Assembly: GCA_945860295.1 (NCBI GenBank)
Contig: CAMAQH010000010.1
Coordinates: 62,001-126,000 of the forward strand
Length of the DNA stretch: 64,000 nucleotides
Direction: 5' to 3'
From: Prosthecobacter debontii
Lineage (GTDB): Bacteria; Verrucomicrobiota; Verrucomicrobiia; Verrucomicrobiales; Verrucomicrobiaceae
Shown here: piece after piece, positions 1 to 64,000 of the stretch
Layout of the letters: each line of letters starts with the position of its first letter
Numbering within the stretch: the first letter of the stretch is position 1
Made by a program: the position numbers and the translations under genes
The notes under the pieces: model-generated
The model's database searches: none
Told to the model about the DNA's origin: nothing
The model's input: the letters and a program-made list of their open reading frames with translations, nothing else

Positions 1-3000
1 CGCCTCACGCGAGATGCCGGGGCCAGCCCAAGCGACGGAGACGTGATCGCCACCGTCTCCTTCTTGCTGCTGTGATTCAATCCAGTAAACCTTGCCAGCG
101 ACGAGTGGGATGGTGGCGGATTTTTGCGAGTCATTTTGGTCCCAGGATTGGTAATTAGTCCAGCCGTTCACCGCCGCGATTTGCACCTTATTCGCCTGAT
201 AGCCATCAGTGCTGAGATAGAGCCTGCAATCATCATCACCGGCGAGCCAGAAGGTGTAGTCGCCAGTCACCTGCGGTTTGAGAAATGAGGTGAGTCGGCG
301 TGAATATTGGTATCCGACTCCCTTAACCGTGGTGAGCAGATTTAGCCTGCCCGAGTAGCTCGTGCCGGTCCAATCCTGATTCCAAAAGGCCGTGGTGCCG
401 GGCCAACGCTGCTCAACCACAGCCTGCGTGCCGGGATTGCAAATGACGTTGATGACGCCATCACCTGTGGAACCCAGATTGTCTGTGGCACGCACGATGA
501 GCTGTATGCCACCCGGATTCGGCAAGCCGGCAGGCAAAGAAAGCGTGAGATGCCCGCTGGCATTGATGGCGAAGATGCTGCCTGCATTACCGGAAACAAT
601 GGACCAATTCGCAATGGTACGTCCTGCGGCAGGTGTGGCGATGGCAGTGGTGATCACGGTGCCGATGGCCTGCGCTGAGGATGCCGTAACAAATTGCGTG
701 TCCACCACGGGTGTCGCTGCATCGATCAGCATGATCGTGTGTGTCGAGGGTGTCGAAAGCACCGCGCCGACGGGGTTTGAAATCGCGATGATCAGGCTCT
801 CCGGTAGCTCTCCGAGAACGTCCGCCAGCAGCGTCAGCGGAATCTCTTTCATCTGCTCACCCGTGGCAAAGGTGAGCGTGCCAGGTGTGAAGCTGTAGTC
901 GCTGCCATTCGTCGCCGTGCCCGAGGCTGTGTAATCGACGGTGATCGGCGTGAAGCCAGCCGGGCGATCCAGGATTACCTGAAGCAGAGGTTCCGTGCCA
1001 TCCGTCTCCTGTCGCGTCGTGGCTGAGGTCGCGAGCCTGAACGTGCGCGGTGAGGTGTTGGGTGCAGTCATGATGATGGGCACACGCGTGAAGCCTGGCC
1101 CCTCCCAAGCGACAGATACATGGTCGCTGCCGCTGCCTTCTTGATGCTGAACTTCCATGTAATACGACTGACCAGCGACGAGCGTGATGCTGGCTGACTT
1201 TTGGGAAGTTGCTGCATCCCAGTTCTGAAAGCCGGTCGAACCCGTAAGCGTGGCGATTTGCGCTTTGCTCGCTGCGGTCGAGTTCGTGCTCAAGTAGAGA
1301 CGCGAGGCATCATCCGAAGCGATCCAGAAGGTGTAGGCTCCTGAAGTGGGTGCGATAATCTGACCCGTAAGACGACGCGAGAAATTGTCTGTTACATTCT
1401 GAGCCGATGTGAAGCCGCCGAGAGTCGCTGTGTAGTTTGGAGTGACTGTATTCCAGGTGTTGTTGGTATAGACGGTGCCTGTGTTCCAGCGCTCTTCAGT
1501 TACCAGCGCGGGGATGATGTCATCATAGATCAAAATCGTTTCCTGATTACGACCCGCTGTAAGTGCTGCGTTAAAGGGAACAGTTAATTGCAGGATCGTC
1601 GTCTCAGAGCCCTCACTCACGCCATCATTCTTGATGCGAATGCGAATGTTTTGCGAGGTCATGCCAGGAAGGAAAGTTAGCGTGCCGGTTGGAATCGAAG
1701 CATTGCCATTGGCCGCATCGACAAAGGCCCAGTCAGTGTCATCGCCCGCTGCATTACCGCCTGCGCTGCTGTAGTTCACCGTGATCGTATTCGCCGAGAC
1801 TGCGGAAAGTTGTACAGGCAGGTCACGATACTCGCCGAGCGCACTTGGTTGCTCACTCGTCACCAGCGATGCCTGCTGGAATCCCACCGTGATTGGTGGC
1901 GACTCATTATCAGTGATTTCAAAGGTGGCCGATGCTGGCCGATCTGGACCGTAGCCCGTGCCAGGGAGCACCGTGAGCGTCACCGTCTCAGTACCTTCGA
2001 GCAAGGCATCGTCAATGGGTGTCATCACGAGATTCACGCCGGAAAACGTGTCAGGAATGACCACGCTACCGGAGAGTGCGGTGAAATCGGTGCCATTGGT
2101 GGCGGTGCCGGAGATGGCATAGTTCACGGTGAGATCACCGGCTGTGAGCGTGCGTGAAAAGTAGAATGTCCCAGCGACGGGACCGACCTCTGCTGGCGAG
2201 TGATTGTAGGTGGAAACCATGACGCGGTCAGTGCCGCTATCGTTGTCCTGAATCACCATCTCTGCCGTGCTTTCATTGTAGGCTTGGTAGTTGGCAGAGG
2301 GTGTGATCTTCACCACCACGGTCTCTGTCGATTCAGCGGTGGTATCATTGATCAGGGGAATTGTGACCGTTGTGTCATTCGAGCCCTTGACTGGCACGCT
2401 CACCGTTCCGGTCAGAGCTGTGAAGTCCACGCCGGAGGTTGCTGTGCCGCTGACCGTGTAGTTCACCGTGATGTTACCCGTGCCGCTACCGATGGAGTGG
2501 AAGATGAATGTTGGGTTTAACCCGCCTTCGGTGCCGACGGCTCCAGAACGGACATTCACGAAAGGCGTATCACTGTTGTCCGTGATGGTGACGTTGGCCT
2601 GGAAGGCTTGGCCGATGCTGTAGCCATTGTTGAAATTGGCGACTGCGAGCGTGACCAACTCTGACGGTTCGGCAATGTCGTCATTGTAGGGTGAGATCAC
2701 CACGGGGGCGCTCACCGCACCTGCTGGAATCACGACTTCACCGGTAAGTGGCGCGTAGTCAGTCCCATGCAAAGCACTGCCGGACAGTCCATAATACACT
2801 TTCAAGGAAGCCGTCGTGCTACCCGTGCGTGTCACCAGCAACACACCTGTGTTTGAGCCTGCTTCAGAAGCTGTGGCATCGGGCACGCTGACACTAACGA
2901 TCGGCGTGTCATCATCCGTAATCGTGACCGTGGTCGTCGTTGCTGCGCTGTTGCTGAGATAGGCGGCATGGGTGCTGATCGTGGCGATGACTGCTTCCGG

Positions 3001-3696
3001 CACTTCGATCAAAGCATCATCACTGGAAGTCACGGTCACATTCACTGAGCTCTGACTGGCAGGGATGGTTACGGTGGCTGGCAGGCTTGAGTAGTCAGTG
3101 CCGTTTGTGGCAGAGCCAGTCCAGGTGACGGTGAGGTCCAATGCCGAAGTCGTGTCACCGATTCTCGTGAAGGAAAACGTGCCAGTATCTCCCGCAGGAG
3201 CTTCCAGTGCATAGGGATCAGGTGCGGTGACGCTAACCTGTGGCAGCGTCGTGTCATTATCCACCACGTTCATCACGACCGAGTTGCCTGAGTTGGATTG
3301 ATAACCTGCTGCGCCTGCCATTTGCAGCGTGATGGTTTCAGGCCCTTCCGCAGAGGTGTCCTGAACGCCACTGGTATTCACGGCTGCCACACTGACATCC
3401 ATCGTTGCTGATCCAGTGGGAATGGTGAATGACCTGAACGATCCAGAGGTTACATAATCCGGCGTGAAGGTGTAGTCCGTGCTCTTAACCGCTGTGCCTC
3501 CGACAGGTGAAATGAGCACGACCAAGTCCGCCGCTGTGCTGCCAGTTCGTGTGAGTCGGAAGCTGCCATTGGTGCCACCTTCATTAGCATCGGCTATTTT
3601 GGTTAAGCTCACAAAAGTCGCGGCAGTGGCCGTCCAGTTGGCGGTATTCGTGCCGGCCACGACGGTCAGTGGATTGGTGAATCCTGGTGTGAAGGT
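1..3696 (-). pseudogene. In-frame continuation of the M6 protease gene beyond an amber codon: Calx-beta and PA14 repeats, open to the window edge
   Basis: After the TAG at 3697-3699 the same minus-strand frame stays open to base 1; I checked the frame near 3690, 2230, 1100 and 50. It has no start or signal peptide of its own and continues the preceding domain directly. It encodes about six Calx-beta units (roughly 3640-3270, 3245-2920, 2910-2580, 2570-2240, 2235-1905, 1895-1530) with motifs such as NGTDYSSL and GTATSGVDF. These are followed by a PA14-like domain (1525-1080), a seventh Calx-beta-like unit (1060-740), a cadherin-like stretch and a second PA14-like domain cut by the edge. The PA14 copies share SDDASRLYLST / GDDDCRLYLST and DHVSVAWxGPG. 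Calx-beta domains are extracellular, often calcium-binding, spacers, and PA14 often binds carbohydrate. It is probably translated only if the amber codon is an error or is read through. Confidence 0.75.
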
Positions 3697-5979
3697 CTAG
3701 CCGCTGAGCACGGCTGTAAGCGTCTGAGATCCCGTGGCCAGTCCTGCGAGTGAATAGGTTCCGTCTGCATCGGAGTAGCAGGCTTTGCCACCGCCTGAGA
3801 TTTGGACTCCCTGCAAGGGCAGGCCATCCACCGTGACTGTGCCAGTGATCGCCTGCTTGCCGTGACTGCCCACATTGATCAGAACGGAACGACGTACTGT
3901 GCCGCCTTTCATATCAGAAACGGTGAGCATGGCGGTGACTTGAGCCGCAGTGCTGAAAGTGCGGGTAAAGACATCGCTGTTGGTGCCATTCACTCCATCG
4001 TCAAACTGCCATTGATAGGCGAGTGAGTCGCCATCGACATCGGCTGCGGTAGCGGTGAAAGTGACGCTTCCACCTACAGCGATTGTCGTGGCACTCGCTG
4101 CGAGTGTGGCGGTGGGCGCTGCATTGGTAGGAAAGGGTCCGCGATTGTACGCAATGTCGAGTGAGGCAGGTATCGTGGCATTTTTGCTCAGCACGGTGAA
4201 GTGCATGTCGCCCTCTGGATCGGAGTAGGTGCGACCGATGGCAATCCCTCCGTCGTTCTTGCCGTTGAGGCTGCCTTGAGTCGTATCAAGCAGGTGGCCC
4301 GCGTTTGATCCCATGCCGCTGTAGATGGCCAAAGCGTTGTCGGCCAGATAGCCGCCGCGCGCGGGATGAAACTCGATGTTGTATTGCCGCACACTGTCCT
4401 TAGCCACATTGATTCCATAGCGTTTTCCCTCCTCCAGCGTCGGCTGATCATAGGCATAGATGCGATACACCCCGTTGCCTTTCACTAGATGTATGTAGCT
4501 GTCGGGCAGCCAGGCCAGAGCGCGCTTGCTGAAAGTGTTGTAGTGCGCGCTGAATCCGCCGCCGTCGCCCATCACATCGAAAGTATTGCCGTACTCGCCA
4601 TTCTGTCCGTAGCCATAGGGCGTGCCATCGAGCGAATCCCAAGAGTTCGCGTGATTGCGCCCGAGCGAGTGACCGATCTCATGATTCAGCACGTCCATGC
4701 CATTCCAGGTAATCCAGACACTGTTGCCTCCGCCCCATGAGATACCTTCCAGACGCGGCCCTTTATCCACTCGGACGATGATGCAATCGAACTGATTGGA
4801 GTCATAACCCAGCGCGCGCGCGGCATTGCTCGAGTCGCTATGCACAAGGCCAAGTCCATCCACCTCAGCATCCTTGGCTTTGTACCAGGCCAGCGTGTGC
4901 GGCAGCGTGACCAAAGAGGTCACTGTGGTGGTCTGGGTCATCTTGCCATACGAGTTTTCCAGATAGAACCGCGCATTGTCGCGCATGTCAGAATAGGCCA
5001 GTTCTTCCGTGTTTGGTTGCGCCATCTGATCGGGGTAAGTCACGCGAATGTAGAGGCATCGCAGATTGCCAATCGCGCGCGATGAAGTGCCGGGGAAGTT
5101 GTCCATAAAGAAGCCGCCACCGCCCGGCCCACTCGACTGTACATAGGTGCGGAAATCACCTTCCAACACACTGACATGCGAGCCATTGCAGAGTGTGATG
5201 ATGCGGTTGCCGATCTCGACGGTGGGTGACTCATCCGTCACGGTTTCGCCTTCAGAGACAGCACTCGTCGTCAGTCCAGACACGGGACAGCTCTCTTCCA
5301 CGAGCGTCCCTTCGGGAATACGTTCACCGACTTCGAGCCTGCGGACGGCGTTCTCTGCCACGGCCATGTCGCGGTCGATGGAGACACCGCGTAGAGGCAC
5401 GCCTTTTCTCGACATCACTGGCGTGAGTTCGCCGAAAACGTGCGCCTTGTAGCTTACGCCGTCGGCTTCGAAATAGCGCAGCGTCAGGCCTTCCGCAGGC
5501 ACTGGCACGCCAGGAGCAGGTTTCCCCAGATACACATTGAAGTCGCCTTTGGCTGACACGGTTTTCTCCAGCCATGCCACCACGGACTCCGGCAAATCCT
5601 GCCGCACCACTCGCGGTACAGCTTGCTCCAGCGCACTCCTTGGATCGCTCTGAATCAGCTTCTGAAAAACTGGTCGCCGAGCCAGCGCGAGTTCGACGCC
5701 TTCTTTTTCTAATGCCGCGCGCTGGGCCGCTGCTGCCGAGAGATAACGCTCGGCCCAAGTTGAGAAGTCCTGGAGAGCCTGCTCAGGCACGCTTGTCACC
5801 GTCGAAGGTGCAGCATGGGAAACGGGTGTCGCAACTGGGATTGATGCGACAGATGGCGCTGTCGTCGCTGAAACTCTTGGTGCATTGGCTACAACCCTCC
5901 GTTCTGGAGTGCGGTTTAAAAACCACAGCGAACTAAGAACAAGATTGAGGATAATAATGACGAAGCGAGTGCGTAGCAT
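3697..5979 (-). CDS. Secreted M6-like metalloprotease with PKD and carboxypeptidase-regulatory-like domains (truncated by an amber codon)
   Basis: The 760-residue product starts with a hydrophobic export signal (about residues 5-22). A pro-region of about 270 residues follows, then a zinc-metalloprotease domain with HEIGHSLGRNH near residue 433; this HExxHxxxxxH pattern supplies three zinc ligands and the general base. A PKD domain lies near 620-705. The last 50 residues are a carboxypeptidase-regulatory-like beta-sandwich that stops abruptly after LTAVLSG. The next in-frame residues, TFTPGF, are what this domain would need, and the stop stands where Tyr would be expected (VLSG-Y-TFTP). The intact protein would exceed 1990 residues. 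Its role is probably extracellular proteolysis or adhesion. There is no partner gene nearby; DUF1552 lies upstream on the same strand behind a terminator. Confidence 0.85.
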   Translation of the reverse strand: MLRTRFVIIILNLVLSSLWFLNRTPERRVVANAPRVSATTAPSVASIPVATPVSHAAPSTVTSVPEQALQDFSTWAERYLSAAAAQRAALEKEGVELALARRPVFQKLIQSDPRSALEQAVPRVVRQDLPESVVAWLEKTVSAKGDFNVYLGKPAPGVPVPAEGLTLRYFEADGVSYKAHVFGELTPVMSRKGVPLRGVSIDRDMAVAENAVRRLEVGERIPEGTLVEESCPVSGLTTSAVSEGETVTDESPTVEIGNRIITLCNGSHVSVLEGDFRTYVQSSGPGGGGFFMDNFPGTSSRAIGNLRCLYIRVTYPDQMAQPNTEELAYSDMRDNARFYLENSYGKMTQTTTVTSLVTLPHTLAWYKAKDAEVDGLGLVHSDSSNAARALGYDSNQFDCIIVRVDKGPRLEGISWGGGNSVWITWNGMDVLNHEIGHSLGRNHANSWDSLDGTPYGYGQNGEYGNTFDVMGDGGGFSAHYNTFSKRALAWLPDSYIHLVKGNGVYRIYAYDQPTLEEGKRYGINVAKDSVRQYNIEFHPARGGYLADNALAIYSGMGSNAGHLLDTTQGSLNGKNDGGIAIGRTYSDPEGDMHFTVLSKNATIPASLDIAYNRGPFPTNAAPTATLAASATTIAVGGSVTFTATAADVDGDSLAYQWQFDDGVNGTNSDVFTRTFSTAAQVTAMLTVSDMKGGTVRRSVLINVGSHGKQAITGTVTVDGLPLQGVQISGGGKACYSDADGTYSLAGLATGSQTLTAVLSG

Positions 5980-6035
5980 TTCTAAGCATTACAAGAAATA
6001 AAGAATTTGTTCAATAAATATCTTAAAGCCAGCGC

Positions 6036-6071
6036 AACAAAAACAAAGACCTGAAGGCTAAAAGCCTCAGG
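6036..6071 (-). terminator. Rho-independent terminator after the DUF1552 gene
   Basis: On the minus strand a stem of CCTGAGGCT pairs with AGCC-TTCAGG (one bulge, loop TTT). It is followed by TCTTTGTTTTTGTTG. It sits 21 bases past the DUF1552 stop and 57 bases before the protease start, so it insulates the two genes. Confidence 0.7.
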
Positions 6072-6091
6072 CCGATGACGGGCGTGAACGC

Positions 6092-7453
6092 CTAACCTAC
6101 TTCAAGCACGCCGGTGCTATCTCCGACCTTCTCGGCTCGGACACCCATGCGGTCGAGCATGGTGAGATAGAGATTGGTGATCGGTGTCTCACCGGGCAGG
6201 ACGATGCGCTTGCCGGGTGTCCAAGTGCCGCCAGCTCGGCCTGCCACTATGACTGGCAGGTTGTCGTGGTTGTGGCGATCTGGATCACCGATGCCGCTGC
6301 CCCACACGATCATGCTGTTATCCAAAAGTGTGCCTGAGCCTTCTTTAATGCCTTTAAGCTTGTCGAGGAAGTAGCTGAGCTGCCGCAGGTAGAAGCGGTC
6401 GATCTTGCCGAGCTTGGCCAGTTTCACCGGATCTTTCTGATGATGCGAGATGCTGTGGTGCGCGTCTGGCACACCGATGTCTGGGAAGCTGCGATTGCTG
6501 CCATCATGCGCGAGCATGAACGTAGCGAGGCGTGTAGTGTCAGTCTGGAAAGCCAGTGCCATGAGATCAAACATCGTGCGGATGTGCTCTTCATAGCTCT
6601 CCGGGATGCCCTCTGGCATCTTCATGTCCGGCGGCAATTGAGCGGTGAATTTTTCACTGCGCTCGATGCGCTGCTCGATGTCGCGCACGGAATCAAAGTA
6701 TTCGGTTAGCTTGCGCTTATCGCCGCCACTGACCTTGCCTTGCAGCGTCTTCGCTTCATCCAGTACGGTGTCGAGAATGCTCTTCTGCAAACGCTGACGA
6801 CGTGCGCCACCTTCACCTCTCATACCTGAGGCACCGAAGCCAAACAGCCTCTCGAAAACGAGACGCGGATCCATCTCAGGAGCCATCGGCATCGTTTCAT
6901 TCTTCCAGGCCAAGTTGAACTGATAAGCACAGGAGTAACCGCTGTCACAGCGGCCCGCGCTGCGCTGGCCGTCGGCGCTGAGTTCCAGCGAAGCTAGTCG
7001 TGTTAGATGGCCGATTTTTTGTGCCGCGATCTGATCCACAGAAACGCCGAGCTGGATGTCTGCTCCCGCTGTTTTCTTTGGCATGCAGCCCGTTAAATAA
7101 GTGGCCGTAGCGCGCGCATGATCGCCACCGCCATTGCCATGCGAGCGAGCGAAGTCCTGAGCGAGACCGGACACGACCATGAAGTCGTCACGATGTTTTT
7201 CCAACTCCTTGAGCGAGGCGCTGAGCTGATAGCCAGCGCCATCACCCGTAGGGAACCACTCATTCACATTCACCCCGTTCGGCAGATACAGCCAGGCAGC
7301 GCGTAGCGGAGCCTTCACTGGCACAGCCGCCGCGCTTGCACGACCGGCAAAAGTTTCTAGAAAAGGCAGCGACATCAAGGTGCCGAGTCCGCGCAAGACC
7401 TTGCGGCGGCTCATCTGGTGTGAGGCTGTAGCGGTATCGTGAAAGGGATTCAT
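6092..7453 (-). CDS. DUF1552 family protein with Tat-like signal
   Basis: The 453-residue product begins with a twin-arginine-like leader (SRRKVLRGLG at 15-24, then a hydrophobic stretch and a cleavage-like GRASA). The body matches the DUF1552 family of Planctomycetes and Verrucomicrobiota in length and recognisable segments: LPNGVNVNEW, the GNGGGDHARATATYLTG region and the C-terminal WGSGIGDPDRHNHDNLPV. The family is distantly related to DUF1501 and the alkaline-phosphatase/sulfatase fold, but no reaction is established. These proteins usually accompany a large DUF1592/DUF1588 cytochrome-like partner. None is adjacent here, so the gene is an orphan. It is bounded by its own terminator downstream and a divergent blue copper gene upstream. 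Confidence 0.85.
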   Translation of the reverse strand: MNPFHDTATASHQMSRRKVLRGLGTLMSLPFLETFAGRASAAAVPVKAPLRAAWLYLPNGVNVNEWFPTGDGAGYQLSASLKELEKHRDDFMVVSGLAQDFARSHGNGGGDHARATATYLTGCMPKKTAGADIQLGVSVDQIAAQKIGHLTRLASLELSADGQRSAGRCDSGYSCAYQFNLAWKNETMPMAPEMDPRLVFERLFGFGASGMRGEGGARRQRLQKSILDTVLDEAKTLQGKVSGGDKRKLTEYFDSVRDIEQRIERSEKFTAQLPPDMKMPEGIPESYEEHIRTMFDLMALAFQTDTTRLATFMLAHDGSNRSFPDIGVPDAHHSISHHQKDPVKLAKLGKIDRFYLRQLSYFLDKLKGIKEGSGTLLDNSMIVWGSGIGDPDRHNHDNLPVIVAGRAGGTWTPGKRIVLPGETPITNLYLTMLDRMGVRAEKVGDSTGVLEVG

Positions 7454-7594
7454 GGGGGGACTCCGAGAACGAACTACGCTGGCATAACCTTTCTAGATGA
7501 TCATTTCCTGCGCTCTCGCTCTCGACCGTAAAAAAGGTTGAAAACACTGCCGGACAACGCCCGATTAGCATTCCCCTGCGTATTAAATACCCCC

Positions 7595-8059
7595 ATGAAC
7601 AAACTAGCTGCCCTTACCGCCCTTTGCCTGATCACTTCCGCCGTCTCCGCTCAGGAGGCTGATGTTGCCATCATCGAACTGAAGCCCAATGCCACCAATG
7701 CGTTCGGCTATGACAAGACAGATCTTACCGTGAAAGCCGGCCAGAAGGTGAAGCTCACGATGAACAACACGGGCAGCATCGCCCCGCAACCGCACAATTT
7801 TATTCTCGTCAAGCCAGGCAAAGAAATGGCTGTCGGTGCACAAGCAAATGCCATGATGACTGATCCTACGGCGATGGCCAAGAGCTACATCCCGGACGCC
7901 TCCAAGGATGACATCATCGCCCACACCAAGCTGGTCATGCCAAACGGCACTGAGACCATCGAATTCACCGCACCTGCTGAGGCTGGCGACTATCCTTACC
8001 TTTGCTCATTCCCTGGTCACTGGCTGCTGATGAAAGGCGTCATGCATATCACGAAGTAA
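7595..8059 (+). CDS. Azurin/plastocyanin-like periplasmic blue copper protein
   Basis: The 154-residue product starts at the ATG at 7595, which gives a clean signal peptide (cleavage after AVSA, residue about 18). A longer in-frame start at 7538 would only add residues before the signal. The mature domain is a cupredoxin. PHNF supplies the first copper His. The C-terminal loop CSFPGHWLLM gives Cys, His and Met with azurin spacing (C+5=H, H+4=M). It should act as a soluble periplasmic one-electron carrier. Which donor or acceptor it serves cannot be told here: the nearest redox-like gene, DUF1552, is divergent and separated by about 140 bp. A strong terminator follows directly. Confidence 0.9.
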   Translation: MNKLAALTALCLITSAVSAQEADVAIIELKPNATNAFGYDKTDLTVKAGQKVKLTMNNTGSIAPQPHNFILVKPGKEMAVGAQANAMMTDPTAMAKSYIPDASKDDIIAHTKLVMPNGTETIEFTAPAEAGDYPYLCSFPGHWLLMKGVMHITK

Positions 8060-8069
8060 TCTATTTCTC

Positions 8070-8099
8070 GAAGGCGGACTTAGGTCCGCCTTCTTTTTT
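8070..8099 (+). terminator. Rho-independent terminator of the blue copper gene
   Basis: A perfect stem GAAGGCGGAC / GTCCGCCTTC-type hairpin is followed by six T. It lies 10 bases past the stop codon. Confidence 0.92.
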
Positions 8100-8126
8100 C
8101 ATCCCCTGCCCTGAATCAAATCCATC

Positions 8127-8648
8127 ATGAAAACTCTCCTCACACTTCTCACTATCGCCGCACTTTCTACCGCCCTTCAGGCTAAAGAAGGCAAGCTCGC
8201 CGTCGCTGGTCTTAATTTTGCCTATCCCACCGCCTGGACATCAGTGCCGCCCACAAGTACGATGCGCGCAGGCACCTTGCAGATTACCGTCGAAGGCGCG
8301 GAGAAACCCATGGAGGCCGTGTTCTACTACTTCGGCGCAGGTCAGGGTGGAGATACCAAAGCCAATGTAGATCGCTGGCTCGGACAGTTTGCCAGCCCAC
8401 CAGAATCGAAGACAGAAGACATCGATGTCAACGGCACCAAAGTCACTCTCGTGACGGCCCACGGCACTTACAATGATGGAGCCATGTTTGGTCCTAAGAC
8501 CCCCAAAGAAAACTACACGCTCCTAGGTGCCATCGTCCCCGGCACAGATGCCCCCGTCTTCATCAAGCTTACCGGCCCAAAAGACGCCGTAGCAAAAGTG
8601 ACCGCTGAGTTCACGGCTCTCATCAAGAGTCCCTTTCCAGCGAAGTAG
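8127..8648 (+). CDS. Small exported protein of unknown function
   Basis: The 173-residue product has a signal peptide (MKTLLTLLTIAALSTALQA) and a mature part with no cysteine. The mature part looks like a single alpha/beta domain: a hydrophobic core strand (FAYPTAWTSVP), a FYYFGAGQGG turn, a helix around NVDRWLGQF and a C-terminal helix AVAKVTAEFTALI. Similar small exported proteins occur in Planctomycetes and Verrucomicrobiota, but I know of no function. It follows the blue copper gene after a terminator, so it probably has its own promoter in the 27-base gap or depends on read-through. It converges on the altronate dehydratase gene, 24 bases away. Confidence 0.75.
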   Translation: MKTLLTLLTIAALSTALQAKEGKLAVAGLNFAYPTAWTSVPPTSTMRAGTLQITVEGAEKPMEAVFYYFGAGQGGDTKANVDRWLGQFASPPESKTEDIDVNGTKVTLVTAHGTYNDGAMFGPKTPKENYTLLGAIVPGTDAPVFIKLTGPKDAVAKVTAEFTALIKSPFPAK

Positions 8649-8672
8649 ATCTCATCAGCAGGCCATCTAAAA

Positions 8673-10301
8673 TCAGAGGGACACGCCGCGCTTCCAGGGC
8701 AGGAAGTCGTCTTGACCAAGCGAGACAGATTTTGGTACATACTCACCACTGGCGGTAGCGATGCAAAGTTCGAGAATGGCCTCTCCCATCTGCGGCACCG
8801 TCTGAGCGCCAGTGATGATGGGGCCAGTGTCAAAATCCAGAATGTCACTCATGCGCTGCATGAGTGAAGTATTCGTGGCGATCTTGAGCGTCGGACAAAC
8901 AGGATTGCCAGTCGGCGTGCCGAGACCCGTGGTGAAGAGAATGAGATTGCAGCCGCCACCTGCAATGGCGGTGGTGGACTCGACATCATTTCCCGGTGTG
9001 CAATAAAGCGTGAGTCCACCGTGTTTGGTGATGGGTTCACTGTAATCGAGCACATCGATAATCGGTGCGGTGCCACCTTTCTTCGCGGCACCAGCCGACT
9101 TGATCGCATCGGTGATCAAACCATCACGGATATTCCCTGGAGATGGATTGGCATCAAAACCGGAGCCACAAGCTTTGGCCGCGCCTTCATAAGTGCGCAT
9201 GAGATGCACAAAGCGGTCGGCATGTTCGGGCGTCGCGCAGCGATCACACAAGCTCTGCTCCACGCCTGCCAGTTCAGGAAACTCTGAGAGCACGGGCGCA
9301 CCGCCGAGTGCAGAAAGCAGATCCGCCGTATGACCGATAGCAGGGTTCGCAGAGATGCCTGAGAAGCCGTCCGAGCCACCGCATTCGACACCGATGATGA
9401 GATCGCTCAGCGGGCAGGGTTCGCGCACTTGCTCGTTGGCTTTGGCCACAGCGGTAAAGGTCGTTCGAATGGCGCTAGCCATCATGTCGCGCTCAGAGGC
9501 ACACTTTTGCTGCTCAAAAATATGCAGCGGTTTATTGAAACGCGGATACAAGCGACTGATCGCGTCTTGCAGCAAACTCACCTGCGCATGCTGACAGCCG
9601 AGGCTAAGCACCGTGGCACCTGCCACATTTGAGTGGGCGATGTAACCAGCAAGAAGTTGCACCAAAGCCAGTGCATCTTGTCGCGTACCACCACAGCCGA
9701 GGCCGTGTTCGAGGAACTTGATGCCAGTGACGTTTGGGAACAGCGGCTTGGGCTCTTTGAGCAGCAGTTCTTCAATATCGCCGTCAAGCGCCAAGCCCTG
9801 CTGATGCCGCTCGACGAGTGTTTGTGCATAACGCTCATACGGTGAAGTGCGTCCGTAACCGAGCGCGCGAGTCAGGGCTTCACGCATGAAAGCGAGGTTT
9901 CGGTTTTCACAAAACACGAGCGGAATGACGAGCCAGTAGTTGGCCGTTCCAGAAACACTGTCACTGCGCTTATAGCCCATGAAACTGCGCTGCTGCCAGC
10001 GGCTCACATCTGGCGGAGTCCAGCAGTAGTCGGACTTCTTGCCGGAGAATGCAGCCGTTTCGTGCTTGATGTTATGCGTGTGGACGAGGCTACCCGCTAG
10101 AATGTCATGCATGGCGCGGCCCACAGTCACTCCATACATGGTAATGAGTTCACCTGCGGCAAAGTCATGAGCGGCAAACTTGTGCTTGGCGTCGATGTTT
10201 TCCCTCAGTGTCCAATCGCCCACCACCTGCCCGGCTTTGAGATCACGAAGAGCGACGATAAGGTCATCAGCAGGATGGACGCGGAGGATGGAAGCAGACA
10301 T
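8673..10301 (-). CDS. uxaA: Altronate dehydratase (SAF + UxaA domains)
   Basis: The product is about 542 residues. An N-terminal SAF domain (about 1-95, with YGVTVGRAMHDI) is followed by the long UxaA/GarD catalytic region. That region carries TGIKFLEHGLGCGGTRQDA, LIIGVECGGSDGFSGISANPA and the C-terminal metal/substrate region. The family removes water from D-altronate to give 2-keto-3-deoxygluconate in hexuronate breakdown; galactarate dehydratase is the close alternative. I start at the ATG at 10301. A TTG two codons upstream (10307) has better spacing from an AGAAGG sequence and may be the true start. It is the last gene of a same-strand run, 10 bases after the ABC ATPase stop. No other uronate gene is in the window. 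Confidence 0.88.
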   Translation of the reverse strand: MSASILRVHPADDLIVALRDLKAGQVVGDWTLRENIDAKHKFAAHDFAAGELITMYGVTVGRAMHDILAGSLVHTHNIKHETAAFSGKKSDYCWTPPDVSRWQQRSFMGYKRSDSVSGTANYWLVIPLVFCENRNLAFMREALTRALGYGRTSPYERYAQTLVERHQQGLALDGDIEELLLKEPKPLFPNVTGIKFLEHGLGCGGTRQDALALVQLLAGYIAHSNVAGATVLSLGCQHAQVSLLQDAISRLYPRFNKPLHIFEQQKCASERDMMASAIRTTFTAVAKANEQVREPCPLSDLIIGVECGGSDGFSGISANPAIGHTADLLSALGGAPVLSEFPELAGVEQSLCDRCATPEHADRFVHLMRTYEGAAKACGSGFDANPSPGNIRDGLITDAIKSAGAAKKGGTAPIIDVLDYSEPITKHGGLTLYCTPGNDVESTTAIAGGGCNLILFTTGLGTPTGNPVCPTLKIATNTSLMQRMSDILDFDTGPIITGAQTVPQMGEAILELCIATASGEYVPKSVSLGQDDFLPWKRGVSL

Positions 10302-10310
10302 GGGCAAAGT

Positions 10311-10988
10311 TTAACCTTCTACAAGCGCGCCTTGTTTCAGGATCAGGCGACGATCACCACGCTTGGCGAGGGTTTGATCGTGGGTAACAACGACGAGGGT
10401 TTTTTTCGACTCTTCGACAACGCTCATGAGCATGTCCATGACGACCGAGCCGGTGCTCGCATCCAAGTTGCCGGTGGGTTCGTCGGCGTAAAGAATGCCG
10501 GGGTCGTTGATGAGCGCACGGGCGATGGCGACGCGCTGCTGCTCGCCGCCGCTGAGTTCAGTGGGTAAGTGATCGAGACGCGGCGTGAGACCCACTCGGT
10601 CGAGCAACTCACGAGCGCGCGCCTCACCACTGCGACCGCCGATCATGGCGGGAAGCATGACGTTTTCCAGAGCCGTCAACTCGGGCAGCAGGAAGTAGTG
10701 CTGGAAGACAAAACCCATCGTGCGGTTGCGAGCCTTGGCGCGCTCTTTGGCACCGCCATGGTAGAGTGATTTGCCATGCACGAGCACGTCGCCACTCGTG
10801 GGTTTTTCCAGTCCACCAAGCACATAAAGCAGGGTTGTTTTGCCAGCGCCGGATTGGCCACAGAGGAAGACTTTTTCACCCGCCTCGACTTCGACATTCA
10901 CGCCACGCAGCACAGGCAGATCATGCCCGCCGATGTGATAGGTGCGGTGGACATCGGTCGCGATCAAGGGGGCGGCTATGGTACTCAT
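10311..10988 (-). CDS. LolD/MacB-type ABC transporter ATP-binding subunit
   Basis: The 225-residue ATPase has Walker A GQSGAGKTT, Q-loop FVFQHYFLLPELTA, signature LSGGEQQR, Walker B ILYADEP and switch VVTHD. The spacing and the LPELTALENVMLPAMI region fit the LolD/MacB/FtsE-like subgroup, which drives lipoprotein release or mechanotransmission rather than import. No FtsX/LolC-type permease lies beside it, so the partner must be encoded elsewhere. Its ATG overlaps the ROK kinase stop by ATGA, indicating translational coupling. LolD itself is a reasonable guess but not provable without the permease. Confidence 0.85.
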   Translation of the reverse strand: MSTIAAPLIATDVHRTYHIGGHDLPVLRGVNVEVEAGEKVFLCGQSGAGKTTLLYVLGGLEKPTSGDVLVHGKSLYHGGAKERAKARNRTMGFVFQHYFLLPELTALENVMLPAMIGGRSGEARARELLDRVGLTPRLDHLPTELSGGEQQRVAIARALINDPGILYADEPTGNLDASTGSVVMDMLMSVVEESKKTLVVVTHDQTLAKRGDRRLILKQGALVEG

Positions 10989-11917
10989 GAGTGGACGTTT
11001 TTAGTTTGATCCATGGCCATGCGTCCAAGAGCTAGCGAGCCGAGCAGACCTGAGCGGCTACCGAGTCCGGGTTGTACAATGTATTGATCAATGTCACGAC
11101 CAAGCTGTGGCACTAGCAGGTAGCCATTCATCTGATGGATCAGTCGGCCACGGATGAGCGGGATGAGCTGCGCCTGATCCATCACGCCACCACCAAGAAT
11201 GATGCGACGCGGCGACAACGTAAGCGTGAGATTCATGAGCGCATGCCCCATGACATCGGCGATTTCTTCCCAGGCCGGATGATCCAAAGGCAGCGAGTCC
11301 GCGCGCACGCCCCAGCGTCGAGAAATGGCAGGACCACAGACGTAACCCTCGACGCAACTCTTGTGAAATGGGCACTGACAGTCACGCTGCACAGCAAGAC
11401 TATTCGACGGCGGCGGCACGATCAAATGACCGATCTCAGGGTGCAAGGCCCCATGCAGAAGTTGGCCATTCACCAGCACGCCACCACCGACTCCGGTGCC
11501 GACGGTGATGTACACGAGCGGGTCCATCCCCTGCCCTGCACCCCAGAGATATTCAGCCAGCACGGCAGCATTCACATCCGTATCAAAGCCAATGGGCACC
11601 TTGAAGCGGTGCTTGAAAAACGTCACCACATCGGTGTGCTGCCATCCAGGCTTGGGCGTCGTGGTGATGAAGCCATACGCCTCGCTATTGGGATTCAAAT
11701 CCAGCGGCCCGAAGCTGCCGATACCGATTGCGGCAAAATGTCCATGCTCTTGTTTGGCTCGCGAAAGCCAACGGCTCACGCCCTCCAGCGTTTCTTCAGG
11801 CGTGGTCGTTTCGATGCGATGCACGGCCAACATGTCATGCGGCCCTGTGCCGATGCCGCAGACAATCTTCGTGCCACCCATCTCAATGGCGGCGATGAGA
11901 GGTGCTTTGTCGCTCAT
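10985..11917 (-). CDS. ROK family sugar kinase, fructokinase-like
   Basis: The 310-residue product has the ROK phosphate-1 motif EMGGTKIVCGIG, the catalytic region PIGFDTDVNAAVLAEY (catalytic Asp), and ITVGTGVGGGVLVNG. The ROK zinc site is HPEIGH plus CQCPFHKSCVEGY (His and three Cys). The arrangement HPE..GH..CPFHxxCxEGxxxGPA is closer to YdhR-type bacterial fructokinases than to glucokinase NagC-like regulators, and there is no N-terminal helix-turn-helix. The likely reaction is ATP-dependent phosphorylation of fructose or a related hexose. It overlaps metF upstream and the ABC ATPase downstream by ATGA on both sides, so it sits inside an operon. Confidence 0.85.
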   Translation of the reverse strand: MSDKAPLIAAIEMGGTKIVCGIGTGPHDMLAVHRIETTTPEETLEGVSRWLSRAKQEHGHFAAIGIGSFGPLDLNPNSEAYGFITTTPKPGWQHTDVVTFFKHRFKVPIGFDTDVNAAVLAEYLWGAGQGMDPLVYITVGTGVGGGVLVNGQLLHGALHPEIGHLIVPPPSNSLAVQRDCQCPFHKSCVEGYVCGPAISRRWGVRADSLPLDHPAWEEIADVMGHALMNLTLTLSPRRIILGGGVMDQAQLIPLIRGRLIHQMNGYLLVPQLGRDIDQYIVQPGLGSRSGLLGSLALGRMAMDQTKNVHS

Positions 11918-12834
11918 GCGTGACGAACGGCTGAAGAGTCACGAATACCGAGGCTGGCGTAAATCTCGCGCGTGGCCTGGGATTTATTCAGCGTGTAGAA
12001 GTGGATGCCGTCCACGCCGTTTTCAAGGAGGTCGCGGCACTGTTCCGTGGCATAATGAACACCCACACGTTGCACGGCTTCTTCATCGCCACCACAGCGC
12101 TGGATGGCGCGCAGAAGCTTGGCCGGATAGTGCGCACCAGCGGCAAGTTCGGCCATGCGTTTCATCCCGCTGGCACTCGTGATCGGCATGATGCCAGCAA
12201 TGATCGGAATCGTGACGCCCGAGAGGCGGCAGCGATCTCGGAAGTCGAGGAAGTCGTGGTTATCAAAAAAGAGCTGAGTGCAGATATAGTCGGCTCCGGC
12301 ATCGCACTTAGCTTTGAGATGCTCCATTTCTAAAACACGGTTTGGCGTGGTCGGGTGACCTTCTGGAAAACCCGCCACGGCGATGCCAAAGCCGCGCTTA
12401 TCAGGGTGCGCGCCACTGTCGTTAAACTTCTTGATGAAGCGCACGAGATCCGCCGCGTGCTGGAAGGCATCTTTAGTGCGGTCATAGCCTTCGAGATTGC
12501 GCGGTGGATCACCGCCGAGCGCAAGGATATTACTGACGCCAGCTTCAGCATAGCGCTCCAAGATGCTGGAGATGTCAGCTTCACTGTGACACACGCAGGT
12601 GAGATGCGGCACGGGATCGAGTGTGGTGGTCTTTTTGATACGCACAACGAGATCATGGGTCAGTTCGCGAGTGGAGCCACCAGCGCCATAGGTCACGCTG
12701 ACAAACGAGGGCTTGTAGGCCTCCAGCTCGCCGATGGTTTGATAGAGCGCCTCGAAAGACTCGGCAGACTTGGGCGGAAAGAATTCAAAGGACAGCGTGG
12801 GGCGCTGCTGGTTGAGGATGTCAGAGATGTGCAT
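11914..12834 (-). CDS. metF: 5,10-methylenetetrahydrofolate reductase
   Basis: The 306-residue product has the full MetF TIM barrel: LSFEFFPPKSAESFEAL at the start (catalytic Glu), SVTYGAGGSTRE, HLTCVCHS, LALGGDPPR, GADYICTQLFFD and GIMPITSASGMKRMAEL. It makes 5-methyl-tetrahydrofolate with FAD for methionine synthesis. No metE or metH is in the window. It heads a tightly overlapping minus-strand group with the ROK kinase, the ABC ATPase and uxaA. Those functions are unrelated, so the overlap probably reflects genome packing rather than a pathway. I see no SAM riboswitch in the 57-base gap upstream. Confidence 0.95.
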   Translation of the reverse strand: MHISDILNQQRPTLSFEFFPPKSAESFEALYQTIGELEAYKPSFVSVTYGAGGSTRELTHDLVVRIKKTTTLDPVPHLTCVCHSEADISSILERYAEAGVSNILALGGDPPRNLEGYDRTKDAFQHAADLVRFIKKFNDSGAHPDKRGFGIAVAGFPEGHPTTPNRVLEMEHLKAKCDAGADYICTQLFFDNHDFLDFRDRCRLSGVTIPIIAGIMPITSASGMKRMAELAAGAHYPAKLLRAIQRCGGDEEAVQRVGVHYATEQCRDLLENGVDGIHFYTLNKSQATREIYASLGIRDSSAVRHA

Positions 12835-12891
12835 CAGAAATGGGAGGTCGCCTATTCAAGGCGGGGATGAGCTGGGCGCAAGAGTTGGACT

Positions 12892-15081
12892 TCACGCCAC
12901 CGCAGAACGGGCAATCTTTTCACAGGACTGCACGTCAAGCTTACCGGAGGATAGGATGGGGATGTCGGCGACTCGTATCATCTTTTTCGGAATCCACAGC
13001 GGCGGCAGACCTTTCTCTAGCAGGCGGTAGCGCAGGTCGAGGATTTCTTGATGCTCGGGTCCGCCGGCTACAGCGGTGAGCAGGATGAGTGCCTCGCCCT
13101 TATCAGGGTCGGGCACGCCGACGATGGCGATCTTGCGTGAGGCTTCATTCTCCAGGCCCATAGCTTTTATGAGCGCCTCTTCCACGGTTTCATGCGGCAC
13201 CATCTCACCGGCGATCTTGGAGAAGCGGCTAAGCCTGCCTTCGATGTAAAGAAAGCCGTCCATGTCCACACGTCCGATGTCGCCCGTGCGGAACCAGCCG
13301 TTTTCATCCATCACTTCGGCGGTGCGTTTGGCATCATTGAGGTAGCCAGTAAAAATGTTGGCTCCTTTGAACCAAATCATGCCGCTGCTGTGGATCGACT
13401 GCCGCTGGAATGTCTCTGCATGAGTGATGCGAACCGCTAGGCCCGGCACCATCTGACCGACACTGCCCTGGCGGTGACTCGGCAGCCAAACATAGCCGGC
13501 AGATTCATCACCGAGTGGTAGCGGATTGGGTAGGTTCACGTTGGAAACAGGTGATGTTTCCGTGAGTCCGTAACCTTCATAGACACGCTTGCCAAACTTG
13601 GCCTCAAAGGCATCGGCCACCGTCGCTGGCAACTTCTCAGCGCCCGTGACACAAAGCTTGATAGAGGTGAGAGATTCTTTGTTTACGCCACGCAGATAAC
13701 CACGCAGGAAGGTCGGCGTGGAGATCATCAAACTGACGCGATGTTTCTCGATCAGCTCGGCCAACTTCTTCACCTCCAGCGGACTCGGATAGGTAACCAG
13801 ATCCACCCCGCACATGATGGGATACCAAAGCGTGACGGTGCAACCAAAGCTGTGGAAGAGCGGCAAACTGCCGAGGATGCTGTCACACGATTTCATACCG
13901 AGTCGGCTGCCAAACTGGATCACGTTGGACATCATGTTTCGATGGCTTAGCACCACGCCTTTGGGTGTGCCTGAACTACCGCTGGTAAAGAGTAGCAGCG
14001 CTTCGCTATCCCCACCCTTCGTTGGCACGCCGAGCACGCTGGCGAGAATGGAAGCAGGCAGCAACTTGCTCAGCGCCAGCCAGAGGCCGATCTGCAACTT
14101 CAGCTTCGGCAGCACGCGCTCGACGAGGATGAGTTGCTTGCTCGGCGGCCACGGGAAGCTCTGCACTTTCCGCACAAAAATATCCGCTGTGATGAAGCGA
14201 TCCAGATCACCTGCTTTGATCGCGTGTTCGATGGAGGAGCGACCCGCCGTGAAGTTCAGATTCACCGGCACCTTACCCGCCAGCAGCACAGCGATGTTGG
14301 CGATGAGTCCGCCGATGCCCGGAGGCAACACGACGCCCACACGCTTCTTTTTCGTTTCCGATTGGATCACTTTTGACAGAGCGATGGCGACCGCGAGCAC
14401 CTTGTCATAGCCCAAAGTTTTGTCGTCCTTGCCGTCGATGATCTTGTGGCCGCTGCCATGCTTCTTTAAACCACAGAGCAGCGCATAGGCCAGATTCATG
14501 TTCAGCGCCGGATGCGCGGAGAAGCACTGCTCCGCCAGCGCCAGCAGTGACTCTTGATAGGCCGCTAGATTGACCTCACCACCCGTCAAAAGTTTACCAA
14601 ACGCGAAGATCGCATCGCTCTCATCATAGCGCGGCTCGATGTCGAGCGCGATGTCCAGACTGGTCTGGACGTAGAGCGGCAGCACCGGCACGCCCGCTTT
14701 CAGCAGAAACTCCAGCTTTGTGCCCGGCACCGTGCTCATCGGCGCATTCACCACAGAAGCCAGCGCTGGCAGATAGATCAGCACCCGGCCCTGCTGCGCC
14801 TCCGCCGCGACCGCTTGGAGATACATCGTCGTGTCCGTGCTCGGGGCGATGGACAGCGCATTCACCGCGTCCTTTTCCAAGTGCGCACTCATCTGCGGAG
14901 CCAGCGCCGCGCCCTGCTCCACGAAATAAACAAACTCACGCCCCGGCAGCATCTGCTCCAGCCGCATCAGGTCATGATAACATAACTGGCTAGGCAGGAT
15001 GAGAAAGCCACCGCCCGCAGGCAGATGCTCTTGACCGAGTAGTTTGAGATTCTTGAGCGAGACAGGCTTTTCCTTGGGCAT
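12892..15081 (-). CDS. Acyl-ACP/acyl-CoA synthetase with a degenerate acyltransferase-like N-domain (Aas-like)
   Basis: The 729-residue product has a PlsC-like N-terminal part (about 1-200). The expected HxxxxD is not intact: the corresponding stretch reads YHDLMRLE. An adenylate-forming domain follows, with LLLFTSGSSGTPKG near 365, YGLTETSP near 503 and TGDIGRVD near 597, then a C-terminal lid lysine region (SSGKLDV). By analogy with Aas it activates fatty acids to acyl-AMP and passes them to ACP or CoA, perhaps to recycle fatty acids from lysophospholipids. Loss of the acyltransferase motif suggests that only the ligase half is active. It precedes the metF group on the same strand with a 57-base gap. 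Confidence 0.8.
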   Translation of the reverse strand: MPKEKPVSLKNLKLLGQEHLPAGGGFLILPSQLCYHDLMRLEQMLPGREFVYFVEQGAALAPQMSAHLEKDAVNALSIAPSTDTTMYLQAVAAEAQQGRVLIYLPALASVVNAPMSTVPGTKLEFLLKAGVPVLPLYVQTSLDIALDIEPRYDESDAIFAFGKLLTGGEVNLAAYQESLLALAEQCFSAHPALNMNLAYALLCGLKKHGSGHKIIDGKDDKTLGYDKVLAVAIALSKVIQSETKKKRVGVVLPPGIGGLIANIAVLLAGKVPVNLNFTAGRSSIEHAIKAGDLDRFITADIFVRKVQSFPWPPSKQLILVERVLPKLKLQIGLWLALSKLLPASILASVLGVPTKGGDSEALLLFTSGSSGTPKGVVLSHRNMMSNVIQFGSRLGMKSCDSILGSLPLFHSFGCTVTLWYPIMCGVDLVTYPSPLEVKKLAELIEKHRVSLMISTPTFLRGYLRGVNKESLTSIKLCVTGAEKLPATVADAFEAKFGKRVYEGYGLTETSPVSNVNLPNPLPLGDESAGYVWLPSHRQGSVGQMVPGLAVRITHAETFQRQSIHSSGMIWFKGANIFTGYLNDAKRTAEVMDENGWFRTGDIGRVDMDGFLYIEGRLSRFSKIAGEMVPHETVEEALIKAMGLENEASRKIAIVGVPDPDKGEALILLTAVAGGPEHQEILDLRYRLLEKGLPPLWIPKKMIRVADIPILSSGKLDVQSCEKIARSAVA

Positions 15082-15249
15082 GGCAGATTGAGTGGTCGGG
15101 GGCGTGAAACGTTGAGTCTAAGCGCGGCCAGTCCTGCATTTCCAGCAGCAAAACGATCATCTTGTCGCGGAACGGTGACAGCCTTCCGTCTCCGGGCGCT
15201 GCGTGCTGTCCGCGCTCGTCGAAAGAACGCTTACGCTTTCCTCTACACA

Positions 15250-16023
15250 TTACGAATGAAAGCCGTGCCGCAGATTCTCCGGCAGCGGGTGCGCGGCGTC
15301 GATGTCATGCACCTCGATGATCCGCCCATCATCCATCGAGGCGATACGGTTAGCGTGGGGGAAAATTCGGTTGTCGTGCGTGACGATTAGCACGGCGCGG
15401 TCAGGGCTGCGTGCCACACTTTCAAAGATGTCCATCACCAGAGTTCCGTTCTTCGAATCCAGCGCCGCCGTCGGCTCATCGCAGATGATCAGCCGGGGGT
15501 CATGCACCAAGGCGCGGGCGATCGCTACCCGCTGCTGCTGCCCGCCAGAGAGTTGCGTGGGCCGGTGCTTCATGCGGTCGCCCATGCCTACCTGCTCCAG
15601 CACCTCACGCGCCTTCTTTTCCGCCACTCGCGTGGACTTGCCCTGAATCAACAGCGGCACGCTCACATTCTCCACGCAGCTCAGTGTCGGGATAAGATTG
15701 AAGGACTGAAAGATGAAGCCAATGGAAGTGGAGCGGAACTTCGTCGTCGCCCCCTTACTTAGCTTGCGCAAATCCTGACCAAAGACCGTCACCTCACCAG
15801 GGCCTTCATCCACGTTCAGTGTGCCCGCCACGATGCTGATCAGCGTCGTCTTCCCACAGCCCGAAGGCCCCACCAGCATCGTGATGTCCCCGCAGCGCAC
15901 ATCCAGATCGATCTCCTTCAGCACCTGCAAGCGCGAGCCACCGTCACCAAACGACTTGTTTACGTTCCGCAAATACGCGGCCAGAGCAGGGGTAGCTTTT
16001 GCAGAGGAAGTCACAGGTGGCAT
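15250..16023 (-). CDS. MacB/DevA-type ABC transporter ATP-binding subunit
   Basis: The 257-residue ATPase has Walker A GPSGCGKTT, Q-loop FIFQSFNLIPTLSC, signature LSGGQQQR, Walker B LIICDEP and VTHDNRIF. Its C-terminal tail, DGRIIEVHD, is typical of the DevA/MacB-like exporter subgroup, whose permeases have one large periplasmic domain. No permease or adaptor is adjacent: the upstream neighbour is divergent and downstream is the acyl synthetase after a 168-base gap. It is a second orphan ATPase of the same superfamily as the one at 10.3-11.0 kb, but not a close copy of it. Confidence 0.85.
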   Translation of the reverse strand: MPPVTSSAKATPALAAYLRNVNKSFGDGGSRLQVLKEIDLDVRCGDITMLVGPSGCGKTTLISIVAGTLNVDEGPGEVTVFGQDLRKLSKGATTKFRSTSIGFIFQSFNLIPTLSCVENVSVPLLIQGKSTRVAEKKAREVLEQVGMGDRMKHRPTQLSGGQQQRVAIARALVHDPRLIICDEPTAALDSKNGTLVMDIFESVARSPDRAVLIVTHDNRIFPHANRIASMDDGRIIEVHDIDAAHPLPENLRHGFHS

Positions 16024-16197
16024 AGCATCAAAGAAACATCAGCTCAGGATACGAGCCTCCTCCGATCATGGGCCTGGAGATTCATCGGCTCAAGCTGCAC
16101 CTGCGTGGCATCACCTTTGCAAGCTGGTTTTGGAGAAACTCCGCCATGGTTGCCACACAGCCTTGCGCGGTGCTTTGCCGCCGCTACCATCGCGCCT

Positions 16198-16695
16198 GTG
16201 CCATCTCCTCCTCACAGCCCACGACAACTTTTTCACTTGCTCGATACAGGACGGATGAGTCTGGCCGAATTCCGTGAGGCGATGAAGGTGAACGCGCAGG
16301 AAATCATCGTGGAGATGGAGGAAGATCATCTCAATCCGGTGCAGGCTTTCATGGAGCAAATGCTCTGCCGCCGTGCCGCCTCAAAACTACTGAAGAAGCA
16401 CCAGGAGCAGGTGATTCGTGAGGTGCTACAGGCGCTCTCTGAGATCGATGACTTCCACCCAGCGCGCTGGTTGTGGAATGCGGGGCACCCGCACATTCCG
16501 CTGCATGCTTTTTTTCGCAGCAAGCGAGAACCGGTTTTCCGCGTGATGACGCTGGAGGCGCTGCCTCAGGTGGTGACGGTCACGGTGGAATACGGTGCAC
16601 CCATTTCCACAAGCCTGATCCGTGAGGAGTTCCGCCTGCGTCGTGACCGCCGTGGTCAGCTCGGCCTCGAGCGGCGGCAGGCAGTCCCGCATTGA
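16198..16695 (+). CDS. Conserved hypothetical protein, probably cytoplasmic
   Basis: No recognised domain. From a GTG at 16198 the product is 165 residues; an ATG at 16255 (MSLAEFREAM) is the alternative. I prefer the GTG because PRQLFHLLDTGR just upstream reads as natural protein. The N-terminal half is helical and charged (AQEIIVEMEEDHLNPVQAF, then RRAASKLLKKHQEQVIREVL). The C-terminal half contains a beta-rich stretch with many positive residues (FRLRRDRRGQLGLERR). There is no signal peptide or membrane segment. It has an intact in-frame T7 run at about 16509-16515. It is divergent from the ABC ATPase. Confidence 0.6.
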   Translation: MPSPPHSPRQLFHLLDTGRMSLAEFREAMKVNAQEIIVEMEEDHLNPVQAFMEQMLCRRAASKLLKKHQEQVIREVLQALSEIDDFHPARWLWNAGHPHIPLHAFFRSKREPVFRVMTLEALPQVVTVTVEYGAPISTSLIREEFRLRRDRRGQLGLERRQAVPH

Positions 16696-16781
16696 CCAAG
16701 TGACACTGATTTTTCAGCTGATAAGAAACTTCCCATTAAACGCTGCTTTCATCCGTTGATAAACCGATCATCAATCCAACC

Positions 16782-17783
16782 ATGAAACCCATCCTGTCAT
16801 TCCTGCTAACCGTTCTGCCTTTAACACTCAACGCTCAAACCACTCCTACCGCGCCACCTGCGGCAGAGGTGCCGAAGCTGACAGAAGCCCAAGTCAACAA
16901 TGTGCTCGGACAGCTCAAAATACTCGAAGCGGACATCCTTTCCAAGCGTGGGTCCAATCTCTCCTCCATCTTGGCCAGACTGAATGAAGGAGTGGCTAGT
17001 GATCAGGCTGCGACCAAGCTTTACACCGATTGCGAACTCATCGTCAACAGTGAGCGCAAAGGTGAAGGCAAAGCTGAAGCCCGAGCAAGAGCTGAGCAGG
17101 TCGAGAAGGCTTTGGAACGCAAAAGTAAGGCTGGTAGTAAAGCAGACGATGATGGTGACTCGGCGCTCGGCATCCGATTTGGTCTGCGCTACCTCATCAT
17201 GAGCCTCGAAGCCCATGAAGCGAAAGAGGAGGAATTTAAGAAGATGGTGCCCAAGCTTCAATCTTACATCAATGATTTGGTGGCAGCGGCACCCAAACTT
17301 AAGGGCCGCGCTTTCGGCATGGTCAGTCGAGTCTGCAGCGGTAACAGCGCCATCATTGAGGCTTTCCAGCTCGAGCGCTACCTCAACCGCCAAGGATGGG
17401 ACAAAAACCCGACCAACATCGGCGGTATGTACACCAACACCATCCTGCCGATCGCTGCGGTAGACGCCAAAGACAACCTCCCATCGCTGTGGGATGCCCG
17501 GATCAATGCCGATGGTGCATTCCGCAAAGAGAACATGACAGAGCCTGAATTCATTCTTTGGGGTCAAAATGAGCTGCCGACTCTGCGCTGGGAAAGAGCC
17601 ACTTATCTGTATGAAAAAGGACCGTCCGCAATCAATGCCATGGCCGACATGCTCAAGCTCATCAAAGACAATCCTGCTCATGCCGATGCCCCCAAATGGG
17701 TGAAGGAACTGCGTATGCTCGTCAATCAATCCTCCCCCACTCAAGTAAGCAGTGAGGCCACGCCGACGCCCGCAGTTAACTAA
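16782..17783 (+). CDS. Exported protein of unknown function, helical
   Basis: The 333-residue product has a signal peptide (MKPILSFLLTVLPLTLNA) and a Thr/Pro/Ala linker. A mostly alpha-helical mature part is rich in charged residues: a Lys/Glu/Arg/Ala run near 90-115 could be coiled coil, and KAGSKADDDGDSA is a likely disordered loop. LPSLWDARINADG and the repeated leucine-rich helices have no match that I recognise. The low-complexity C-terminal tail (SSPTQVSSEATPTPAVN) ends 3 bases before the dgkA start codon, so the two genes are probably co-transcribed. A long antisense frame covers it but lacks family features. Confidence 0.75.
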   Translation: MKPILSFLLTVLPLTLNAQTTPTAPPAAEVPKLTEAQVNNVLGQLKILEADILSKRGSNLSSILARLNEGVASDQAATKLYTDCELIVNSERKGEGKAEARARAEQVEKALERKSKAGSKADDDGDSALGIRFGLRYLIMSLEAHEAKEEEFKKMVPKLQSYINDLVAAAPKLKGRAFGMVSRVCSGNSAIIEAFQLERYLNRQGWDKNPTNIGGMYTNTILPIAAVDAKDNLPSLWDARINADGAFRKENMTEPEFILWGQNELPTLRWERATYLYEKGPSAINAMADMLKLIKDNPAHADAPKWVKELRMLVNQSSPTQVSSEATPTPAVN

Positions 17784-17786
17784 GTC

Positions 17787-18125
17787 ATGTTCCCCGCCCT
17801 GATACGCAGTTTCCGCTGTGCCTTTTCCGGCATCGGCTGGGCTCTGCGGACACAGAGAAATCTGAGGGTCCATGCCGCAGCCACACTCACCGTCGTGAGT
17901 CTAGGACTGGTGGTGAATCTATCCGCCATGAAATGGTGCGCTGTGCTCGGCTGCATCGCCCTCGTCTGGGTCGCTGAATTGCTCAACACCGCCCTAGAGG
18001 TGCTCTGCGACCGCGTCTCCCGAGAACAGGACGAGTCCATCCGCCGCATCAAAGACGTAGCTGCAGGAGCCGTGCTCATTGCCGCGATCATCAGTGTCAT
18101 CGTCGCAGCAATGGTGTTTCTCTGA
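17787..18125 (+). CDS. dgkA: Diacylglycerol/undecaprenol kinase (DgkA family)
   Basis: The 112-residue integral membrane protein has the DgkA signature region AELLNTALEVLCDRVSRE followed by RIKDVAAGAVLIAA. The Glu and Asn of this stretch bind metal-ATP in the family. Three membrane helices are visible, with an amphipathic N-terminus (FRCAFSGIGWALRTQRN). In Gram-negative bacteria the family phosphorylates diacylglycerol; in Gram-positives it phosphorylates undecaprenol. The short LRVHAAAT segment does not settle which applies. It follows the preceding exported protein by 3 bases. Confidence 0.92.
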   Translation: MFPALIRSFRCAFSGIGWALRTQRNLRVHAAATLTVVSLGLVVNLSAMKWCAVLGCIALVWVAELLNTALEVLCDRVSREQDESIRRIKDVAAGAVLIAAIISVIVAAMVFL

Positions 18126-18255
18126 ATGCAAAAGAACGAACCCGCCCACTTAAGCCGTCTTTAGCCCCCCTCTATTTAAAACTTCCAGTCCTCAACTTTC
18201 AGTTTTCAGTCTCTCGTCGCTGCTTATTGAACACTTTCGCAAATTTCATCATTCC

Positions 18256-20004
18256 ATGCTTGACCACCGCTCCCTGACCACCGCATTCCTCACACTCGTC
18301 GCGCTTACGGCCCCCGCCGCAGAGAAGATCGACTTCAATACTCAAGTGAGGCCCATTCTCGAAGCTGCCTGTACCCATTGCCATGGCGCTGAGAAAGACA
18401 AAGGCGATTTCCGAATGCACACGAAGGATGACATGATCAAAGGCAATGAGAACGGCCCCGGTTTGACGCCGAAAGATCTCAAAAAGAGCGCCATCTACAG
18501 CACGCTGCTCCTTCCACACGATGACGATATGGTCATGCCGCCTGAGAAAGAAGGCTTGCTCGACAAATCACAGATCGAAGTCATCAAAGGCTGGGTCGAA
18601 CAAGGCGCTGACTGGCCCGCAGGCGTGACACTGGAAGTGAAACCACGCATCGACTTCGTGAAGCACATCCAGCCCATCCTTGAGCAAAACTGCCTGAGCT
18701 GTCACAACCCCGAAAAGGCCAAGGGCGACTGGATTCTCAGTAGCCGAAAGGAAGCCTTCGAGACTGGTGAAAACGCACCCAACATCGTACCTTTCCAACT
18801 CGATAAGAGCGCCATTTATCATTCGACTACACTCGCTGAAGACGATGACGATCTCATGCCGCCCAAGAAGAGCGGCGGTCCTTTGAAAAAGGCAGAGGTC
18901 GCCATGCTCAAAGGCTGGATCGAGCAAGGTGCCGTATGGCCCGATGCCGTGAAGCTCAAAGCCAAGGAAAAAGGCGCAGCCCCTACCAACAATCCCGACA
19001 CGCTGGAATTGGTAAAGAAGATCCACGCACTCATCGTCCAGACCTCCAAAGAAAAAGCCGAGGCCGACATGAAATCCTACGACGCCAAAGTGCCGAAGAC
19101 TGGCGCCGCGTATTCCATGGTCGCTATCAAAGGCGGCGAGTTCCTGATGGGTAGTCCCGCCAGCGAGACCGGACGTATCGACGACGAGGGCCCACAGATA
19201 AAGAAGACAGTGAAGCCCTTTTGGTTCGGCAAATACGAAGTTACCTGGGATGAGTACGAGCCCTTCCAACTTACCAGTGAAGGTCGCAACAAAGACGGCA
19301 GCCGCAAAGTCTGGACCGCCAATGACAAGCCTGAAGACCTAATCAGCCAGCCGACACCACCTTACCAGCCGATGGACTTTGGTATGGGCCGCAATGGCTT
19401 CCCTGCCATCTGCATGACCCAGCACGCCGCGAACAAGTATTGCCAGTGGCTTAGCGCCCAGACCGGTCATTACTACCGCCTGCCAACCGAAGCCGAGTGG
19501 GAATACGCCGCCCGTGCCGGCACCAAGACCGCCTTCTTCTGGGGAGACGATGTCGCCCAACTCAAGGATTATGCCTGGTTCTTTGAAAACGCCCCCAACT
19601 TCCAATACAGTCTCATTGGTAAAAAGAAGCCCAACCCATGGGGCCTCTACGACATCTATGGCAACGTCTGCGAATGGTGCATGGACCAATATTCCGAGAC
19701 CACCTACAAGGCCTGGGCGGCCGATGGCGCCACTGGCAGTCTCGGCGGCACCTGGATCAAATCCAAGACACCGTATCCACACGTCGCCCGCGGCGGCACC
19801 TATGATGACGATGCCGAAATGTGCCGTAGCGCCGCCCGCAAGCCCTCTGAAGAAGGCTGGAAGCAACAGGACCCACAGCTCCCCAAGAGCATCTGGTACC
19901 TGACCGATGCAACCTGGCTCGGCTTCCGCATCGTCCGCCAGCTTGAGATCCCCAGCGTTGAGGAAATGTTCGCCGCCTGGAACAACGGCGTCGCCCGTGA
20001 ATAA
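18256..20004 (+). CDS. Planctomycete-type cytochrome c (two domains) fused to a SUMF1/formylglycine-generating-like domain
   Basis: The 582-residue secreted protein has a short signal peptide (AFLTLVALTAPAA). Two PSCyt1-like units follow, each with one haem-binding CxxCH (CTHCH near 37, CLSCH near 149) and a distal Met region (MVMPPEKEG; LMPPKKSGG). The C-terminal part (about 280-575) is a SUMF1/FGE-fold domain: GGEFLMGSPASE, the KYEVTWDEYEPF core, YRLPTEAEWEYAARAG, NPWGLYDIYGNVCEWC and the final LGFRIVRQ. The Cys pair needed for formylglycine generation is not clearly present, so the domain more likely serves binding or lectin-like roles. Downstream apbE overlaps by 8 bases if its GTG start is used. 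Confidence 0.88.
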   Translation: MLDHRSLTTAFLTLVALTAPAAEKIDFNTQVRPILEAACTHCHGAEKDKGDFRMHTKDDMIKGNENGPGLTPKDLKKSAIYSTLLLPHDDDMVMPPEKEGLLDKSQIEVIKGWVEQGADWPAGVTLEVKPRIDFVKHIQPILEQNCLSCHNPEKAKGDWILSSRKEAFETGENAPNIVPFQLDKSAIYHSTTLAEDDDDLMPPKKSGGPLKKAEVAMLKGWIEQGAVWPDAVKLKAKEKGAAPTNNPDTLELVKKIHALIVQTSKEKAEADMKSYDAKVPKTGAAYSMVAIKGGEFLMGSPASETGRIDDEGPQIKKTVKPFWFGKYEVTWDEYEPFQLTSEGRNKDGSRKVWTANDKPEDLISQPTPPYQPMDFGMGRNGFPAICMTQHAANKYCQWLSAQTGHYYRLPTEAEWEYAARAGTKTAFFWGDDVAQLKDYAWFFENAPNFQYSLIGKKKPNPWGLYDIYGNVCEWCMDQYSETTYKAWAADGATGSLGGTWIKSKTPYPHVARGGTYDDDAEMCRSAARKPSEEGWKQQDPQLPKSIWYLTDATWLGFRIVRQLEIPSVEEMFAAWNNGVARE

Positions 20005-20974
20005 CCAAAGCTTCAGATTTTTTACACGAGAAGGGCGGGCACTAGGCCTGCCCTTCTTCTTATGCGTCTTGATGGCATTAAACTTAGTTCATGGTGCCAA
20101 TCTCACTCGTCACGACTTCTCCGGTCCAGGCATGGCCACCACCTTCCGCATCGCTTGTTATGCAGAAGACAAAGCCAGCGCCGATAAAGCCACCGAAGCC
20201 TGCTTCGAGCGCATCGCCGAGTTGAATGCCATCTTCACCGACTACGACCCCACCAGCGAACTCATGCGCCTCTGCGCGCCTGAAGCCAAATACCCCTTCA
20301 AAGTCAGCGAGCCACTCTTCGACATCCTTCAGCGCGCCCGCGCATTTGCTAAAACCACTCACGGAACCTTTGATCCAACCTGCGGCCACCTGTCCAATCT
20401 CTGGCGTCGCGCCAAACGTCAGAGTAAACTGCCACCTGCGGATCGTTTGCAGCAAGCCATCACCGCCACGGACTGGCGGCGCATCACCCTGCATCCTGAA
20501 TATCGGAGTGTGAGTTTGCAGCCTGGAACCTTGCTAGATCTAGGCGGTATCGCCAAAGGCTACGCGGCGGACGAATGCCTGCGCGTTTTGAAACAACACG
20601 GCATCACACGCGCCGTCGTGCAAGCGGGAGGCGACACCGCCGTGGGTGATCCACCTCCCGGAGAAACTGGTTGGCCCGTCACCCTGCGCACTGACGCCAA
20701 ACACGAAACCCAAGTCAGCCTCGCCAACAGCGCCGTCTCCACCTCAGGCGACCTATACCAGTTTACCGAACTCGAAGGCCAGCGCTACTCTCACATCATT
20801 TCTCCAAAGACCGGACTCGGCCTTACCCAACGCATCGCCTGCTCCGTCTTCGCCAACGACTGCACCACCAGCGATGCCCTCGCTACCGCCATTTGTGTTC
20901 TAGGCAAAGGGGAAGGCGAAAAGCTCGTCGCCCAGATCCCCGGCGTAAAAGTCCTATTTCCGAAGACGCCCTGA
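19997..20974 (+). CDS. apbE: FAD:protein FMN transferase (ApbE family)
   Basis: The product is 325 residues from a GTG at 19997 that overlaps the upstream stop by 8 bases. This start gives an N-terminal signal (charged REGR, then LGLPFFLCVLMALNLV, HGA). Starting at the ATG at 20072 leaves no complete signal. The domain has GMATTFRI, the FTDYDPTSELMRL and GTFDPTCG regions, LDLGGIAKGYAADE (FAD binding), AVVQAGGDTAVGD and SHIISPKTGLGL with the Mg-binding Asp/Ser/Thr cluster SDALATAICVLG. The enzyme covalently attaches FMN to threonine of exported redox proteins such as Rnf/Nqr subunits; its target is not in this window. The 5 prime part carries a hairpin that also resembles a terminator. Confidence 0.88.
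   Translation: MNNQSFRFFTREGRALGLPFFLCVLMALNLVHGANLTRHDFSGPGMATTFRIACYAEDKASADKATEACFERIAELNAIFTDYDPTSELMRLCAPEAKYPFKVSEPLFDILQRARAFAKTTHGTFDPTCGHLSNLWRRAKRQSKLPPADRLQQAITATDWRRITLHPEYRSVSLQPGTLLDLGGIAKGYAADECLRVLKQHGITRAVVQAGGDTAVGDPPPGETGWPVTLRTDAKHETQVSLANSAVSTSGDLYQFTELEGQRYSHIISPKTGLGLTQRIACSVFANDCTTSDALATAICVLGKGEGEKLVAQIPGVKVLFPKTP
20029..20062 (+). terminator. Terminator-like hairpin at the start of apbE
   Basis: AGAAGGGCGGGC pairs with GCCTGCCCTTCT (one mismatch, 5-base loop), followed by TCTTAT. It could end the cytochrome-SUMF1 transcript 25 bases past its stop. If apbE starts at 19997, the same bases encode the signal peptide. Confidence 0.5.
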
Positions 20975-21022
20975 TGCGCCGCTAAATCAGTGCGCGAGCA
21001 AACCTTCCCCGATTTCTGATAG

Positions 21023-21247
21023 CACTACCGCCACCTTATTGCTCATAAGCAAGCCTTGGCTGACAAGGTCTTCGTATTACTGAAGGCCAATCCACGGCAC
21101 CCATCTCTGCATGTCAAGAATGTAGCCACAGACATCTACTCCGCCAGAGTGGGCCTCGACCACTGCGCTCTGGCCTTTGAGATGGGAAAACACATGGTAT
21201 GCTTTTGGATCAGGCATCACGACAAGTATGACCGTTTGATTTCTTGA
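21023..21247 (+). pseudogene. Remnant of a RelE/ParE/HigB-like toxin
   Basis: The frame from just after a TAG at 21020 to the TGA at 21247 reads as the C-terminal two-thirds of a type II toxin: LADKVFVLLKANPRHPSLHV, ARVGLDHCALAF and a FWIRHHDKYDRLI ending. These are the hallmark segments of this RelE-fold subgroup (NPRHPSLxFKKV ... WSxRVGxxYRAL ... WxWIGxHxxYDxLL). The expected N-terminus (a FRxxYxxLP-type helix) is present only as HYRHLIAHKQA directly after stop codons. No ATG precedes it and no antitoxin is next to it. I conclude it is a decayed gene. It fills most of the 368-base gap between apbE and the AraC regulator. Confidence 0.6.
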
Positions 21248-21342
21248 GGAGTCGATGGCTGAAAACAAAATCCCGAGCACCGCAGAGCAGTGTTCGGGAT
21301 TGATGAATAGGCACCCAACTATTGGGCCAATCTTGCGTCATC

Positions 21343-22164
21343 TTACGCGGCGATCATTTCAATGCCGCGATGACTCTTCATGCGACCACGATACTCGGTG
21401 GGGGATTCGTTGGCGATGCGTCGGAAGCTACGATTAAAGTGGGAGAGCGACTGGAAACCAACGTCGTAGGCGACTTCGGTGATACGAGCGGCGGGCTTCA
21501 TCAACATGCGCTTGGCCTTCTCAACACGGGCACGATTCACAAAGTCAGTGAAAGTTAGGCCAGTGGCGCGCTTAAAGATCTTACAGAAGTGGAAGGGGCT
21601 GACATTCACGGCCTTAGCCACACCTTCGAGCGTCATCTGCTCAACGAGGTTCGCATGGATATATATCTTGGCATTCTTCACCGCCTGTGGCTCATGCGTG
21701 GCCTGAGCAAACAACATGCGGTGAGCACATTCACCGAGCTGGATGGCAAAGGACTTTAGGATGGCGAGAGCAGCCTGATAGCGTGCTGGCTCCATGACTG
21801 GCACCTGATGGAAGTGGACCTGAGCACCACGCACTTCATGAGCGTTGCGGTCATCATTGATGAGGGAGGTAGCGAGCGGCGCGAAGGTCTCCGCATTAGC
21901 TGCCTCAAGGCGAACGCCACCGGTTTCCATCAGAGCGACAGGAGTCTTGCCGACGCGAACTGGGACAAATGTCTCCACCACACCCGCCACACCTTTGCGG
22001 GTGATGACTTGTTCAACAAACTCTTCGTCTTCCTGAGCACGCAAACTCAGGGGCAAACCTGTGAGCGTATGGAAGGCGTGCTGATACTGCTGAAAGAGAT
22101 CGCTCTCTGCGAGGGTTTCAATGAAACGCTTCTGGCCGGTGTGCTTGGAGGTGTTGGTTTGCAT
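21343..22164 (-). CDS. AraC family transcriptional regulator with PocR-like sensory domain
   Basis: The product is 273 residues from the ATG at 22164 (MQTNTSKHTG). Upstream in-frame starts add 43 residues of poor quality. Residues 10-150 resemble the PocR ligand-binding domain (LFQQYQHAFHTLTGLPLSL, then GVAGVVETFVPVRVG). The C-terminal 105 residues hold the two AraC helix-turn-helix motifs: MTLEGVAKAVNVSPFHFCKIFKRATG and ITEVAYDVGFQSLSHFNRSFRR, each shown in part, with the PTEYRGR end. It would activate or repress a promoter in response to a small molecule. No metabolic target lies next to it: the neighbours are a toxin remnant and sucD. Confidence 0.88.
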   Translation of the reverse strand: MQTNTSKHTGQKRFIETLAESDLFQQYQHAFHTLTGLPLSLRAQEDEEFVEQVITRKGVAGVVETFVPVRVGKTPVALMETGGVRLEAANAETFAPLATSLINDDRNAHEVRGAQVHFHQVPVMEPARYQAALAILKSFAIQLGECAHRMLFAQATHEPQAVKNAKIYIHANLVEQMTLEGVAKAVNVSPFHFCKIFKRATGLTFTDFVNRARVEKAKRMLMKPAARITEVAYDVGFQSLSHFNRSFRRIANESPTEYRGRMKSHRGIEMIAA

Positions 22165-22308
22165 GGTGTCGAGTGGTGTGGTTCTTTGACACCCCGATGC
22201 TAATGCCCCACCGAATGCGCCACTATTGTGGTCAGCTACGGCACAATTCATGAGGACTGACCCCAATCGAGGCATAGTGGATTCCATTAGCACCTAGGCA
22301 CTGAACGC

Positions 22309-22336
22309 AAAACACCCGGCAGACTGCCGGGTGTTT
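22309..22336 (-). terminator. Rho-independent terminator after sucD
   Basis: A nearly perfect 12-base stem (AAACACCCGGCA / TGCCGGGTGTTT) is followed on the minus strand by TTTTGCG. It lies 27 bases past the sucD stop and may work in both directions. Confidence 0.88.
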
Positions 22337-22362
22337 AAACCAAACTCGCTGAGGCGTCGGTG

Positions 22363-23268
22363 CTACTTGCCCCAAATTTTGAGCAGCGCAGCAGCCATGT
22401 CCGCAGGGGAATCAGCGACCGAGATACCGCACTCGGACAAGATCCGCTTCTTCGCCGCAGCGGTGTCGTCTTCGCCACCGATGATGGCACCCGCATGACC
22501 CATGCGGCGTCCTGGAGGTGCCGTAGCACCAGCGATGAAAGCGGAGATTGGCTTCTTGCAGTTGTCCTTAGCCCAGCGTGCGGCCTCGACCTCAGCATTG
22601 CCGCCGATTTCGCCGATCATGATGATGGCCTCAGTCTCTGGATCTTCGTTGAACATTTTCAAGACATCGAGGTGGTTGGTACCATTGACCGGATCACCGC
22701 CAATGCCAACGCAGGTGCTCTGGCCGTAACCACGAGTCGTGAGCTGCCAGACGGCCTCATAAGTGAGTGTGCCTGAGCGGCTGACCACGCCCACATTACC
22801 ACGCTTGTGGATATACCCTGGAGCAATGCCGATGCGGCAACCACCATGTGATTTCTCACCCAGACCAGGTGTGACGAGACCTGGGCAGTTCGGACCGATC
22901 AAGCGCGTTTTGCTACCTTTCATCGCTGCTTTCACACGGATCATGTCATTAATTGGTATGCCTTCAGTGATCGCCACCACGAGGTCGAGACCAGCATCCA
23001 CCGCCTCAAGGATCGCATCGGCTGCAAACGGTGGCGGCACAAAGATGACGCTGACAGTCGCTCCGGATTCCTTGGCAGCTTGAGAGACGGTATCAAACAC
23101 TGGCACCTTGTGACTACCATGCTCAAAATTCTGCCCACCTTTCCCTGGCGTAACGCCAGCGACGAGCTTCGTGCCATAGTCGAGAGAGGCCTTAGCGTGG
23201 CGGGAACCGAAGTCGCCCGTAATGCCTTGGACGAGAATGCGGGTGTTTATATCAACGAGGATGGCCAT
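22363..23268 (-). CDS. sucD: Succinate-CoA ligase (ADP/GDP-forming) alpha subunit
   Basis: The 301-residue product begins with the CoA-binding Rossmann fold ([17 protein letters not shown]). It has [13 protein letters not shown] and the phosphohistidine site region [17 protein letters not shown] (His near 257). The reaction is succinyl-CoA + NDP + phosphate to succinate + CoA + NTP in the citric acid cycle. The beta subunit gene sucC normally sits directly upstream. Here the upstream neighbour is a divergent TetR gene 186 bases away, so sucC must be elsewhere. It has its own terminator and appears monocistronic. Confidence 0.95.
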
Positions 23269-23454
23269 GAGTGGTGGTGAGGAGGGGGGATTCTAAAACG
23301 AAGTTTGCCAGTGAAGGCAGTTATCATAGGAGTGACCTCCACAGCGTCAAGAAGCCACGCGGTTCATTTGCAGAACGCGCAGCTCGGAGAGCTCAGTGAC
23401 TCCATTCATAATAATTGTTGACCAATCGTCTCTATATTCGATTAACATGGCCCT

Positions 23455-24072
23455 ATGGGAAGAACCAGCGACGCCAAAGAACGCCTCATCGAGGCCGTAA
23501 TCGAACTGATCTGGACTGGCAGCTATGGTAGCACGTCTGTGGATCAGATCTGTGACCGAGCTGGTGTCAAGAAGGGCAGCTTCTATCACTTCTTCGAATC
23601 AAAAACCGAACTCGCGATCACCGGCATCGAGCACGGCTGGGCGGAGCACCGCAAGCTACTCGACCAAATCTTTTCTCCGACCACACCGCCGCTAGAGCGC
23701 ATCCTAAACTGCTTCCGCCAATTCCGAAAAGAGCAGGAAGAACTCAAGAAGAAACATGGTCGTGTGCTCGGTTGTCCCGTGCATTCACTAGGCGCGGAGA
23801 TCAGCACCATCGATGATCGCCTGCGCGACAGGCTTCAGCAAATTCTCGGGCAATTCATCCTCTATTACGAAAGCGCGATCCGTGACGCCCATGCCAGCGG
23901 TGTCATCATCGCTCCAAACGCGAACGCCCTGGCACGCATCGTGTTTGCATACAGTGAGGGGTTGCTTCTTCATGCCCGCATCTGGAATGATCTCAGCCAC
24001 CTCGACGAGTTCGAGTCTGGAGCCATGCTCATCCTGGGTGCCAAAATCGATTCACAAATCCCCAAGAATTAA
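23455..24072 (+). CDS. TetR family regulator, probably of the adjacent RND efflux pump
   Basis: The 205-residue product has an N-terminal helix-turn-helix (ERLIEAVIELIWTGSYGSTS, then QICDRAGVKKGSFYHFFESK), which is classical TetR. The variable ligand domain contains GCPVHSLGAEIST and ends with FESGAMLILGAKI. It lies 57 bases upstream of the adaptor gene on the same strand, so it probably represses the efflux operon and is relieved by a pump substrate. TTGACC at about 23418 with ATTAAC 17 bases later is a weak promoter candidate close to the ATG. Confidence 0.9.
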   Translation: MGRTSDAKERLIEAVIELIWTGSYGSTSVDQICDRAGVKKGSFYHFFESKTELAITGIEHGWAEHRKLLDQIFSPTTPPLERILNCFRQFRKEQEELKKKHGRVLGCPVHSLGAEISTIDDRLRDRLQQILGQFILYYESAIRDAHASGVIIAPNANALARIVFAYSEGLLLHARIWNDLSHLDEFESGAMLILGAKIDSQIPKN

Positions 24073-24129
24073 TTTTCCGAACTTATACAAACCAACCAGT
24101 CAACTTAACTGCCACTTTCCGTTCAAACG

Positions 24130-25278
24130 ATGAAACCCGTTAACCTACTCCCACTGCTACTCATCCTCACCGCCTGCGGCAAAAATGATTCGGCCAGTCA
24201 TGGCGGTGGCATGCAAATGCCGCCTGCTCCAGTCACTCTTGCCGCCGTCGAGTCGAAAGAACTCGTCGAATGGAAGGAGTTCACGGGCCGTGTCGAAGCT
24301 CTGGAGACCGTAGAGCTCATGTCCCGCGTCTCTGGCTACATCACTGAAGTGCATTTCAAATCAGGCGCACTTGTGAAAAAAGACGACCTGCTTTTCACCA
24401 TCGACCAGCGCCCATTCCAAACCAAACTGCGCGCTGCTGAGGCCGAGGTTTCACGAGCACAAGCCAACGCAACATCGGCCAAGCGCGAGTTTGATCGTGT
24501 CTCAACATTACTCGCCGCCAAAGCCATCGCTCCCGAGCAGGCTGAAATGCGTGAGTCCATGGATCTTCAGGGCCAAGCAGCGCTGGAATCCGCACTCGCC
24601 GCCGAGCACAGCGCCGAGATCGAGCTCGAGCACAGTGAAGTCCGCGCTCCCATTTCAGGCCGCATCAGTCGAGCGATCACGACGACAGGAAACTTTGTCA
24701 CAGCAGGCACTACTCTCCTCAGCTCCATCGTCACCATTGATCCTGTTTATGTATATGCCGACATTGACGAAAACAGCCTGCTCAAGCTCCAGGCCTTGCA
24801 GCGTGACAAGAAGACCTTCACCGATGGCGCAGGCCTCATGCCCGTGGAACTCCAACTCTCCAATGAGACAGGCTTCCCGCATCAAGGCCATGTTGAATCC
24901 CTCGACAATCGACTCGACGCCGGCACCGGCAGCATGGTGCTGCGCGCAGAGTTTAAGAATAGCGACGGCATGCTCACCCCCGGTCTCTTTGCCCGAATCC
25001 GCCTGCCGATGACAGCGAAATATCCCGCACTACTCATCGACGAAAAAAGTATCCTCACCGACCAAGCAAATAAGTACGTACTCGGCATCGATGAAAAGAA
25101 TATCAGCGTGTACAAGCCCGTCGTTCTCGGTCCCGTTATCGACGGCAAACGCATCGTCCGCAGTGGCCTCAAGGCGGGTGAAAAAATCATCATCAACGGC
25201 CAAGCTCGCTTGCCGCAACCAGGAATGCCAGTCGCACCGACTGAAGCATCGCCAGTCAAAGACACAGCGGCGAAATAA
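24130..25278 (+). CDS. RND efflux periplasmic adaptor (membrane fusion protein), lipoprotein
   Basis: The 382-residue product has a lipobox, LILTAC (Cys near 17), so it should be lipid-anchored in the inner membrane like AcrA/MexA. It has the biotinyl-lipoyl hairpin MSRVSGYITEVHFKSGALVK, an alpha-hairpin with coiled-coil pattern (about 95-160: EAEVSRAQANATSAKREFDR and following), the second lipoyl half (EVRAPISGRISR) and the beta-barrel/MP-proximal domain ending GQARLPQPGMPV. It bridges the pump encoded next (30 bases downstream) and the outer-membrane channel. Confidence 0.93.
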   Translation: MKPVNLLPLLLILTACGKNDSASHGGGMQMPPAPVTLAAVESKELVEWKEFTGRVEALETVELMSRVSGYITEVHFKSGALVKKDDLLFTIDQRPFQTKLRAAEAEVSRAQANATSAKREFDRVSTLLAAKAIAPEQAEMRESMDLQGQAALESALAAEHSAEIELEHSEVRAPISGRISRAITTTGNFVTAGTTLLSSIVTIDPVYVYADIDENSLLKLQALQRDKKTFTDGAGLMPVELQLSNETGFPHQGHVESLDNRLDAGTGSMVLRAEFKNSDGMLTPGLFARIRLPMTAKYPALLIDEKSILTDQANKYVLGIDEKNISVYKPVVLGPVIDGKRIVRSGLKAGEKIIINGQARLPQPGMPVAPTEASPVKDTAAK

Positions 25279-25308
25279 GCCTGAAGCGTCTCAACCCCCA
25301 CTCGCTTC

Positions 25309-28300
25309 ATGAACTTTTCTTCCTTCTTCATCACGCGTCCCATCTTCGCGGGCGTGCTGTCGCTGCTGATCTTCATCCTCGGCGCAATCTCACTTTTTCA
25401 GCTCCCGATTTCGGAGTATCCCGAAGTCGCGCCGCCCACGGTGATCGTCACGGCGACCTATCCCGGAGCCAACCCGAAGACCATCGCGGAAACAGTCGCA
25501 TCACCACTCGAGCAGACGATCAACGGCATCGAGAACATGCTTTACATGTCGTCGCAAAGCACCGCGAACGGCGTGATGACACTCACCATCACCTTCAAGA
25601 TCGGCACAGAGCTGGATCTAGCTCAAGTGCAGGTGCAAAACCGTGTCGCGCAGGTTTTACCGAAACTACCAGAGGAAGTGCGGCGCTTTGGAGTCACCAC
25701 GGTCAAGTCATCGCCAAACATGACGCTCGTTGTGCATCTACTCTCACCCAACGACCGCTACGACGAGATCTACCTTCGCAACTATGCCTCACTCAATGTG
25801 AAGGATGAGCTCTCGCGCTTGGCAGGCGTCGGTCAGGTGCAGGTTTTCGGCGGCGGTGAGTATGCAATGCGCATCTGGATTGATCCCGATAAAGCAGCCG
25901 TACGCGGTTTGACCTCGGGCGATATCGTCAATGCTATCCGCGAGCAGAACATCCAAGTCGCCGCAGGCACCATAGGTCAGCAGCCCGTCAAAGAAGCCGC
26001 CTATGAACTCACCGTGAACACCAAGGGCCGACTAATCTCCGAAAGCGAGTTTGAGCAGATCATTGTCAAAACCGGACCGAATGGCGAAAAGCTCCGTCTG
26101 CGTGATGTCGCACGAGCCGAGATGGGATCGGGCGACTACTCGCTGCGCAGCCTGCTGAACAACAAAAGAGCTGTCGGCATGGGAGTGTTTCAGCTTCCAG
26201 GGGCGAACTCGCTAGCCGTCTCAGAAGCCGTGCGTGAATGCATGGCTGGATTGAAAACCAAGTTTCCTGAAGGCGTCGATTTCGCCATCGCCTATGACCC
26301 CACCGTCTTCGTGCGAAAATCCATCGATGCCGTCATTCACACACTCATTGAGGCCATCCTACTCGTCGTGCTAGTGGTCGTCATCTTTTTGCAAACATGG
26401 CGCGCCTCCATCATCCCACTCGTGGCCGTTCCCGTGTCACTCGTCGGCACGTTTGCGGTCATGCATCTGCTGGGTTTCTCAATCAATAACCTCTCACTCT
26501 TCGGTCTCGTCTTAGCCATCGGCATCGTTGTGGATGATGCCATCGTCGTCGTCGAAAACGTCGAGCGAAACATCCGTAACGGACTCAAGCCGCTAGAGGC
26601 AACGCAACAGGCCATGAAGGAGGTCACTGGGCCAATCGTCGCCACCGCGCTCGTTCTTTGCGCCGTGTTCATACCCACCGCATTCATCAGCGGACTCAGC
26701 GGCCAGTTCTACAAACAGTTCGCTGTCACCATCGCCATCTCCACCGTCATCTCGGCAGTTAATTCGCTCACGCTGTCCCCTGCCCTTTCAGCACTACTGC
26801 TTCGCGGGCATTATGACAAAAAAAGATCTGCTCACCAAGTTCATGGATATTCTGCTCGGCTGGTTCTTCCGGCCCTTCAACCGCTTCTTCGAGTGGTCCT
26901 CGAATGTCTATGTCGGCCTCGTGAAACGTATCATTCGCTTCAGCATCGTCGCTCTGCTGATCTATGGCGGACTCGTGTGGGCCACCTGGAAAGGTTTCCA
27001 AATCGTGCCCGAAGGTTTCGTGCCCGGCCAGGACAAGCAGTACCTCGTCGGTTTCGCACAATTGCCTGAAGGGTCCTCGCTCGACCGCACCGAAGACGTG
27101 ATGCGCCGCATGTCGCAGATCGCCATGGATCATCCCGGGGTGAAAGACGCCATCGCCTTCCCTGGCCTCTCGATTCAAGGCTTCACCATCAGCCCGAATG
27201 CTGGCATCGTCTTCGTCGGCCTCGACGACTTCGAACAGCGCACCACGCCCGAGTTAAGTGGCGACGCCATCGCTGGCGCACTCAATGGTAAGTTCATGGC
27301 CATTCAAGATGCCATGGTGCTCATGTTCCCTCCGCCGCCCGTCAACGGCATCGGGACCACTGGCGGATTCAAGCTCATGGTCGAAGATCGCGGCAATCTT
27401 GGTTACGCAGCACTTTATCAGGCCACGCAGCAACTCGTGGGCGCATCCTATGGCACGCAAAAACTCACGCAGGTCTTCTCAGGCTACACCGTCAACGTCC
27501 CGCAGCTCGAAGCCGATGTGGATCGTGAAAAAGCCAAGATGCAGGGCGTGCCGCTCGCCAATCTCTTTGAGACACTTCAGATCAATCTTGGCAGCCTTTA
27601 CGTGAACGACTTCAACCGCTTCGGTCGCACCTATCAGGTCATTGCCCAGGCCGAGCAGCAGTTCCGTGATGACGCTAGCGACATCACCAAACTCAAAACC
27701 CGCAATGCTGCTGGTGGCATGGTGCCCATCGGTTCCCTAGTGCATGTGAAGGAAGGATTCGGCCCAGATCGTGTCACACATTACAATGGTTACCTCGCCG
27801 CCGACTTGAATGGTGCTCCACTCCCACCACTCAGCTCAGGCCAGGCCGAGGAACTCATAGCTGGACTTGCCAAAAAAGTCCTCCCCGCAGGCTTCGAGTT
27901 CGAGTGGACAGATCTCACTTACCAAAAGATCATCGCCGGCAACACCGCCATCTACATCTACCCGCTCTGCATCCTGCTCGTCTTCATGGTGCTCGCCGCG
28001 CAGTATGAAAGTCTGCGCCTGCCTCTAGCCATCATTTTGATCGTCCCGCTCTGCCTACTCTTTGCTTTGGCAGGAGTAATGATCACGCATGGCGATAACA
28101 ATATCTTCACGCAGATTGGCTTCATCGTCTTGATCGGACTCGCGTGCAAAAACGCCATCCTCATCGTCGAGTTTGCCAAAGAGAACCACGATCACGGCAA
28201 GAGCATTCTCGATTCTGCTCTCGAAGCCTGCCGCCTGCGACTGCGCCCCATTTTGATGACCTCCATCGCCTTCATCGCTGGCGTTTACCCTCTTGTCGTC

Positions 28301-28465
28301 AGCACCGGAGCCGGAGCTGAGATGCGCCGCGCCATGGGCACCGCCGTATTTGCTGGCATGATCGGCGTGACTTTCCTCGGCTTGTTCTTCACGCCTGTGT
28401 TCTATGTTCTCATGATGAAATTGGGCAAACAAAAGAAACCTTCCACACTCAACACTGAGCACTAA
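25309..28465 (+). pseudogene. RND multidrug efflux pump (HAE1/AcrB type), split by a +1 frameshift at an A7 run
   Basis: Two overlapping frames together make one pump of about 1052 residues, the usual length. The first frame (25309 on) holds the N-terminal half: FFITRPIFAGVLSLLIFILG, the porter domain and TM4 with GIVVDDAIVVVENVERN (proton-relay Asp pair). It leaves homology at RGHYDKK and runs on as unrelated sequence to 27069. The second frame (from 26813) resumes at KDLLTKFMDILLGWFFRPFN and carries the relay Lys (ACKNAILIVEFAKE). At 26818-26824 there are seven A; six would read D-K-K-D-L-L and restore the frame exactly. It could be real inactivation, an assembly error or a slippage site. 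An ATG at 26813 could start the second half separately, but half-pumps of this type are not expected to work. Confidence 0.85.
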
Positions 28466-28480
28466 AATATTTACCTTCTC

Positions 28481-29992
28481 ATGCGCCTTCTCATCCCATT
28501 CCTCCTCAGCACCTGCGCGCTCGCTCAAGTCGGTCCAAACTATGAGCGCCCGGCCACCGAAACACCGGCCAAATTCAAGAACGTCACTTGGCGCGCTGCC
28601 ACGCCTGCAGCCCATCTGCCTAAGGGCGAATGGTGGAAGGTATATCACGACTCGAAGCTCAGTGATCTGGAAGCCCGAGCCACAGAGAACAACCAACAGC
28701 TTAAAGCCGCCATCGCCCGCTTTGATCAGGCGCGTGCCGCCGCACGAATGAGCCGAGCGGACTTCTTTCCTACGATAAGCCTGCCGCTGACGGCTGAGCA
28801 TCAGGGCACCTCTGCGCAGATGCCGACCCCCTTTCCTCTCAATGGCGTGCGTTATGACGGCCCTGCCTACAATGCACTCATGGACTTCGGCTGGGAGCTG
28901 GACCTCTGGGGCAAGATCCGTCGCAGTGTCGAGGCAGATAAAGCCAATGCCGCCGCCTCTGCCGATGCCATTCACAATGTCTTGTTAGGCATTCAGGCAG
29001 ACATTGCTTCAAACTACTTCAAACTGCGCGCGCTCGATACCGAGATACGACTGGTCCGCGAGGCCGTAAACTGGCGTCGTGAGGCACTCAAGATCGCCAA
29101 GGCTCGTGTTCAAGCAGGAGCTGGCAGTGAGCTAGAGCAGGCTCAGTCAGAGACAGAAGTCGCCACCGCTGAGGCAGAGATTTCATCTCTTCAGGCCCAG
29201 CGCGATCAGATTGAAAACGTGCTCTCCATCCTCATCGGAACCAGCGCCGCGAGCTTTCGTATGCCAGTGAATGCAAGCAACCTCACCAGCCCGCCCAGTT
29301 TACCCGCAGGTGTACCGAGTGATCTCCTAGAGCGTCGCCCCGACATCTCGCAGGCTGAGCGTCAACTCGCGGCTGCCACCGCCCGCATCGGCGTCGCAAA
29401 GGCGCAGTTCTTTCCGAGCATCAAGCTCATTGGACGCGGCGGTTTTCAGAGTGGCGACATCGACTTCCTCATGGAACCGACATCTCTCATGTGGAGCATG
29501 GGGCCTAGCATCAGCGTGCCACTTTTTGCAGCTGGGAAAAACCGCTTCAATCTGCAAAAAAGCAAGGCCATGCATGATGAAGCTTTGGCCATGTATCGTC
29601 AGGCCTTTCTCGGAGCTGTGGCCGATGTCGAAACAAGCCTCTCCAGCCTGCGCAATCTTAGCACTCAATCAGCAGCCCAGCAGCGTGCCCGTGCAAGCGC
29701 AGAGCGTGCCGCATCTCTCGCAAAGACACGCTATGAATCCGGTGCTAGTCCCTACCTTAATGTAATCGAGGCGAACCGAACCACGCTGATTACTCAACGC
29801 GCCACGGCACAGATCGCTGGTCAGCGCCTCGTCGCCAGTGTTTCTCTGATCAAGGCACTTGGCGGTGGCTGGGAGCAAAGCCCGGTCATCAAAATTCCGA
29901 ATGTATCACCCGATCCCGCCGCCCGCTCGGTGCGCGAAACTCAAAGCAAAAGTTTGCTCGGCAAGTTTAAAGCAATTTTTGGCCGCAAGTGA
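28481..29992 (+). CDS. Outer-membrane efflux channel (OprM/NodT, TolC-like)
   Basis: The 503-residue product starts with a signal and the VGPNYERP motif found just after processing in NodT/OprM proteins. STC near residue 11 could be a poor lipobox. Two outer-membrane efflux repeats are visible. The first has LSDLEARATENNQQLKAAIA and helices around ARMSRADFFPTISL. The second has LLERRPDISQAERQLAAATA, VAKAQFFPSIKL and the SLAKTRYESGASPYLNVIEA segment. It forms the trimeric exit duct for the RND pump 16 bases upstream. A GTGAAG/CTTCAC palindrome spans its stop and the convergent LysR gene. Confidence 0.92.
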   Translation: MRLLIPFLLSTCALAQVGPNYERPATETPAKFKNVTWRAATPAAHLPKGEWWKVYHDSKLSDLEARATENNQQLKAAIARFDQARAAARMSRADFFPTISLPLTAEHQGTSAQMPTPFPLNGVRYDGPAYNALMDFGWELDLWGKIRRSVEADKANAAASADAIHNVLLGIQADIASNYFKLRALDTEIRLVREAVNWRREALKIAKARVQAGAGSELEQAQSETEVATAEAEISSLQAQRDQIENVLSILIGTSAASFRMPVNASNLTSPPSLPAGVPSDLLERRPDISQAERQLAAATARIGVAKAQFFPSIKLIGRGGFQSGDIDFLMEPTSLMWSMGPSISVPLFAAGKNRFNLQKSKAMHDEALAMYRQAFLGAVADVETSLSSLRNLSTQSAAQQRARASAERAASLAKTRYESGASPYLNVIEANRTTLITQRATAQIAGQRLVASVSLIKALGGGWEQSPVIKIPNVSPDPAARSVRETQSKSLLGKFKAIFGRK

Positions 29993-30013
29993 AGTGGCTT
30001 CACAGCTCAATCG

Positions 30014-30916
30014 TTAATGCATGCGCTTACCGACCTCTTCACATAGGCCGATGAAGGTACGCTCGGCGAGGTTGAGTGGACGGCCTTTGAGATAGCTGGT
30101 GATCCAGCGGCGTTTGAGGCGCGCTTTAGGCAGTGGGATTGCGACGAGCTGGCCGGCCTCGATCTCGGCACGCGCGATCCAGCGTGCTGTGATGGCCACA
30201 CCGAGTCCGAGTTTGGCGAGTTCTTTGATAGCCTCGCTACTGCCTAGTTCGATGAAGTGCTGGAGACGAACGCCCTGCTTCAAGAAGAACTCCTGAATCA
30301 TGGTGAAATTCTGACTGCTACGACTGGAAACGATGAAGGTCTCTGCGCCTGCCTCGCGTGTTTTGGGCGGTGACTTGACCCAGGGATGCAGCGGTGAGAC
30401 GAGAAACTCCAACTCATCCTCAAAGATGGAGTGGCACTCCAAGCGAGTGACTTCAGGCGGTCGTAATGTGACGCCGAGATCGACTTCGTTATTGAGTACT
30501 CTTTCGATGATGTGCGGCGTCTCACCGGGCACGACACGGATCTCATACTGCGGAAAGCTTTCTTTAAACTCGCGGAAAACGCTGGGCAAAATAAACTGTG
30601 AAGCAGCGGGTGTGCAGCCGATGGTGAGCTTGCCGCGCGGAGTCCGATCTAAGGCACCGAGTGAGGCGCGCGCTAGGCTCATTTCTTTGAGAATCATCTC
30701 CGCATGAGGCAGCAGTTCACGTCCGTGATGAGTGAGGTGAACACTCTTGCCCTGACGATGAAAAAGCTGGCAGGCGAGATCCGTCTCTAACGCCTTGATG
30801 CCATGACTGATGGCCGACTGCGTGAGATGCAACTCGCGCCCAGCCTGCGTAAAACTGCCCGTGCGTGCCAAAGAGATGAAGGCGCGAAGCTGGCGAGTAT
30901 CGAGGGGTTGATCCAT
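30014..30916 (-). CDS. LysR family transcriptional regulator
   Basis: The product is 300 residues from the ATG at 30916 (MDQPLDTRQL). In-frame codons upstream belong to the inverted-repeat element and should not be counted. The N-terminal helix-turn-helix is LRAFISLARTGSFTQAGREL, then QSAISHGIKALE. The substrate-binding domain follows with LTIGCTPAASQFILPSVFRE and GSSEAIKELAKLGLGVAI. Such regulators respond to a small co-inducer and often control a divergent gene. Here the gene behind the promoter is the M20 peptidase on the same strand, whose end is only about 80 bases away, so the regulated target is not evident. It converges with the efflux channel gene. Confidence 0.92.
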   Translation of the reverse strand: MDQPLDTRQLRAFISLARTGSFTQAGRELHLTQSAISHGIKALETDLACQLFHRQGKSVHLTHHGRELLPHAEMILKEMSLARASLGALDRTPRGKLTIGCTPAASQFILPSVFREFKESFPQYEIRVVPGETPHIIERVLNNEVDLGVTLRPPEVTRLECHSIFEDELEFLVSPLHPWVKSPPKTREAGAETFIVSSRSSQNFTMIQEFFLKQGVRLQHFIELGSSEAIKELAKLGLGVAITARWIARAEIEAGQLVAIPLPKARLKRRWITSYLKGRPLNLAERTFIGLCEEVGKRMH

Positions 30917-30923
30917 AGGCGTA

Positions 30924-31021
30924 GAGGTTTGCAGTGGTTGGCGGTTGTTTGCAATGGTTTGAAGTGTTTTCAAAAAGCCACTGCAAACCATGGCCAACTA
31001 TTGCCAACCACAGCAAACTTC
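30924..31021. repeat. 10-nt-periodic inverted repeat element, copy A
   Basis: The left arm 30927-30966 is four consecutive 10-mers (GTTTGCAGTG, GTTGGCGGTT, GTTTGCAATG, GTTTGAAGTG). After a 12-base loop, the right arm 30979-31018 is the reverse complement of four more. Counting flanks, the 43-base arms match at about 34 positions. It lies between the lysR start and the M20 peptidase and supplies the last codons of that peptidase (CCGWQ). A related element is at 49489-49620. Confidence 0.85.
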
Positions 31022-32206
31022 ATCAAGGGCCAGCAGATTCAGCACGCACTTGGGCACGAAGCTTTCGGGTTCGACGTATTCGGGGAGCTTGCAGCCATCT
31101 GCGCTGCGCTCTGAGCAGTGAGCATTGCCGCCGACTGGGCCAAGAGCATCGAGAGTGGGACCGAGCTGGCAGAGGTAATTCGCATCGCTCAGGCCACCGC
31201 GTTTCATGGAAATAGTGTGGATGCCGAGCACCTCAGCATGTCTGGCCCAGATTTCAAAGAGCGCCTGAGTACCCACGCCACTAGGCCAGGCTTGGGTTTG
31301 GCCCACACATTCAATGTGGAGAGTGGCTCCTGCTTCAGTGATGCCGCCGTGACTCTCAAGCGCAGTCCCTGCGTCGCTCAACGCAACGGGATCAAAAGCA
31401 CGTATTTCCAGATCAGACACTGCTTCATGCGGCACACGATTGAGAACGGTGCCGCCGTGGATGCTAGCGACGTTCACGGTTAATTCGCGAGCTGCATCCG
31501 TGAGTGCCGCGATCTGCGGTAGCACGAGTGCTAGTTCGACGACGGCATTGATGCCAAGCCCATGATTGCTACCTGCATGGGCAGCGCGGCCCGTGCAGGT
31601 GATTCGGTATTCAGCGCGACCTTTGCGTGAGGTGACTAGATGCCAGTCACTGCCATCACGCGGTCCGCCTTCAAAGACGAGCACAGCGCGTGCTGTGCCA
31701 CTGCAAAGATCACGAGTACGCTCGGCAAAGTCGGAGCCGATGACCTCCTCGGCCGAGTTTGCTGCGATGAGCCAATGGGTGCTCTCGAAGAGTGTTGGAT
31801 TCACTTCCTGCAAGACACGCAGCATGAGCCAAATAAGCGCTGTGCCGCCTTTATTATCGACCGAACCGGGGCCGTAAATGCGCTCGCCTTCGAACTGCCA
31901 TTTGAAGTCGTTGCGCATCTCTTCTTCCGGCGGAAAAACAGTATCGAGATGGGTGACGAGAACGATGGGTTGGCTACCTGTTGGACCACGGCTTAGAAAG
32001 AGATGGTGGCCATACTTAGGAACAGATGAGGCCATGAATTGAGCCTTGAAACCGAGCGGTTCAAAGCACTCGGCTGTAAGCCGACCGAGCGCATTCACGC
32101 CAGCGACATTCGTGGTGAAGCTATTGATCTCAACCATGCGCCGAAGCCAGTCGAGAGCTTCCAGCAGGTGCTTTTGAGCGCTGTGTGTGAGCTTAGCGGA
32201 GTCCAT
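30998..32206 (-). CDS. M20 family zinc peptidase (glutamate carboxypeptidase/ArgE-like)
   Basis: The product is 402 residues from the ATG at 32206 (MDSAKLTHSA); longer in-frame starts are unlikely. The M20 metal motifs are LVTHLDTVFP (His and Asp), GPGSVDNKGG (bridging Asp), AANSAEEVIGS (catalytic Glu-Glu), VLVFEGG and a C-terminal GGNAHCSE (His). Residues around RAAHAGSNHGLGINAVVELA form the dimerisation lid domain. The closest described relatives are CPG2-type carboxypeptidases that release C-terminal glutamate, but specificity cannot be read. No signal peptide, so probably cytoplasmic. Its C-terminus runs into the inverted repeat, suggesting that the element altered the end of the gene. 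Confidence 0.88.
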   Translation of the reverse strand: MDSAKLTHSAQKHLLEALDWLRRMVEINSFTTNVAGVNALGRLTAECFEPLGFKAQFMASSVPKYGHHLFLSRGPTGSQPIVLVTHLDTVFPPEEEMRNDFKWQFEGERIYGPGSVDNKGGTALIWLMLRVLQEVNPTLFESTHWLIAANSAEEVIGSDFAERTRDLCSGTARAVLVFEGGPRDGSDWHLVTSRKGRAEYRITCTGRAAHAGSNHGLGINAVVELALVLPQIAALTDAARELTVNVASIHGGTVLNRVPHEAVSDLEIRAFDPVALSDAGTALESHGGITEAGATLHIECVGQTQAWPSGVGTQALFEIWARHAEVLGIHTISMKRGGLSDANYLCQLGPTLDALGPVGGNAHCSERSADGCKLPEYVEPESFVPKCVLNLLALDEVCCGWQ

Positions 32207-32272
32207 GAAAATGAGCTTAGCTTCGATGATACGAAAGGGTATTCCTATTTGCACAAGAGAAGGCCTGCCACT

Positions 32273-32543
32273 AAGAGAAGGCATGGCGCAGGGCTTCACC
32301 GCAGTGCGTTTTCTTTATCCAGTCCAGAGTCATGCATGATGACACTGGCAGCCATTCGTAGATGCAGGGAAGGCCGTGAAAATCGGCCACAGTCGCGCTG
32401 CGGTAACGGGTCACAATTTCACAACGCGCCGGTCAGTGATGATCAGCGGGCAAAGTCAATCTGAGGGCAACCAAGGGTGAAGGCGAGTGAGAAAGGCGCT
32501 GTGGGCAACCACACAGAAACCCGGAGTCCGAATATCTCTCTCC
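32273..32543 (+). promoter_or_regulatory. Cobalamin riboswitch (candidate)
   Basis: The core at 32366-32410 reads AGGGAA, a GGCC-GTGAAAAT-CGGCC stem-loop, then CACAGTCGCGCTGCGGTAACGG. This closely resembles the conserved B12-box region of cobalamin riboswitches (AGGGAA .. GGTGAAAATCC .. GCTGACGCGCAGCGGTAA). About 100-130 bases downstream is the matching 3 prime element, AACCCGGAGTCCGAATATCTC (about 32518-32538), resembling AGTCCGGATACCTGCC. The 5 prime part has a CCAGT..ACTGG hairpin (32320-32346). Outer boundaries are approximate. The orientation matches the gene at 32685. The family binds adenosyl- or methylcobalamin and usually lowers expression of B12 uptake or synthesis genes. A covariance-model search would settle it. 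Confidence 0.8.
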
Positions 32544-32547
32544 GAAT

Positions 32548-32616
32548 GCTCACTCCCGCCGCTCCATGTGGAGACGGACGGGTTCACACTTCATCGCAAC
32601 AATGAAGAGTGAGAGC
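32548..32616 (+). promoter_or_regulatory. Three-way-junction leader structure, possible riboswitch expression platform
   Basis: CTCACT (32549-32554) can pair with AGTGAG (32608-32613), closing two hairpins. One runs CCCGCCGCTCC / GGAG-A-CGG-A-CGGG with an ATGT loop (32555-32582). The other is CTTCAT / ATGAAG (32589-32607). It lies directly between the riboswitch and the start codon 70 bases later. There is no U-tract, so translational rather than terminator control would be expected. Confidence 0.5.
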
Positions 32617-32684
32617 GCAGATCCTGTGACCGCAAGGCATGGGTGAATCGTCTCTCGCCACTTATCCGTTAGAGACATCATCCC

Positions 32685-35375
32685 ATGAAATTCAGCCTTG
32701 TTCGTCAGGCTGCGTTCGCGTGTGCATCGGCTTTTGCCGTCGCCACCAGCGCAGTGTATTCCCAGGAGTGGACCAGCTTTCAGGTCAGCACTCTCAATAA
32801 CTATTCCTTTACCCATGCCCATCGTGATGACGGGCTTTTTGTGTTTGGCACCATCGGTATTGTGTATGTGCAGGACACCTTTGGCGCAGCAGCGATGACG
32901 GAGGTCGCTAACACTGGCGCAGCTTTTCTTGATCCATCATTCGTCACGCTGCGCTCTGCCACTCAGGGCCTTGTCGGCGCGGGTGGATCTAGCGGCCAAT
33001 CAGGTGTGTTTTTGTTTGATCCTTCGACCCCATCGACGGCGATCACCACACCCGCCCTGGCAACACTGCAAAACTACAATGCGGCGTTTTGGAAGCACCC
33101 AACCTCAGGCCGTGAAGGCTGGCTGGTGGTCGGTGCTAATGGTGTAGATGGCAGCAGTGATCTGACCTTCATCTCAACCAATGGCAGCGTCGTTGGCGCT
33201 GTCACACGAACGATCAGCGACTACAGCGGCGGCTTCACGGTGACTAGCAATGGCGATGTGTACTTGGTCCGCTCTGCCTTTGGCCCACCAGATGGTGAGG
33301 TGCTCAAGTTCACGGCTAATCAAATGGATGCTGCCGTGCTCAGCCTCAGTGGTAGCGCAGCACCCTTGGCGGTGAGTGCAGCGCAGAAGATCTTCCAGGC
33401 GGATGCCTCAGGATCGATCGCTGTGGACAGTGCTTCACGGCTATGGATCGGCGGCTATCAGCTCGACTACCTCCAGGCCTATGATCCTGCCAGCGGTGTG
33501 ACGCGGCGCTTTTATCCCGACCACGCGCCTTTGATCAATTCGTTTGGTCCACCAATGTATGCGTCGAAGACTTTTGTGCGCAGCGGTGATTCCTATGTGA
33601 GCTTCTTGGCGAACGATGGCTACTACTCAGCAGGGTCTGGTCTGGTGATCGGCTACAAGCGTGAGTCGGAACTAAAGGTGCGCTCGGTACAGTTCACCAC
33701 GCCGAGCCAGACTGTTTTTGAAGGTAGCGCTGCGGTCGTCGTCACGGCGACGATCACGCCAGCACCGACGCAGCCTGTGACGGTAAATGTGACGCTCGGC
33801 GGCACGGCCACTTCGGGTCAGGATTTCACGGCGACGGTGATCCCGCTGATCTTTGATGCAACGACGACAAGCCGCACAATCACGCTCAATGCGCTGGATG
33901 ACACGACACTGAATGAACCAAATGAAACCATCACGCTCACGCTTGCCCAGCCGACGCCTGTTAATGAAGCAGGACTCGGTGCGCTGAACACGGAGACTTT
34001 CAGGCTGACGATCCGTGACACGGACAGTCCACCAGTGATCGACCGTGAGCAGGGTTTCGCGACTTTGCGTGTTGGCAGTGCCTTCAGTCAGGCAGTCAAA
34101 AACAATCTGGGTGGCCCTGTCACACTGTGGAGCGCCACAGGATTGCCAGCAGGTCTACGCATCCACCCGACAAGCGGTGTGATCAGCGGCACACCCACGG
34201 TCGCAGGTGAGTATGACACGGTGGTCATCACAGCTGGCAACAATTTCGGAAAGACCATCTCACGCGGCTACGTGCTGCGTGTGGAGTCCGTGGCTTCACT
34301 CATCGTCGGCACCTTCACTGGGCTCGTGGATCGAAATGGTACGAGCACTGATGGACTCGGCGCGCGCGTGGAAATCACCAGCACAATCAAAGCTAGTTAC
34401 ACCGGAAAGGTGCAGATTGGCACACGCAGTTACCCCATCTCGGGCAATCTAGATACGCTCAGCGGAGACGGTGTCGGCAGTGCCAACTTTAAGCATGGAA
34501 CTGTCACGTTAACGTTGAACTTCACATTGAATGCCAGCACTGGCGCACTAAGCGGCAACCTGCCTGGCTCTGCGCTGCTGACTGGCCTGCGGGCACAGTC
34601 GGGCACCACACGCACTGGCATTTATAACTTCCGAGCGGCAGAGGCCAGCCCACCCGCCGATCACCCGCAGGGTGCTAGCTATGGCTCTATTACGCTGTCC
34701 CCTGCTGCACTGGCAAAGGTGACGGGCAAGCTGGCGGATGGCACGGGCTTCACCGTGAGTAGCCCACTGAGCACAGATGGCAGTGTGATAGTTTATTTGG
34801 GACTCTACACAGCCCCCGGATCACTCGCAGGAAGAGTGGCGCTGGCCTCTGACGCCAGCCACACGATCACGGGCAGCCTGAGCTGGAGCAAGCCACCGCA
34901 AGCGAGTGGTCTGGTGAACCGTGCAGGCTGGGTTGCACCGATCACGCTGACGGCATCAGGTGGCAAATACCGCCCCGCTTTAGGCGGCACTCTGCCGCTC
35001 GACGCGACCGCTATTCCCGCCAATGCAATAGCTGGTCGTAACGCGACTCTTGTGCTCCAAGATGGCGGCATCGAAACCATGGGCAGTGCTTTGAATCCAA
35101 AAACTCTGCCACTGCTAATCAAGAGCTTGGCCGTCATCACCATGGCTAGTCCAAATCGTCTCAGCATCGCAAATAGCACAGGGCTTTTCACTGGCAGCGT
35201 CACTCAGGGCACGGGCACTGCGGCGCGCACCTTCCCATTGCAGGGCTTACTCGTGCCTGATGCGGCTACGGCGAATGACTTTGACACGACTGGCTACGGC
35301 TACTTTCACCTACCTACATCTGTGGCTGGCGTGTCCCGCTCTGGCGCAGTTCTCGTCGAGCGTTATGTTCCATGA
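32685..35375 (+). CDS. Secreted protein: propeller-like N-domain, Calx-beta, Ig-like and a verrucomicrobial C-terminal module; B12-riboswitch-linked
   Basis: The 896-residue product has a signal peptide (cleavage near SAVYSQ, residue about 26). Residues 30-330 look like a beta-propeller: repeated strands with SIAVDSASRLWIGGYQ, SNGDVYLVRSAFG and GREGWLVVGANGVDG. A Calx-beta domain (about 345-450: FEGSAAVVVTATI, GTATSGQDFTATV) and a putative-Ig domain (about 455-535: ATGLPAGLRIHPTSGVISG) follow. Residues about 540-896 form a module shared with the 50341-55350 protein (VTGKLADGTGFT, GSLSWSKP, GYFHLPTSVAG..SGAVLVER). The upstream riboswitch suggests a role in cobalamin capture, comparable in idea to the Bacteroides BtuG propeller; that is inference. 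The next gene overlaps by ATGA. Confidence 0.82.
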   Translation: MKFSLVRQAAFACASAFAVATSAVYSQEWTSFQVSTLNNYSFTHAHRDDGLFVFGTIGIVYVQDTFGAAAMTEVANTGAAFLDPSFVTLRSATQGLVGAGGSSGQSGVFLFDPSTPSTAITTPALATLQNYNAAFWKHPTSGREGWLVVGANGVDGSSDLTFISTNGSVVGAVTRTISDYSGGFTVTSNGDVYLVRSAFGPPDGEVLKFTANQMDAAVLSLSGSAAPLAVSAAQKIFQADASGSIAVDSASRLWIGGYQLDYLQAYDPASGVTRRFYPDHAPLINSFGPPMYASKTFVRSGDSYVSFLANDGYYSAGSGLVIGYKRESELKVRSVQFTTPSQTVFEGSAAVVVTATITPAPTQPVTVNVTLGGTATSGQDFTATVIPLIFDATTTSRTITLNALDDTTLNEPNETITLTLAQPTPVNEAGLGALNTETFRLTIRDTDSPPVIDREQGFATLRVGSAFSQAVKNNLGGPVTLWSATGLPAGLRIHPTSGVISGTPTVAGEYDTVVITAGNNFGKTISRGYVLRVESVASLIVGTFTGLVDRNGTSTDGLGARVEITSTIKASYTGKVQIGTRSYPISGNLDTLSGDGVGSANFKHGTVTLTLNFTLNASTGALSGNLPGSALLTGLRAQSGTTRTGIYNFRAAEASPPADHPQGASYGSITLSPAALAKVTGKLADGTGFTVSSPLSTDGSVIVYLGLYTAPGSLAGRVALASDASHTITGSLSWSKPPQASGLVNRAGWVAPITLTASGGKYRPALGGTLPLDATAIPANAIAGRNATLVLQDGGIETMGSALNPKTLPLLIKSLAVITMASPNRLSIANSTGLFTGSVTQGTGTAARTFPLQGLLVPDAATANDFDTTGYGYFHLPTSVAGVSRSGAVLVERYVP

Positions 35376-37495
35376 TGTCCGTTAGTCAGCGCCCGCTTTT
35401 CTTGACTCTGGTCGTGGTGATTCTTCTCGCCACGCTCATGGGTGGAGCATGGCTTGGCTATCAGAGTGCTGGCACCTCAGAGACATCTGCGGTAGCAGCG
35501 CTGGGCGCTGGCACAACGAATAATAATAATCACGCTTCATCAACGCCAGAGGGGAACTCCCTCGCGGCGTTGCTGGAGCGGTTTCGACTTGGGGATGTCC
35601 ACGCACTCGATCACTTGCTGCCGCACGGACTCACGGAAGCCAGCGGCAGTGGCGGGGGCGGTCTGCAACGGCAGGTGAGATCTCATGGACTCTGGTTTCC
35701 CGTTTTCGATCTCTCACGGATTCAGAGCTTAGATGATCCAAATTTGAGTGATGTGCGGTTGAGTCGCATCCCGCTCATGATAACCGCTCCAAACCCACCA
35801 CCGGGAAAAATAAAAGAGCCGCTCACGCACCGCTTCACTGCTGTCGGCGGCACGCCACCGTATCTCTGGCGGATGGAGATGGGGCAAACCAAGGGCTTCA
35901 CTTTGAATGCTCAGACAGGATATTTCTCGGGCCTCTCTGAGGTAGAACTTAACGTGCCACTGACGATCCATGTCAGCGACTCTGCAGGTGAGCAGATGTC
36001 GGCACAAAGCACGCTCAGCATCGCTGCTGAAGAGCCTTTGGCCATCGCCACACTGGAATTGCCACCCGTCGCCGACAGCAGCAACTACAGCACCATCCTG
36101 TCCGCGAGTGGCGGGGCTAAACCCTACACTTGGATTTTGAGCACCAAGTCGCTCGGCTGGACCTGTGATGAGAGCACGGGCATGATCAAAGCGAGCCATC
36201 TAGAGCCTGGGGATCATGAGTTAACCGTGACTGCGCAAGACCAAGTCACGAGCGTGCAGCGCAGCTATCTGCTGCGAGTCAGCAATGGGCTAGAGATCAC
36301 CACGGAGTCGCCATTAACACCTGCCGCGCCGGGCGCTTTTTTCAGCGGTGCCTTTGAGGCCACAGGCGGCACGCCGCCGTATCAATGGAGCGTGATTGAC
36401 ACCCAGCTTCCTGATGGCTGGACCTTCACTCCTGAAGGACAAATCAGCGGCAGAGTGCCCAACCTGGAAGCGGTGCTCAGTCTGACTGTGCAGGTGACGG
36501 ACAGTGCGGGCCTGAGCTTTGATAAAAGCTTCGAGCTAAGCCTCAGTCGTGGTTTGCTCGCACTAGCATCGGATCAGAAAGTCGGACTCGCCTGGCGCCA
36601 CAAAGCCATGCAGCAAACTCTGCGTGCAGGCATCACAGGTGTGAGCTTGCGCCGCAATGGGGTCGAGATTTATCGAGGCGCTGGCAGCAGCTATGTGGAC
36701 CACGCGCTACCCATCGGCAGCACGCCATCTTATGAGTTGATCGCCTTCACTACAGATGGGCGCACGCTACCTTATGCAGCGGCCGTCGCTACGATTTTAC
36801 CGTTCACCCGCCAGCGCGCAGAACCCGGCGTCACGGGTGACCCGTATGCCGATGTCGTGAGCACTTTTAATCCGCTATCAAGTGGCGGTTATGGAGTCAC
36901 TGGCTTGCCCAATAACGTGCTAGGACCGCCAAATGGAGCCAGCACTTTTCTCCCAGCCTATCTGCCTGAGCATGTACTCTCTCTCCATGCTAGCGACAGC
37001 GGTGGTGGCCGTGTCATGCTGGAGTTCACCAACAATCTCATCGAGTCAGGGCCGGGTGCGGACTTCACGATTTTTGAAAATGTCTTCTTCGTGGATAACG
37101 ATCCGAACAAGCGCTTCATGGAGCCAGCCATCGTCGAAGTGGCCATCTATGAGGACGAATGGTTCCGCTTTCCCACCCGCGTGCAGGTGGCAGCAGATGG
37201 CAGCATCAATCTAAAGCAGCCGACTTATTACACCGCTGGGTTCGCAGGTGTAAATGCCACGACGGGGGATGACCCCACGAATCCAAATCGCAGCGGAGGG
37301 GATAGTTTTGACCTCAGCGCTCTCGGCCAGCCGGGCCTTGCCTGGATTCGCTACATCCGCATCCTAGCGACTGGAGATGCAGTATTGCGCGACAGTCTGG
37401 GTCAGAAAATACGCCATACATCAGAGAATAATTCGCTCAATGGGCGTGCCAGCTCGGGCTTTGATCTGGATGCCGTCAGCGCAGTGAACTACTGA
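35372..37495 (+). CDS. Membrane-anchored surface protein with Ig-like repeats, second gene of the B12-linked pair
   Basis: The 707-residue product has an N-terminal hydrophobic anchor (LFLTLVVVILLATLMGGAWLG) without a clear cleavage site, then a low-complexity Ser/Thr/Asn linker. Three putative-Ig (He_PIG-like) units follow, at about 135-225, 225-305 and 305-395, with VGGTPPYLW, SGGAKPYTW and TGGTPPYQW. The C-terminal 250 residues are a separate domain: GGYGVTGLPNNVLGPPNGAS, DFTIFENVFFVDND, SVGGDSFDLSALG-like SGGDSFDLSALG and the ending SGFDLDAVSAVNY. That end domain recurs in secreted proteins of unknown function; I have an unchecked impression that some are B12-associated. Its ATG overlaps the preceding stop (ATGA), so it shares the riboswitch. 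It overlaps convergent ribE by 7 bases. Confidence 0.82.
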   Translation: MMSVSQRPLFLTLVVVILLATLMGGAWLGYQSAGTSETSAVAALGAGTTNNNNHASSTPEGNSLAALLERFRLGDVHALDHLLPHGLTEASGSGGGGLQRQVRSHGLWFPVFDLSRIQSLDDPNLSDVRLSRIPLMITAPNPPPGKIKEPLTHRFTAVGGTPPYLWRMEMGQTKGFTLNAQTGYFSGLSEVELNVPLTIHVSDSAGEQMSAQSTLSIAAEEPLAIATLELPPVADSSNYSTILSASGGAKPYTWILSTKSLGWTCDESTGMIKASHLEPGDHELTVTAQDQVTSVQRSYLLRVSNGLEITTESPLTPAAPGAFFSGAFEATGGTPPYQWSVIDTQLPDGWTFTPEGQISGRVPNLEAVLSLTVQVTDSAGLSFDKSFELSLSRGLLALASDQKVGLAWRHKAMQQTLRAGITGVSLRRNGVEIYRGAGSSYVDHALPIGSTPSYELIAFTTDGRTLPYAAAVATILPFTRQRAEPGVTGDPYADVVSTFNPLSSGGYGVTGLPNNVLGPPNGASTFLPAYLPEHVLSLHASDSGGGRVMLEFTNNLIESGPGADFTIFENVFFVDNDPNKRFMEPAIVEVAIYEDEWFRFPTRVQVAADGSINLKQPTYYTAGFAGVNATTGDDPTNPNRSGGDSFDLSALGQPGLAWIRYIRILATGDAVLRDSLGQKIRHTSENNSLNGRASSGFDLDAVSAVNY

Positions 37496-38097
37496 GTCGG
37501 TGACTGCGCTTTCAGCAGCTCGCGCACATATTTACCGAGCATGTCGAACTCGACATTGATGCGATCCCCTGCCCGCTTCGTGAGCAGATTCGTGACCTGA
37601 TGTGTGTGCGGAATGATCCAGCAGACGACACTCTTTACTGTGACCTCGGCAGCGGTGAGTGAGATGCCATCCAGGCAAATGGAACCTTTTGGAATGATCA
37701 ATCCGCGCTGCTCAGGTGGTAGCTCCACTTCGAGTCGGTGATCCTGCCCGTGCTGGCTCCAATCAAGAATACGCACCGTGGCATCCACATGCCCTTGAAC
37801 AAGATGACCGCCAAAGCGCGTGCCCAATGCCATCGCGCGCTCCAGATTCACTATGCTGCCGGTTTGAAGATCACCCAGGCTCGTGACGTGCAGGGTTTGC
37901 ATTAGCAGATCAAAGCTGGCCGACTGATCGGCTATATTGCAATGCGTGACCGTCAGACAGCAACCATTGACCGCCACGCTTTCACCAAGAGTTAGCTCAT
38001 CAGCCATCGGCCCGACACGCAGACACAGTCGTGCGCTTTCGCCTCGAGGGATGAGTGAGATGACAGAGCAAGTGGCTTCGACGAGACCGGTAAACAT
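37489..38097 (-). CDS. ribE: Riboflavin synthase alpha chain
   Basis: The 202-residue product starts at MFTGLVEATC (ATG 38097), the universal N-terminus of the family; an upstream in-frame ATG would add 7 residues. Two lumazine-binding beta-barrels are visible: GESVAVNGCCLTVT, then a second with GHLVQGHVDATV and KGSICLDGISLTAAEV. The enzyme dismutates two 6,7-dimethyl-8-ribityllumazine to riboflavin and a pyrimidinedione. No other rib gene and no FMN riboswitch is nearby. It overlaps the end of the convergent surface-protein gene. Confidence 0.96.
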   Translation of the reverse strand: MFTGLVEATCSVISLIPRGESARLCLRVGPMADELTLGESVAVNGCCLTVTHCNIADQSASFDLLMQTLHVTSLGDLQTGSIVNLERAMALGTRFGGHLVQGHVDATVRILDWSQHGQDHRLEVELPPEQRGLIIPKGSICLDGISLTAAEVTVKSVVCWIIPHTHQVTNLLTKRAGDRINVEFDMLGKYVRELLKAQSPTQ

Positions 38098-38240
38098 GAG
38101 GGTTCTTGTGTATAACAAATGAATGAAAGGCGCAAGCTGGGAGCCACTGACTGGGGGAATTGTGAATAGCTTCTTGATTCCCGTGAGGATGGTGTCACTC
38201 TCCGGGCCGTTTTTCTAGCAACCAACCACACAAACTCCTC

Positions 38241-38453
38241 ATGGGACAGCAACTCAATAAGATCGTCAAACGCCGCCGCCTCAAAGCCTACAAAGACCGC
38301 AAGAAGGCCTTGGTGAAATCTGGCGCAAGCCGTAAAGCCGCCGTCAAAAGCGAACCGAAAGCCGCCAAAAAGCCCGCCGCTAAGAAGCCCGCCGCTAAAA
38401 AAGTCGCTAAGCCAGTCGCTGCCGCACCTGCCCCAGCTCCTGCTGCCGAGTAA
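38241..38453 (+). CDS. Small lysine/alanine-rich basic protein
   Basis: The 70-residue product has two parts. The N-terminal 30 residues, MGQQLNKIVKRRRLKAYKDR followed by KKALVK, look conserved and helical with a strong positive charge. The tail is built of AAKKP-type repeats like the C-terminal tail of histone H1 or of Lys/Ala/Pro-rich bacterial DNA-binding proteins, ending in APAPAPAAE. I recall similar MGQQLNK proteins in Verrucomicrobiota without a function. It sits upstream of rpsP and khpA on the same strand, which hints at an RNA- or ribosome-linked role; DNA binding is the alternative. The gap to rpsP is 177 bases. Confidence 0.8.
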   Translation: MGQQLNKIVKRRRLKAYKDRKKALVKSGASRKAAVKSEPKAAKKPAAKKPAAKKVAKPVAAAPAPAPAAE

Positions 38454-38630
38454 GCCTCTCAGGACAAGGGTGGCTCCTGGTTCCACCAGAATCACCAAGG
38501 CGAAAATCAAACCCTCTCAATGCGGTATCCACACGATGCCAGCCTGGGAGAAAGGCCAAAAAAAGCCTTGATTTCCTGACCTTCGCCCCCACTTTCCGCC
38601 TCCCCAAAATTAGTTCGAACATATAAAATC

Positions 38631-38879
38631 ATGGCTGTTGTTATTCGTCTCCGTCAAGAAGGTGCCAAAGGGCATCACGTTTTCCGTATTGTCGCTGCTG
38701 ACAAGCGCTTCCCCCGCGATGGTCGTTTCCTCGACATCCTGGGAACCTACGATCCAGCCAAAGCAAAAGGCAACGCCAACGTCAATCTCGACAAGGTGAA
38801 CGATTGGATCTCCAAAGGCGCACAGCCTTCCCCAACCGTGAAGAGCCTGATCAAGAAGGCCCAGCTCGCTGCGAAGTAA
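38631..38879 (+). CDS. rpsP: 30S ribosomal protein S16
   Basis: The 82-residue product has the typical start MAVVIRLRQEGAKGHHVFRI, the family core ADKRFPRDGRFLDILGTYDP and KVNDWISKGAQPSPTVKSLI. Length and order match bacterial S16. It binds 16S rRNA in early assembly of the small subunit. The khpA gene follows after a 68-base gap with a GC hairpin, as in the common rpsP-khpA(-rimM-trmD) arrangement, but rimM and trmD are absent here. Confidence 0.97.
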   Translation: MAVVIRLRQEGAKGHHVFRIVAADKRFPRDGRFLDILGTYDPAKAKGNANVNLDKVNDWISKGAQPSPTVKSLIKKAQLAAK

Positions 38880-38898
38880 TTCGGCAGTGTTCGTTAGT

Positions 38899-38920
38899 AG
38901 CCGCCGGGACTCGGCGGCTT
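38899..38920 (+). other. GC-rich stem-loop between rpsP and khpA
   Basis: AGCCGCCG / CGGCGGCTT with a 5-base loop and no T-tract after it. It could be a processing or attenuation structure. Confidence 0.5.
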
Positions 38921-38947
38921 GGGGTCAGTGAACCATTTATTAATTCT

Positions 38948-39268
38948 ATGGACGCCCCAGAAGCACTTCGCGAATTCCTCACTTACGTGGTCGCCAATCT
39001 GATTGAGCACCCGCAGCAGGCAACCATCGCAATCAGTCATAACGCCAACGGCTCTGTGTCTTTCCGTGTTCAATTGGCTCCGGAAGATGTGCGGCATGTC
39101 ATTGGTAAAAATGGATTGACCATCAGTTCCATCCGCTCGCTTCTCAACACGGCAGCTGAGAAGCATGGAATCAAAGTTAGCCTCAAAGTCGGGGCCGCAC
39201 GCGATCTCGACGCTGAAGAGACTGCGGAACAAGAGCAGAAGAGAGAGGAAGACGCTGCAGCGGCCTGA
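38948..39268 (+). CDS. khpA: KH-domain RNA-binding protein KhpA
   Basis: The product is 106 residues from the ATG at 38948 (MDAPEALREF). The single KH domain has the GxxG loop as IGKNG within DVRHVIGKNGLTISSIRSLL. The acidic C-terminal tail (DAEETAEQEQKREEDAAAA) is longer than in many KhpA proteins of about 80 residues. The family binds RNA, often with KhpB, and affects cell division and translation. Its position after rpsP is conserved across many bacteria and supports the call. Confidence 0.9.
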   Translation: MDAPEALREFLTYVVANLIEHPQQATIAISHNANGSVSFRVQLAPEDVRHVIGKNGLTISSIRSLLNTAAEKHGIKVSLKVGAARDLDAEETAEQEQKREEDAAAA

Positions 39269-39339
39269 ATCGGCTAAATGCTGCTGACGCCGCACACTCC
39301 CTTTTGACCATGGGATAGGTCGCGTGCATCATTGCGTCC

Positions 39340-40701
39340 ATGCCCGACACACTGCGCCACATTCTCGCTTCTGATTCGCCTCTATCCTCCATTACCGTGC
39401 GTGGATGGGTGCGCACGCGGCGCGACTCGAAAGCCTGCTCGTTCATTGAAATCACTGACGGCTCATGCTTTAAAGGACTTCAAATTGTCGTCGATGCCTC
39501 CCTGCCCTGTGCCGCGCTGATGCCGGGAATCCTGACTGGGGCCAGCATCGAGGTGGATGGCGACTTGATCGCTTCCCCAGCCGCTGGGCAAACATGGGAA
39601 ATGCAGGCCAAAGACCTGCGCGTGGTGGGTGAGGCTGATGCGACTTATCCACTGCAAAAGAAAGGTCACACACCAGAGTTTTTGCGCACCATTTCTCATC
39701 TTCGTCCGCGCACAAATCTCTTTAGTAATGTCTTCCGCGTGCGCAGCCGAATGGCTTTTGCGATTCATCGCTTCTTCCAAGACCAGGACTTCTTTTATGT
39801 CCACACGCCAGTCATTACCTCCAGTGATTGCGAGGGCGCGGGCGAACTCTTCCGCGTAACGACACTGAAGCAGGGATCAAACGCGAAGCCTGAGGACGAC
39901 TTCTTTGGTCGGCCTACGTACCTCACTGTTAGTGGTCAGCTTCAAGGCGAAACCTTTGCTTGTGCGCTGGGTAATATTTACACATTCGGTCCCACTTTCC
40001 GCGCTGAGAACAGCAACACGGCGCGTCATGCAGCGGAGTTCTGGATGATTGAGCCTGAAATGGCTTTTTGCGATCTCTTCGACGACATGAGTCTGGCCGA
40101 GGCCAGTGTCCGCTATCTCGTGGCAGCGATGATCAAGGAATGCCCTGAGGAGCTAGAGTTCTTCAACAAGTTCGTGGACAAGGAGTTGGTTGGCCGCTTG
40201 CAGCAGACACTGGAAAAGCCGTTTGAGCGCATCAGCTATACTGCTGCCGTGGATCTATTGCTCAAATCTGGCCGCAGCTTTGAGCATCCCGTGATTTGGG
40301 GAGAAGGACTACTAACCGAGCACGAACGCTTCATCGCCGAAGAACATGTGCGCGGTCCGGTGACAATTTATAATTACCCCAAGGACATCAAACCCTTCTA
40401 CATGCGCCAGAATGATGATGGAAAAACAGTTGCTGCCATGGACCTGTTAGTGCCAGGCATCGGCGAAATCATCGGTGGCAGTCAGCGTGAAGACAAACTC
40501 GATGTGCTGCGCGCCGCCATGCAGCATCACGGCCTTAATGAAGAGGACTATTCATGGTACACCGATCTGCGCCGTTACGGCAGTGTGCCCCACGCTGGCT
40601 TTGGCATGGGCTTTGAGCGCTTGCTGATGTTTGTCACGGGTGTGAGTAATATCCGTGATGTAATTCCCTTTGCACGCACCCCAGGACACGCGCCGTATTA
40701 G
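39340..40701 (+). CDS. asnS: Asparaginyl-tRNA synthetase
   Basis: The 453-residue class IIb synthetase has an N-terminal OB-fold anticodon domain (TVRGWVRTRRDSKACSFIEI). Class II motif 2 is FRAENSNTARHAAEFWMIEP and motif 3 is FGMGFERLLMFVTGVSNIRD. PFYMRQNDDGKTVAAMDLLV is the Asn-type rather than Asp-type active-site segment, and the AspRS insertion domain is absent. It attaches asparagine to tRNA-Asn. It probably forms a transcription unit with khpA upstream (71-base gap). Confidence 0.97.
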   Translation: MPDTLRHILASDSPLSSITVRGWVRTRRDSKACSFIEITDGSCFKGLQIVVDASLPCAALMPGILTGASIEVDGDLIASPAAGQTWEMQAKDLRVVGEADATYPLQKKGHTPEFLRTISHLRPRTNLFSNVFRVRSRMAFAIHRFFQDQDFFYVHTPVITSSDCEGAGELFRVTTLKQGSNAKPEDDFFGRPTYLTVSGQLQGETFACALGNIYTFGPTFRAENSNTARHAAEFWMIEPEMAFCDLFDDMSLAEASVRYLVAAMIKECPEELEFFNKFVDKELVGRLQQTLEKPFERISYTAAVDLLLKSGRSFEHPVIWGEGLLTEHERFIAEEHVRGPVTIYNYPKDIKPFYMRQNDDGKTVAAMDLLVPGIGEIIGGSQREDKLDVLRAAMQHHGLNEEDYSWYTDLRRYGSVPHAGFGMGFERLLMFVTGVSNIRDVIPFARTPGHAPY

Positions 40702-40726
40702 CACCGTGAAAAAAACAGAATGTAAA

Positions 40727-41590
40727 ATGACTAAAAGGTGGCTGACCGCTGCCTTGATTTTCCTTTCGTCATTCGTGATTCGTCATTCGTCATTCGCCCA
40801 AGTGGGCCTCAAGCTCCAACTCGTCCCTGAAGTCACCGCCATCGTCCCTGGCGAGTCATTCCGCGTCGGGCTCTACGTTCAGCACGACAAAGGCTGGCAC
40901 ACCTACTGGCGTCAGCCTGGCATCGTGGGCGTGCCGACGAGCATCACCTGGACACTGCCCGCAGGATTTAAAGTGGGGCCGCTGGAGTATCCCGAACCTG
41001 AGTCCACCAAGATGTTTCAGATCATGGCGCAGGGCTACGAGCGTGACGTGCTTTTGCAAACAGAGATCGAAGCACCCACCACACTCAAGGTGGGTGGAAA
41101 AGTAATACTCAAAGGCAAGGCCAGTTGGATGTGCTGCGGCAGCACTTGTCATCCTGACACGATGGGGCTCACTCTAGAAATACCAGTGAAGGCCAAGAGC
41201 AAGCCTGATAAGCAATGGCACCCGATCTTCGAAAAAGAGCGCGCCGCCTATTCGCAGCCTAGCAGCGCATGGACCGCCTCAGCCGAGGAGAAAGGGCTGA
41301 TCGTCACGCTGACGCTCAAGCCTAAAACAAATTCAGCACGGCCGTTTCAATCAAACCAGCCCGCACCAAAAATCACCTTCTTCACCGAAGACGGCTGGAT
41401 CAATAGCGACCAGCCACAGACGATCAGCTTGAATTCGGACGGGACCCTGAACCTGAAACTCACTCGCGCCGAGGTCTTCCTTGGAATAGGCACACCCGAT
41501 CGGCTTCACGGAATCGTGCAAAGAGAAGGTGGTTGGCACGCTGATGGCTCCCTGAGAAGCATGATTATCAAACCAACACTGAGACGGTAG
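40727..41590 (+). CDS. Exported DsbD N-terminal-domain-like protein
   Basis: The product is 287 residues from the ATG at 40727; a GTG at 40706 is the alternative. The signal peptide is AALIFLSSFVIRHSSFA, its second half encoded by a 7-base tandem repeat. The mature domain matches the DsbC/DsbD N-terminal family: GLYVQHDKGWHTYWRQPG, SITWTLPAGFKVGPLEYPEP and the cysteine loop ASWMCCGSTCHPD. In DsbD this domain passes electrons from the membrane to periplasmic thiol partners. Here there is no membrane or thioredoxin domain, so it is a stand-alone form needing a separate partner, or a structural relative. Confidence 0.82.
   Translation: MTKRWLTAALIFLSSFVIRHSSFAQVGLKLQLVPEVTAIVPGESFRVGLYVQHDKGWHTYWRQPGIVGVPTSITWTLPAGFKVGPLEYPEPESTKMFQIMAQGYERDVLLQTEIEAPTTLKVGGKVILKGKASWMCCGSTCHPDTMGLTLEIPVKAKSKPDKQWHPIFEKERAAYSQPSSAWTASAEEKGLIVTLTLKPKTNSARPFQSNQPAPKITFFTEDGWINSDQPQTISLNSDGTLNLKLTRAEVFLGIGTPDRLHGIVQREGGWHADGSLRSMIIKPTLRR
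40766..40796 (+). repeat. Heptamer tandem repeat (TCGTCAT, 4 copies) in a signal-peptide coding region
   Basis: Four 7-base units, TCGTCAT, TCGTGAT, TCGTCAT, TCGTCAT, then TCG. They encode FVIRHSSFA of the DsbD-like signal peptide. Gain or loss of one unit would shift the frame. Confidence 0.85.
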
Positions 41591-41654
41591 TATTCCTCTA
41601 CGTTTTTATCTCACAGTTGAATTCCATTACGTTTCCGCTACAACTCCACACACC

Positions 41655-42587
41655 ATGAAAGGCATCCTCGTACTTATTCTCGCCGCCGCAGTCGGCTACA
41701 TCTCCTATCAGTATGCATACCCGATCCTCGCCGGGTATGTGAAATTCGAAAAGCATAAAAAAGAAATCGTCGTCGCCCCGGCACCAAAACCCGTGGTTAA
41801 AAAGGAAGTGGCGGTGGTCGCACCACCCAAGACTGTGGTTGAGGTACCGAAGCCAGCACCAGTGATGGAAGCACCAAAACCAGCCGTGGTAATGGAAACA
41901 CCAAAACCAGCCGCGGATCCAAATGAATTCGTTGCTCCTGCCCTGCCGACAATCGAAGAAACAACCAAGAATTGGACCGTGCTACCCAAAAGTGCTTTCC
42001 CCCGCCAAGTGACCATCAAACGTGACCTGGAACTGAGCATGAAGATTGGCAACTCCAAAGCCGCGACTCAAGTGAAGGCAGGTGGAAAAATGTACGCCGT
42101 CGGGCAAGATGGCACAAACATTCTCGTGTCTCCTTCCGACACCTCGCCGATGCGCGGTGCAGTCGCTTTTGAAGATACCGATTTGAAGGATGTACTCATT
42201 CAGGGCTACGAGCGCTGGAAAATCACGTATGTGGAGACTTTGAAGAAGGCCCATGCTTTCAGGCTCGTGGCTGCCGAGCGTGCGAAAAACGCGCCCGCAG
42301 AATCCAAAGGCACTGCTAAGGCTGGAAATGACAAGCCAGCCAAAGACAAGGACGGCACATACCCACTGCTGCTTGCCAGTATGAAATCAGGGCAAGTCAC
42401 CGAGATCAAACCCGACATCATCAAAGAATGGGGCGAACCACAACTCGCCGAAGGCGTCTGGACCGTGATCGTTAAATACGAAACCCAGACCATGTTCGGC
42501 AAATTCGATACCGAAGCCCAAGCCCATGTTAAAAATGGTGCCGTGGAAAAGTGGATCTACACAGGTTCCGGCGAAGTAGTGCCCTGA
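41655..42587 (+). CDS. Membrane-anchored protein with Pro/Lys/Val-rich linker, unknown function
   Basis: The 310-residue product has an N-terminal membrane helix (ILVLILAAAVGYISYQYAYP). A linker of repeated PKP units follows (APKPVVKKEVAV, EVPKPAPVMEAPKPAVVMET, about 45-90), resembling TonB-like spacers that cross the periplasm. A C-terminal globular part (about 95-310) has an SH3-like stretch (VKAGGKMYAVGQDGTNILVS), a Lys/Ala/Asp-rich loop and the ending VIVKYETQTMFGKFDTEAQA. There is no TonB C-terminal signature, so I do not call it TonB. It overlaps convergent phhB by 31 bases. Confidence 0.75.
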   Translation: MKGILVLILAAAVGYISYQYAYPILAGYVKFEKHKKEIVVAPAPKPVVKKEVAVVAPPKTVVEVPKPAPVMEAPKPAVVMETPKPAADPNEFVAPALPTIEETTKNWTVLPKSAFPRQVTIKRDLELSMKIGNSKAATQVKAGGKMYAVGQDGTNILVSPSDTSPMRGAVAFEDTDLKDVLIQGYERWKITYVETLKKAHAFRLVAAERAKNAPAESKGTAKAGNDKPAKDKDGTYPLLLASMKSGQVTEIKPDIIKEWGEPQLAEGVWTVIVKYETQTMFGKFDTEAQAHVKNGAVEKWIYTGSGEVVP

Positions 42588-42874
42588 TTGCCCATCAAGG
42601 CGTCCGCCTGACCGGCTAAGCTAAAGTCGAGTTGTGTCAGTCCGCCACTGCTGTGCGTGCTCAGGCGCACACTCACTTTACGCCAGCCGATGAAGAGCTC
42701 AGGGTGATGATTCATCGCCTCGGCAGCAAAAGCTAAACGACTGACGAAATCGATCCCAGCAAGGTAGCAGCTAAAACTGAACGTCTTAACCAATTCACGC
42801 CCCTCCAAATTCCAACCGGAGACTTGAGTGAGCGCTATCTGGATTTCAGCATCTGTAAGTTGGCCCGGTTTCAT
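42557..42874 (-). CDS. phhB: Pterin-4a-carbinolamine dehydratase
   Basis: The 105-residue product has the whole PCD/DCoH domain: KTFSFSCYLAGIDFVSRLAF, the active-site AEAMNHHPELFIGWRKV (His-His-Pro) and LSTHSSGGLTQLDF. The enzyme dehydrates 4a-hydroxy-tetrahydropterin. In bacteria lacking phenylalanine hydroxylase it is linked to molybdopterin or folate chemistry. No phhA is nearby; moeA and moaC lie 5-7 kb away. Its 3 prime end overlaps the convergent upstream gene by 31 bases. Confidence 0.94.
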   Translation of the reverse strand: MKPGQLTDAEIQIALTQVSGWNLEGRELVKTFSFSCYLAGIDFVSRLAFAAEAMNHHPELFIGWRKVSVRLSTHSSGGLTQLDFSLAGQADALMGNQGTTSPEPV

Positions 42875-43033
42875 GAAGGATTACAGAGCCGAAAATTAAA
42901 TCCAATCAAGGCATGAATGGCCGAACGCCCCAAATGCAGCCCTTCACCAGAGTTGACAGTGTGGTCCACGGCTCCATTCTCGCATCCGCCGTGGCCCAAT
43001 GCCGCGTTCTTCATTTGTCATTTCCCCTCCCCC

Positions 43034-43591
43034 ATGCATTCCTCCATTGAACTTAAACGCGAAGTCGAAGCCGTCCAGATTCCCAGTGGAGATGCGATTA
43101 AGCTGCCCCTCGGCCTGAAGGTCATCATCACTCAGTCCCTAGGCGGCACTTACACCGTGGCCACGGACTTCGGACTTGCCCGTATCAGCTCCAAAGACAT
43201 CGACGCTCTCGGCATCGACCCTGAGGCCAGCAAAAAGGAGCAAGAGAGCACATCCTCCAATGTTCCCGATGAGACTAGCGATCTGGAAGCCCAAGTGTGG
43301 AATCAGCTCAAAAATGTCTATGATCCCGAGATCCCCGTGAACATCGTCGATCTCGGACTCGTGTATGATTGTAAAGTCGAGCTCAACGACGAAGGCAAAA
43401 ACCGCGCCGTGGTGAAGATGACCCTCACCGCCCCTGGTTGCGGCATGGGCCCCACCATCGCCGCAGATGCTCAGAGCCGCATCATGACCATCGAGGACAT
43501 GGATGACGCCGCTGTCGAACTCGTCTGGGAACCCGCCTGGAACCAGGGCATGATCTCCGTCGAAGGGAAAATGAAGCTTGGCATGATCTGA
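43034..43591 (+). CDS. sufT: SufT-like MIP18 (DUF59) family Fe-S assembly protein
   Basis: The product is 185 residues from the ATG at 43034 (MHSSIELKRE). An N-terminal extension of about 85 residues (VQIPSGDAIKLPLGLKVIIT, then GTYTVATDFGLARIS) is typical of the long SufT form. The MIP18 domain has NVYDPEIPVNIVDLGLVYDC, the TLTAPGCGMGP cysteine motif and VELVWEPAWNQGMIS. It helps mature iron-sulfur proteins; no other suf gene is here. The zinc-ribbon gene follows after 5 bases, so the two form a unit. Confidence 0.92.
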   Translation: MHSSIELKREVEAVQIPSGDAIKLPLGLKVIITQSLGGTYTVATDFGLARISSKDIDALGIDPEASKKEQESTSSNVPDETSDLEAQVWNQLKNVYDPEIPVNIVDLGLVYDCKVELNDEGKNRAVVKMTLTAPGCGMGPTIAADAQSRIMTIEDMDDAAVELVWEPAWNQGMISVEGKMKLGMI

Positions 43592-43596
43592 CCTTT

Positions 43597-43896
43597 ATGG
43601 CCGCGTTTAAACCACCCGGCCAATGTCCCGCCTGTGGCGAGTGGGTTCCGCGCGCAGCCGCAGCCTGTGGTGACTGCGGAGCCTGTGCCAAATCAGGCTG
43701 GAAAGCCAATGCTGACACCTATGACGGCCTCGATCTGCCCGACGAAGATTTTGATTACGATGACTTCATCCAACGTGAATTCGGCGGTTCATCAAAAGGC
43801 TCCAAGTTCGGGCTGAGCAAAGAAACCTTCTGGCGCATCGTCGCCGCCGTGGTGCTTGCCGTCATGATCTTGGGCTACTTACTTTCCGCTAAGTAG
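43597..43896 (+). CDS. Small zinc-ribbon protein with a C-terminal membrane anchor
   Basis: The 99-residue product has four cysteines in CPACGEW and CGDCGACAK, a likely zinc-binding ribbon at 10-31. An acidic segment follows (DLPDEDFDYDDFI). One C-terminal membrane helix (IVAAVVLAVMILGYLL) leaves a short end. It would be tail-anchored with the ribbon in the cytoplasm. I do not recognise a family. It lies 5 bases after sufT and could be a membrane-tethered metal or Fe-S related factor, but that is only from position. It overlaps the convergent MFS gene by 8 bases. Confidence 0.82.
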   Translation: MAAFKPPGQCPACGEWVPRAAAACGDCGACAKSGWKANADTYDGLDLPDEDFDYDDFIQREFGGSSKGSKFGLSKETFWRIVAAVVLAVMILGYLLSAK

Positions 43897-45097
43897 TAGT
43901 CAGCGAGCCGCCCACCTTTCTCCCCTGATAAGCCAAGGCAAAGAACACGCAGACTGCGGCAGTCAGGGCCGTCTCACCCCACCAGAAGCGCGACCAATCT
44001 GTCACACCTTTGGTTCGGCACATCTCGTGCCACCAGCCACCGCCAAGGTAGCCCAGTAGATTGCCCACACCGCCCATGAGTAGGGCCAGCAGAGCCTGAG
44101 CACGCACGCGCCATTTCGGTTCGATCCGCTCCTCCAGATAGATCTGTGTCGTGATGAAGTAGAGCGTGAAAGCAAAGCCGTGCAGCGTGGTTCCGATCAT
44201 GATCCAGGTCTGAGTATTCATGGCATTCATGCCATAGCGCACCACGCAGATGATGATGCCAGAAAGGAACACCCATTTGAGTCGATACCGCGTCATCAAT
44301 CCCCCCAGAAGTAGCATAACGAGAATCTCCGTCGTCTGCGCCAATGACATCACAGCGGAGATATGTCCCACACCCATTTCCTTTAACTGAAGCACCGTAT
44401 AGGGATAAAATGCCGCGAGCGGGATGCAGTAGAGCGCGGCAGTGATGAAGACGATCCGGTGATCCCTATGCTTCAGTAGATCCAGCGCATCCAGCCCTAG
44501 AATCTGCCACCAACTGCGATGCTGCTTCGCATCGCTGGGTGGCGTGGCGGGCAGCATCCATGTCAAACTCATGACCACCATCCATAGACCCGCCGCCGTG
44601 AATCCCGCGAGCACCGAATCATCCGCCTTGATCACAAAGCTGACGATCCAACAGCCCACCATCCAGCCAAAGGTGGCAAAGGCGCGTAGCGGACCAAACT
44701 GGCGCTTGGCATTGTGCAATTGGGAGAAAGCAATGCTGCTGGTGATGCTCCAAACCGGAGTCGCCACCAGAGCCTGAACCTGCGCGCACAGCAGGATCAA
44801 ACCATCACTCAAACCCCATTGCAGCGAAAGACAGGTCATCGTCAAAGTCAGTCCGGTAAGCACAGCCAGCCAGCGCAGCCAGCGCGTCGGTGCCATCTTT
44901 TGATCCGCCAGTGCCCCGACAAACAGCGGCGAAATAAAAGCCGCAATGCCCGAGGTCGCCAGCACCCACGGCACGAGATGAGCACGATCATACGCCGCGA
45001 AGATATTCGCCAGAGGCACATTCCAGAGGCCCATGGGCATAGCCGTGCAAAAGAAAAGAAGAGCGAGCTTAGCGCGACTGGTCGGGGGAGCGTCCAC
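43889..45097 (-). CDS. MFS transporter, nucleoside:proton symporter-like
   Basis: The 402-residue membrane protein has about 12 hydrophobic helices. SPLFVGALADQKMAPTRWLR is the MFS cytoplasmic loop 2-3. FATFGWMVGCWIVSF, EILVMLLLGGLMTRYRLKWV and the HGFAFTLYFITTQIYLEERI segment resemble the NupG/XapB nucleoside permease subgroup (Nuc_H_symport). It probably imports a nucleoside or similar solute with protons; specificity is not readable. No purine or pyrimidine salvage gene is adjacent. Confidence 0.85.
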   Translation of the reverse strand: MDAPPTSRAKLALLFFCTAMPMGLWNVPLANIFAAYDRAHLVPWVLATSGIAAFISPLFVGALADQKMAPTRWLRWLAVLTGLTLTMTCLSLQWGLSDGLILLCAQVQALVATPVWSITSSIAFSQLHNAKRQFGPLRAFATFGWMVGCWIVSFVIKADDSVLAGFTAAGLWMVVMSLTWMLPATPPSDAKQHRSWWQILGLDALDLLKHRDHRIVFITAALYCIPLAAFYPYTVLQLKEMGVGHISAVMSLAQTTEILVMLLLGGLMTRYRLKWVFLSGIIICVVRYGMNAMNTQTWIMIGTTLHGFAFTLYFITTQIYLEERIEPKWRVRAQALLALLMGGVGNLLGYLGGGWWHEMCRTKGVTDWSRFWWGETALTAAVCVFFALAYQGRKVGGSLTTT

Positions 45098-45333
45098 AGA
45101 GGAAACGAAGAACTTTACAGAACGCCGGAGTAGGTCCTTGTCAAAAACTGCCTGAGAAAGCTACGGCATTTGAGTCGTCAGCCACATTTACGCGAAGATG
45201 AAGCACCCAGTTACCCTGGCAGCGGGAATAAAACGGGTGGTGTCGAACTCTGACAACACTCCCTAAAAAACCCTGCCTTGCGCGACTGGACAGGCTCCCC
45301 ATCTTCCGCGCTCCTTTACCCACCTATTTCATC

Positions 45334-46266
45334 ATGGAAAACGTCATCATCATCGGCACCGGCTGCGCGGGTTTCACCGCCGCCATCTATGCAGCGCGCG
45401 CGAATTTCAGCCCGCTAATCCTTTCAGGCAATATGCCCGGCGGTCAGCTCACGACGACGACGGAGGTGGAAAACTTCCCCGGCTTCCCGAATGGTATCAT
45501 GGGGCCGGAACTAATGATGAACATGCAGGCTCAGGCGGAGAAGTTTGGTTCACGCATTGAGTACACTTTGGTGAGCAGCGTGAAGAAGACGGAAGCAGGT
45601 CACTTTGAAGTCATTAGCGAAGACGGCACAGTGCGTGAAGCCAAAGCGGTCATCGTCGCGACCGGAGCCTCACCACGACATCTGGGGCTGCCGAATGAGA
45701 AGTCACTCATCGGCCATGGTCTGACGAGCTGCGCGACCTGTGATGGGGCTTTCTACCGCAATGTGCCGGTCTGCGTGATCGGCGGTGGTGACAGCGCTTG
45801 TGAAGAAGCCAGCTTCCTAACGAAGTTTGCCAGCACGGTGTATCTGATCCATCGTCGCGACAGCCTGCGCGCGTCGAAGATTATGGCGGATCGCGCGCTC
45901 GCGAACCCGAAAATCAAGCCTGTCTGGAACAGCACTGTTTGCGAATACCTGACCGATGAAAAAGGTGAGATGCGCGCCGTGATGCTGGAAAATCTGGTCA
46001 CGGGCGAGAAGACGGAACTGGATCTAAAGTGCGTCTTTGTCGCCATCGGTCATGTGCCTAATGGGGCTTTCCTGGGTGATTTGGTGGATACCGATGAGAA
46101 CGGCTACATCCTGCAAACCAAAGGCACGCATACCAAGACCGAAGGCCTCTTCGCTGCAGGTGACGTGGCGGATCACGTCTATCGCCAAGCGATCACGGCA
46201 GCCGGTCAGGGCTGTGCCGCAGCTCTGGAAGCTGAGCGCTATCTGGCCGACATCGGCGTGCATTGA
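45334..46266 (+). CDS. trxB: Thioredoxin-disulfide reductase
   Basis: The 310-residue flavoprotein has an FAD-binding start [18 protein letters not shown], the redox-active SCATCDGAF (CATC near 136-139), the NADPH-binding [15 protein letters not shown] and the C-terminal [19 protein letters not shown]. It reduces thioredoxin with NADPH. It is followed by a DUF1501 gene 38 bases downstream on the same strand, probably without functional link. The 236-base gap upstream holds no gene that I can support. Confidence 0.96.
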
Positions 46267-46304
46267 GTGAGAGAGCCACGCTGAGTCAGGCGTAGTTCTC
46301 CGCA

Positions 46305-47699
46305 ATGAATCTCTCCAGACGCTATCTACTGCAAAGCAGTGCCTCAGGCTTCGGCATGATGGCCCTGCGTGGCTTGTTGCAGGCAGAGCCAGTGATGACT
46401 AATCCGCTCCTAGCGAAGAAGCCGCATTTTCCGGCCCGGGCGAAGCGAGTGATCTTTCTCTTCATGAAGGGTGGTCCCTCGCATGTGGATACCTTTGATC
46501 CGAAGCCGCTGCTGGATCGCGATCATGGCAAGCCACTGCCCTTTGCGCTTCCACGCGTGACTTTTGCCAAAACCACGACGCTGCTAAAGTCACCCTGGAA
46601 ATTTAAGCAGTATGGCGAAAGCGGCCTACCCGTGAGTTCCCTCTTCCCGCATGTGGCGAAGTGTGTGGACGATCTCTGCATCATCCGCTCCCTGCACGGC
46701 ACGAACCCAGCGCACGGCGGCGCTCTGCTCAAACTCCACACAGGAAGCGATGTGCAGGTGCGGCCGAGCATGGGTTCATGGATCACTTATGGACTCGGCA
46801 CGGAGAACGCCGACCTGCCCGCTTTTGTCACGATCTGTCCGACACTCGCGCATGGCGGCGTGAACAACTGGGGCGCGGCTTTTCTGCCCGCCTGGTGCCA
46901 GGGCACACCTCTCGGCAATGCCAGCGTGCCATCGACTCAGGCCGTGGTGAAAAACATCGCCAACGCGCGAACCTCCCCTGCACTGCAACGTCTGCAACTC
47001 GAACTCGCGGCCAGTCAGAACCGCGACCACCTCGCCGAGTCCAGTGCCGCCTCAATGCTTGAGGCACGCATCAATTCCTTTGAGCTAGCCTACCGCATGC
47101 AGACGACGATGCCCGAGCTGCAAGATCTGAGCGGTGAGTCAGAGGCCACGCGCAAGCTCTACGGACTCGACGACCCCGTGACGACGAACTTCGGTCGCCA
47201 GTGTCTTATGGCGCGGCGCTTTGCCGAGCGCGGCGTGCGCTTCATCCAGGTGACACACAGCGACTCGAATGTGCAGTGGGATCAGCATGGAGATCTCATC
47301 AAAGGCCACACCAAGAATGCTGCTGAGGTGGACAAGCCAATCGCCGGACTGCTGCATGATCTGAAATCACGCGGCCTGCTGGAAGACACGCTGGTGCTCT
47401 GGGGCGGTGAGTTTGGCCGCACGCCTGTGGCTCAAGGCACCGCCGATGGGCGCGATCACAATCCCGAAGGTTTTACGATGTGGATGGCCGGTGGCGGTGT
47501 GAAGCCTGGCACCGCTTATGGAGCCACGGACGACTACGGCTACTTCGCCACGGAAAACAAAGTCCACATCCACGATCTGCACGCAACGATGATGCATATT
47601 CTCGGCATGGATCACGAGAAGCTCACCTACCGCTACGCCGGTCGCGACTTCCGCCTCACCGACGTCGCCGGCCATGTGGTGAAGGATATTCTTGCTTAG
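46305..47699 (+). CDS. DUF1501 family protein, orphan copy
   Basis: The 464-residue product has a twin-arginine-like start ([20 protein letters not shown]). DUF1501 hallmarks are [18 protein letters not shown], the [17 protein letters not shown] region, [49 protein letters not shown] and [20 protein letters not shown]. The fold relates to alkaline phosphatase/sulfatase. Members are exported and nearly always paired with DUF1549/DUF1553. This copy has no partner next to it; compare the paired copy at 59101-60408. It ends 1 base before the convergent moeA stop. Confidence 0.9.
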
Positions 47700-47700
47700 C

Positions 47701-48897
47701 TCACAGCAGCAAAGCATCCGCTACATCTCCTGCGGCCAGCGTTTGGCCTTCGGCTAGTCGTAGCAGGGCATTGGCCTGACTGAGCGCAAACAGCGCGTGG
47801 CTTTGCTGGAGTCCCTGCGTTTGAAACACTCCGTCACGTACCCGTCCGCGCAGGTAATGGGGGCGATTGCCATCATTACTCAAGTCGGTCGAGACACGCA
47901 CAGGCACACTCGGTGGAGCGACATCGGCTGCGCCCATCCAGTGCAGCAGTGCGGGCCTAACGAAAAGCTGGAAGGTCACAAAGGACGACACTGGATTCCC
48001 TGGCAGACCAAAGATGAAGACGGGCTGCCCATCGTTAGCACGCGTGGTTTTGGCAAACAGGAAGGGCTTCCCAGGCTTTACCTTCACTCGCCATAAATCG
48101 GGTGAGATGCCGAGCTGAAGCAGCGCGGGCTTGATCTGATCATGATCACCGACAGAGACGCCGCCGCTGAGGATGATGATGTCCTGCGTCTGGATGAGAT
48201 CATGAAGCAACGACACGGTGGCCTGAAGATCATCCCGACAATGCACGGCCTGCGTTTGTTGGATGCCGAGTTCTGCCAGCATGCCTTGGAGCATGACGCC
48301 GTTGCTGTTGTAGATCTGGCCAGACTGCAAAGGACCACTGCCAGCGTGGATGAGTTCATCTCCAGAACTCAGAACGGTGATGCAGGGTGTGGCATGAACA
48401 GGAACCGTGGCGAGTCCCTGAGAGGCCAGCAGTCCGAGCCGCCCTGCTTTGATCGCCTCACCACGGCGCAGCATGATCTGACCGACACAAAGATCAGCGC
48501 CAGTGCGGCGGATATTTTCACCCGGCTCGACAGGCTCGCGACACAGGATCGTGTCGCCCTCGCGATCCACATCTTCCTGCATGATGACGGCATCCGCACC
48601 CGTCGGCATCGGAGCACCTGTGAAGATGCGAATGGCCTGCCCTAGCGCACAATGCCGATGCAGATCAATCCCCGCAGGTTGCTCCCCACTCACGGTCAAT
48701 GGACTCGTGCCCGCGCTATCAGCAGCGTGCAGTGCGTAGCCATCCATCATCGAGTTATCGAAGCTCGGAATCGGCACGCAGGCGATGAGATCACGAGCGG
48801 CAAAACGTCCGAGAGATGCGAGCAGTGGCAGATCCTGCATCGGCCCCGGCGTGATGGCAGCCAGGACGCGCTGACGGGCTTCGGTTTCAGTGAGCAT
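47701..48897 (-). CDS. moeA: Molybdopterin molybdenumtransferase MoeA
   Basis: The 398-residue product has all MoeA domains: the N-terminal [19 protein letters not shown], the [11 protein letters not shown] and [20 protein letters not shown] region, the MoCF-type [30 protein letters not shown] and [17 protein letters not shown], and the C-terminal beta-barrel. It inserts molybdate into adenylated molybdopterin. The moaC gene is 27 bases upstream on the same strand, so the pair is probably co-transcribed. Other moa genes and any molybdoenzyme are outside the window. Confidence 0.96.
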
Positions 48898-48924
48898 GAT
48901 GGAAAGGGAGCGGCGTGACAGGTT

Positions 48925-49392
48925 TCAATCCGCTGCTGCAGGTGGCACTGCGACCTTGGTCTTCGAGACGAGATGCACCTCCGTGATGGTCATCGTTTTA
49001 TCCACGGCCTTGCACATGTCATAGATGGTTAATGCGGCGAGTGAGACAGCAGTCAGTGCTTCCATCTCGACACCCGTTTGCGCGACAGTCTTGGTGGTGG
49101 CCGTGATGAGGATGCCATCGGCTTGCAACTCAAACTCCACGGCTACTTTGCTCAGTGGAATCTGATGGCAGAGCGGGATGAGCAGCTGTGTCTGCTTCGC
49201 CGCCTGGATCGCAGCAATTCGCGCCACGGCGAGCACATCACCTTTCTTCAGGCCGTTCTGGCGGATGAGGTCGAGCGTGCTGCTTTGCAGGAGAATGCGC
49301 CCTGTCGCGACAGCTTCACGAGTCAGCGCAGGCTTGGCAGAAACATCCACCATGCTGGCGCGGCCTTGGTCGTCGGTGTGGGTGAGGTTCAT
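48925..49392 (-). CDS. moaC: Cyclic pyranopterin monophosphate synthase MoaC
   Basis: The 155-residue product matches MoaC end to end: MVDVSAKPALTREAVATGRI, AAIQAAKQTQLLIPLCHQIP and the catalytic segment AQTGVEMEALTAVSLAALTI with the following YDMCKAVDK. With MoaA it forms the first pterin intermediate of molybdenum cofactor from GTP. It precedes moeA by 27 bases. Upstream lies the second 10-nt-periodic inverted repeat, starting 96 bases before the start codon. Confidence 0.96.
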   Translation of the reverse strand: MNLTHTDDQGRASMVDVSAKPALTREAVATGRILLQSSTLDLIRQNGLKKGDVLAVARIAAIQAAKQTQLLIPLCHQIPLSKVAVEFELQADGILITATTKTVAQTGVEMEALTAVSLAALTIYDMCKAVDKTMTITEVHLVSKTKVAVPPAAAD

Positions 49393-49488
49393 TGAGACAG
49401 GGGTGAGAGTCGTTAGTTGAGAGTTGAGAGCACGGAACGCCGCTTCGCAGGAGTGTGGAACGGAGAGTAACTTGGGGCGCGGCCAGAA

Positions 49489-49620
49489 GTTTACGATTGT
49501 TTACAGTGGTTGACGATTGTTGACGGTTGTTTGATGGAAACCAATCTCGATAGCACCTTCTGAGAAATCGACTGTAAACAACCGTCAACGCTCGCGCAGC
49601 GAGCCTAAACAACGGTAAAC
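49489..49620. repeat. 10-nt-periodic inverted repeat element, copy B
   Basis: The left arm 49489-49538 is five consecutive 10-mers starting GTTTAC/GTTGAC/GTTTGA. The right arm, read on the minus strand from 49620, has GTTTACCGTT, a GTTTAG unit broken by a 15-base GC hairpin (GCTCGC-GCA-GCGAGC, 49590-49604), then GTTGACGGTT and GTTTACAGTC. The 10-base phase and consensus (GTTKRCnnTK) match the element at 30924-31021. It occupies the space upstream of moaC, downstream of DUF5069. Confidence 0.85.
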
Positions 49621-49650
49621 CGCTGGTAGTTAGTCGGGAGCCAGACCATC

Positions 49651-49692
49651 AAACGAAGAGAGCGCAAAGATAAGTTTTATCTTTGCGCTCTC
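49651..49692 (-). terminator. Rho-independent terminator of the DUF5069 gene
   Basis: A perfect 15-base stem, GAGAGCGCAAAGATA / TATCTTTGCGCTCTC (49658-49692), is followed on the minus strand by TTCGTTT. It is 20 bases past the stop. Confidence 0.88.
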
Positions 49693-49711
49693 AAGGGATG
49701 AACCGAAGTGC

Positions 49712-50152
49712 TTACTTGATCTCAGCGCTGTAGAAAGTCTGCCAGTCGTCGAGGTTGTTGAGATCGACGGCACCAGGATTGCAGCCACCGTCTTCGGTGA
49801 GTCCAACCGCCGCGAGGATGCTAGCGCGGGTGGCGTCATCGTGGATGTAGCCCATGATGGACTGGTTGTGCTTGTACTTATCCGCCATGGTCAACTTCAC
49901 ACCGGGCTGGGCTTTCACCCAGGCTTCGAGCTGCACATAGGTCGGCTTCGTGGCGATGAAGGTGCGGAAGGTTTCAATGTTGATGCCCAGCGCGTCGAGC
50001 GTCATCTGGTCATAGCCGCAGCCGATGCCAGGATAATCAGCGTGGAGTTTGCCAGCAGCATCCAGGGACGCTTTCTGCCAGAGGCGTGGCAGATGCAGCA
50101 CGCCGAGAGGACCGGCAATGCCGGAAGAGATGAGAGGAACGATTTGGCTCAT
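49712..50152 (-). CDS. DUF5069 domain protein
   Basis: The 146-residue product lies fully within the DUF5069 family of Verrucomicrobiota and Planctomycetes: LGVLHLPRLWQKASLDAAGK, GCGYDQMTLDALGI, VKAQPGVKLTMADKYKHNQS and the ending NNLDDWQTFYSAEIK. It has no signal peptide or membrane helix, so it is probably cytoplasmic. The function is unknown and the residue pattern suggests no catalytic motif. It stands alone with its own terminator; the 188-base gap upstream has nothing else that I can support. Confidence 0.85.
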   Translation of the reverse strand: MSQIVPLISSGIAGPLGVLHLPRLWQKASLDAAGKLHADYPGIGCGYDQMTLDALGINIETFRTFIATKPTYVQLEAWVKAQPGVKLTMADKYKHNQSIMGYIHDDATRASILAAVGLTEDGGCNPGAVDLNNLDDWQTFYSAEIK

Positions 50153-50340
50153 GGTAATGATAGGTGGGTTGATGTGTCCGAGACTGGACAGGCAACGAAC
50201 GTGCGGAGCGGCGTGATTTGGTCAAGCGACGTGAAGGTCAGGCGAAAGAGAGCCGTGAGTTACAGGATGATCATGATGAACAGGTCAGAAACCATTCTGT
50301 AAATCCTGCCCATCTTGTCATCCTGTAACCAAAGCTGCGA

Positions 50341-53300
50341 TCACGGTCTCGTGAACATCACCTCGCCAGTGGTTTTTTCGGTGCCGACGAGCGGAGGCAG
50401 CAGGTAGTGGCCTTCGCCGATGAGCGTGTCGGGGAGCGTCGCCGGTTGGCGGAGAATGCCGCTGAAGGTGACGGTGCGTTTGATGGCATCGGTCAGCTCA
50501 AAGCTGCCGGTGATGGTGCCGGTTTTTGGCACAAAGGTGAGCGTTTTCCACTTCGTCAGGTTCGCTGCAGGAGTGAGCACGCTGACTGCGTTCGCTGTGC
50601 TCAGCGCGAGTCGCGTCGGCAGGCTGGATTGTGAGGCACTGCCCGTGGCGCTGTGACTGACGCCGAAGCTGGTGCCGGTCAAACCGAGGCGCTGAGCGAG
50701 CGTGAACGTTGGCACGGTAGTCTTCGGCTCCAGCCAGGGATCAATCATGAGCACGGTGTTCACGGTGCCGAAGGTTGTGCGATAGGAGCTATCCGTGTCT
50801 AGCTTGGTCTTCTTCCAAGTGAGGCTGGACTGCGCGAGGTAGCGTCGGCCAGGGATGGGATGCTCGGCGAGAGTGAAACTACCCGCAAGGAAGGAATGCG
50901 TGCGCGCGGTGATGTAAGGCTGCACGAAGAGCCGATAGCCAGGGTTACTCAAATCATCAGGGCTCAGCGCACTAGTAAAACCCGTGCCATCGCCGAGTTT
51001 GCCTGTGAGAGTGATAACGCCTGTGGTGCTGATTCTCGCCGTGGCCCAGCCAGCCCCTGCGGGCACAGTGCTGCCAGTGGGAGTCGCAGGCTCCAGCACG
51101 GCCGTGTGTGCCCCGGCATAGGCGACCGTTGCGGTGCTAAGTTTACGACCATCAGCGGCACTGCCGAGTGGCAAGCTGCTGCGTGTGGCGCTGGCGGTCA
51201 CGTTGCCAGATGTCGGCAGGGTAAAGTCGATGCGGTAAGGGATCTTACCGGTGCCGACGAGGGTCGTGGCGGTGCCTGTGGCTTGTTCGCCGACAGTAAT
51301 GAGGTTACTGCTGACGAAAGACACGACGCTGGTCTCAGTGGCCGTGGCGAGCTTCGCGGTAAATGTCTTGCTCGTCGCAGCTACCGTGATGCTCAGCTTG
51401 CCCACCGGGATGGGGTCTCCATCCACGAGCAGGGCTTCGTAGTTACCGGCAAAACTCTCCACCTTCATCGTGCCGCTGAGATAGACGAAAATGTAGTTAG
51501 CTGCGGTGCCGAGACTAGCGGTGATCGGGTAAAGGCCGCCAGGGCTGGTGGCCGTAGCCGTCGTGGCGATTACGGGTGCCTTGCTCACCGAGTTCACGGC
51601 GATGTCGCCGCCGAGGAAGCCTCTGTAACCAAACCCAAGCACCGGATTTACCTGCCCGGCGAACTTGCGCTGATCATCCGGCTGCACAAACAGCGGCGCT
51701 TTGCTGATGATGAGTGTGCCGGTCTTGGCGCTGCTGCCAACCACCACCGCCTTCACTGGATAAGAACCGACGTTGATGGGTGCTTCGGAGACATAGTTCA
51801 GCCCTATCTTGTAAGTCACATCCGCCGCACCCGTGGCTCCCAGCACAGTGATCGGGCGGGGCGTGCCGGCATAAATCTGGCTTAGATTCGTCAGCGTCAG
51901 TGTCGTTGGGTTCGCGGCGACGGTGATCGTTCGCTCTACGGGAGTGGCAGCCAGGTAGTCCGCATTCCCCGTTTGAGTCGCGCGCAGCTTCACAGTGCCC
52001 GCGCCAGTGAGGTTTAAAACGTTCCCCGACACGTTGGCAGGGCCAGAGAGCACCGTGTAAACAACTGGCAGTCCAGAGCTGCTACTGGCAGTGAGAGTGA
52101 ATGAACTCTCAGCCAAATAAAGCTTGGAAGGCGGTGTGAAGAAAAGAGTTTGCGCTGCTTGGCTGGCATTACGCCCAGTGCCGGTAATGGCGATGTCGAA
52201 AGGATTCTTCGCACCATTCACGTTGCTGGCGATATGCAGTGCAGCCGTTTTCACCCCACCACTTTTTGGAGAAAAGGTCACAGTGAAGATGGATGTTCCA
52301 GAGCCAACGGGAATACTCGTTGCGCTGATCGAGCTTACACTGAAGAGAGCGGCATCAGGTCCGTCCTTGGTCACCTCGAGACTGGTCAGATCAGCGGAAC
52401 CAGTATTGGTGATAGCAAATGTAAGCGGCTCATTTTTTACGCCCAGCGTCGCGCCAAATTGCACGCTGTCCGCGCCATCGATCAGTGGACTGGCATGCGT
52501 CACGGCGATGTCGGGCATAACATAAGTATAAAGCATGTTCGCCACATTGGTGCCGTCTGGGGTGGTGGCTAGAACACTTGCAGTTCCTTGGGTATTAGCT
52601 GGGGTGGTGGCAGTAATTCTTGTGGAATCGACGACTACGACATTCGTCGCGGCTACGCCGCCGATGGTGACTGCACTGGCTCCGCTCAGGTTGGTCCCGG
52701 TAATGGTGACGTTGGTGCCTCCGAGAGTTGTGCCACTGGTTGGGTATATGGCGGTGACGGTTGGGAAAGTTATATTGGCTTGGGCGATGAAGGGAGAAAC
52801 GATGGTGCCGACAACGGTGAAGACCCCGCCAAGATAGAGATGGCCGGTTCTGTCTATGGTTAGCGCATTGACGTTATCGTTCATCCCCATACCGAGGGCA
52901 GACCACGCGCTGCCGTTCCACTTGGCGATGCGATTGGCCGCCCCGTCACCTGCCGTGTTGAAGTAACCGCCGGCGTAGAGGTCGTTGCCACTTACCGCCA
53001 GCGCATAGACGCCGTCGTTCATCCCCATACCGAGGGCAGACCATGTGCTGCCATTCCATTTCGCGATGCGATTGGCCGGCCTGCCTCCGGCCAAGGTGAA
53101 GTAACCTCCGGCGTAAAGGTCGTTGCCGTTCACCGCTAGCGCATAGACGCCGTTGTTCATACCCGCGCTGAGGCCCGACCACCCATTTCCGTTCCATTGG
53201 GCCATGTAGTAGGCCCGCCCGCCGCCCGCCGTGGTGAAGTCGCCTCCGGCATAAAGGTCGTTGCCGCTCACCGCCAGCGCACTGACGCCGTCGTTCATAC

Positions 53301-55350
53301 CCGATCCGAGGGGCGACCACACGCTGCCATTCCATTTCGCGATGCGGTTGGCGGATGTGCCTCCCGCATTAGTGAAGACGCCTCCAGCGTAAAGGTCATT
53401 ACCGATCACCGCCAGCGCATTGACGGTCCCGTCCAACCCCGAGCCGAGGGGCGACCATACGCTGCCATTCCATTTCGCGATGCGATTGGCCGGCGTGCCT
53501 CCTGCCATGGTGAAGTAACCTCCGGCGTAAAGGTCATTGCCGCTCACCGCTAGCGCATTGACGGTCGCGTCCAACCCCGAACCAAAGGCCGACCACGCGT
53601 TGCCGTTCCATTTTGCGATGCCGTTGGCAGCCACTCCGCCTGCCGTGGTGAAGAAGCCTCCGGCGTAAAGGTCGTTGCCGATCACCGCTAGCGCACTGAC
53701 GTAACTGTTCATCCCCACATCGTTCATGTCCGTAACGAGGGCAGACCACTCGCTACCGTTCCATTTCGCGATGTGGTTGGCGGGCGGGCCTCCCGCCGTG
53801 CCTCCCGCTGTGGTGAAGGAGCCTCCGGCGTAAAGCTCGTTGCCGATCACCGCTAGCGCATTGACGTCGTTGTCCATCCCGTCACCGAGAGCCGACCACG
53901 CGGTGCCATTCCATTTGGCGATGTACTTGGCCGCCGTTCCGCCCGCCGAGCGGAAAGAGCCTCCAGCGTAAAGGTCGTTGCCGATCACCGCTAGTGCATT
54001 GACTGCCGCCAGCTCAATGAAGTTATGGTTTTTTATCATCCCTTCGCCGAGGGCCAACCATTGTGTGCCAGTCCATTTGGCGATGCCTTTGGCCGTCTCG
54101 AGATCAGCCGTGGTGAAGAGGCCTCCGGCGTAGAGGGTGCTGCCGATCACCGCCAGCGCCTTGACGCGGCCGTTTATTCCCCTGCGGAGTGTCGACCACT
54201 CGCTGCCGTTCCATTTCGCGATGCGGTTGGCGGGCGTGCCTCCCGCCGTGGTGAAGTTACCTCCCGCGTAGAGGTCGTTGCCGATCAGCGCTAGCGCATT
54301 AACATCGTCGTTCATCCCCATGCCGAGGGCCGACCACTCGCTGCCGTTCCATTTCGCGATGCGGTTGGCGGGCGTGCCTCCCGCCGTGGTGAAGTTGCCT
54401 CCGGCGTAAAGGTCGTTGCCGCTCACCGTCAGCGTATTGACGTAACTGTTCATACCCGTTCCAAGGGTTGACCACTCGCTGCCGTTCCATTTTGCGATGC
54501 CGTTGGCCGCCACGTTGACGATGACAGAGAAGCTGCCGCCAATATAAAGATTGCCGCTACTGTCCACGACCATCGCCAACACTCCAGCATAGCCATTCCA
54601 ATTCGTATTGGTCCCAGAGATGCTAGGATTCAGGCTCACCCAATCGGCGTCGCTAAAGGTCGGATCAATGCGAATGGGATAAACGGCACCGGCATCCTGC
54701 ACGCGCACGGCCAAGCGTTCGGGGGCGAGCACATGGAGGTGAGCGGTTAGAGAGCGACCGGTAGCATCCGCCACTCGCAGCCGCGCATAGGCCAGTTCTC
54801 GACCGGAGCTTGTAAGTGTGAGCTTCACTCCTTCACCTAGGGCCTCGGCACGTGCGCCGCTGAGGGCTAGCTCGACGCTCAGTTCGCCAGTGCCCGCTGG
54901 CGCTGTAGTCACGATGAAGTCCTGCCGCACGCCGTCGGCACTCACGGAGTATTCCTCGACCATACCCGGACGTGTCCAGCGCACGAGCTTTTCTTCAATC
55001 GAGACGGTACCGACAAAAGGCAGAAGGGTGAAGGATGAAGGCTGTAGGGCGTCATTCCGGCCGATGGAACTTGCGGTGAGAGTCAAGCCGCCACCCTCCG
55101 CCTCCGTGGAGTCGAGTCGGAGGCCTTCACGGGTGACGGTGCCTGCGAGCTTTTGGAAGCCAGTGTGCAGTCGTGCCCCATATGCGCTGGCTGTAATACC
55201 TAAAGCGTCGCCCTTGTAATCAGCAGTGGCCGTGACCCCCAGATCAGCGAAGGGGATGGGCTTGGTTTCCTGCGGCGTGCTTGCAGGAGTCTGTGCCTGC
55301 GCGGTGGCTGAGAATAGAATGGCAAGGAGTCGGCAACAGAAAGTTTTCAT
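50341..55350 (-). CDS. Giant secreted repeat protein: 46-residue LYAGGxFTTAGG repeats, IPT/TIG, choice-of-anchor and MBG-like domains, shared C-terminal module
   Basis: The product is 1669 residues from the ATG at 55350 (MKTFCCRLLAILFSATAQAQ), which gives a proper signal peptide; an in-frame start 10 codons earlier is less likely. After a 230-residue beta-rich N-domain come 12 full repeats and one degenerate repeat of a 46-residue unit with NDLYAGGxFTTAGG, IAKWNGSxWSALG and a short helix-like end. An IPT/TIG domain follows (YPTSGTTLGGTNVTITGTNL), then an ASH/choice-of-anchor D-like domain, MBG-like repeats (LSQIYAGTPRPITV) and the C-terminal module of about 380 residues (ITLTGKLGDGTGFT, GHYLLPPLVG, GEVMFTRP) also seen at 32685-35375. 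It is presumably a surface or released adhesin. Confidence 0.88.
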   Translation of the reverse strand: MKTFCCRLLAILFSATAQAQTPASTPQETKPIPFADLGVTATADYKGDALGITASAYGARLHTGFQKLAGTVTREGLRLDSTEAEGGGLTLTASSIGRNDALQPSSFTLLPFVGTVSIEEKLVRWTRPGMVEEYSVSADGVRQDFIVTTAPAGTGELSVELALSGARAEALGEGVKLTLTSSGRELAYARLRVADATGRSLTAHLHVLAPERLAVRVQDAGAVYPIRIDPTFSDADWVSLNPSISGTNTNWNGYAGVLAMVVDSSGNLYIGGSFSVIVNVAANGIAKWNGSEWSTLGTGMNSYVNTLTVSGNDLYAGGNFTTAGGTPANRIAKWNGSEWSALGMGMNDDVNALALIGNDLYAGGNFTTAGGTPANRIAKWNGSEWSTLRRGINGRVKALAVIGSTLYAGGLFTTADLETAKGIAKWTGTQWLALGEGMIKNHNFIELAAVNALAVIGNDLYAGGSFRSAGGTAAKYIAKWNGTAWSALGDGMDNDVNALAVIGNELYAGGSFTTAGGTAGGPPANHIAKWNGSEWSALVTDMNDVGMNSYVSALAVIGNDLYAGGFFTTAGGVAANGIAKWNGNAWSAFGSGLDATVNALAVSGNDLYAGGYFTMAGGTPANRIAKWNGSVWSPLGSGLDGTVNALAVIGNDLYAGGVFTNAGGTSANRIAKWNGSVWSPLGSGMNDGVSALAVSGNDLYAGGDFTTAGGGRAYYMAQWNGNGWSGLSAGMNNGVYALAVNGNDLYAGGYFTLAGGRPANRIAKWNGSTWSALGMGMNDGVYALAVSGNDLYAGGYFNTAGDGAANRIAKWNGSAWSALGMGMNDNVNALTIDRTGHLYLGGVFTVVGTIVSPFIAQANITFPTVTAIYPTSGTTLGGTNVTITGTNLSGASAVTIGGVAATNVVVVDSTRITATTPANTQGTASVLATTPDGTNVANMLYTYVMPDIAVTHASPLIDGADSVQFGATLGVKNEPLTFAITNTGSADLTSLEVTKDGPDAALFSVSSISATSIPVGSGTSIFTVTFSPKSGGVKTAALHIASNVNGAKNPFDIAITGTGRNASQAAQTLFFTPPSKLYLAESSFTLTASSSSGLPVVYTVLSGPANVSGNVLNLTGAGTVKLRATQTGNADYLAATPVERTITVAANPTTLTLTNLSQIYAGTPRPITVLGATGAADVTYKIGLNYVSEAPINVGSYPVKAVVVGSSAKTGTLIISKAPLFVQPDDQRKFAGQVNPVLGFGYRGFLGGDIAVNSVSKAPVIATTATATSPGGLYPITASLGTAANYIFVYLSGTMKVESFAGNYEALLVDGDPIPVGKLSITVAATSKTFTAKLATATETSVVSFVSSNLITVGEQATGTATTLVGTGKIPYRIDFTLPTSGNVTASATRSSLPLGSAADGRKLSTATVAYAGAHTAVLEPATPTGSTVPAGAGWATARISTTGVITLTGKLGDGTGFTSALSPDDLSNPGYRLFVQPYITARTHSFLAGSFTLAEHPIPGRRYLAQSSLTWKKTKLDTDSSYRTTFGTVNTVLMIDPWLEPKTTVPTFTLAQRLGLTGTSFGVSHSATGSASQSSLPTRLALSTANAVSVLTPAANLTKWKTLTFVPKTGTITGSFELTDAIKRTVTFSGILRQPATLPDTLIGEGHYLLPPLVGTEKTTGEVMFTRP
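52830..54590 (-). repeat. Tandem 138-bp coding repeat, about 12-13 copies
   Basis: The GTCGTTGCC landmark recurs at 52981, 53119, 53257, 53395, 53533 and 53671, exactly 138 bases apart. It continues to 54550 with two longer spacings (165 at 53836, 162 at 54136) caused by in-frame 9- and 8-codon insertions. High base identity between copies implies recent duplication or gene conversion. Confidence 0.92.
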
Positions 55351-55900
55351 GAGTGAGGGTGAAACCGTGAGGAGTTTCAATGCGCATGACGCTACAACTG
55401 GCAGGCTCTTCAGCCGCCGCGAATTGATGCCCTGAGTCTGGCGGGTTTTCTAGATGCGGCAAGACTTTTGCAGGCTGATCCACCCTTTCCCTGAACCGTC
55501 TGAAGCCGCCGTCCGAACGTCTGATCCAGCGTCGTCCCCGCGTTCGGAGCATCGCTTTCAAGCGGAATCTGGGAGCGTGGAACCGAGAGCCGGAGTCTTC
55601 CTGAATCACACTGCACGAGCGCAACGCCGCACTGTGGTCTAACAAAATCACGCTACACGAATGTAGTTTCATTCTGCGGAACGACAAAACCGGCCGGCCT
55701 GAGTGCAGCCTCGGCGAGCCGTCCGAGCCGGGAAAACGGCCATTTAGCCTTGCCCCGTAGGTGGACAGCATCAACGCCCTAATGTGCTGACTGAACCCGG
55801 CGGGCGGAGGATAGCCCGCACTAGCTTTCAATCCCCCGCACACGGCGTCTGCGGACCCTTTTCGATCAAAAGAACCTGCATTGACACTCCACTCTGATCC
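55351..55900. other. 550-bp spacer without a supported gene
   Basis: This lies between the giant repeat gene and lexA. It is GC-rich, and open frames across it lack protein-like composition. On the plus strand there are two stable hairpins, GCGGGC / GCCCGC (55800-55819) and CCGCA / TGCGG (55836-55854). The second is followed by ACCCTTTTC, which would suit a small RNA end. I see no known RNA family. It should also contain the promoter of the repeat-protein gene. Confidence 0.5.
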
Positions 55901-56524
55901 TCAATTCACCCGGCGGATCAGAGTCTGCATGACGCCCTGGATGACGAGTTCCTGGGCGGGAATGAGATCGGGATAGGATGGATTCTCGGCGTGAAGAAAG
56001 GGGCGTCCATTTTCAACGACGTAGCGCTTGAGGGTCGTCTCGCCATCAATGAGCGCAGCGACGACGTCACGCGGTCGCGGTTCGCGAACTTCGAGGATGA
56101 CGATGTCACCCGAGCAGATGTTGGCACCGATCATGGACTCGCCACGGACTTTCAGGGCGAAGGCACGGGAGTTCCGACTCAGCCCGAGGGTAGCGGCATC
56201 GACCGTGATGGAGCTGTCAGCGTGCTGCTGCTGCATTTCAGCGTAACCGGCGGCGATGCTGCCATAGACGGGGATGTCCACGATCTCCCCGCGCTCCAGA
56301 TCCTCTGGGAAGACGACGGCACGGGCTTTGTGCGGGTGGCGCTGAATGACGCCTTTTTTCTCAAGAGCCCGCAGGTGGCTCATGGCGGCGGTCTGGCTGG
56401 AGAAGCCGAAGTGCCGCTGGATGTCGCGCGTGCTCGGCATGACGCCTTGTTCACGTTGGTGCTGACGCAGGTATTCCAGCAGTTCGCGCTGACGGTCGGT
56501 GAGTTTGATGGGTGCTCCGCTCAT
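55901..56524 (-). CDS. lexA: LexA SOS repressor
   Basis: The product is 207 residues from the ATG at 56524 (MSGAPIKLTD). The N-terminal winged helix has TRDIQRHFGFSSQTAAMSHL. The self-cleavage site is AAGYAE (Ala-Gly near residue 92). The catalytic pair is Ser in VRGESMIGANI and Lys in GETTLKRYVV. It represses SOS genes and cleaves itself with activated RecA. A perfect palindrome, TGTTCGCGCGAACA, begins 9 bases upstream of the start, consistent with autorepression. The in-frame ATG at 56563 would place the operator inside the coding region and is rejected. Confidence 0.95.
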   Translation of the reverse strand: MSGAPIKLTDRQRELLEYLRQHQREQGVMPSTRDIQRHFGFSSQTAAMSHLRALEKKGVIQRHPHKARAVVFPEDLERGEIVDIPVYGSIAAGYAEMQQQHADSSITVDAATLGLSRNSRAFALKVRGESMIGANICSGDIVILEVREPRPRDVVAALIDGETTLKRYVVENGRPFLHAENPSYPDLIPAQELVIQGVMQTLIRRVN

Positions 56525-56532
56525 GTGAACTC

Positions 56533-56546
56533 TGTTCGCGCGAACA
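56533..56546. promoter_or_regulatory. lexA: Probable LexA operator
   Basis: The perfect 14-base palindrome TGTTCGCGCGAACA (TGTTC-N4-GAACA) lies 9 bases before lexA. It sits in the 119-base region shared with the divergent TPR-bioF unit. Confidence 0.75.
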
Positions 56547-56643
56547 CACGACTTTGCAAACACTTTTCTGGGCCAATTTGGTTAGGCTCAAGAATTGATT
56601 ACCGGACTTGGCGCAGCGCCTTCTTTGGCTGACAATCGGGGCT

Positions 56644-57312
56644 GTGATTCGCTTGCTCCTCCTCTTCTTCTCTCTGGTTCTTCCATCGGCGCTCCTAGCT
56701 CAGGACTTCACGCCGCCATTGCAGCGTGTGCCGATTGGCCCTGGTGGTACGCTGCCGCCTGACACGATGATCCTTTCCAAAAAAGCGGCGGAAGCCTTTG
56801 GCAAAAAAGACTGGGGCACTGCACGATCAGCCTACCAAGAGATGCTGAAACTAGACCCGGAGAATGCACTGGCTTGGGCCAATCTGGGGGCGGTGGAGCA
56901 GCAGTCAGGTCATGTGAGGGAAGCGGTCGAGTGCTTTGAGAAGTCGGTGCTTTACCATTCGTCCCTCGTACAATCTTGGAATGCTCTCGGCCTGCTGCAT
57001 TCGGCCAAAGGCGACACTTATTTAGCGATGTCGATGTTCACCCGTGCGATCCACGAAGACCCGACAGATGCCCATGCGCACAACTACTTAGCGATCACGA
57101 CACGCAATCTAGGATGGAACAGTTCCGCTGAATCCGAACTGCAACGCGCCATCGAACTGAATCCGAAGTATGGCATCGCTCATTTCAATCTGGCCCTGCT
57201 TTATGTGGACCAAAAACCACCAAGCATCGAGCTGGCCAAACGCCACTATCAAAAGGCTTTGGCGCTCGGTGTGGAGAAAGATGAGATCGTAGAACGGAGG
57301 CTGAAGGAATGA
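56644..57312 (+). CDS. Exported TPR-repeat protein
   Basis: The product is 222 residues from the GTG at 56644, which gives the signal MIRLLLLFFSLVLPSALLAQ; a TTG at 56608 would add 12 residues. After a Pro-rich stretch come at least four tetratricopeptide repeats: GTARSAYQEMLKLDPENALA, VREAVECFEKSVLYHSSLVQ, YLAMSMFTRAIHEDPTDAHA and SAESELQRAIELNPKYGIAH. TPR arrays bind partner proteins, here in the periplasm. The stop overlaps the bioF start (ATGA), but a functional tie to biotin synthesis is not apparent. It is divergent from lexA. Confidence 0.88.
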   Translation: MIRLLLLFFSLVLPSALLAQDFTPPLQRVPIGPGGTLPPDTMILSKKAAEAFGKKDWGTARSAYQEMLKLDPENALAWANLGAVEQQSGHVREAVECFEKSVLYHSSLVQSWNALGLLHSAKGDTYLAMSMFTRAIHEDPTDAHAHNYLAITTRNLGWNSSAESELQRAIELNPKYGIAHFNLALLYVDQKPPSIELAKRHYQKALALGVEKDEIVERRLKE

Positions 57313-58445
57313 GCTGGGATATCCCGTCTCAAACTAACCAATTACGCGCTGATGGCCTCTGGCGTGAGCTGCGTACACTCGACTCAAAGCAGGGGCCGCT
57401 GGTGCATGTCGATGGCTGTGAGCTGATCAATTTCTCCTCAAACGATTACCTCGGACTCACGGCCTCGGAAGTCTTGCATGAAGCACTGCGTAAAGGTGTG
57501 CAGCTCTATGGTGCGGGTTCAGGTTCTTCCAGACTCGTATGTGGCACGCTGAAGCCGCATGTGGAGCTTGAGGCCGCCCTAGCAGCCTTTAAGCAGACTG
57601 AGGCCGCTTTGACTTTCAGCAGTGGCTACGCTGTGGCACTCGGCACGATACCGGCGCTCGTCGGCAAGGGTGACACGATCATTTTGGATAAACTCAGCCA
57701 CGCTTGCCTCGTCGATGCTGCGCGTCTGAGCGGGGCGACGATCCGCGTCTTCCCACACAATCATCTGGGCAAACTGAGCAAGCTACTGGAGACAGCCCAG
57801 GGCCGCGTGCTGGTGGTCACAGAGGCGATTTTTAGCATGGATGGAGATGCCTGCCCACTGGCTGAGATCGTGGAGTTAAAAGAGCGCCACGGTGCCTGGC
57901 TACTGCTGGATGAAGCCCACGCCGTCGGAGTCATCGGGCCGCAGGGACGCGGACTGTCCGCTGCGCTCGGGCTTTCAGGGCGGGTGGATCTTCAAATGGG
58001 CACGCTAAGTAAGGCCCTGGGCCTCAGCGGCGGCTACTTGGCGGCATCGCGGCAGGTGATCGACCTCCTGATCAACCGTGCCCGCAGCCTCATCTACTCC
58101 ACCGCTCCCCTGCCCTGCCTTGCCCATGCCGCACGGATCGCCTTAGACATCGTCGCCAGCTCAGAGGGAGATCGCCGTAGGCAGGCACTGCGAGAAAATG
58201 TGCGTCAGTTGAGTCCAGGCGACAGTTTCGTCAGCGCCATCGTGCCACGCATCATCGGCGATGAAAACCACGCTATGGCAGCCAGTGCGCGTCTTCGTGA
58301 ATCAGGCTTTCTCATCCCAGCCATCCGTTACCCCACCGTAGCCCGTGGCAGCGCCCGACTGCGAATCACAGTCTCTGCCGCGCACGATTTAGGTCAGATT
58401 CAGCGGCTGCGACAAAGCCTATTCGAACTCGGTTTGTCTGAGTAG
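57309..58445 (+). CDS. bioF: 8-amino-7-oxononanoate synthase
   Basis: The 378-residue PLP enzyme of the alpha-oxoamine synthase family has NFSSNDYLGLTA, the GAGSGSSRLVCGTLKPHVEL turn, EAIFSMDGDACPL, LLDEAHAVGVIGPQGRG and the PLP lysine in MGTLSKALGLSGGYLA. It condenses pimeloyl-ACP or pimeloyl-CoA with alanine to start biotin assembly. Glycine C-acetyltransferase (Kbl) is the nearest alternative, but the length and the GTLSKALG-SGGYLA context fit BioF. No other bio gene is in the window. It overlaps the TPR gene by 4 bases. Confidence 0.88.
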   Translation: MSWDIPSQTNQLRADGLWRELRTLDSKQGPLVHVDGCELINFSSNDYLGLTASEVLHEALRKGVQLYGAGSGSSRLVCGTLKPHVELEAALAAFKQTEAALTFSSGYAVALGTIPALVGKGDTIILDKLSHACLVDAARLSGATIRVFPHNHLGKLSKLLETAQGRVLVVTEAIFSMDGDACPLAEIVELKERHGAWLLLDEAHAVGVIGPQGRGLSAALGLSGRVDLQMGTLSKALGLSGGYLAASRQVIDLLINRARSLIYSTAPLPCLAHAARIALDIVASSEGDRRRQALRENVRQLSPGDSFVSAIVPRIIGDENHAMAASARLRESGFLIPAIRYPTVARGSARLRITVSAAHDLGQIQRLRQSLFELGLSE

Positions 58446-59038
58446 GGGCACTTCGCCTTAGTCTCCCCTAGTTTCTCACCACTAGGCACCGACTTTTCGA
58501 CACTAATTCACAGGTTATTCACAACGAAAAGAGCAACTCAAGAGATTGATTTTACGCGAGGCATGTTTTGGCACTTGGGGCCAATCTCGCAGGCCAGCCG
58601 GCCAAGCGATTGAGGCTGTGGAACGTGCCCCACACTGTTGAGGAACGAAACGAAAACGTCACTTTCGACTTCAATCAGCAGAACGCTTTAGAAACCTAAA
58701 GTGACGCTCCTTAAGTCTACACATTCACGATGTTATTCCTTCTGTTTTAAAGGTTTATGGCTCCAGTAAACGCAAGCATCCACCAGCCTCAACAAGTCCT
58801 TTTTTCACCGTAAACAATCATCCTTATCACACGCGATCCGTCTCCGTTGGAAATAGGAACTGTGAAGAACTCTCCCACCCTCTACCCCCCTTCAAAATGC
58901 CAATTGATGATACCTTTGTGCGGCTTACCTGAGAGAATTCGAACGATATAAGACTGCTTCTAAGCATTTCGTTTAACCTCTTCTTCACAATGCCAAACCA
59001 TCTGTGTTTACTGCCTCATACAGCGCGCTTTAAAACAT
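58446..59038. other. 593-bp convergent intergenic region without a supported gene
   Basis: This lies downstream of both bioF and the DUF1501 gene. It is more AT-rich than its surroundings, and no frame looks coding. It contains an inverted repeat CGTCACTTT / AAAGTGACG (58657-58706, 32-base loop). It also contains a single GTTTACGGTG unit on the minus strand (about 58811-58826) resembling the 10-mer of the periodic inverted repeats. No RNA family is recognised. Confidence 0.5.
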
Positions 59039-59074
59039 AAAAAGGGCAACTCCAAATCTATTCAGGAGTTGCCC
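59039..59074 (-). terminator. Rho-independent terminator of the DUF1553-DUF1501 unit
   Basis: A perfect 10-base stem, GGGCAACTCC / GGAGTTGCCC, is followed on the minus strand by TTTTT. It lies 27 bases past the DUF1501 stop. Confidence 0.92.
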
Positions 59075-59100
59075 AAGTTAGGGGTATGGAGGTTTTCAGA

Positions 59101-60408
59101 TCACGCAAACACACCTGTTAACGGTTGGCCTTTATCCGCAATGGTGAACGGGCGCTTGCTGGGGCTGTAGATGACCTGATCAAGCGGCAAACCGAGGGCG
59201 AAGGCGATGGATGCATTCATGTCCTGGATCTTGACCTTATCTTCGATGACCTCACGGCCTTCACTGTCGGTCTTGCCATAGGTGAAGCCACCTTTAACGC
59301 CACCGCCAAACATGACTGCTGAGAAGGCTTTTGGGTAATGGTCGCGACCGACGTTCTGATTGATGTCTGGCGTGCGGCCAAACTCTGAGGTCAGGACGAT
59401 CAGAGTGTCATTCAGCAATCCACGATTGTGAAGATCGGCGACTAGGGTAGCTAGGCCCTTGTCGAGCGTTTCGCAAAGCTCAGGCACGCGGACGAAGTTA
59501 GCATTGTGTGTATCCCATCCACCAAGCGAAACTTCGACAAAACGCACACCACGCTCTACTAGACGACGAGCGAGCAGGCAACCTTGGCCGAAGGCTTCAC
59601 GACCATAGGCGCTGCGCAGATCGGCTGGCTCTTCAGTGAGATCAAAGGCTTTGAGATCTTCCGACTTCATCATCGCGATCGCGTCGTCATACATTTCCGC
59701 ATAGGCCTTCACATTGCGGTGAGCAAAAGTTGTGCGGAAGTCTGTATCGAGTTCGTCCGCCAGCTTCATGCGAGCTTGGAATTTGTCCTCAGGCACACTG
59801 GATTTGACATTCTTCAGGCCGTTCTCCGGATTGTTGACGTAAAGTGGGCTATTGGCGGCTGGGAAGAAGCCAGCGCCTGGATGACGACTGTCATTGCCAA
59901 TGAAAACAAAGTTGGGCAGCGTGCTGTTGCCACCGCCTTGAAAGACATTCAGCCAAGCGCCCATCGCAGGATGGCGAATGGTGCCGCGCATCTCATAGCT
60001 GGTGTGCATCATGTAGTTGCCCTGCTCGTGCGCGCCCTGAGTTGAAGACAGCGAGTTGATCACGGTGCCGTGATGCATCTGCTTCGCGGTCAGTGGCAGA
60101 TTCTCAGCGATACGGACACCATCTGCGCTGGTCTTAATTGCTTTGGTCGGGCCACCTGTCGCTGCACCTTCCTTTGGATCCCAAGTATCCATGTGGGACT
60201 GACCGCCACTCATGTAGAGATAAATGACGTTCTTTGCCGTGGCCACCTGTTTGAGCTTCGAAGAGCCCTCAAAGGCCGCGAAGGATTTGCTAGTCATTGA
60301 GCTGCCTAGCATCCCGACGCCAAGGAGCGAGGAAGCAGTCTTGGCAGCAAAGTCGCGGCGGCTGATTTCAGCGGAGCGGAGGAGTTTGGAGGTGAGTTCT
60401 TGTTTCAT
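59101..60408 (-). CDS. DUF1501 family protein, paired copy
   Basis: The 435-residue product has a twin-arginine leader (ISRRDFAAKTASSLLGVGML). DUF1501 core motifs are IYLYMSGGQSHMDTWDPKEG, NSLSSTQGAHEQGNYMMHT, ERGVRFVEVSLGGWDTHNAN, LIVLTSEFGRTPDINQNVGR, HYPKAFSAVMFGGGVKGGFT and FALGLPLDQVIYSPSKRPFT. It is exported and folded before transport; its catalytic role is unknown. It lies 27 bases after the DUF1549/DUF1553 gene, the usual pairing in Planctomycetes and Verrucomicrobiota, and ends at a strong terminator. Confidence 0.93.
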   Translation of the reverse strand: MKQELTSKLLRSAEISRRDFAAKTASSLLGVGMLGSSMTSKSFAAFEGSSKLKQVATAKNVIYLYMSGGQSHMDTWDPKEGAATGGPTKAIKTSADGVRIAENLPLTAKQMHHGTVINSLSSTQGAHEQGNYMMHTSYEMRGTIRHPAMGAWLNVFQGGGNSTLPNFVFIGNDSRHPGAGFFPAANSPLYVNNPENGLKNVKSSVPEDKFQARMKLADELDTDFRTTFAHRNVKAYAEMYDDAIAMMKSEDLKAFDLTEEPADLRSAYGREAFGQGCLLARRLVERGVRFVEVSLGGWDTHNANFVRVPELCETLDKGLATLVADLHNRGLLNDTLIVLTSEFGRTPDINQNVGRDHYPKAFSAVMFGGGVKGGFTYGKTDSEGREVIEDKVKIQDMNASIAFALGLPLDQVIYSPSKRPFTIADKGQPLTGVFA

Positions 60409-60435
60409 GATCGTGGGCTGATGGTGTTGGTTTTA

Positions 60436-62883
60436 TTATTGAATGAAAATGAACTGCTGGGTATTGAGCAAAGAGAAGACGAGGTCTTCCATGCTGGTCA
60501 GGTTGCTGTCCTGAGCCTTGAGCCAAGTGGCCTTTTCTTTGCTGGTTGGCTTGCGGGAGAGAAGCGTCATGTAAGCAGCATCGACTTTATCATCGGGATA
60601 CGGTGCCTTACTGAGAGTCAGCATGAGCTGGCTGTATTTGCTCAGAATTTGCGGCAGGAGTTGACCATTCATGAGGGCAAGAGCCTGTGGCACACTGGCT
60701 TCATTGTTGGCGTTTTCGATGGTTTCGCGATCACTCTGGCCAAACTCGCGGAGGTAGTGACCACGCGGAGCAGGACTTTCCACTTCAGCTGAGCGCAGCC
60801 AATTGCGTGACTGCTCAGCGCGCGCACGACTGTAGTCCTTCATCTGCTTTTCTGGGATGCCGAAAAACTGAGCTTCCTCCTTGTAGGCAGCTTCGCGCTT
60901 GTCGGCATCAGCCTTCTTTTCCTCAGGCGTCTGCTCTTTCCGATCATAGCCAGGAATGCTTACCTTCTCGGCTTTGACCCCGTAAGCCATCATTGTCATG
61001 CCTTCGCCAGCCATCATGGAGGGGGAGTCATCATTGCTAGCGCCCTTGGTGTTCAACGACACCGTTTGGAAAGGCTTGCCGGTGACTTTTTGATAGAGCT
61101 TCTTTTCACCCGGAACAATGATCTCAGCGGTGGAGACTCGGCGTCCCTCATTCTGGATGGTGTTCACCTCGCTGCGGATTTGATCCACTTTCTTCCTGAG
61201 CTCAGCCACCTTGGCATCGGCCACTTTGCGTTCTTCGCCTTTCATGGCTTCGGCTTTTTCCTGCATCTCTTTTTGAGCCGTGCGCGCTTCGAGGTATTGC
61301 TTCTGCTTGGCATCAGTGCGCTCGCGATTCTTGTCATAAACTGCTGCCGCCAACTTCACGCCACGGAGAGCTTCTTCTGGCGTCAACGAGTCCACACCAT
61401 CAGCGATCTTCCGAGCCTGCTGCACGCGCTGATCGATCTGCTCACGAGCTGCCGCATTGATCATGTCTGGGCTTGGATTGATCAGGGTCACAAAGGAGTC
61501 CCACATCTGCTCGGCCGTCATGCGGCGCAGCAGCGGGCCGGTGAAATGATAGGCCACTCCAGGAGCGACATCTTCACGAGTGACCTGGCGCTGATAGGCA
61601 CTGGTATTCAAGATGACGCGCAGGAAGCCCTTCATGTCATACTTCATGTCCACGATCAGCTTTTCCAGATGCTGCTGCATTTCAGGAATCATCGGCACAG
61701 TTGCATCCATCAGTTCATCCAGCGGCTCGATCAGCGCTAGACCAAAGGCCTTTTTCCAAAGCCGATTCACGATGACTGTAGCAAACCTAGGATTGTCCTT
61801 GCTCGTCATCCAACGCGCATAGGCCTGTAACGGGGTCTCTCCCGGCTGAGTAATGCACTCATGCCCCATCATAGTGCCTGGCTCGACCGCCGACTTGGGC
61901 TTGGCATCCGCATACTGATAGTCATGCGGCAGCGTCACTTTGCGCTCACGGGAACTAGCACTAGTGTAGCGCATCGTGTCGCTCACGTCTCTCATGGACT
62001 CCTGATAGTTGCGCTGCTCTTTACGCATCACCTGCCGGGCTTCCTCACGTTTTTTCTGCACCTCTTTGGATTCGGATCGGTATTTCTCTTCGAGCTTGGC
62101 ATACTCTGCTTTGTCCATGCCTTTGACGAATTTTGGGCGCTGCGGCTCTTTAAATGAGGCTCGCACAACATCTTCTTTTTCCTTCAAGAGATCACGCACA
62201 CCGCCCATCGTGCCGCCATTGTAGTCCTGAGTCTCGACCCCATATGTAAAGGCAGCCATTTTGTAGAACTGCATCTGCGACCACTTGTCAAAAGGGTGAT
62301 TGTGGCACTGGGCACACTCCACTCGCGTGCCCAAAAAGACTCGCACTGTGCTGGCCATATTATCCAGCGGCATCCCACGATCGCGCATGTAATAGCCGAT
62401 GGCTCCATTGTCCCAGGCCTTCCCCTGAGCGGCCACCATCTCACGCACAAAATGATCGTAAGGTTTGTTATCCCGAAGGCTCTGTTTGATGAAGTTTGTA
62501 TAGGCCGCACCCGTGATTGCGCCAGTCTGATTGCCATTCGATTGAGCACGCAGCACATCCGCCCAGTAGTTAAAGAAATGCTGAGCGTAACCCTCAGAGG
62601 CTAGCAATTTGTCGATTAGCTTAGCGCGCTTATCGGCGTCAGTGGAAGCCAGAAACTCTTCAGCCTCACGCGTCGTCGGAATGCGCCCGATGACATCCAA
62701 ATAGATGCGGCGAGCAAATGTATTGTCATCCGAAGCAGGATTCCCCTTGAGATTATTCTTCTTCCAATCCGCTTCCAGAATAGAGTCGATTTGACGAGAC
62801 TTGGTCGATGTATCCGTGGCTGCCTGAGCAGCATTGGCTAGGCAAAGTATAGCAAAGAGAGTTAGGGGGCACATGGCGTTCAT
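60436..62883 (-). CDS. DUF1549/DUF1553 (PSCyt2/PSD1) exported protein with one haem-binding motif
   Basis: The product is 815 residues from the ATG at 62883 (MNAMCPLTLF), which gives a clean signal ending AAQA; longer in-frame starts are rejected. The DUF1549 part (about 25-215) has FARRIYLDVIGRIPTTREAE, GYAQHFFNYWADVLRAQ and the CxxCH motif in RVECAQCHNHPFDKW. A charged coiled-coil-rich middle follows, and the DUF1553 part has YARWMTSKDNPRFATVIVNR, WKKAFGLALIEPLDELMDAT, TGPLLRRMTAEQMWDSFVTL and the ending SLLNTQQFIFIQ. It probably works with the adjacent DUF1501 protein in an exported redox or polymer-degrading step, which is inference from constant pairing. Confidence 0.93.
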   Translation of the reverse strand: MNAMCPLTLFAILCLANAAQAATDTSTKSRQIDSILEADWKKNNLKGNPASDDNTFARRIYLDVIGRIPTTREAEEFLASTDADKRAKLIDKLLASEGYAQHFFNYWADVLRAQSNGNQTGAITGAAYTNFIKQSLRDNKPYDHFVREMVAAQGKAWDNGAIGYYMRDRGMPLDNMASTVRVFLGTRVECAQCHNHPFDKWSQMQFYKMAAFTYGVETQDYNGGTMGGVRDLLKEKEDVVRASFKEPQRPKFVKGMDKAEYAKLEEKYRSESKEVQKKREEARQVMRKEQRNYQESMRDVSDTMRYTSASSRERKVTLPHDYQYADAKPKSAVEPGTMMGHECITQPGETPLQAYARWMTSKDNPRFATVIVNRLWKKAFGLALIEPLDELMDATVPMIPEMQQHLEKLIVDMKYDMKGFLRVILNTSAYQRQVTREDVAPGVAYHFTGPLLRRMTAEQMWDSFVTLINPSPDMINAAAREQIDQRVQQARKIADGVDSLTPEEALRGVKLAAAVYDKNRERTDAKQKQYLEARTAQKEMQEKAEAMKGEERKVADAKVAELRKKVDQIRSEVNTIQNEGRRVSTAEIIVPGEKKLYQKVTGKPFQTVSLNTKGASNDDSPSMMAGEGMTMMAYGVKAEKVSIPGYDRKEQTPEEKKADADKREAAYKEEAQFFGIPEKQMKDYSRARAEQSRNWLRSAEVESPAPRGHYLREFGQSDRETIENANNEASVPQALALMNGQLLPQILSKYSQLMLTLSKAPYPDDKVDAAYMTLLSRKPTSKEKATWLKAQDSNLTSMEDLVFSLLNTQQFIFIQ

Positions 62884-63053
62884 GCGGAACAAACGCCGAT
62901 TTCGGCACACTTTTTCACAAATCAAAAAAAGGCAAATGTGTCGCAGGCATCCAGACGTCTCCGACGGCAAGAACATCCGTAGTCGCGACTTTTCCACCGA
63001 ACTAGGCATCACCTGCACCATGCCCGACTGGACTTACGATTGGACCGTCATAG

Positions 63054-63918
63054 CTAGTCAACCATGCGGTGTTCGTGGCAAAACAACTCATGCCACAGCC
63101 AGCCGATCCCTATGACGCTAAGCGCAGCACCAGCACTGACCACATCCCAGGGCAGATGCGTCGCCTCTTTGATAGTCTCGGCATTATGACCAAATAAAGC
63201 ACTGACTGGCGGCATCAATTTAGTGTTGGTAAAATTAACTACAAAGTGCCCGATGATACCCGGAGCCAGTGAACCCGTGCGCCAAAGCAACCAGCCAAAG
63301 AGCAAGCCCAACGGCAGCGCCACCACGGCCTGCCAGGGATTCAGATGGAAGAGCGCAAACATCAACGCCGACAGCCAGATCGCTTTCTTGGCAGAATAGT
63401 TCGCCATAAAACCGCGCAGCATCCAGCCGCGAAAAAAACAGCTCTTCAGCAATTGGTGCAATCACACAGATCACCAAGAAAGTCAGGACCGGATCACCGT
63501 CTGCCAAGCCTTTGAACATAATCTCAAAAGACTTCGGCATCGGGATCGCTGAGGCTAGTCGATTGAGTACAAAACTCAGACCAAAGCAGCCAATGATAAC
63601 TCCCGGAATCAGCCTTAAAGAAAAACCACGAACCGCGTATGACTCACGCCACGGGCGCTTGCAGTTCAGGCTTCCTGCCAGCATCGCCGCAGGCCAAGCC
63701 ACTAGCTGCCCTGCAAGCACCAGCATGATCTGATCCAGCGGTTTCTTCATTGCCATTAGCACGATCACGATCGGGATTGTGACGCCAATGGTCACCGCAT
63801 AAAAGATCGCACTCACCAGTAAAGCACTGCCCAATCGAGGACCCGCCGGCTTCTCTGAAGGCAATGTAGGCGGTGACTCAATCAAAGCTTCAGGTCGTAG
63901 GTCGGAAATAAGTTCCAT
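63054..63918 (-). pseudogene. CPBP family intramembrane metalloprotease, frameshifted at a T7 run
   Basis: The start at 63918 (MELISDLRPE) opens a frame with several membrane helices and the CPBP motif IAPIAEELFF, then loses homology. The overlapping frame ending at 63054 resumes as RGWMLRGFMANYSAKKAIWL, FALFHLNPWQAVVALPLGLL (second motif, FxxxH) and GIIGHFVVNFTNT (third motif, HxxxN). On the minus strand the junction is CTG followed by seven T; six would read E-E-L-F-F-R-G-W and restore the frame. The restored protein would be about 287 residues, normal for the family. The break falls between the Glu pair and Arg of EExxxR. It could be decay, slippage or an assembly error. No gene follows to the window end (63919-64000). 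Confidence 0.85.
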
Positions 63919-64000
63919 GAAGTTTAATTCTGAGAGATCGCGGCTTCATGGGCAATCCTCGAACTGATCTTCTTCACAGAAATATCACACCTCATCCGGC

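Follow-up and report, generated by a model that had tools for sequence, protein, structure and literature searches.

Gene-less hairpins with four-plus-four ten-nucleotide units in a Prosthecobacter-like genome belong to a repeat family associated with an IVP (PF05635) gene

Introduction

The protein family PF05635 comprises the S23p or IVP protein of 23S rRNA intervening sequences (IVS). It is described in a passage of PMC10053308 as resembling the DGR accessory protein Avd. In the passages of PMC4990558 that deal with the IVS of the Coxiella 23S rRNA gene, tandem heptamers (three GACAGAT units and one GACAGAA) are placed before the S23p ORF, a stem of 28 bp is described, the IVS is called selfish, and it is said to be excised by RNase III, while the Discussion of the same paper states that the origin and purpose of rRNA IVS and S23p are unclear (PMC4990558). 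These two questions have been a puzzle for decades. An S23p ORF is present in some rRNA IVS only.

In RAYT/REPIN systems, one chromosomal gene with a fixed place is accompanied by many short hairpins elsewhere. Long hairpins at gene borders are also formed by NEMIS/Correia, ERIC and the Rickettsia palindromic elements, of which NEMIS are cut by RNase III and the Rickettsia elements are inserted in frame into genes; to our knowledge, none of these has a linked four-helix-bundle gene or arms made of tandem units. According to parts of PMC3733652, the GTAG/CGTC-tagged REPs are high-copy extragenic palindromes with stems of 6–13 bp and a terminal tag, which occur also in Opitutus terrae, a Verrucomicrobium. 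In the open-access full texts of PubMed Central, a scope that leaves aside subscription papers and preprints, no earlier description of dispersed hairpins with IVP genes was found.

Here, we describe copy A, an inverted repeat of four plus four ten-nucleotide units in a Prosthecobacter-like genome, and the family to which it belongs. Positions refer to the window, that is, the whole stretch of 64,000 nucleotides that was analysed.

Results

The original prediction read each arm of copy A as four consecutive 10-mers, and this reading was borne out: both arms consist of four units in perfect 10-base register, six of the eight units match GTTKRCNNTK exactly and the other two (GTTTGAAGTG and GTTGGCAATA) are one mismatch off. 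The arms, 43 nt each (30924–30966 and 30979–31021), show 81% complementarity and are spaced by 12 nt. Folding predicted a stable RNA hairpin (−53.9 kcal/mol, z −6.06), the stability of which was equalled by none of 200 shuffled sequences, and the z values were −7.57 for the RNA of the other strand and −5.92 for the single-stranded DNA. A hairpin of 40 pairs had been proposed for the transcript; the folding predicts this hairpin as well, and the transcript itself stands as a prediction. The repeat was also correctly said to supply the last codons of the M20 peptidase gene, the stop codon of which lies within the right arm (Table 1), and to abut the start of the lysR gene. The predicted M20 product ends with VCCGWQ, while in six relatives other final residues stand directly after NLLA or NVLA. 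Matches of the lysR and M20 genes (30014–32299) lie on separate contigs in relatives, thus the position of copy A may be that of a rearrangement or, with lower probability, of a junction made in the assembly. Both copy A and the second element of the window, copy B, are located between protein genes and not within a 23S or 16S rRNA gene.

An intrinsic terminator was rejected as the identity of copy A, since a T-tract is absent at the hairpin as judged by eye. A comparison of the 30500–31500 region with Rfam returned three microRNA models only, all far below the gathering score. The sequence GTAG, corresponding to the GTAG/CGTC REP tag, is found at 30921–30924 beside copy A, but by eye it does not recur beside the other copies inspected. 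As originally stated, copy A carried no REP or IS signs in the tests made here; CRISPR was set aside, together with integron attC sites and telomere-like repeats, on the basis of these repeats as they are known to us.

Table 1. Positions of the features described in the window
Feature	Position	Strand	Basis or remark
Copy A, whole gene-less hairpin element with G-type units (GTTKGC)	30924..31021	.	Repeat, fold and unit reading
Copy A left arm, four 10-nt units	30927..30966	+	Unit register
Copy A loop	30967..30978	.	TTTTCAAA, weakly resembling by eye the surroundings of the IVP-gene stop codon (reverse complement TTTGAAAA)
Copy A right arm, four 10-nt units	30979..31018	−	Carries the last M20 residues and the stop codon (31000–30998)
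M20 peptidase gene, 3′-end running into copy A	30998..32299	−	
lysR-family regulator	30014..30916	−	Start codon (30916) 7 nt outside copy A
Copy B, second element with A-type units (GTTKAC)	49489..49620	.	Between the DUF5069 gene and moaC
Small palindrome within copy B right arm	49590..49604	.	GCTCGCGCAGCGAGC, by eye

The two-unit pattern with at most two mismatches gave 11 matches in the window, where 1.34 were expected. The genome-wide search for tandem GTTKRCNNTK units suggested in the original prediction was carried out with the three-unit pattern and at most one mismatch, and it yielded 29 + 30 matches in the source genome vs. 2 + 0 for the reversed control. These 59 matches were grouped into about 26 loci, which establishes a real repeat family with many further copies, and no match to a known transposable-element end emerged, PF01797 being the transposase family searched. 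By subtype, 13 loci are A, 11 are G, like copy A, and 3 are tied. Among the 56 genomes searched, arrays were present in 28 of the 35 belonging to the genus, with up to 206 matches in one genome, vs. 1 of the 21 from other genera, where the lone positive genome had a single match. The occurrence of the arrays is patchy and limited to the genus. Judged by MoaC, the source genome has its closest named relatives among Prosthecobacter-like Verrucomicrobiaceae.

Copy B is a real element of this family as well, although a small GC-rich palindrome divides its right arm. Small palindromes of this kind (GCTCGCGCAGCGAGC and GGGCGCTGCGCGCC) break units also at L032, L040, L042, L044, and L047; they look as if inserted into the arms, and similar ones were seen by eye in other copies of the source genome. 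A terminator was rejected as the identity of copy B because the upstream gene has its own terminator-like palindrome, which precedes the element. Copy B has no counterpart near moaC in the other genomes compared, with no three-unit array detected at 80 loci. Hairpins of other tandem-unit motifs are present in the moaC region of some other Verrucomicrobia (L093, L099, L125, L131, and L108) and absent in others (L100, L089, L109, and L117). A hairpin of the AATGAGAC family lies in frame within a coding sequence of G006 (L231, about 619–766) and is absent from G058 (L225, 732–771). No target-site duplication was readable at the polymorphic sites. In L046 (2320–2530), the loop of a GTTKRC copy contains a second hairpin with units of about 11 nt (ATTAGCGTCT-like), that is, a nested family. 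Long tandem arrays of at least 10 units of one type (GTTGGCGGTG or GTTGGCGATG), with the partner arm out of view, were seen at L055 and G012:C62:2274-2429; L055 and L061 were excluded from the hairpin sets on account of their long identical tandem arrays.

The expected position of the copies at gene ends was confirmed. In 19 of the 24 gene-less hairpins with two good arms each (site 2 counted once, two mixed hairpins omitted), a start codon lies no more than 40 nt from one end, and an ORF that runs towards the element stops near the opposite end; the fraction placed so by chance had a mean of 0.16 and a maximum of 0.33 in 200 random trials. Taken separately, the stop side (30 of 47 ends vs. 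0.20 by chance) is more telling than the start side (25 of 47 ends vs. 0.35 by chance). Position K4 of the unit covaries in register between the two arms (0.742 vs. 0.556; 0 of 2,000), which favours the folded form, and N8 pairs less than by chance (24 of 2,000 as low). Within an element, the arms are no more complementary (22.57 of 30) than are arms that share the R-type (22.94 of 30). Perfect arm pairing was rejected as a conserved trait, since the identity in register is no higher than among arms with a common R-type and K4 alone covaries.

The only PF05635 gene of the source genome (C1:97962-98264) is flanked by unit arrays and is located on a contig other than that of the window. Its product, the IVP, matches PF05635 and TIGR02436 (four helix bundle protein), and its sole PDB match is 2gsc (XCC0516). 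Neither window copy contains the PF05635 ORF, which is present in the copy of this family at the home locus. An arm of GTTKRC units on either side was found at 11 of the 30 best PF05635 loci of the genus, and at none of 30 PF13366 or the 30 best PF01797 loci (one of the latter from the source genome, which has four PF01797 genes). Inverted flanks with a score of at least 34 occur at 22 of the 30 PF05635 loci and both arms are periodic at 17 of the 30, vs. 0 of 79 moaC loci in both respects. At the PF13366 loci, such flanks were detected in 23 of 29 cases, of which 1 of 29 passed the periodicity threshold, and at the PF01797 loci in 24 of 29 cases, 0 of 29 being periodic (owing to flanks that were too short, one row was left out of each of these two sets and of the moaC set). 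Across the phylum, inverted flanks reaching this score accompany 12 of 30 PF05635 loci, many of them with 7- or 8-nt units.

Y1 transposase (PF01797) and GxxExxY (PF13366) were rejected as partners of the GTTKRC units, as arrays were found at 0 of 30 loci in both cases; the PF13366 flanks are inverted but have other motifs. The single PF13366 gene of the source genome has no clear arms by eye. The PF13366/GxxExxY (PDDEXK_3) loci (L190–L219) display inverted flanks of short degenerate units with many motifs, and they possibly represent a second gene with the same plan. At L250–L279, Y1-transposase (RAYT-like) genes lie between REP-like inverted repeats that are unlike the unit arrays.

Y1 transposases were found in 39 of 39 genomes. 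A model of the 17 IVP proteins with GTTKRC arms detected this IVP type in 19 of 39, with one full-length gene each; G006 has a fragment of 51 positions. Hairpins occur in all 17 IVP-positive genomes (median 51 matches), including G017 and G033 with a variant-arm IVP, vs. 11 of 18 IVP-less genomes (median 9). One IVP-less genome, G002, has 99 array matches. All seven hairpin-free genomes are without IVP (Fisher two-sided p = 0.0076, one-sided Mann–Whitney p = 0.0022, 35 genomes).

Arms and proteins were read together at 69 PF05635 loci (L322 being cut by the contig end), and 7-, 8-, and 10-nt units were found to recur with quite different letters. The other IVP clades have their own units, overall of 7–11 nt. 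In the tree of the 69 proteins, which has few columns and long branches, all 17 proteins with GTTKRC arms fall into one clade of 19 rows (support 100/99), and the two remaining rows have a variant unit. The GTTKRC label requires two changes on this tree, where shuffled labels need 15.3 (none of 500 shuffles being as low). Similarity of arms correlated with that of proteins (Spearman 0.347, 0 of 999 permutations) with a looser flank filter, which let through pairs sharing the near flank only; under the stricter filter, the correlation was 0.267 (0 of 999 permutations) for 875 pairs without any flank similarity. Shared arms were detected in 7 of 27 pairs with a protein similarity of at least 0.5 vs. 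0 of 848 pairs below this value. All seven belong to the GTTCTC family, the only one for which there is support that the arms moved together with the gene to unrelated sites. The R5 subtype was rejected as a simple key linking the resident IVP to the hairpins, because the source genome and G005 are mismatched: the arms of the source IVP are A-type, yet its loci are mixed in the proportions given above, and G005 has a G-type IVP, yet 26 of its 37 loci are A-type.

All 19 GTTKRC-type IVP genes adjoin the same TIM-barrel (PF01261) gene. At this home site, the TIM-barrel gene and glgE were joined in 18 of 30 loci, the 12 others being unused because these neighbours were not joined. The 18 loci comprise arms with the IVP gene in 9 genomes, 6 gene-less hairpins with a loop beginning with the 3′-end of the IVP gene, 2 decayed remains, and 1 locus without any unit. 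The six loops indicate that gene-less hairpins do arise by gene loss. G025 and G014 are sisters by their flanks (88.7% on both sides); the element of G025 is 85.4% like that of G057, and its four best matches (down to 68.3%) do not include that of G014. On the flank tree, four changes are needed for the A-type-plus-IVP state, and shuffles need no more than that. The element type changes independently of the host phylogeny.

The second gene-pair site carries an element in all 18 joined loci (12 of 30 were unused, as the neighbour genes were not joined there), namely a gene-less hairpin of the GTTKRC type in 10 loci and of the GATNCTR type in 1, a GATNCTR element carrying an IVP in 6, and a decayed element in 1. 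On the host tree, the motif changes six times, at least five of which are forced by supported branches, that is, as often as with shuffled labels, and the sisters G001 and G011 differ in their element. As this site is never empty while its motif varies, elements appear to displace one another in place.

Discussion

Copy A probably derives from a small element of the IVS type and lacks the gene of the latter; its arms would be the cognate sequence of the IVP, and the organisation of the family would be RAYT/REPIN-like. The full element has the order arm, gene, and inverted arm, usually with four tandem units per arm. The repeat family, the order of arms and gene, the association of protein and arm, gene loss at orthologous sites, exchange at fixed sites, and the placement between stop and start are observed; that the element is mobile is inferred. 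In the proposed mechanism, the IVP would recognise the arm units, either as DNA or as folded RNA, and such binding of the arms appears fairly likely. Beyond this, the IVP might promote the spread of sequence enclosed by the arms, or its substitution for other elements, at stop–start gaps; that it drives the spread is a tentative suggestion, against which we lean slightly. The stem in the mRNA could be cut by RNase III, as others showed for rRNA IVS, by which the insert would do little harm, and we consider the arguments for and against this cleavage to be evenly balanced. Several observations weigh against this reading. The subtype of the hairpins often departs from that of the resident IVP, no target-site duplication was readable, the arms within an element are not more complementary than others with their R-type, and N8 pairs less than by chance. 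The GTTKRC-type gene itself is fixed at one locus in 19 of 19 cases, and hairpins are present in 11 of 18 IVP-less genomes, so these hairpins should be relics or another agent is needed. We know of no recombinase activity and no catalytic motif for the four-helix-bundle fold of the IVP. According to PMC4990558, S23p seems not to be made in Coxiella, which likewise counts against this reading.

The hairpins could instead be repeats of the MITE or REP kind that an unrelated transposase moves, with the IVP gene as a chance passenger caught between two copies. That hairpins outlast the IVP in 11 of 18 genomes, that the IVP has no catalytic motif known to us and that Y1 transposases occur in 39 of 39 genomes would fit such a scheme, but the GTTKRC-type IVP gene adjoins one and the same gene in 19 of 19 genomes, and a passenger would not be expected to have arms with units of their own in other clades. 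Moreover, the arms accompany 11 of the 30 best PF05635 and none of the 30 best PF01797 loci, and the inverted flanks of the PF01797 loci (24 of 29 with a score of at least 34) are different and non-periodic (0 of 29), thus we regard this explanation as unlikely. A host signal for regulation or processing between co-directional genes, such as an RNase III site or an attenuator, which is selected and copied by recombination, seems still more improbable. The strong predicted RNA fold, the covariation of K4 in register and the stop–start placement of 19 of 24 hairpins agree with it, while the patchy, genus-limited occurrence, the finding of no array at moaC in other genomes, the turnover between sister species and the lack, by eye, of the U-tract typical of an intrinsic terminator do not.

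The original prediction had also suggested that a protein could bind the same face of the DNA repeatedly, one unit per helical turn; this would be a nucleoid or regulatory protein. The perfect 10-nt register with mostly four units per arm fits this idea, which was weakened by the related elements of the genus and phylum with 7- or 8-nt and some with about 11-nt units; the 10-nt period then belongs to one element clade. The units are, in all cases seen, tied to IVP loci and not to promoters, and we consider this explanation very improbable. A further alternative concerns the turnover at fixed sites only, which may reflect short-tract homologous recombination between species and not the activity of the element. 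The site and its flanking genes are common to several species at 80–93% identity, and natural transfer can carry short tracts; on the other hand, flank trees group sister species up to the very edge of the element while the element differs, and the exchanged arm motifs are unrelated and without homology. Recombination as the source of the turnover seems doubtful, though a good deal less improbable than the other alternatives.

The full element encodes a protein of the family that is known from selfish inserts of bacterial rRNA genes, and this suggests that such inserts are members of a far wider class. In the broadest and rather speculative form of this idea, IVP and S23p would be the specificity factors of a wide homing-like class of hairpins with clade-specific units of 7–11 nt, which are copied with or without the gene into stop–start gaps, rival families displacing one another between sister species, and the rRNA IVS would represent those few members which came to lie in rRNA genes. 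If each S23p-type protein has its own arm motif, the old question of origin and purpose becomes testable by comparing the binding of matched and unmatched arms. A single scheme would then account for many tandem-unit hairpins that lie unexplained at the gene borders of Verrucomicrobia, and perhaps of other groups, and would add a second, non-HUH case in which numerous hairpins depend on one single-copy gene.

Among the known systems, the GTAG/CGTC REPs differ from the present family by their short stems, since the stem here is about 40 bp, and by their tag, as no conserved tag was seen by eye in the flanks. The RAYT/REPIN systems share with it the plan of a single-copy gene and many dispersed repeats, with the IVP in the place of the RAYT. 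However, the gene here encodes an IVP and not a Y1 (HUH) transposase, the arms are 40 nt long and built of tandem units, and the real RAYT-like loci of the genus have other repeats (0 of 30 PF01797 loci with GTTKRC arrays). Unlike the rRNA IVS, the elements described here are located between protein genes, have 10-nt units and occur more often without the gene than with it, and their arm motif is clade-specific across many motifs. Nevertheless, the full element resembles the rRNA IVS with an S23p/IVP ORF of Leptospira and Coxiella in having terminal inverted repeats around a four-helix-bundle ORF, and complementary ends that form a long stem are predicted also for copy A.
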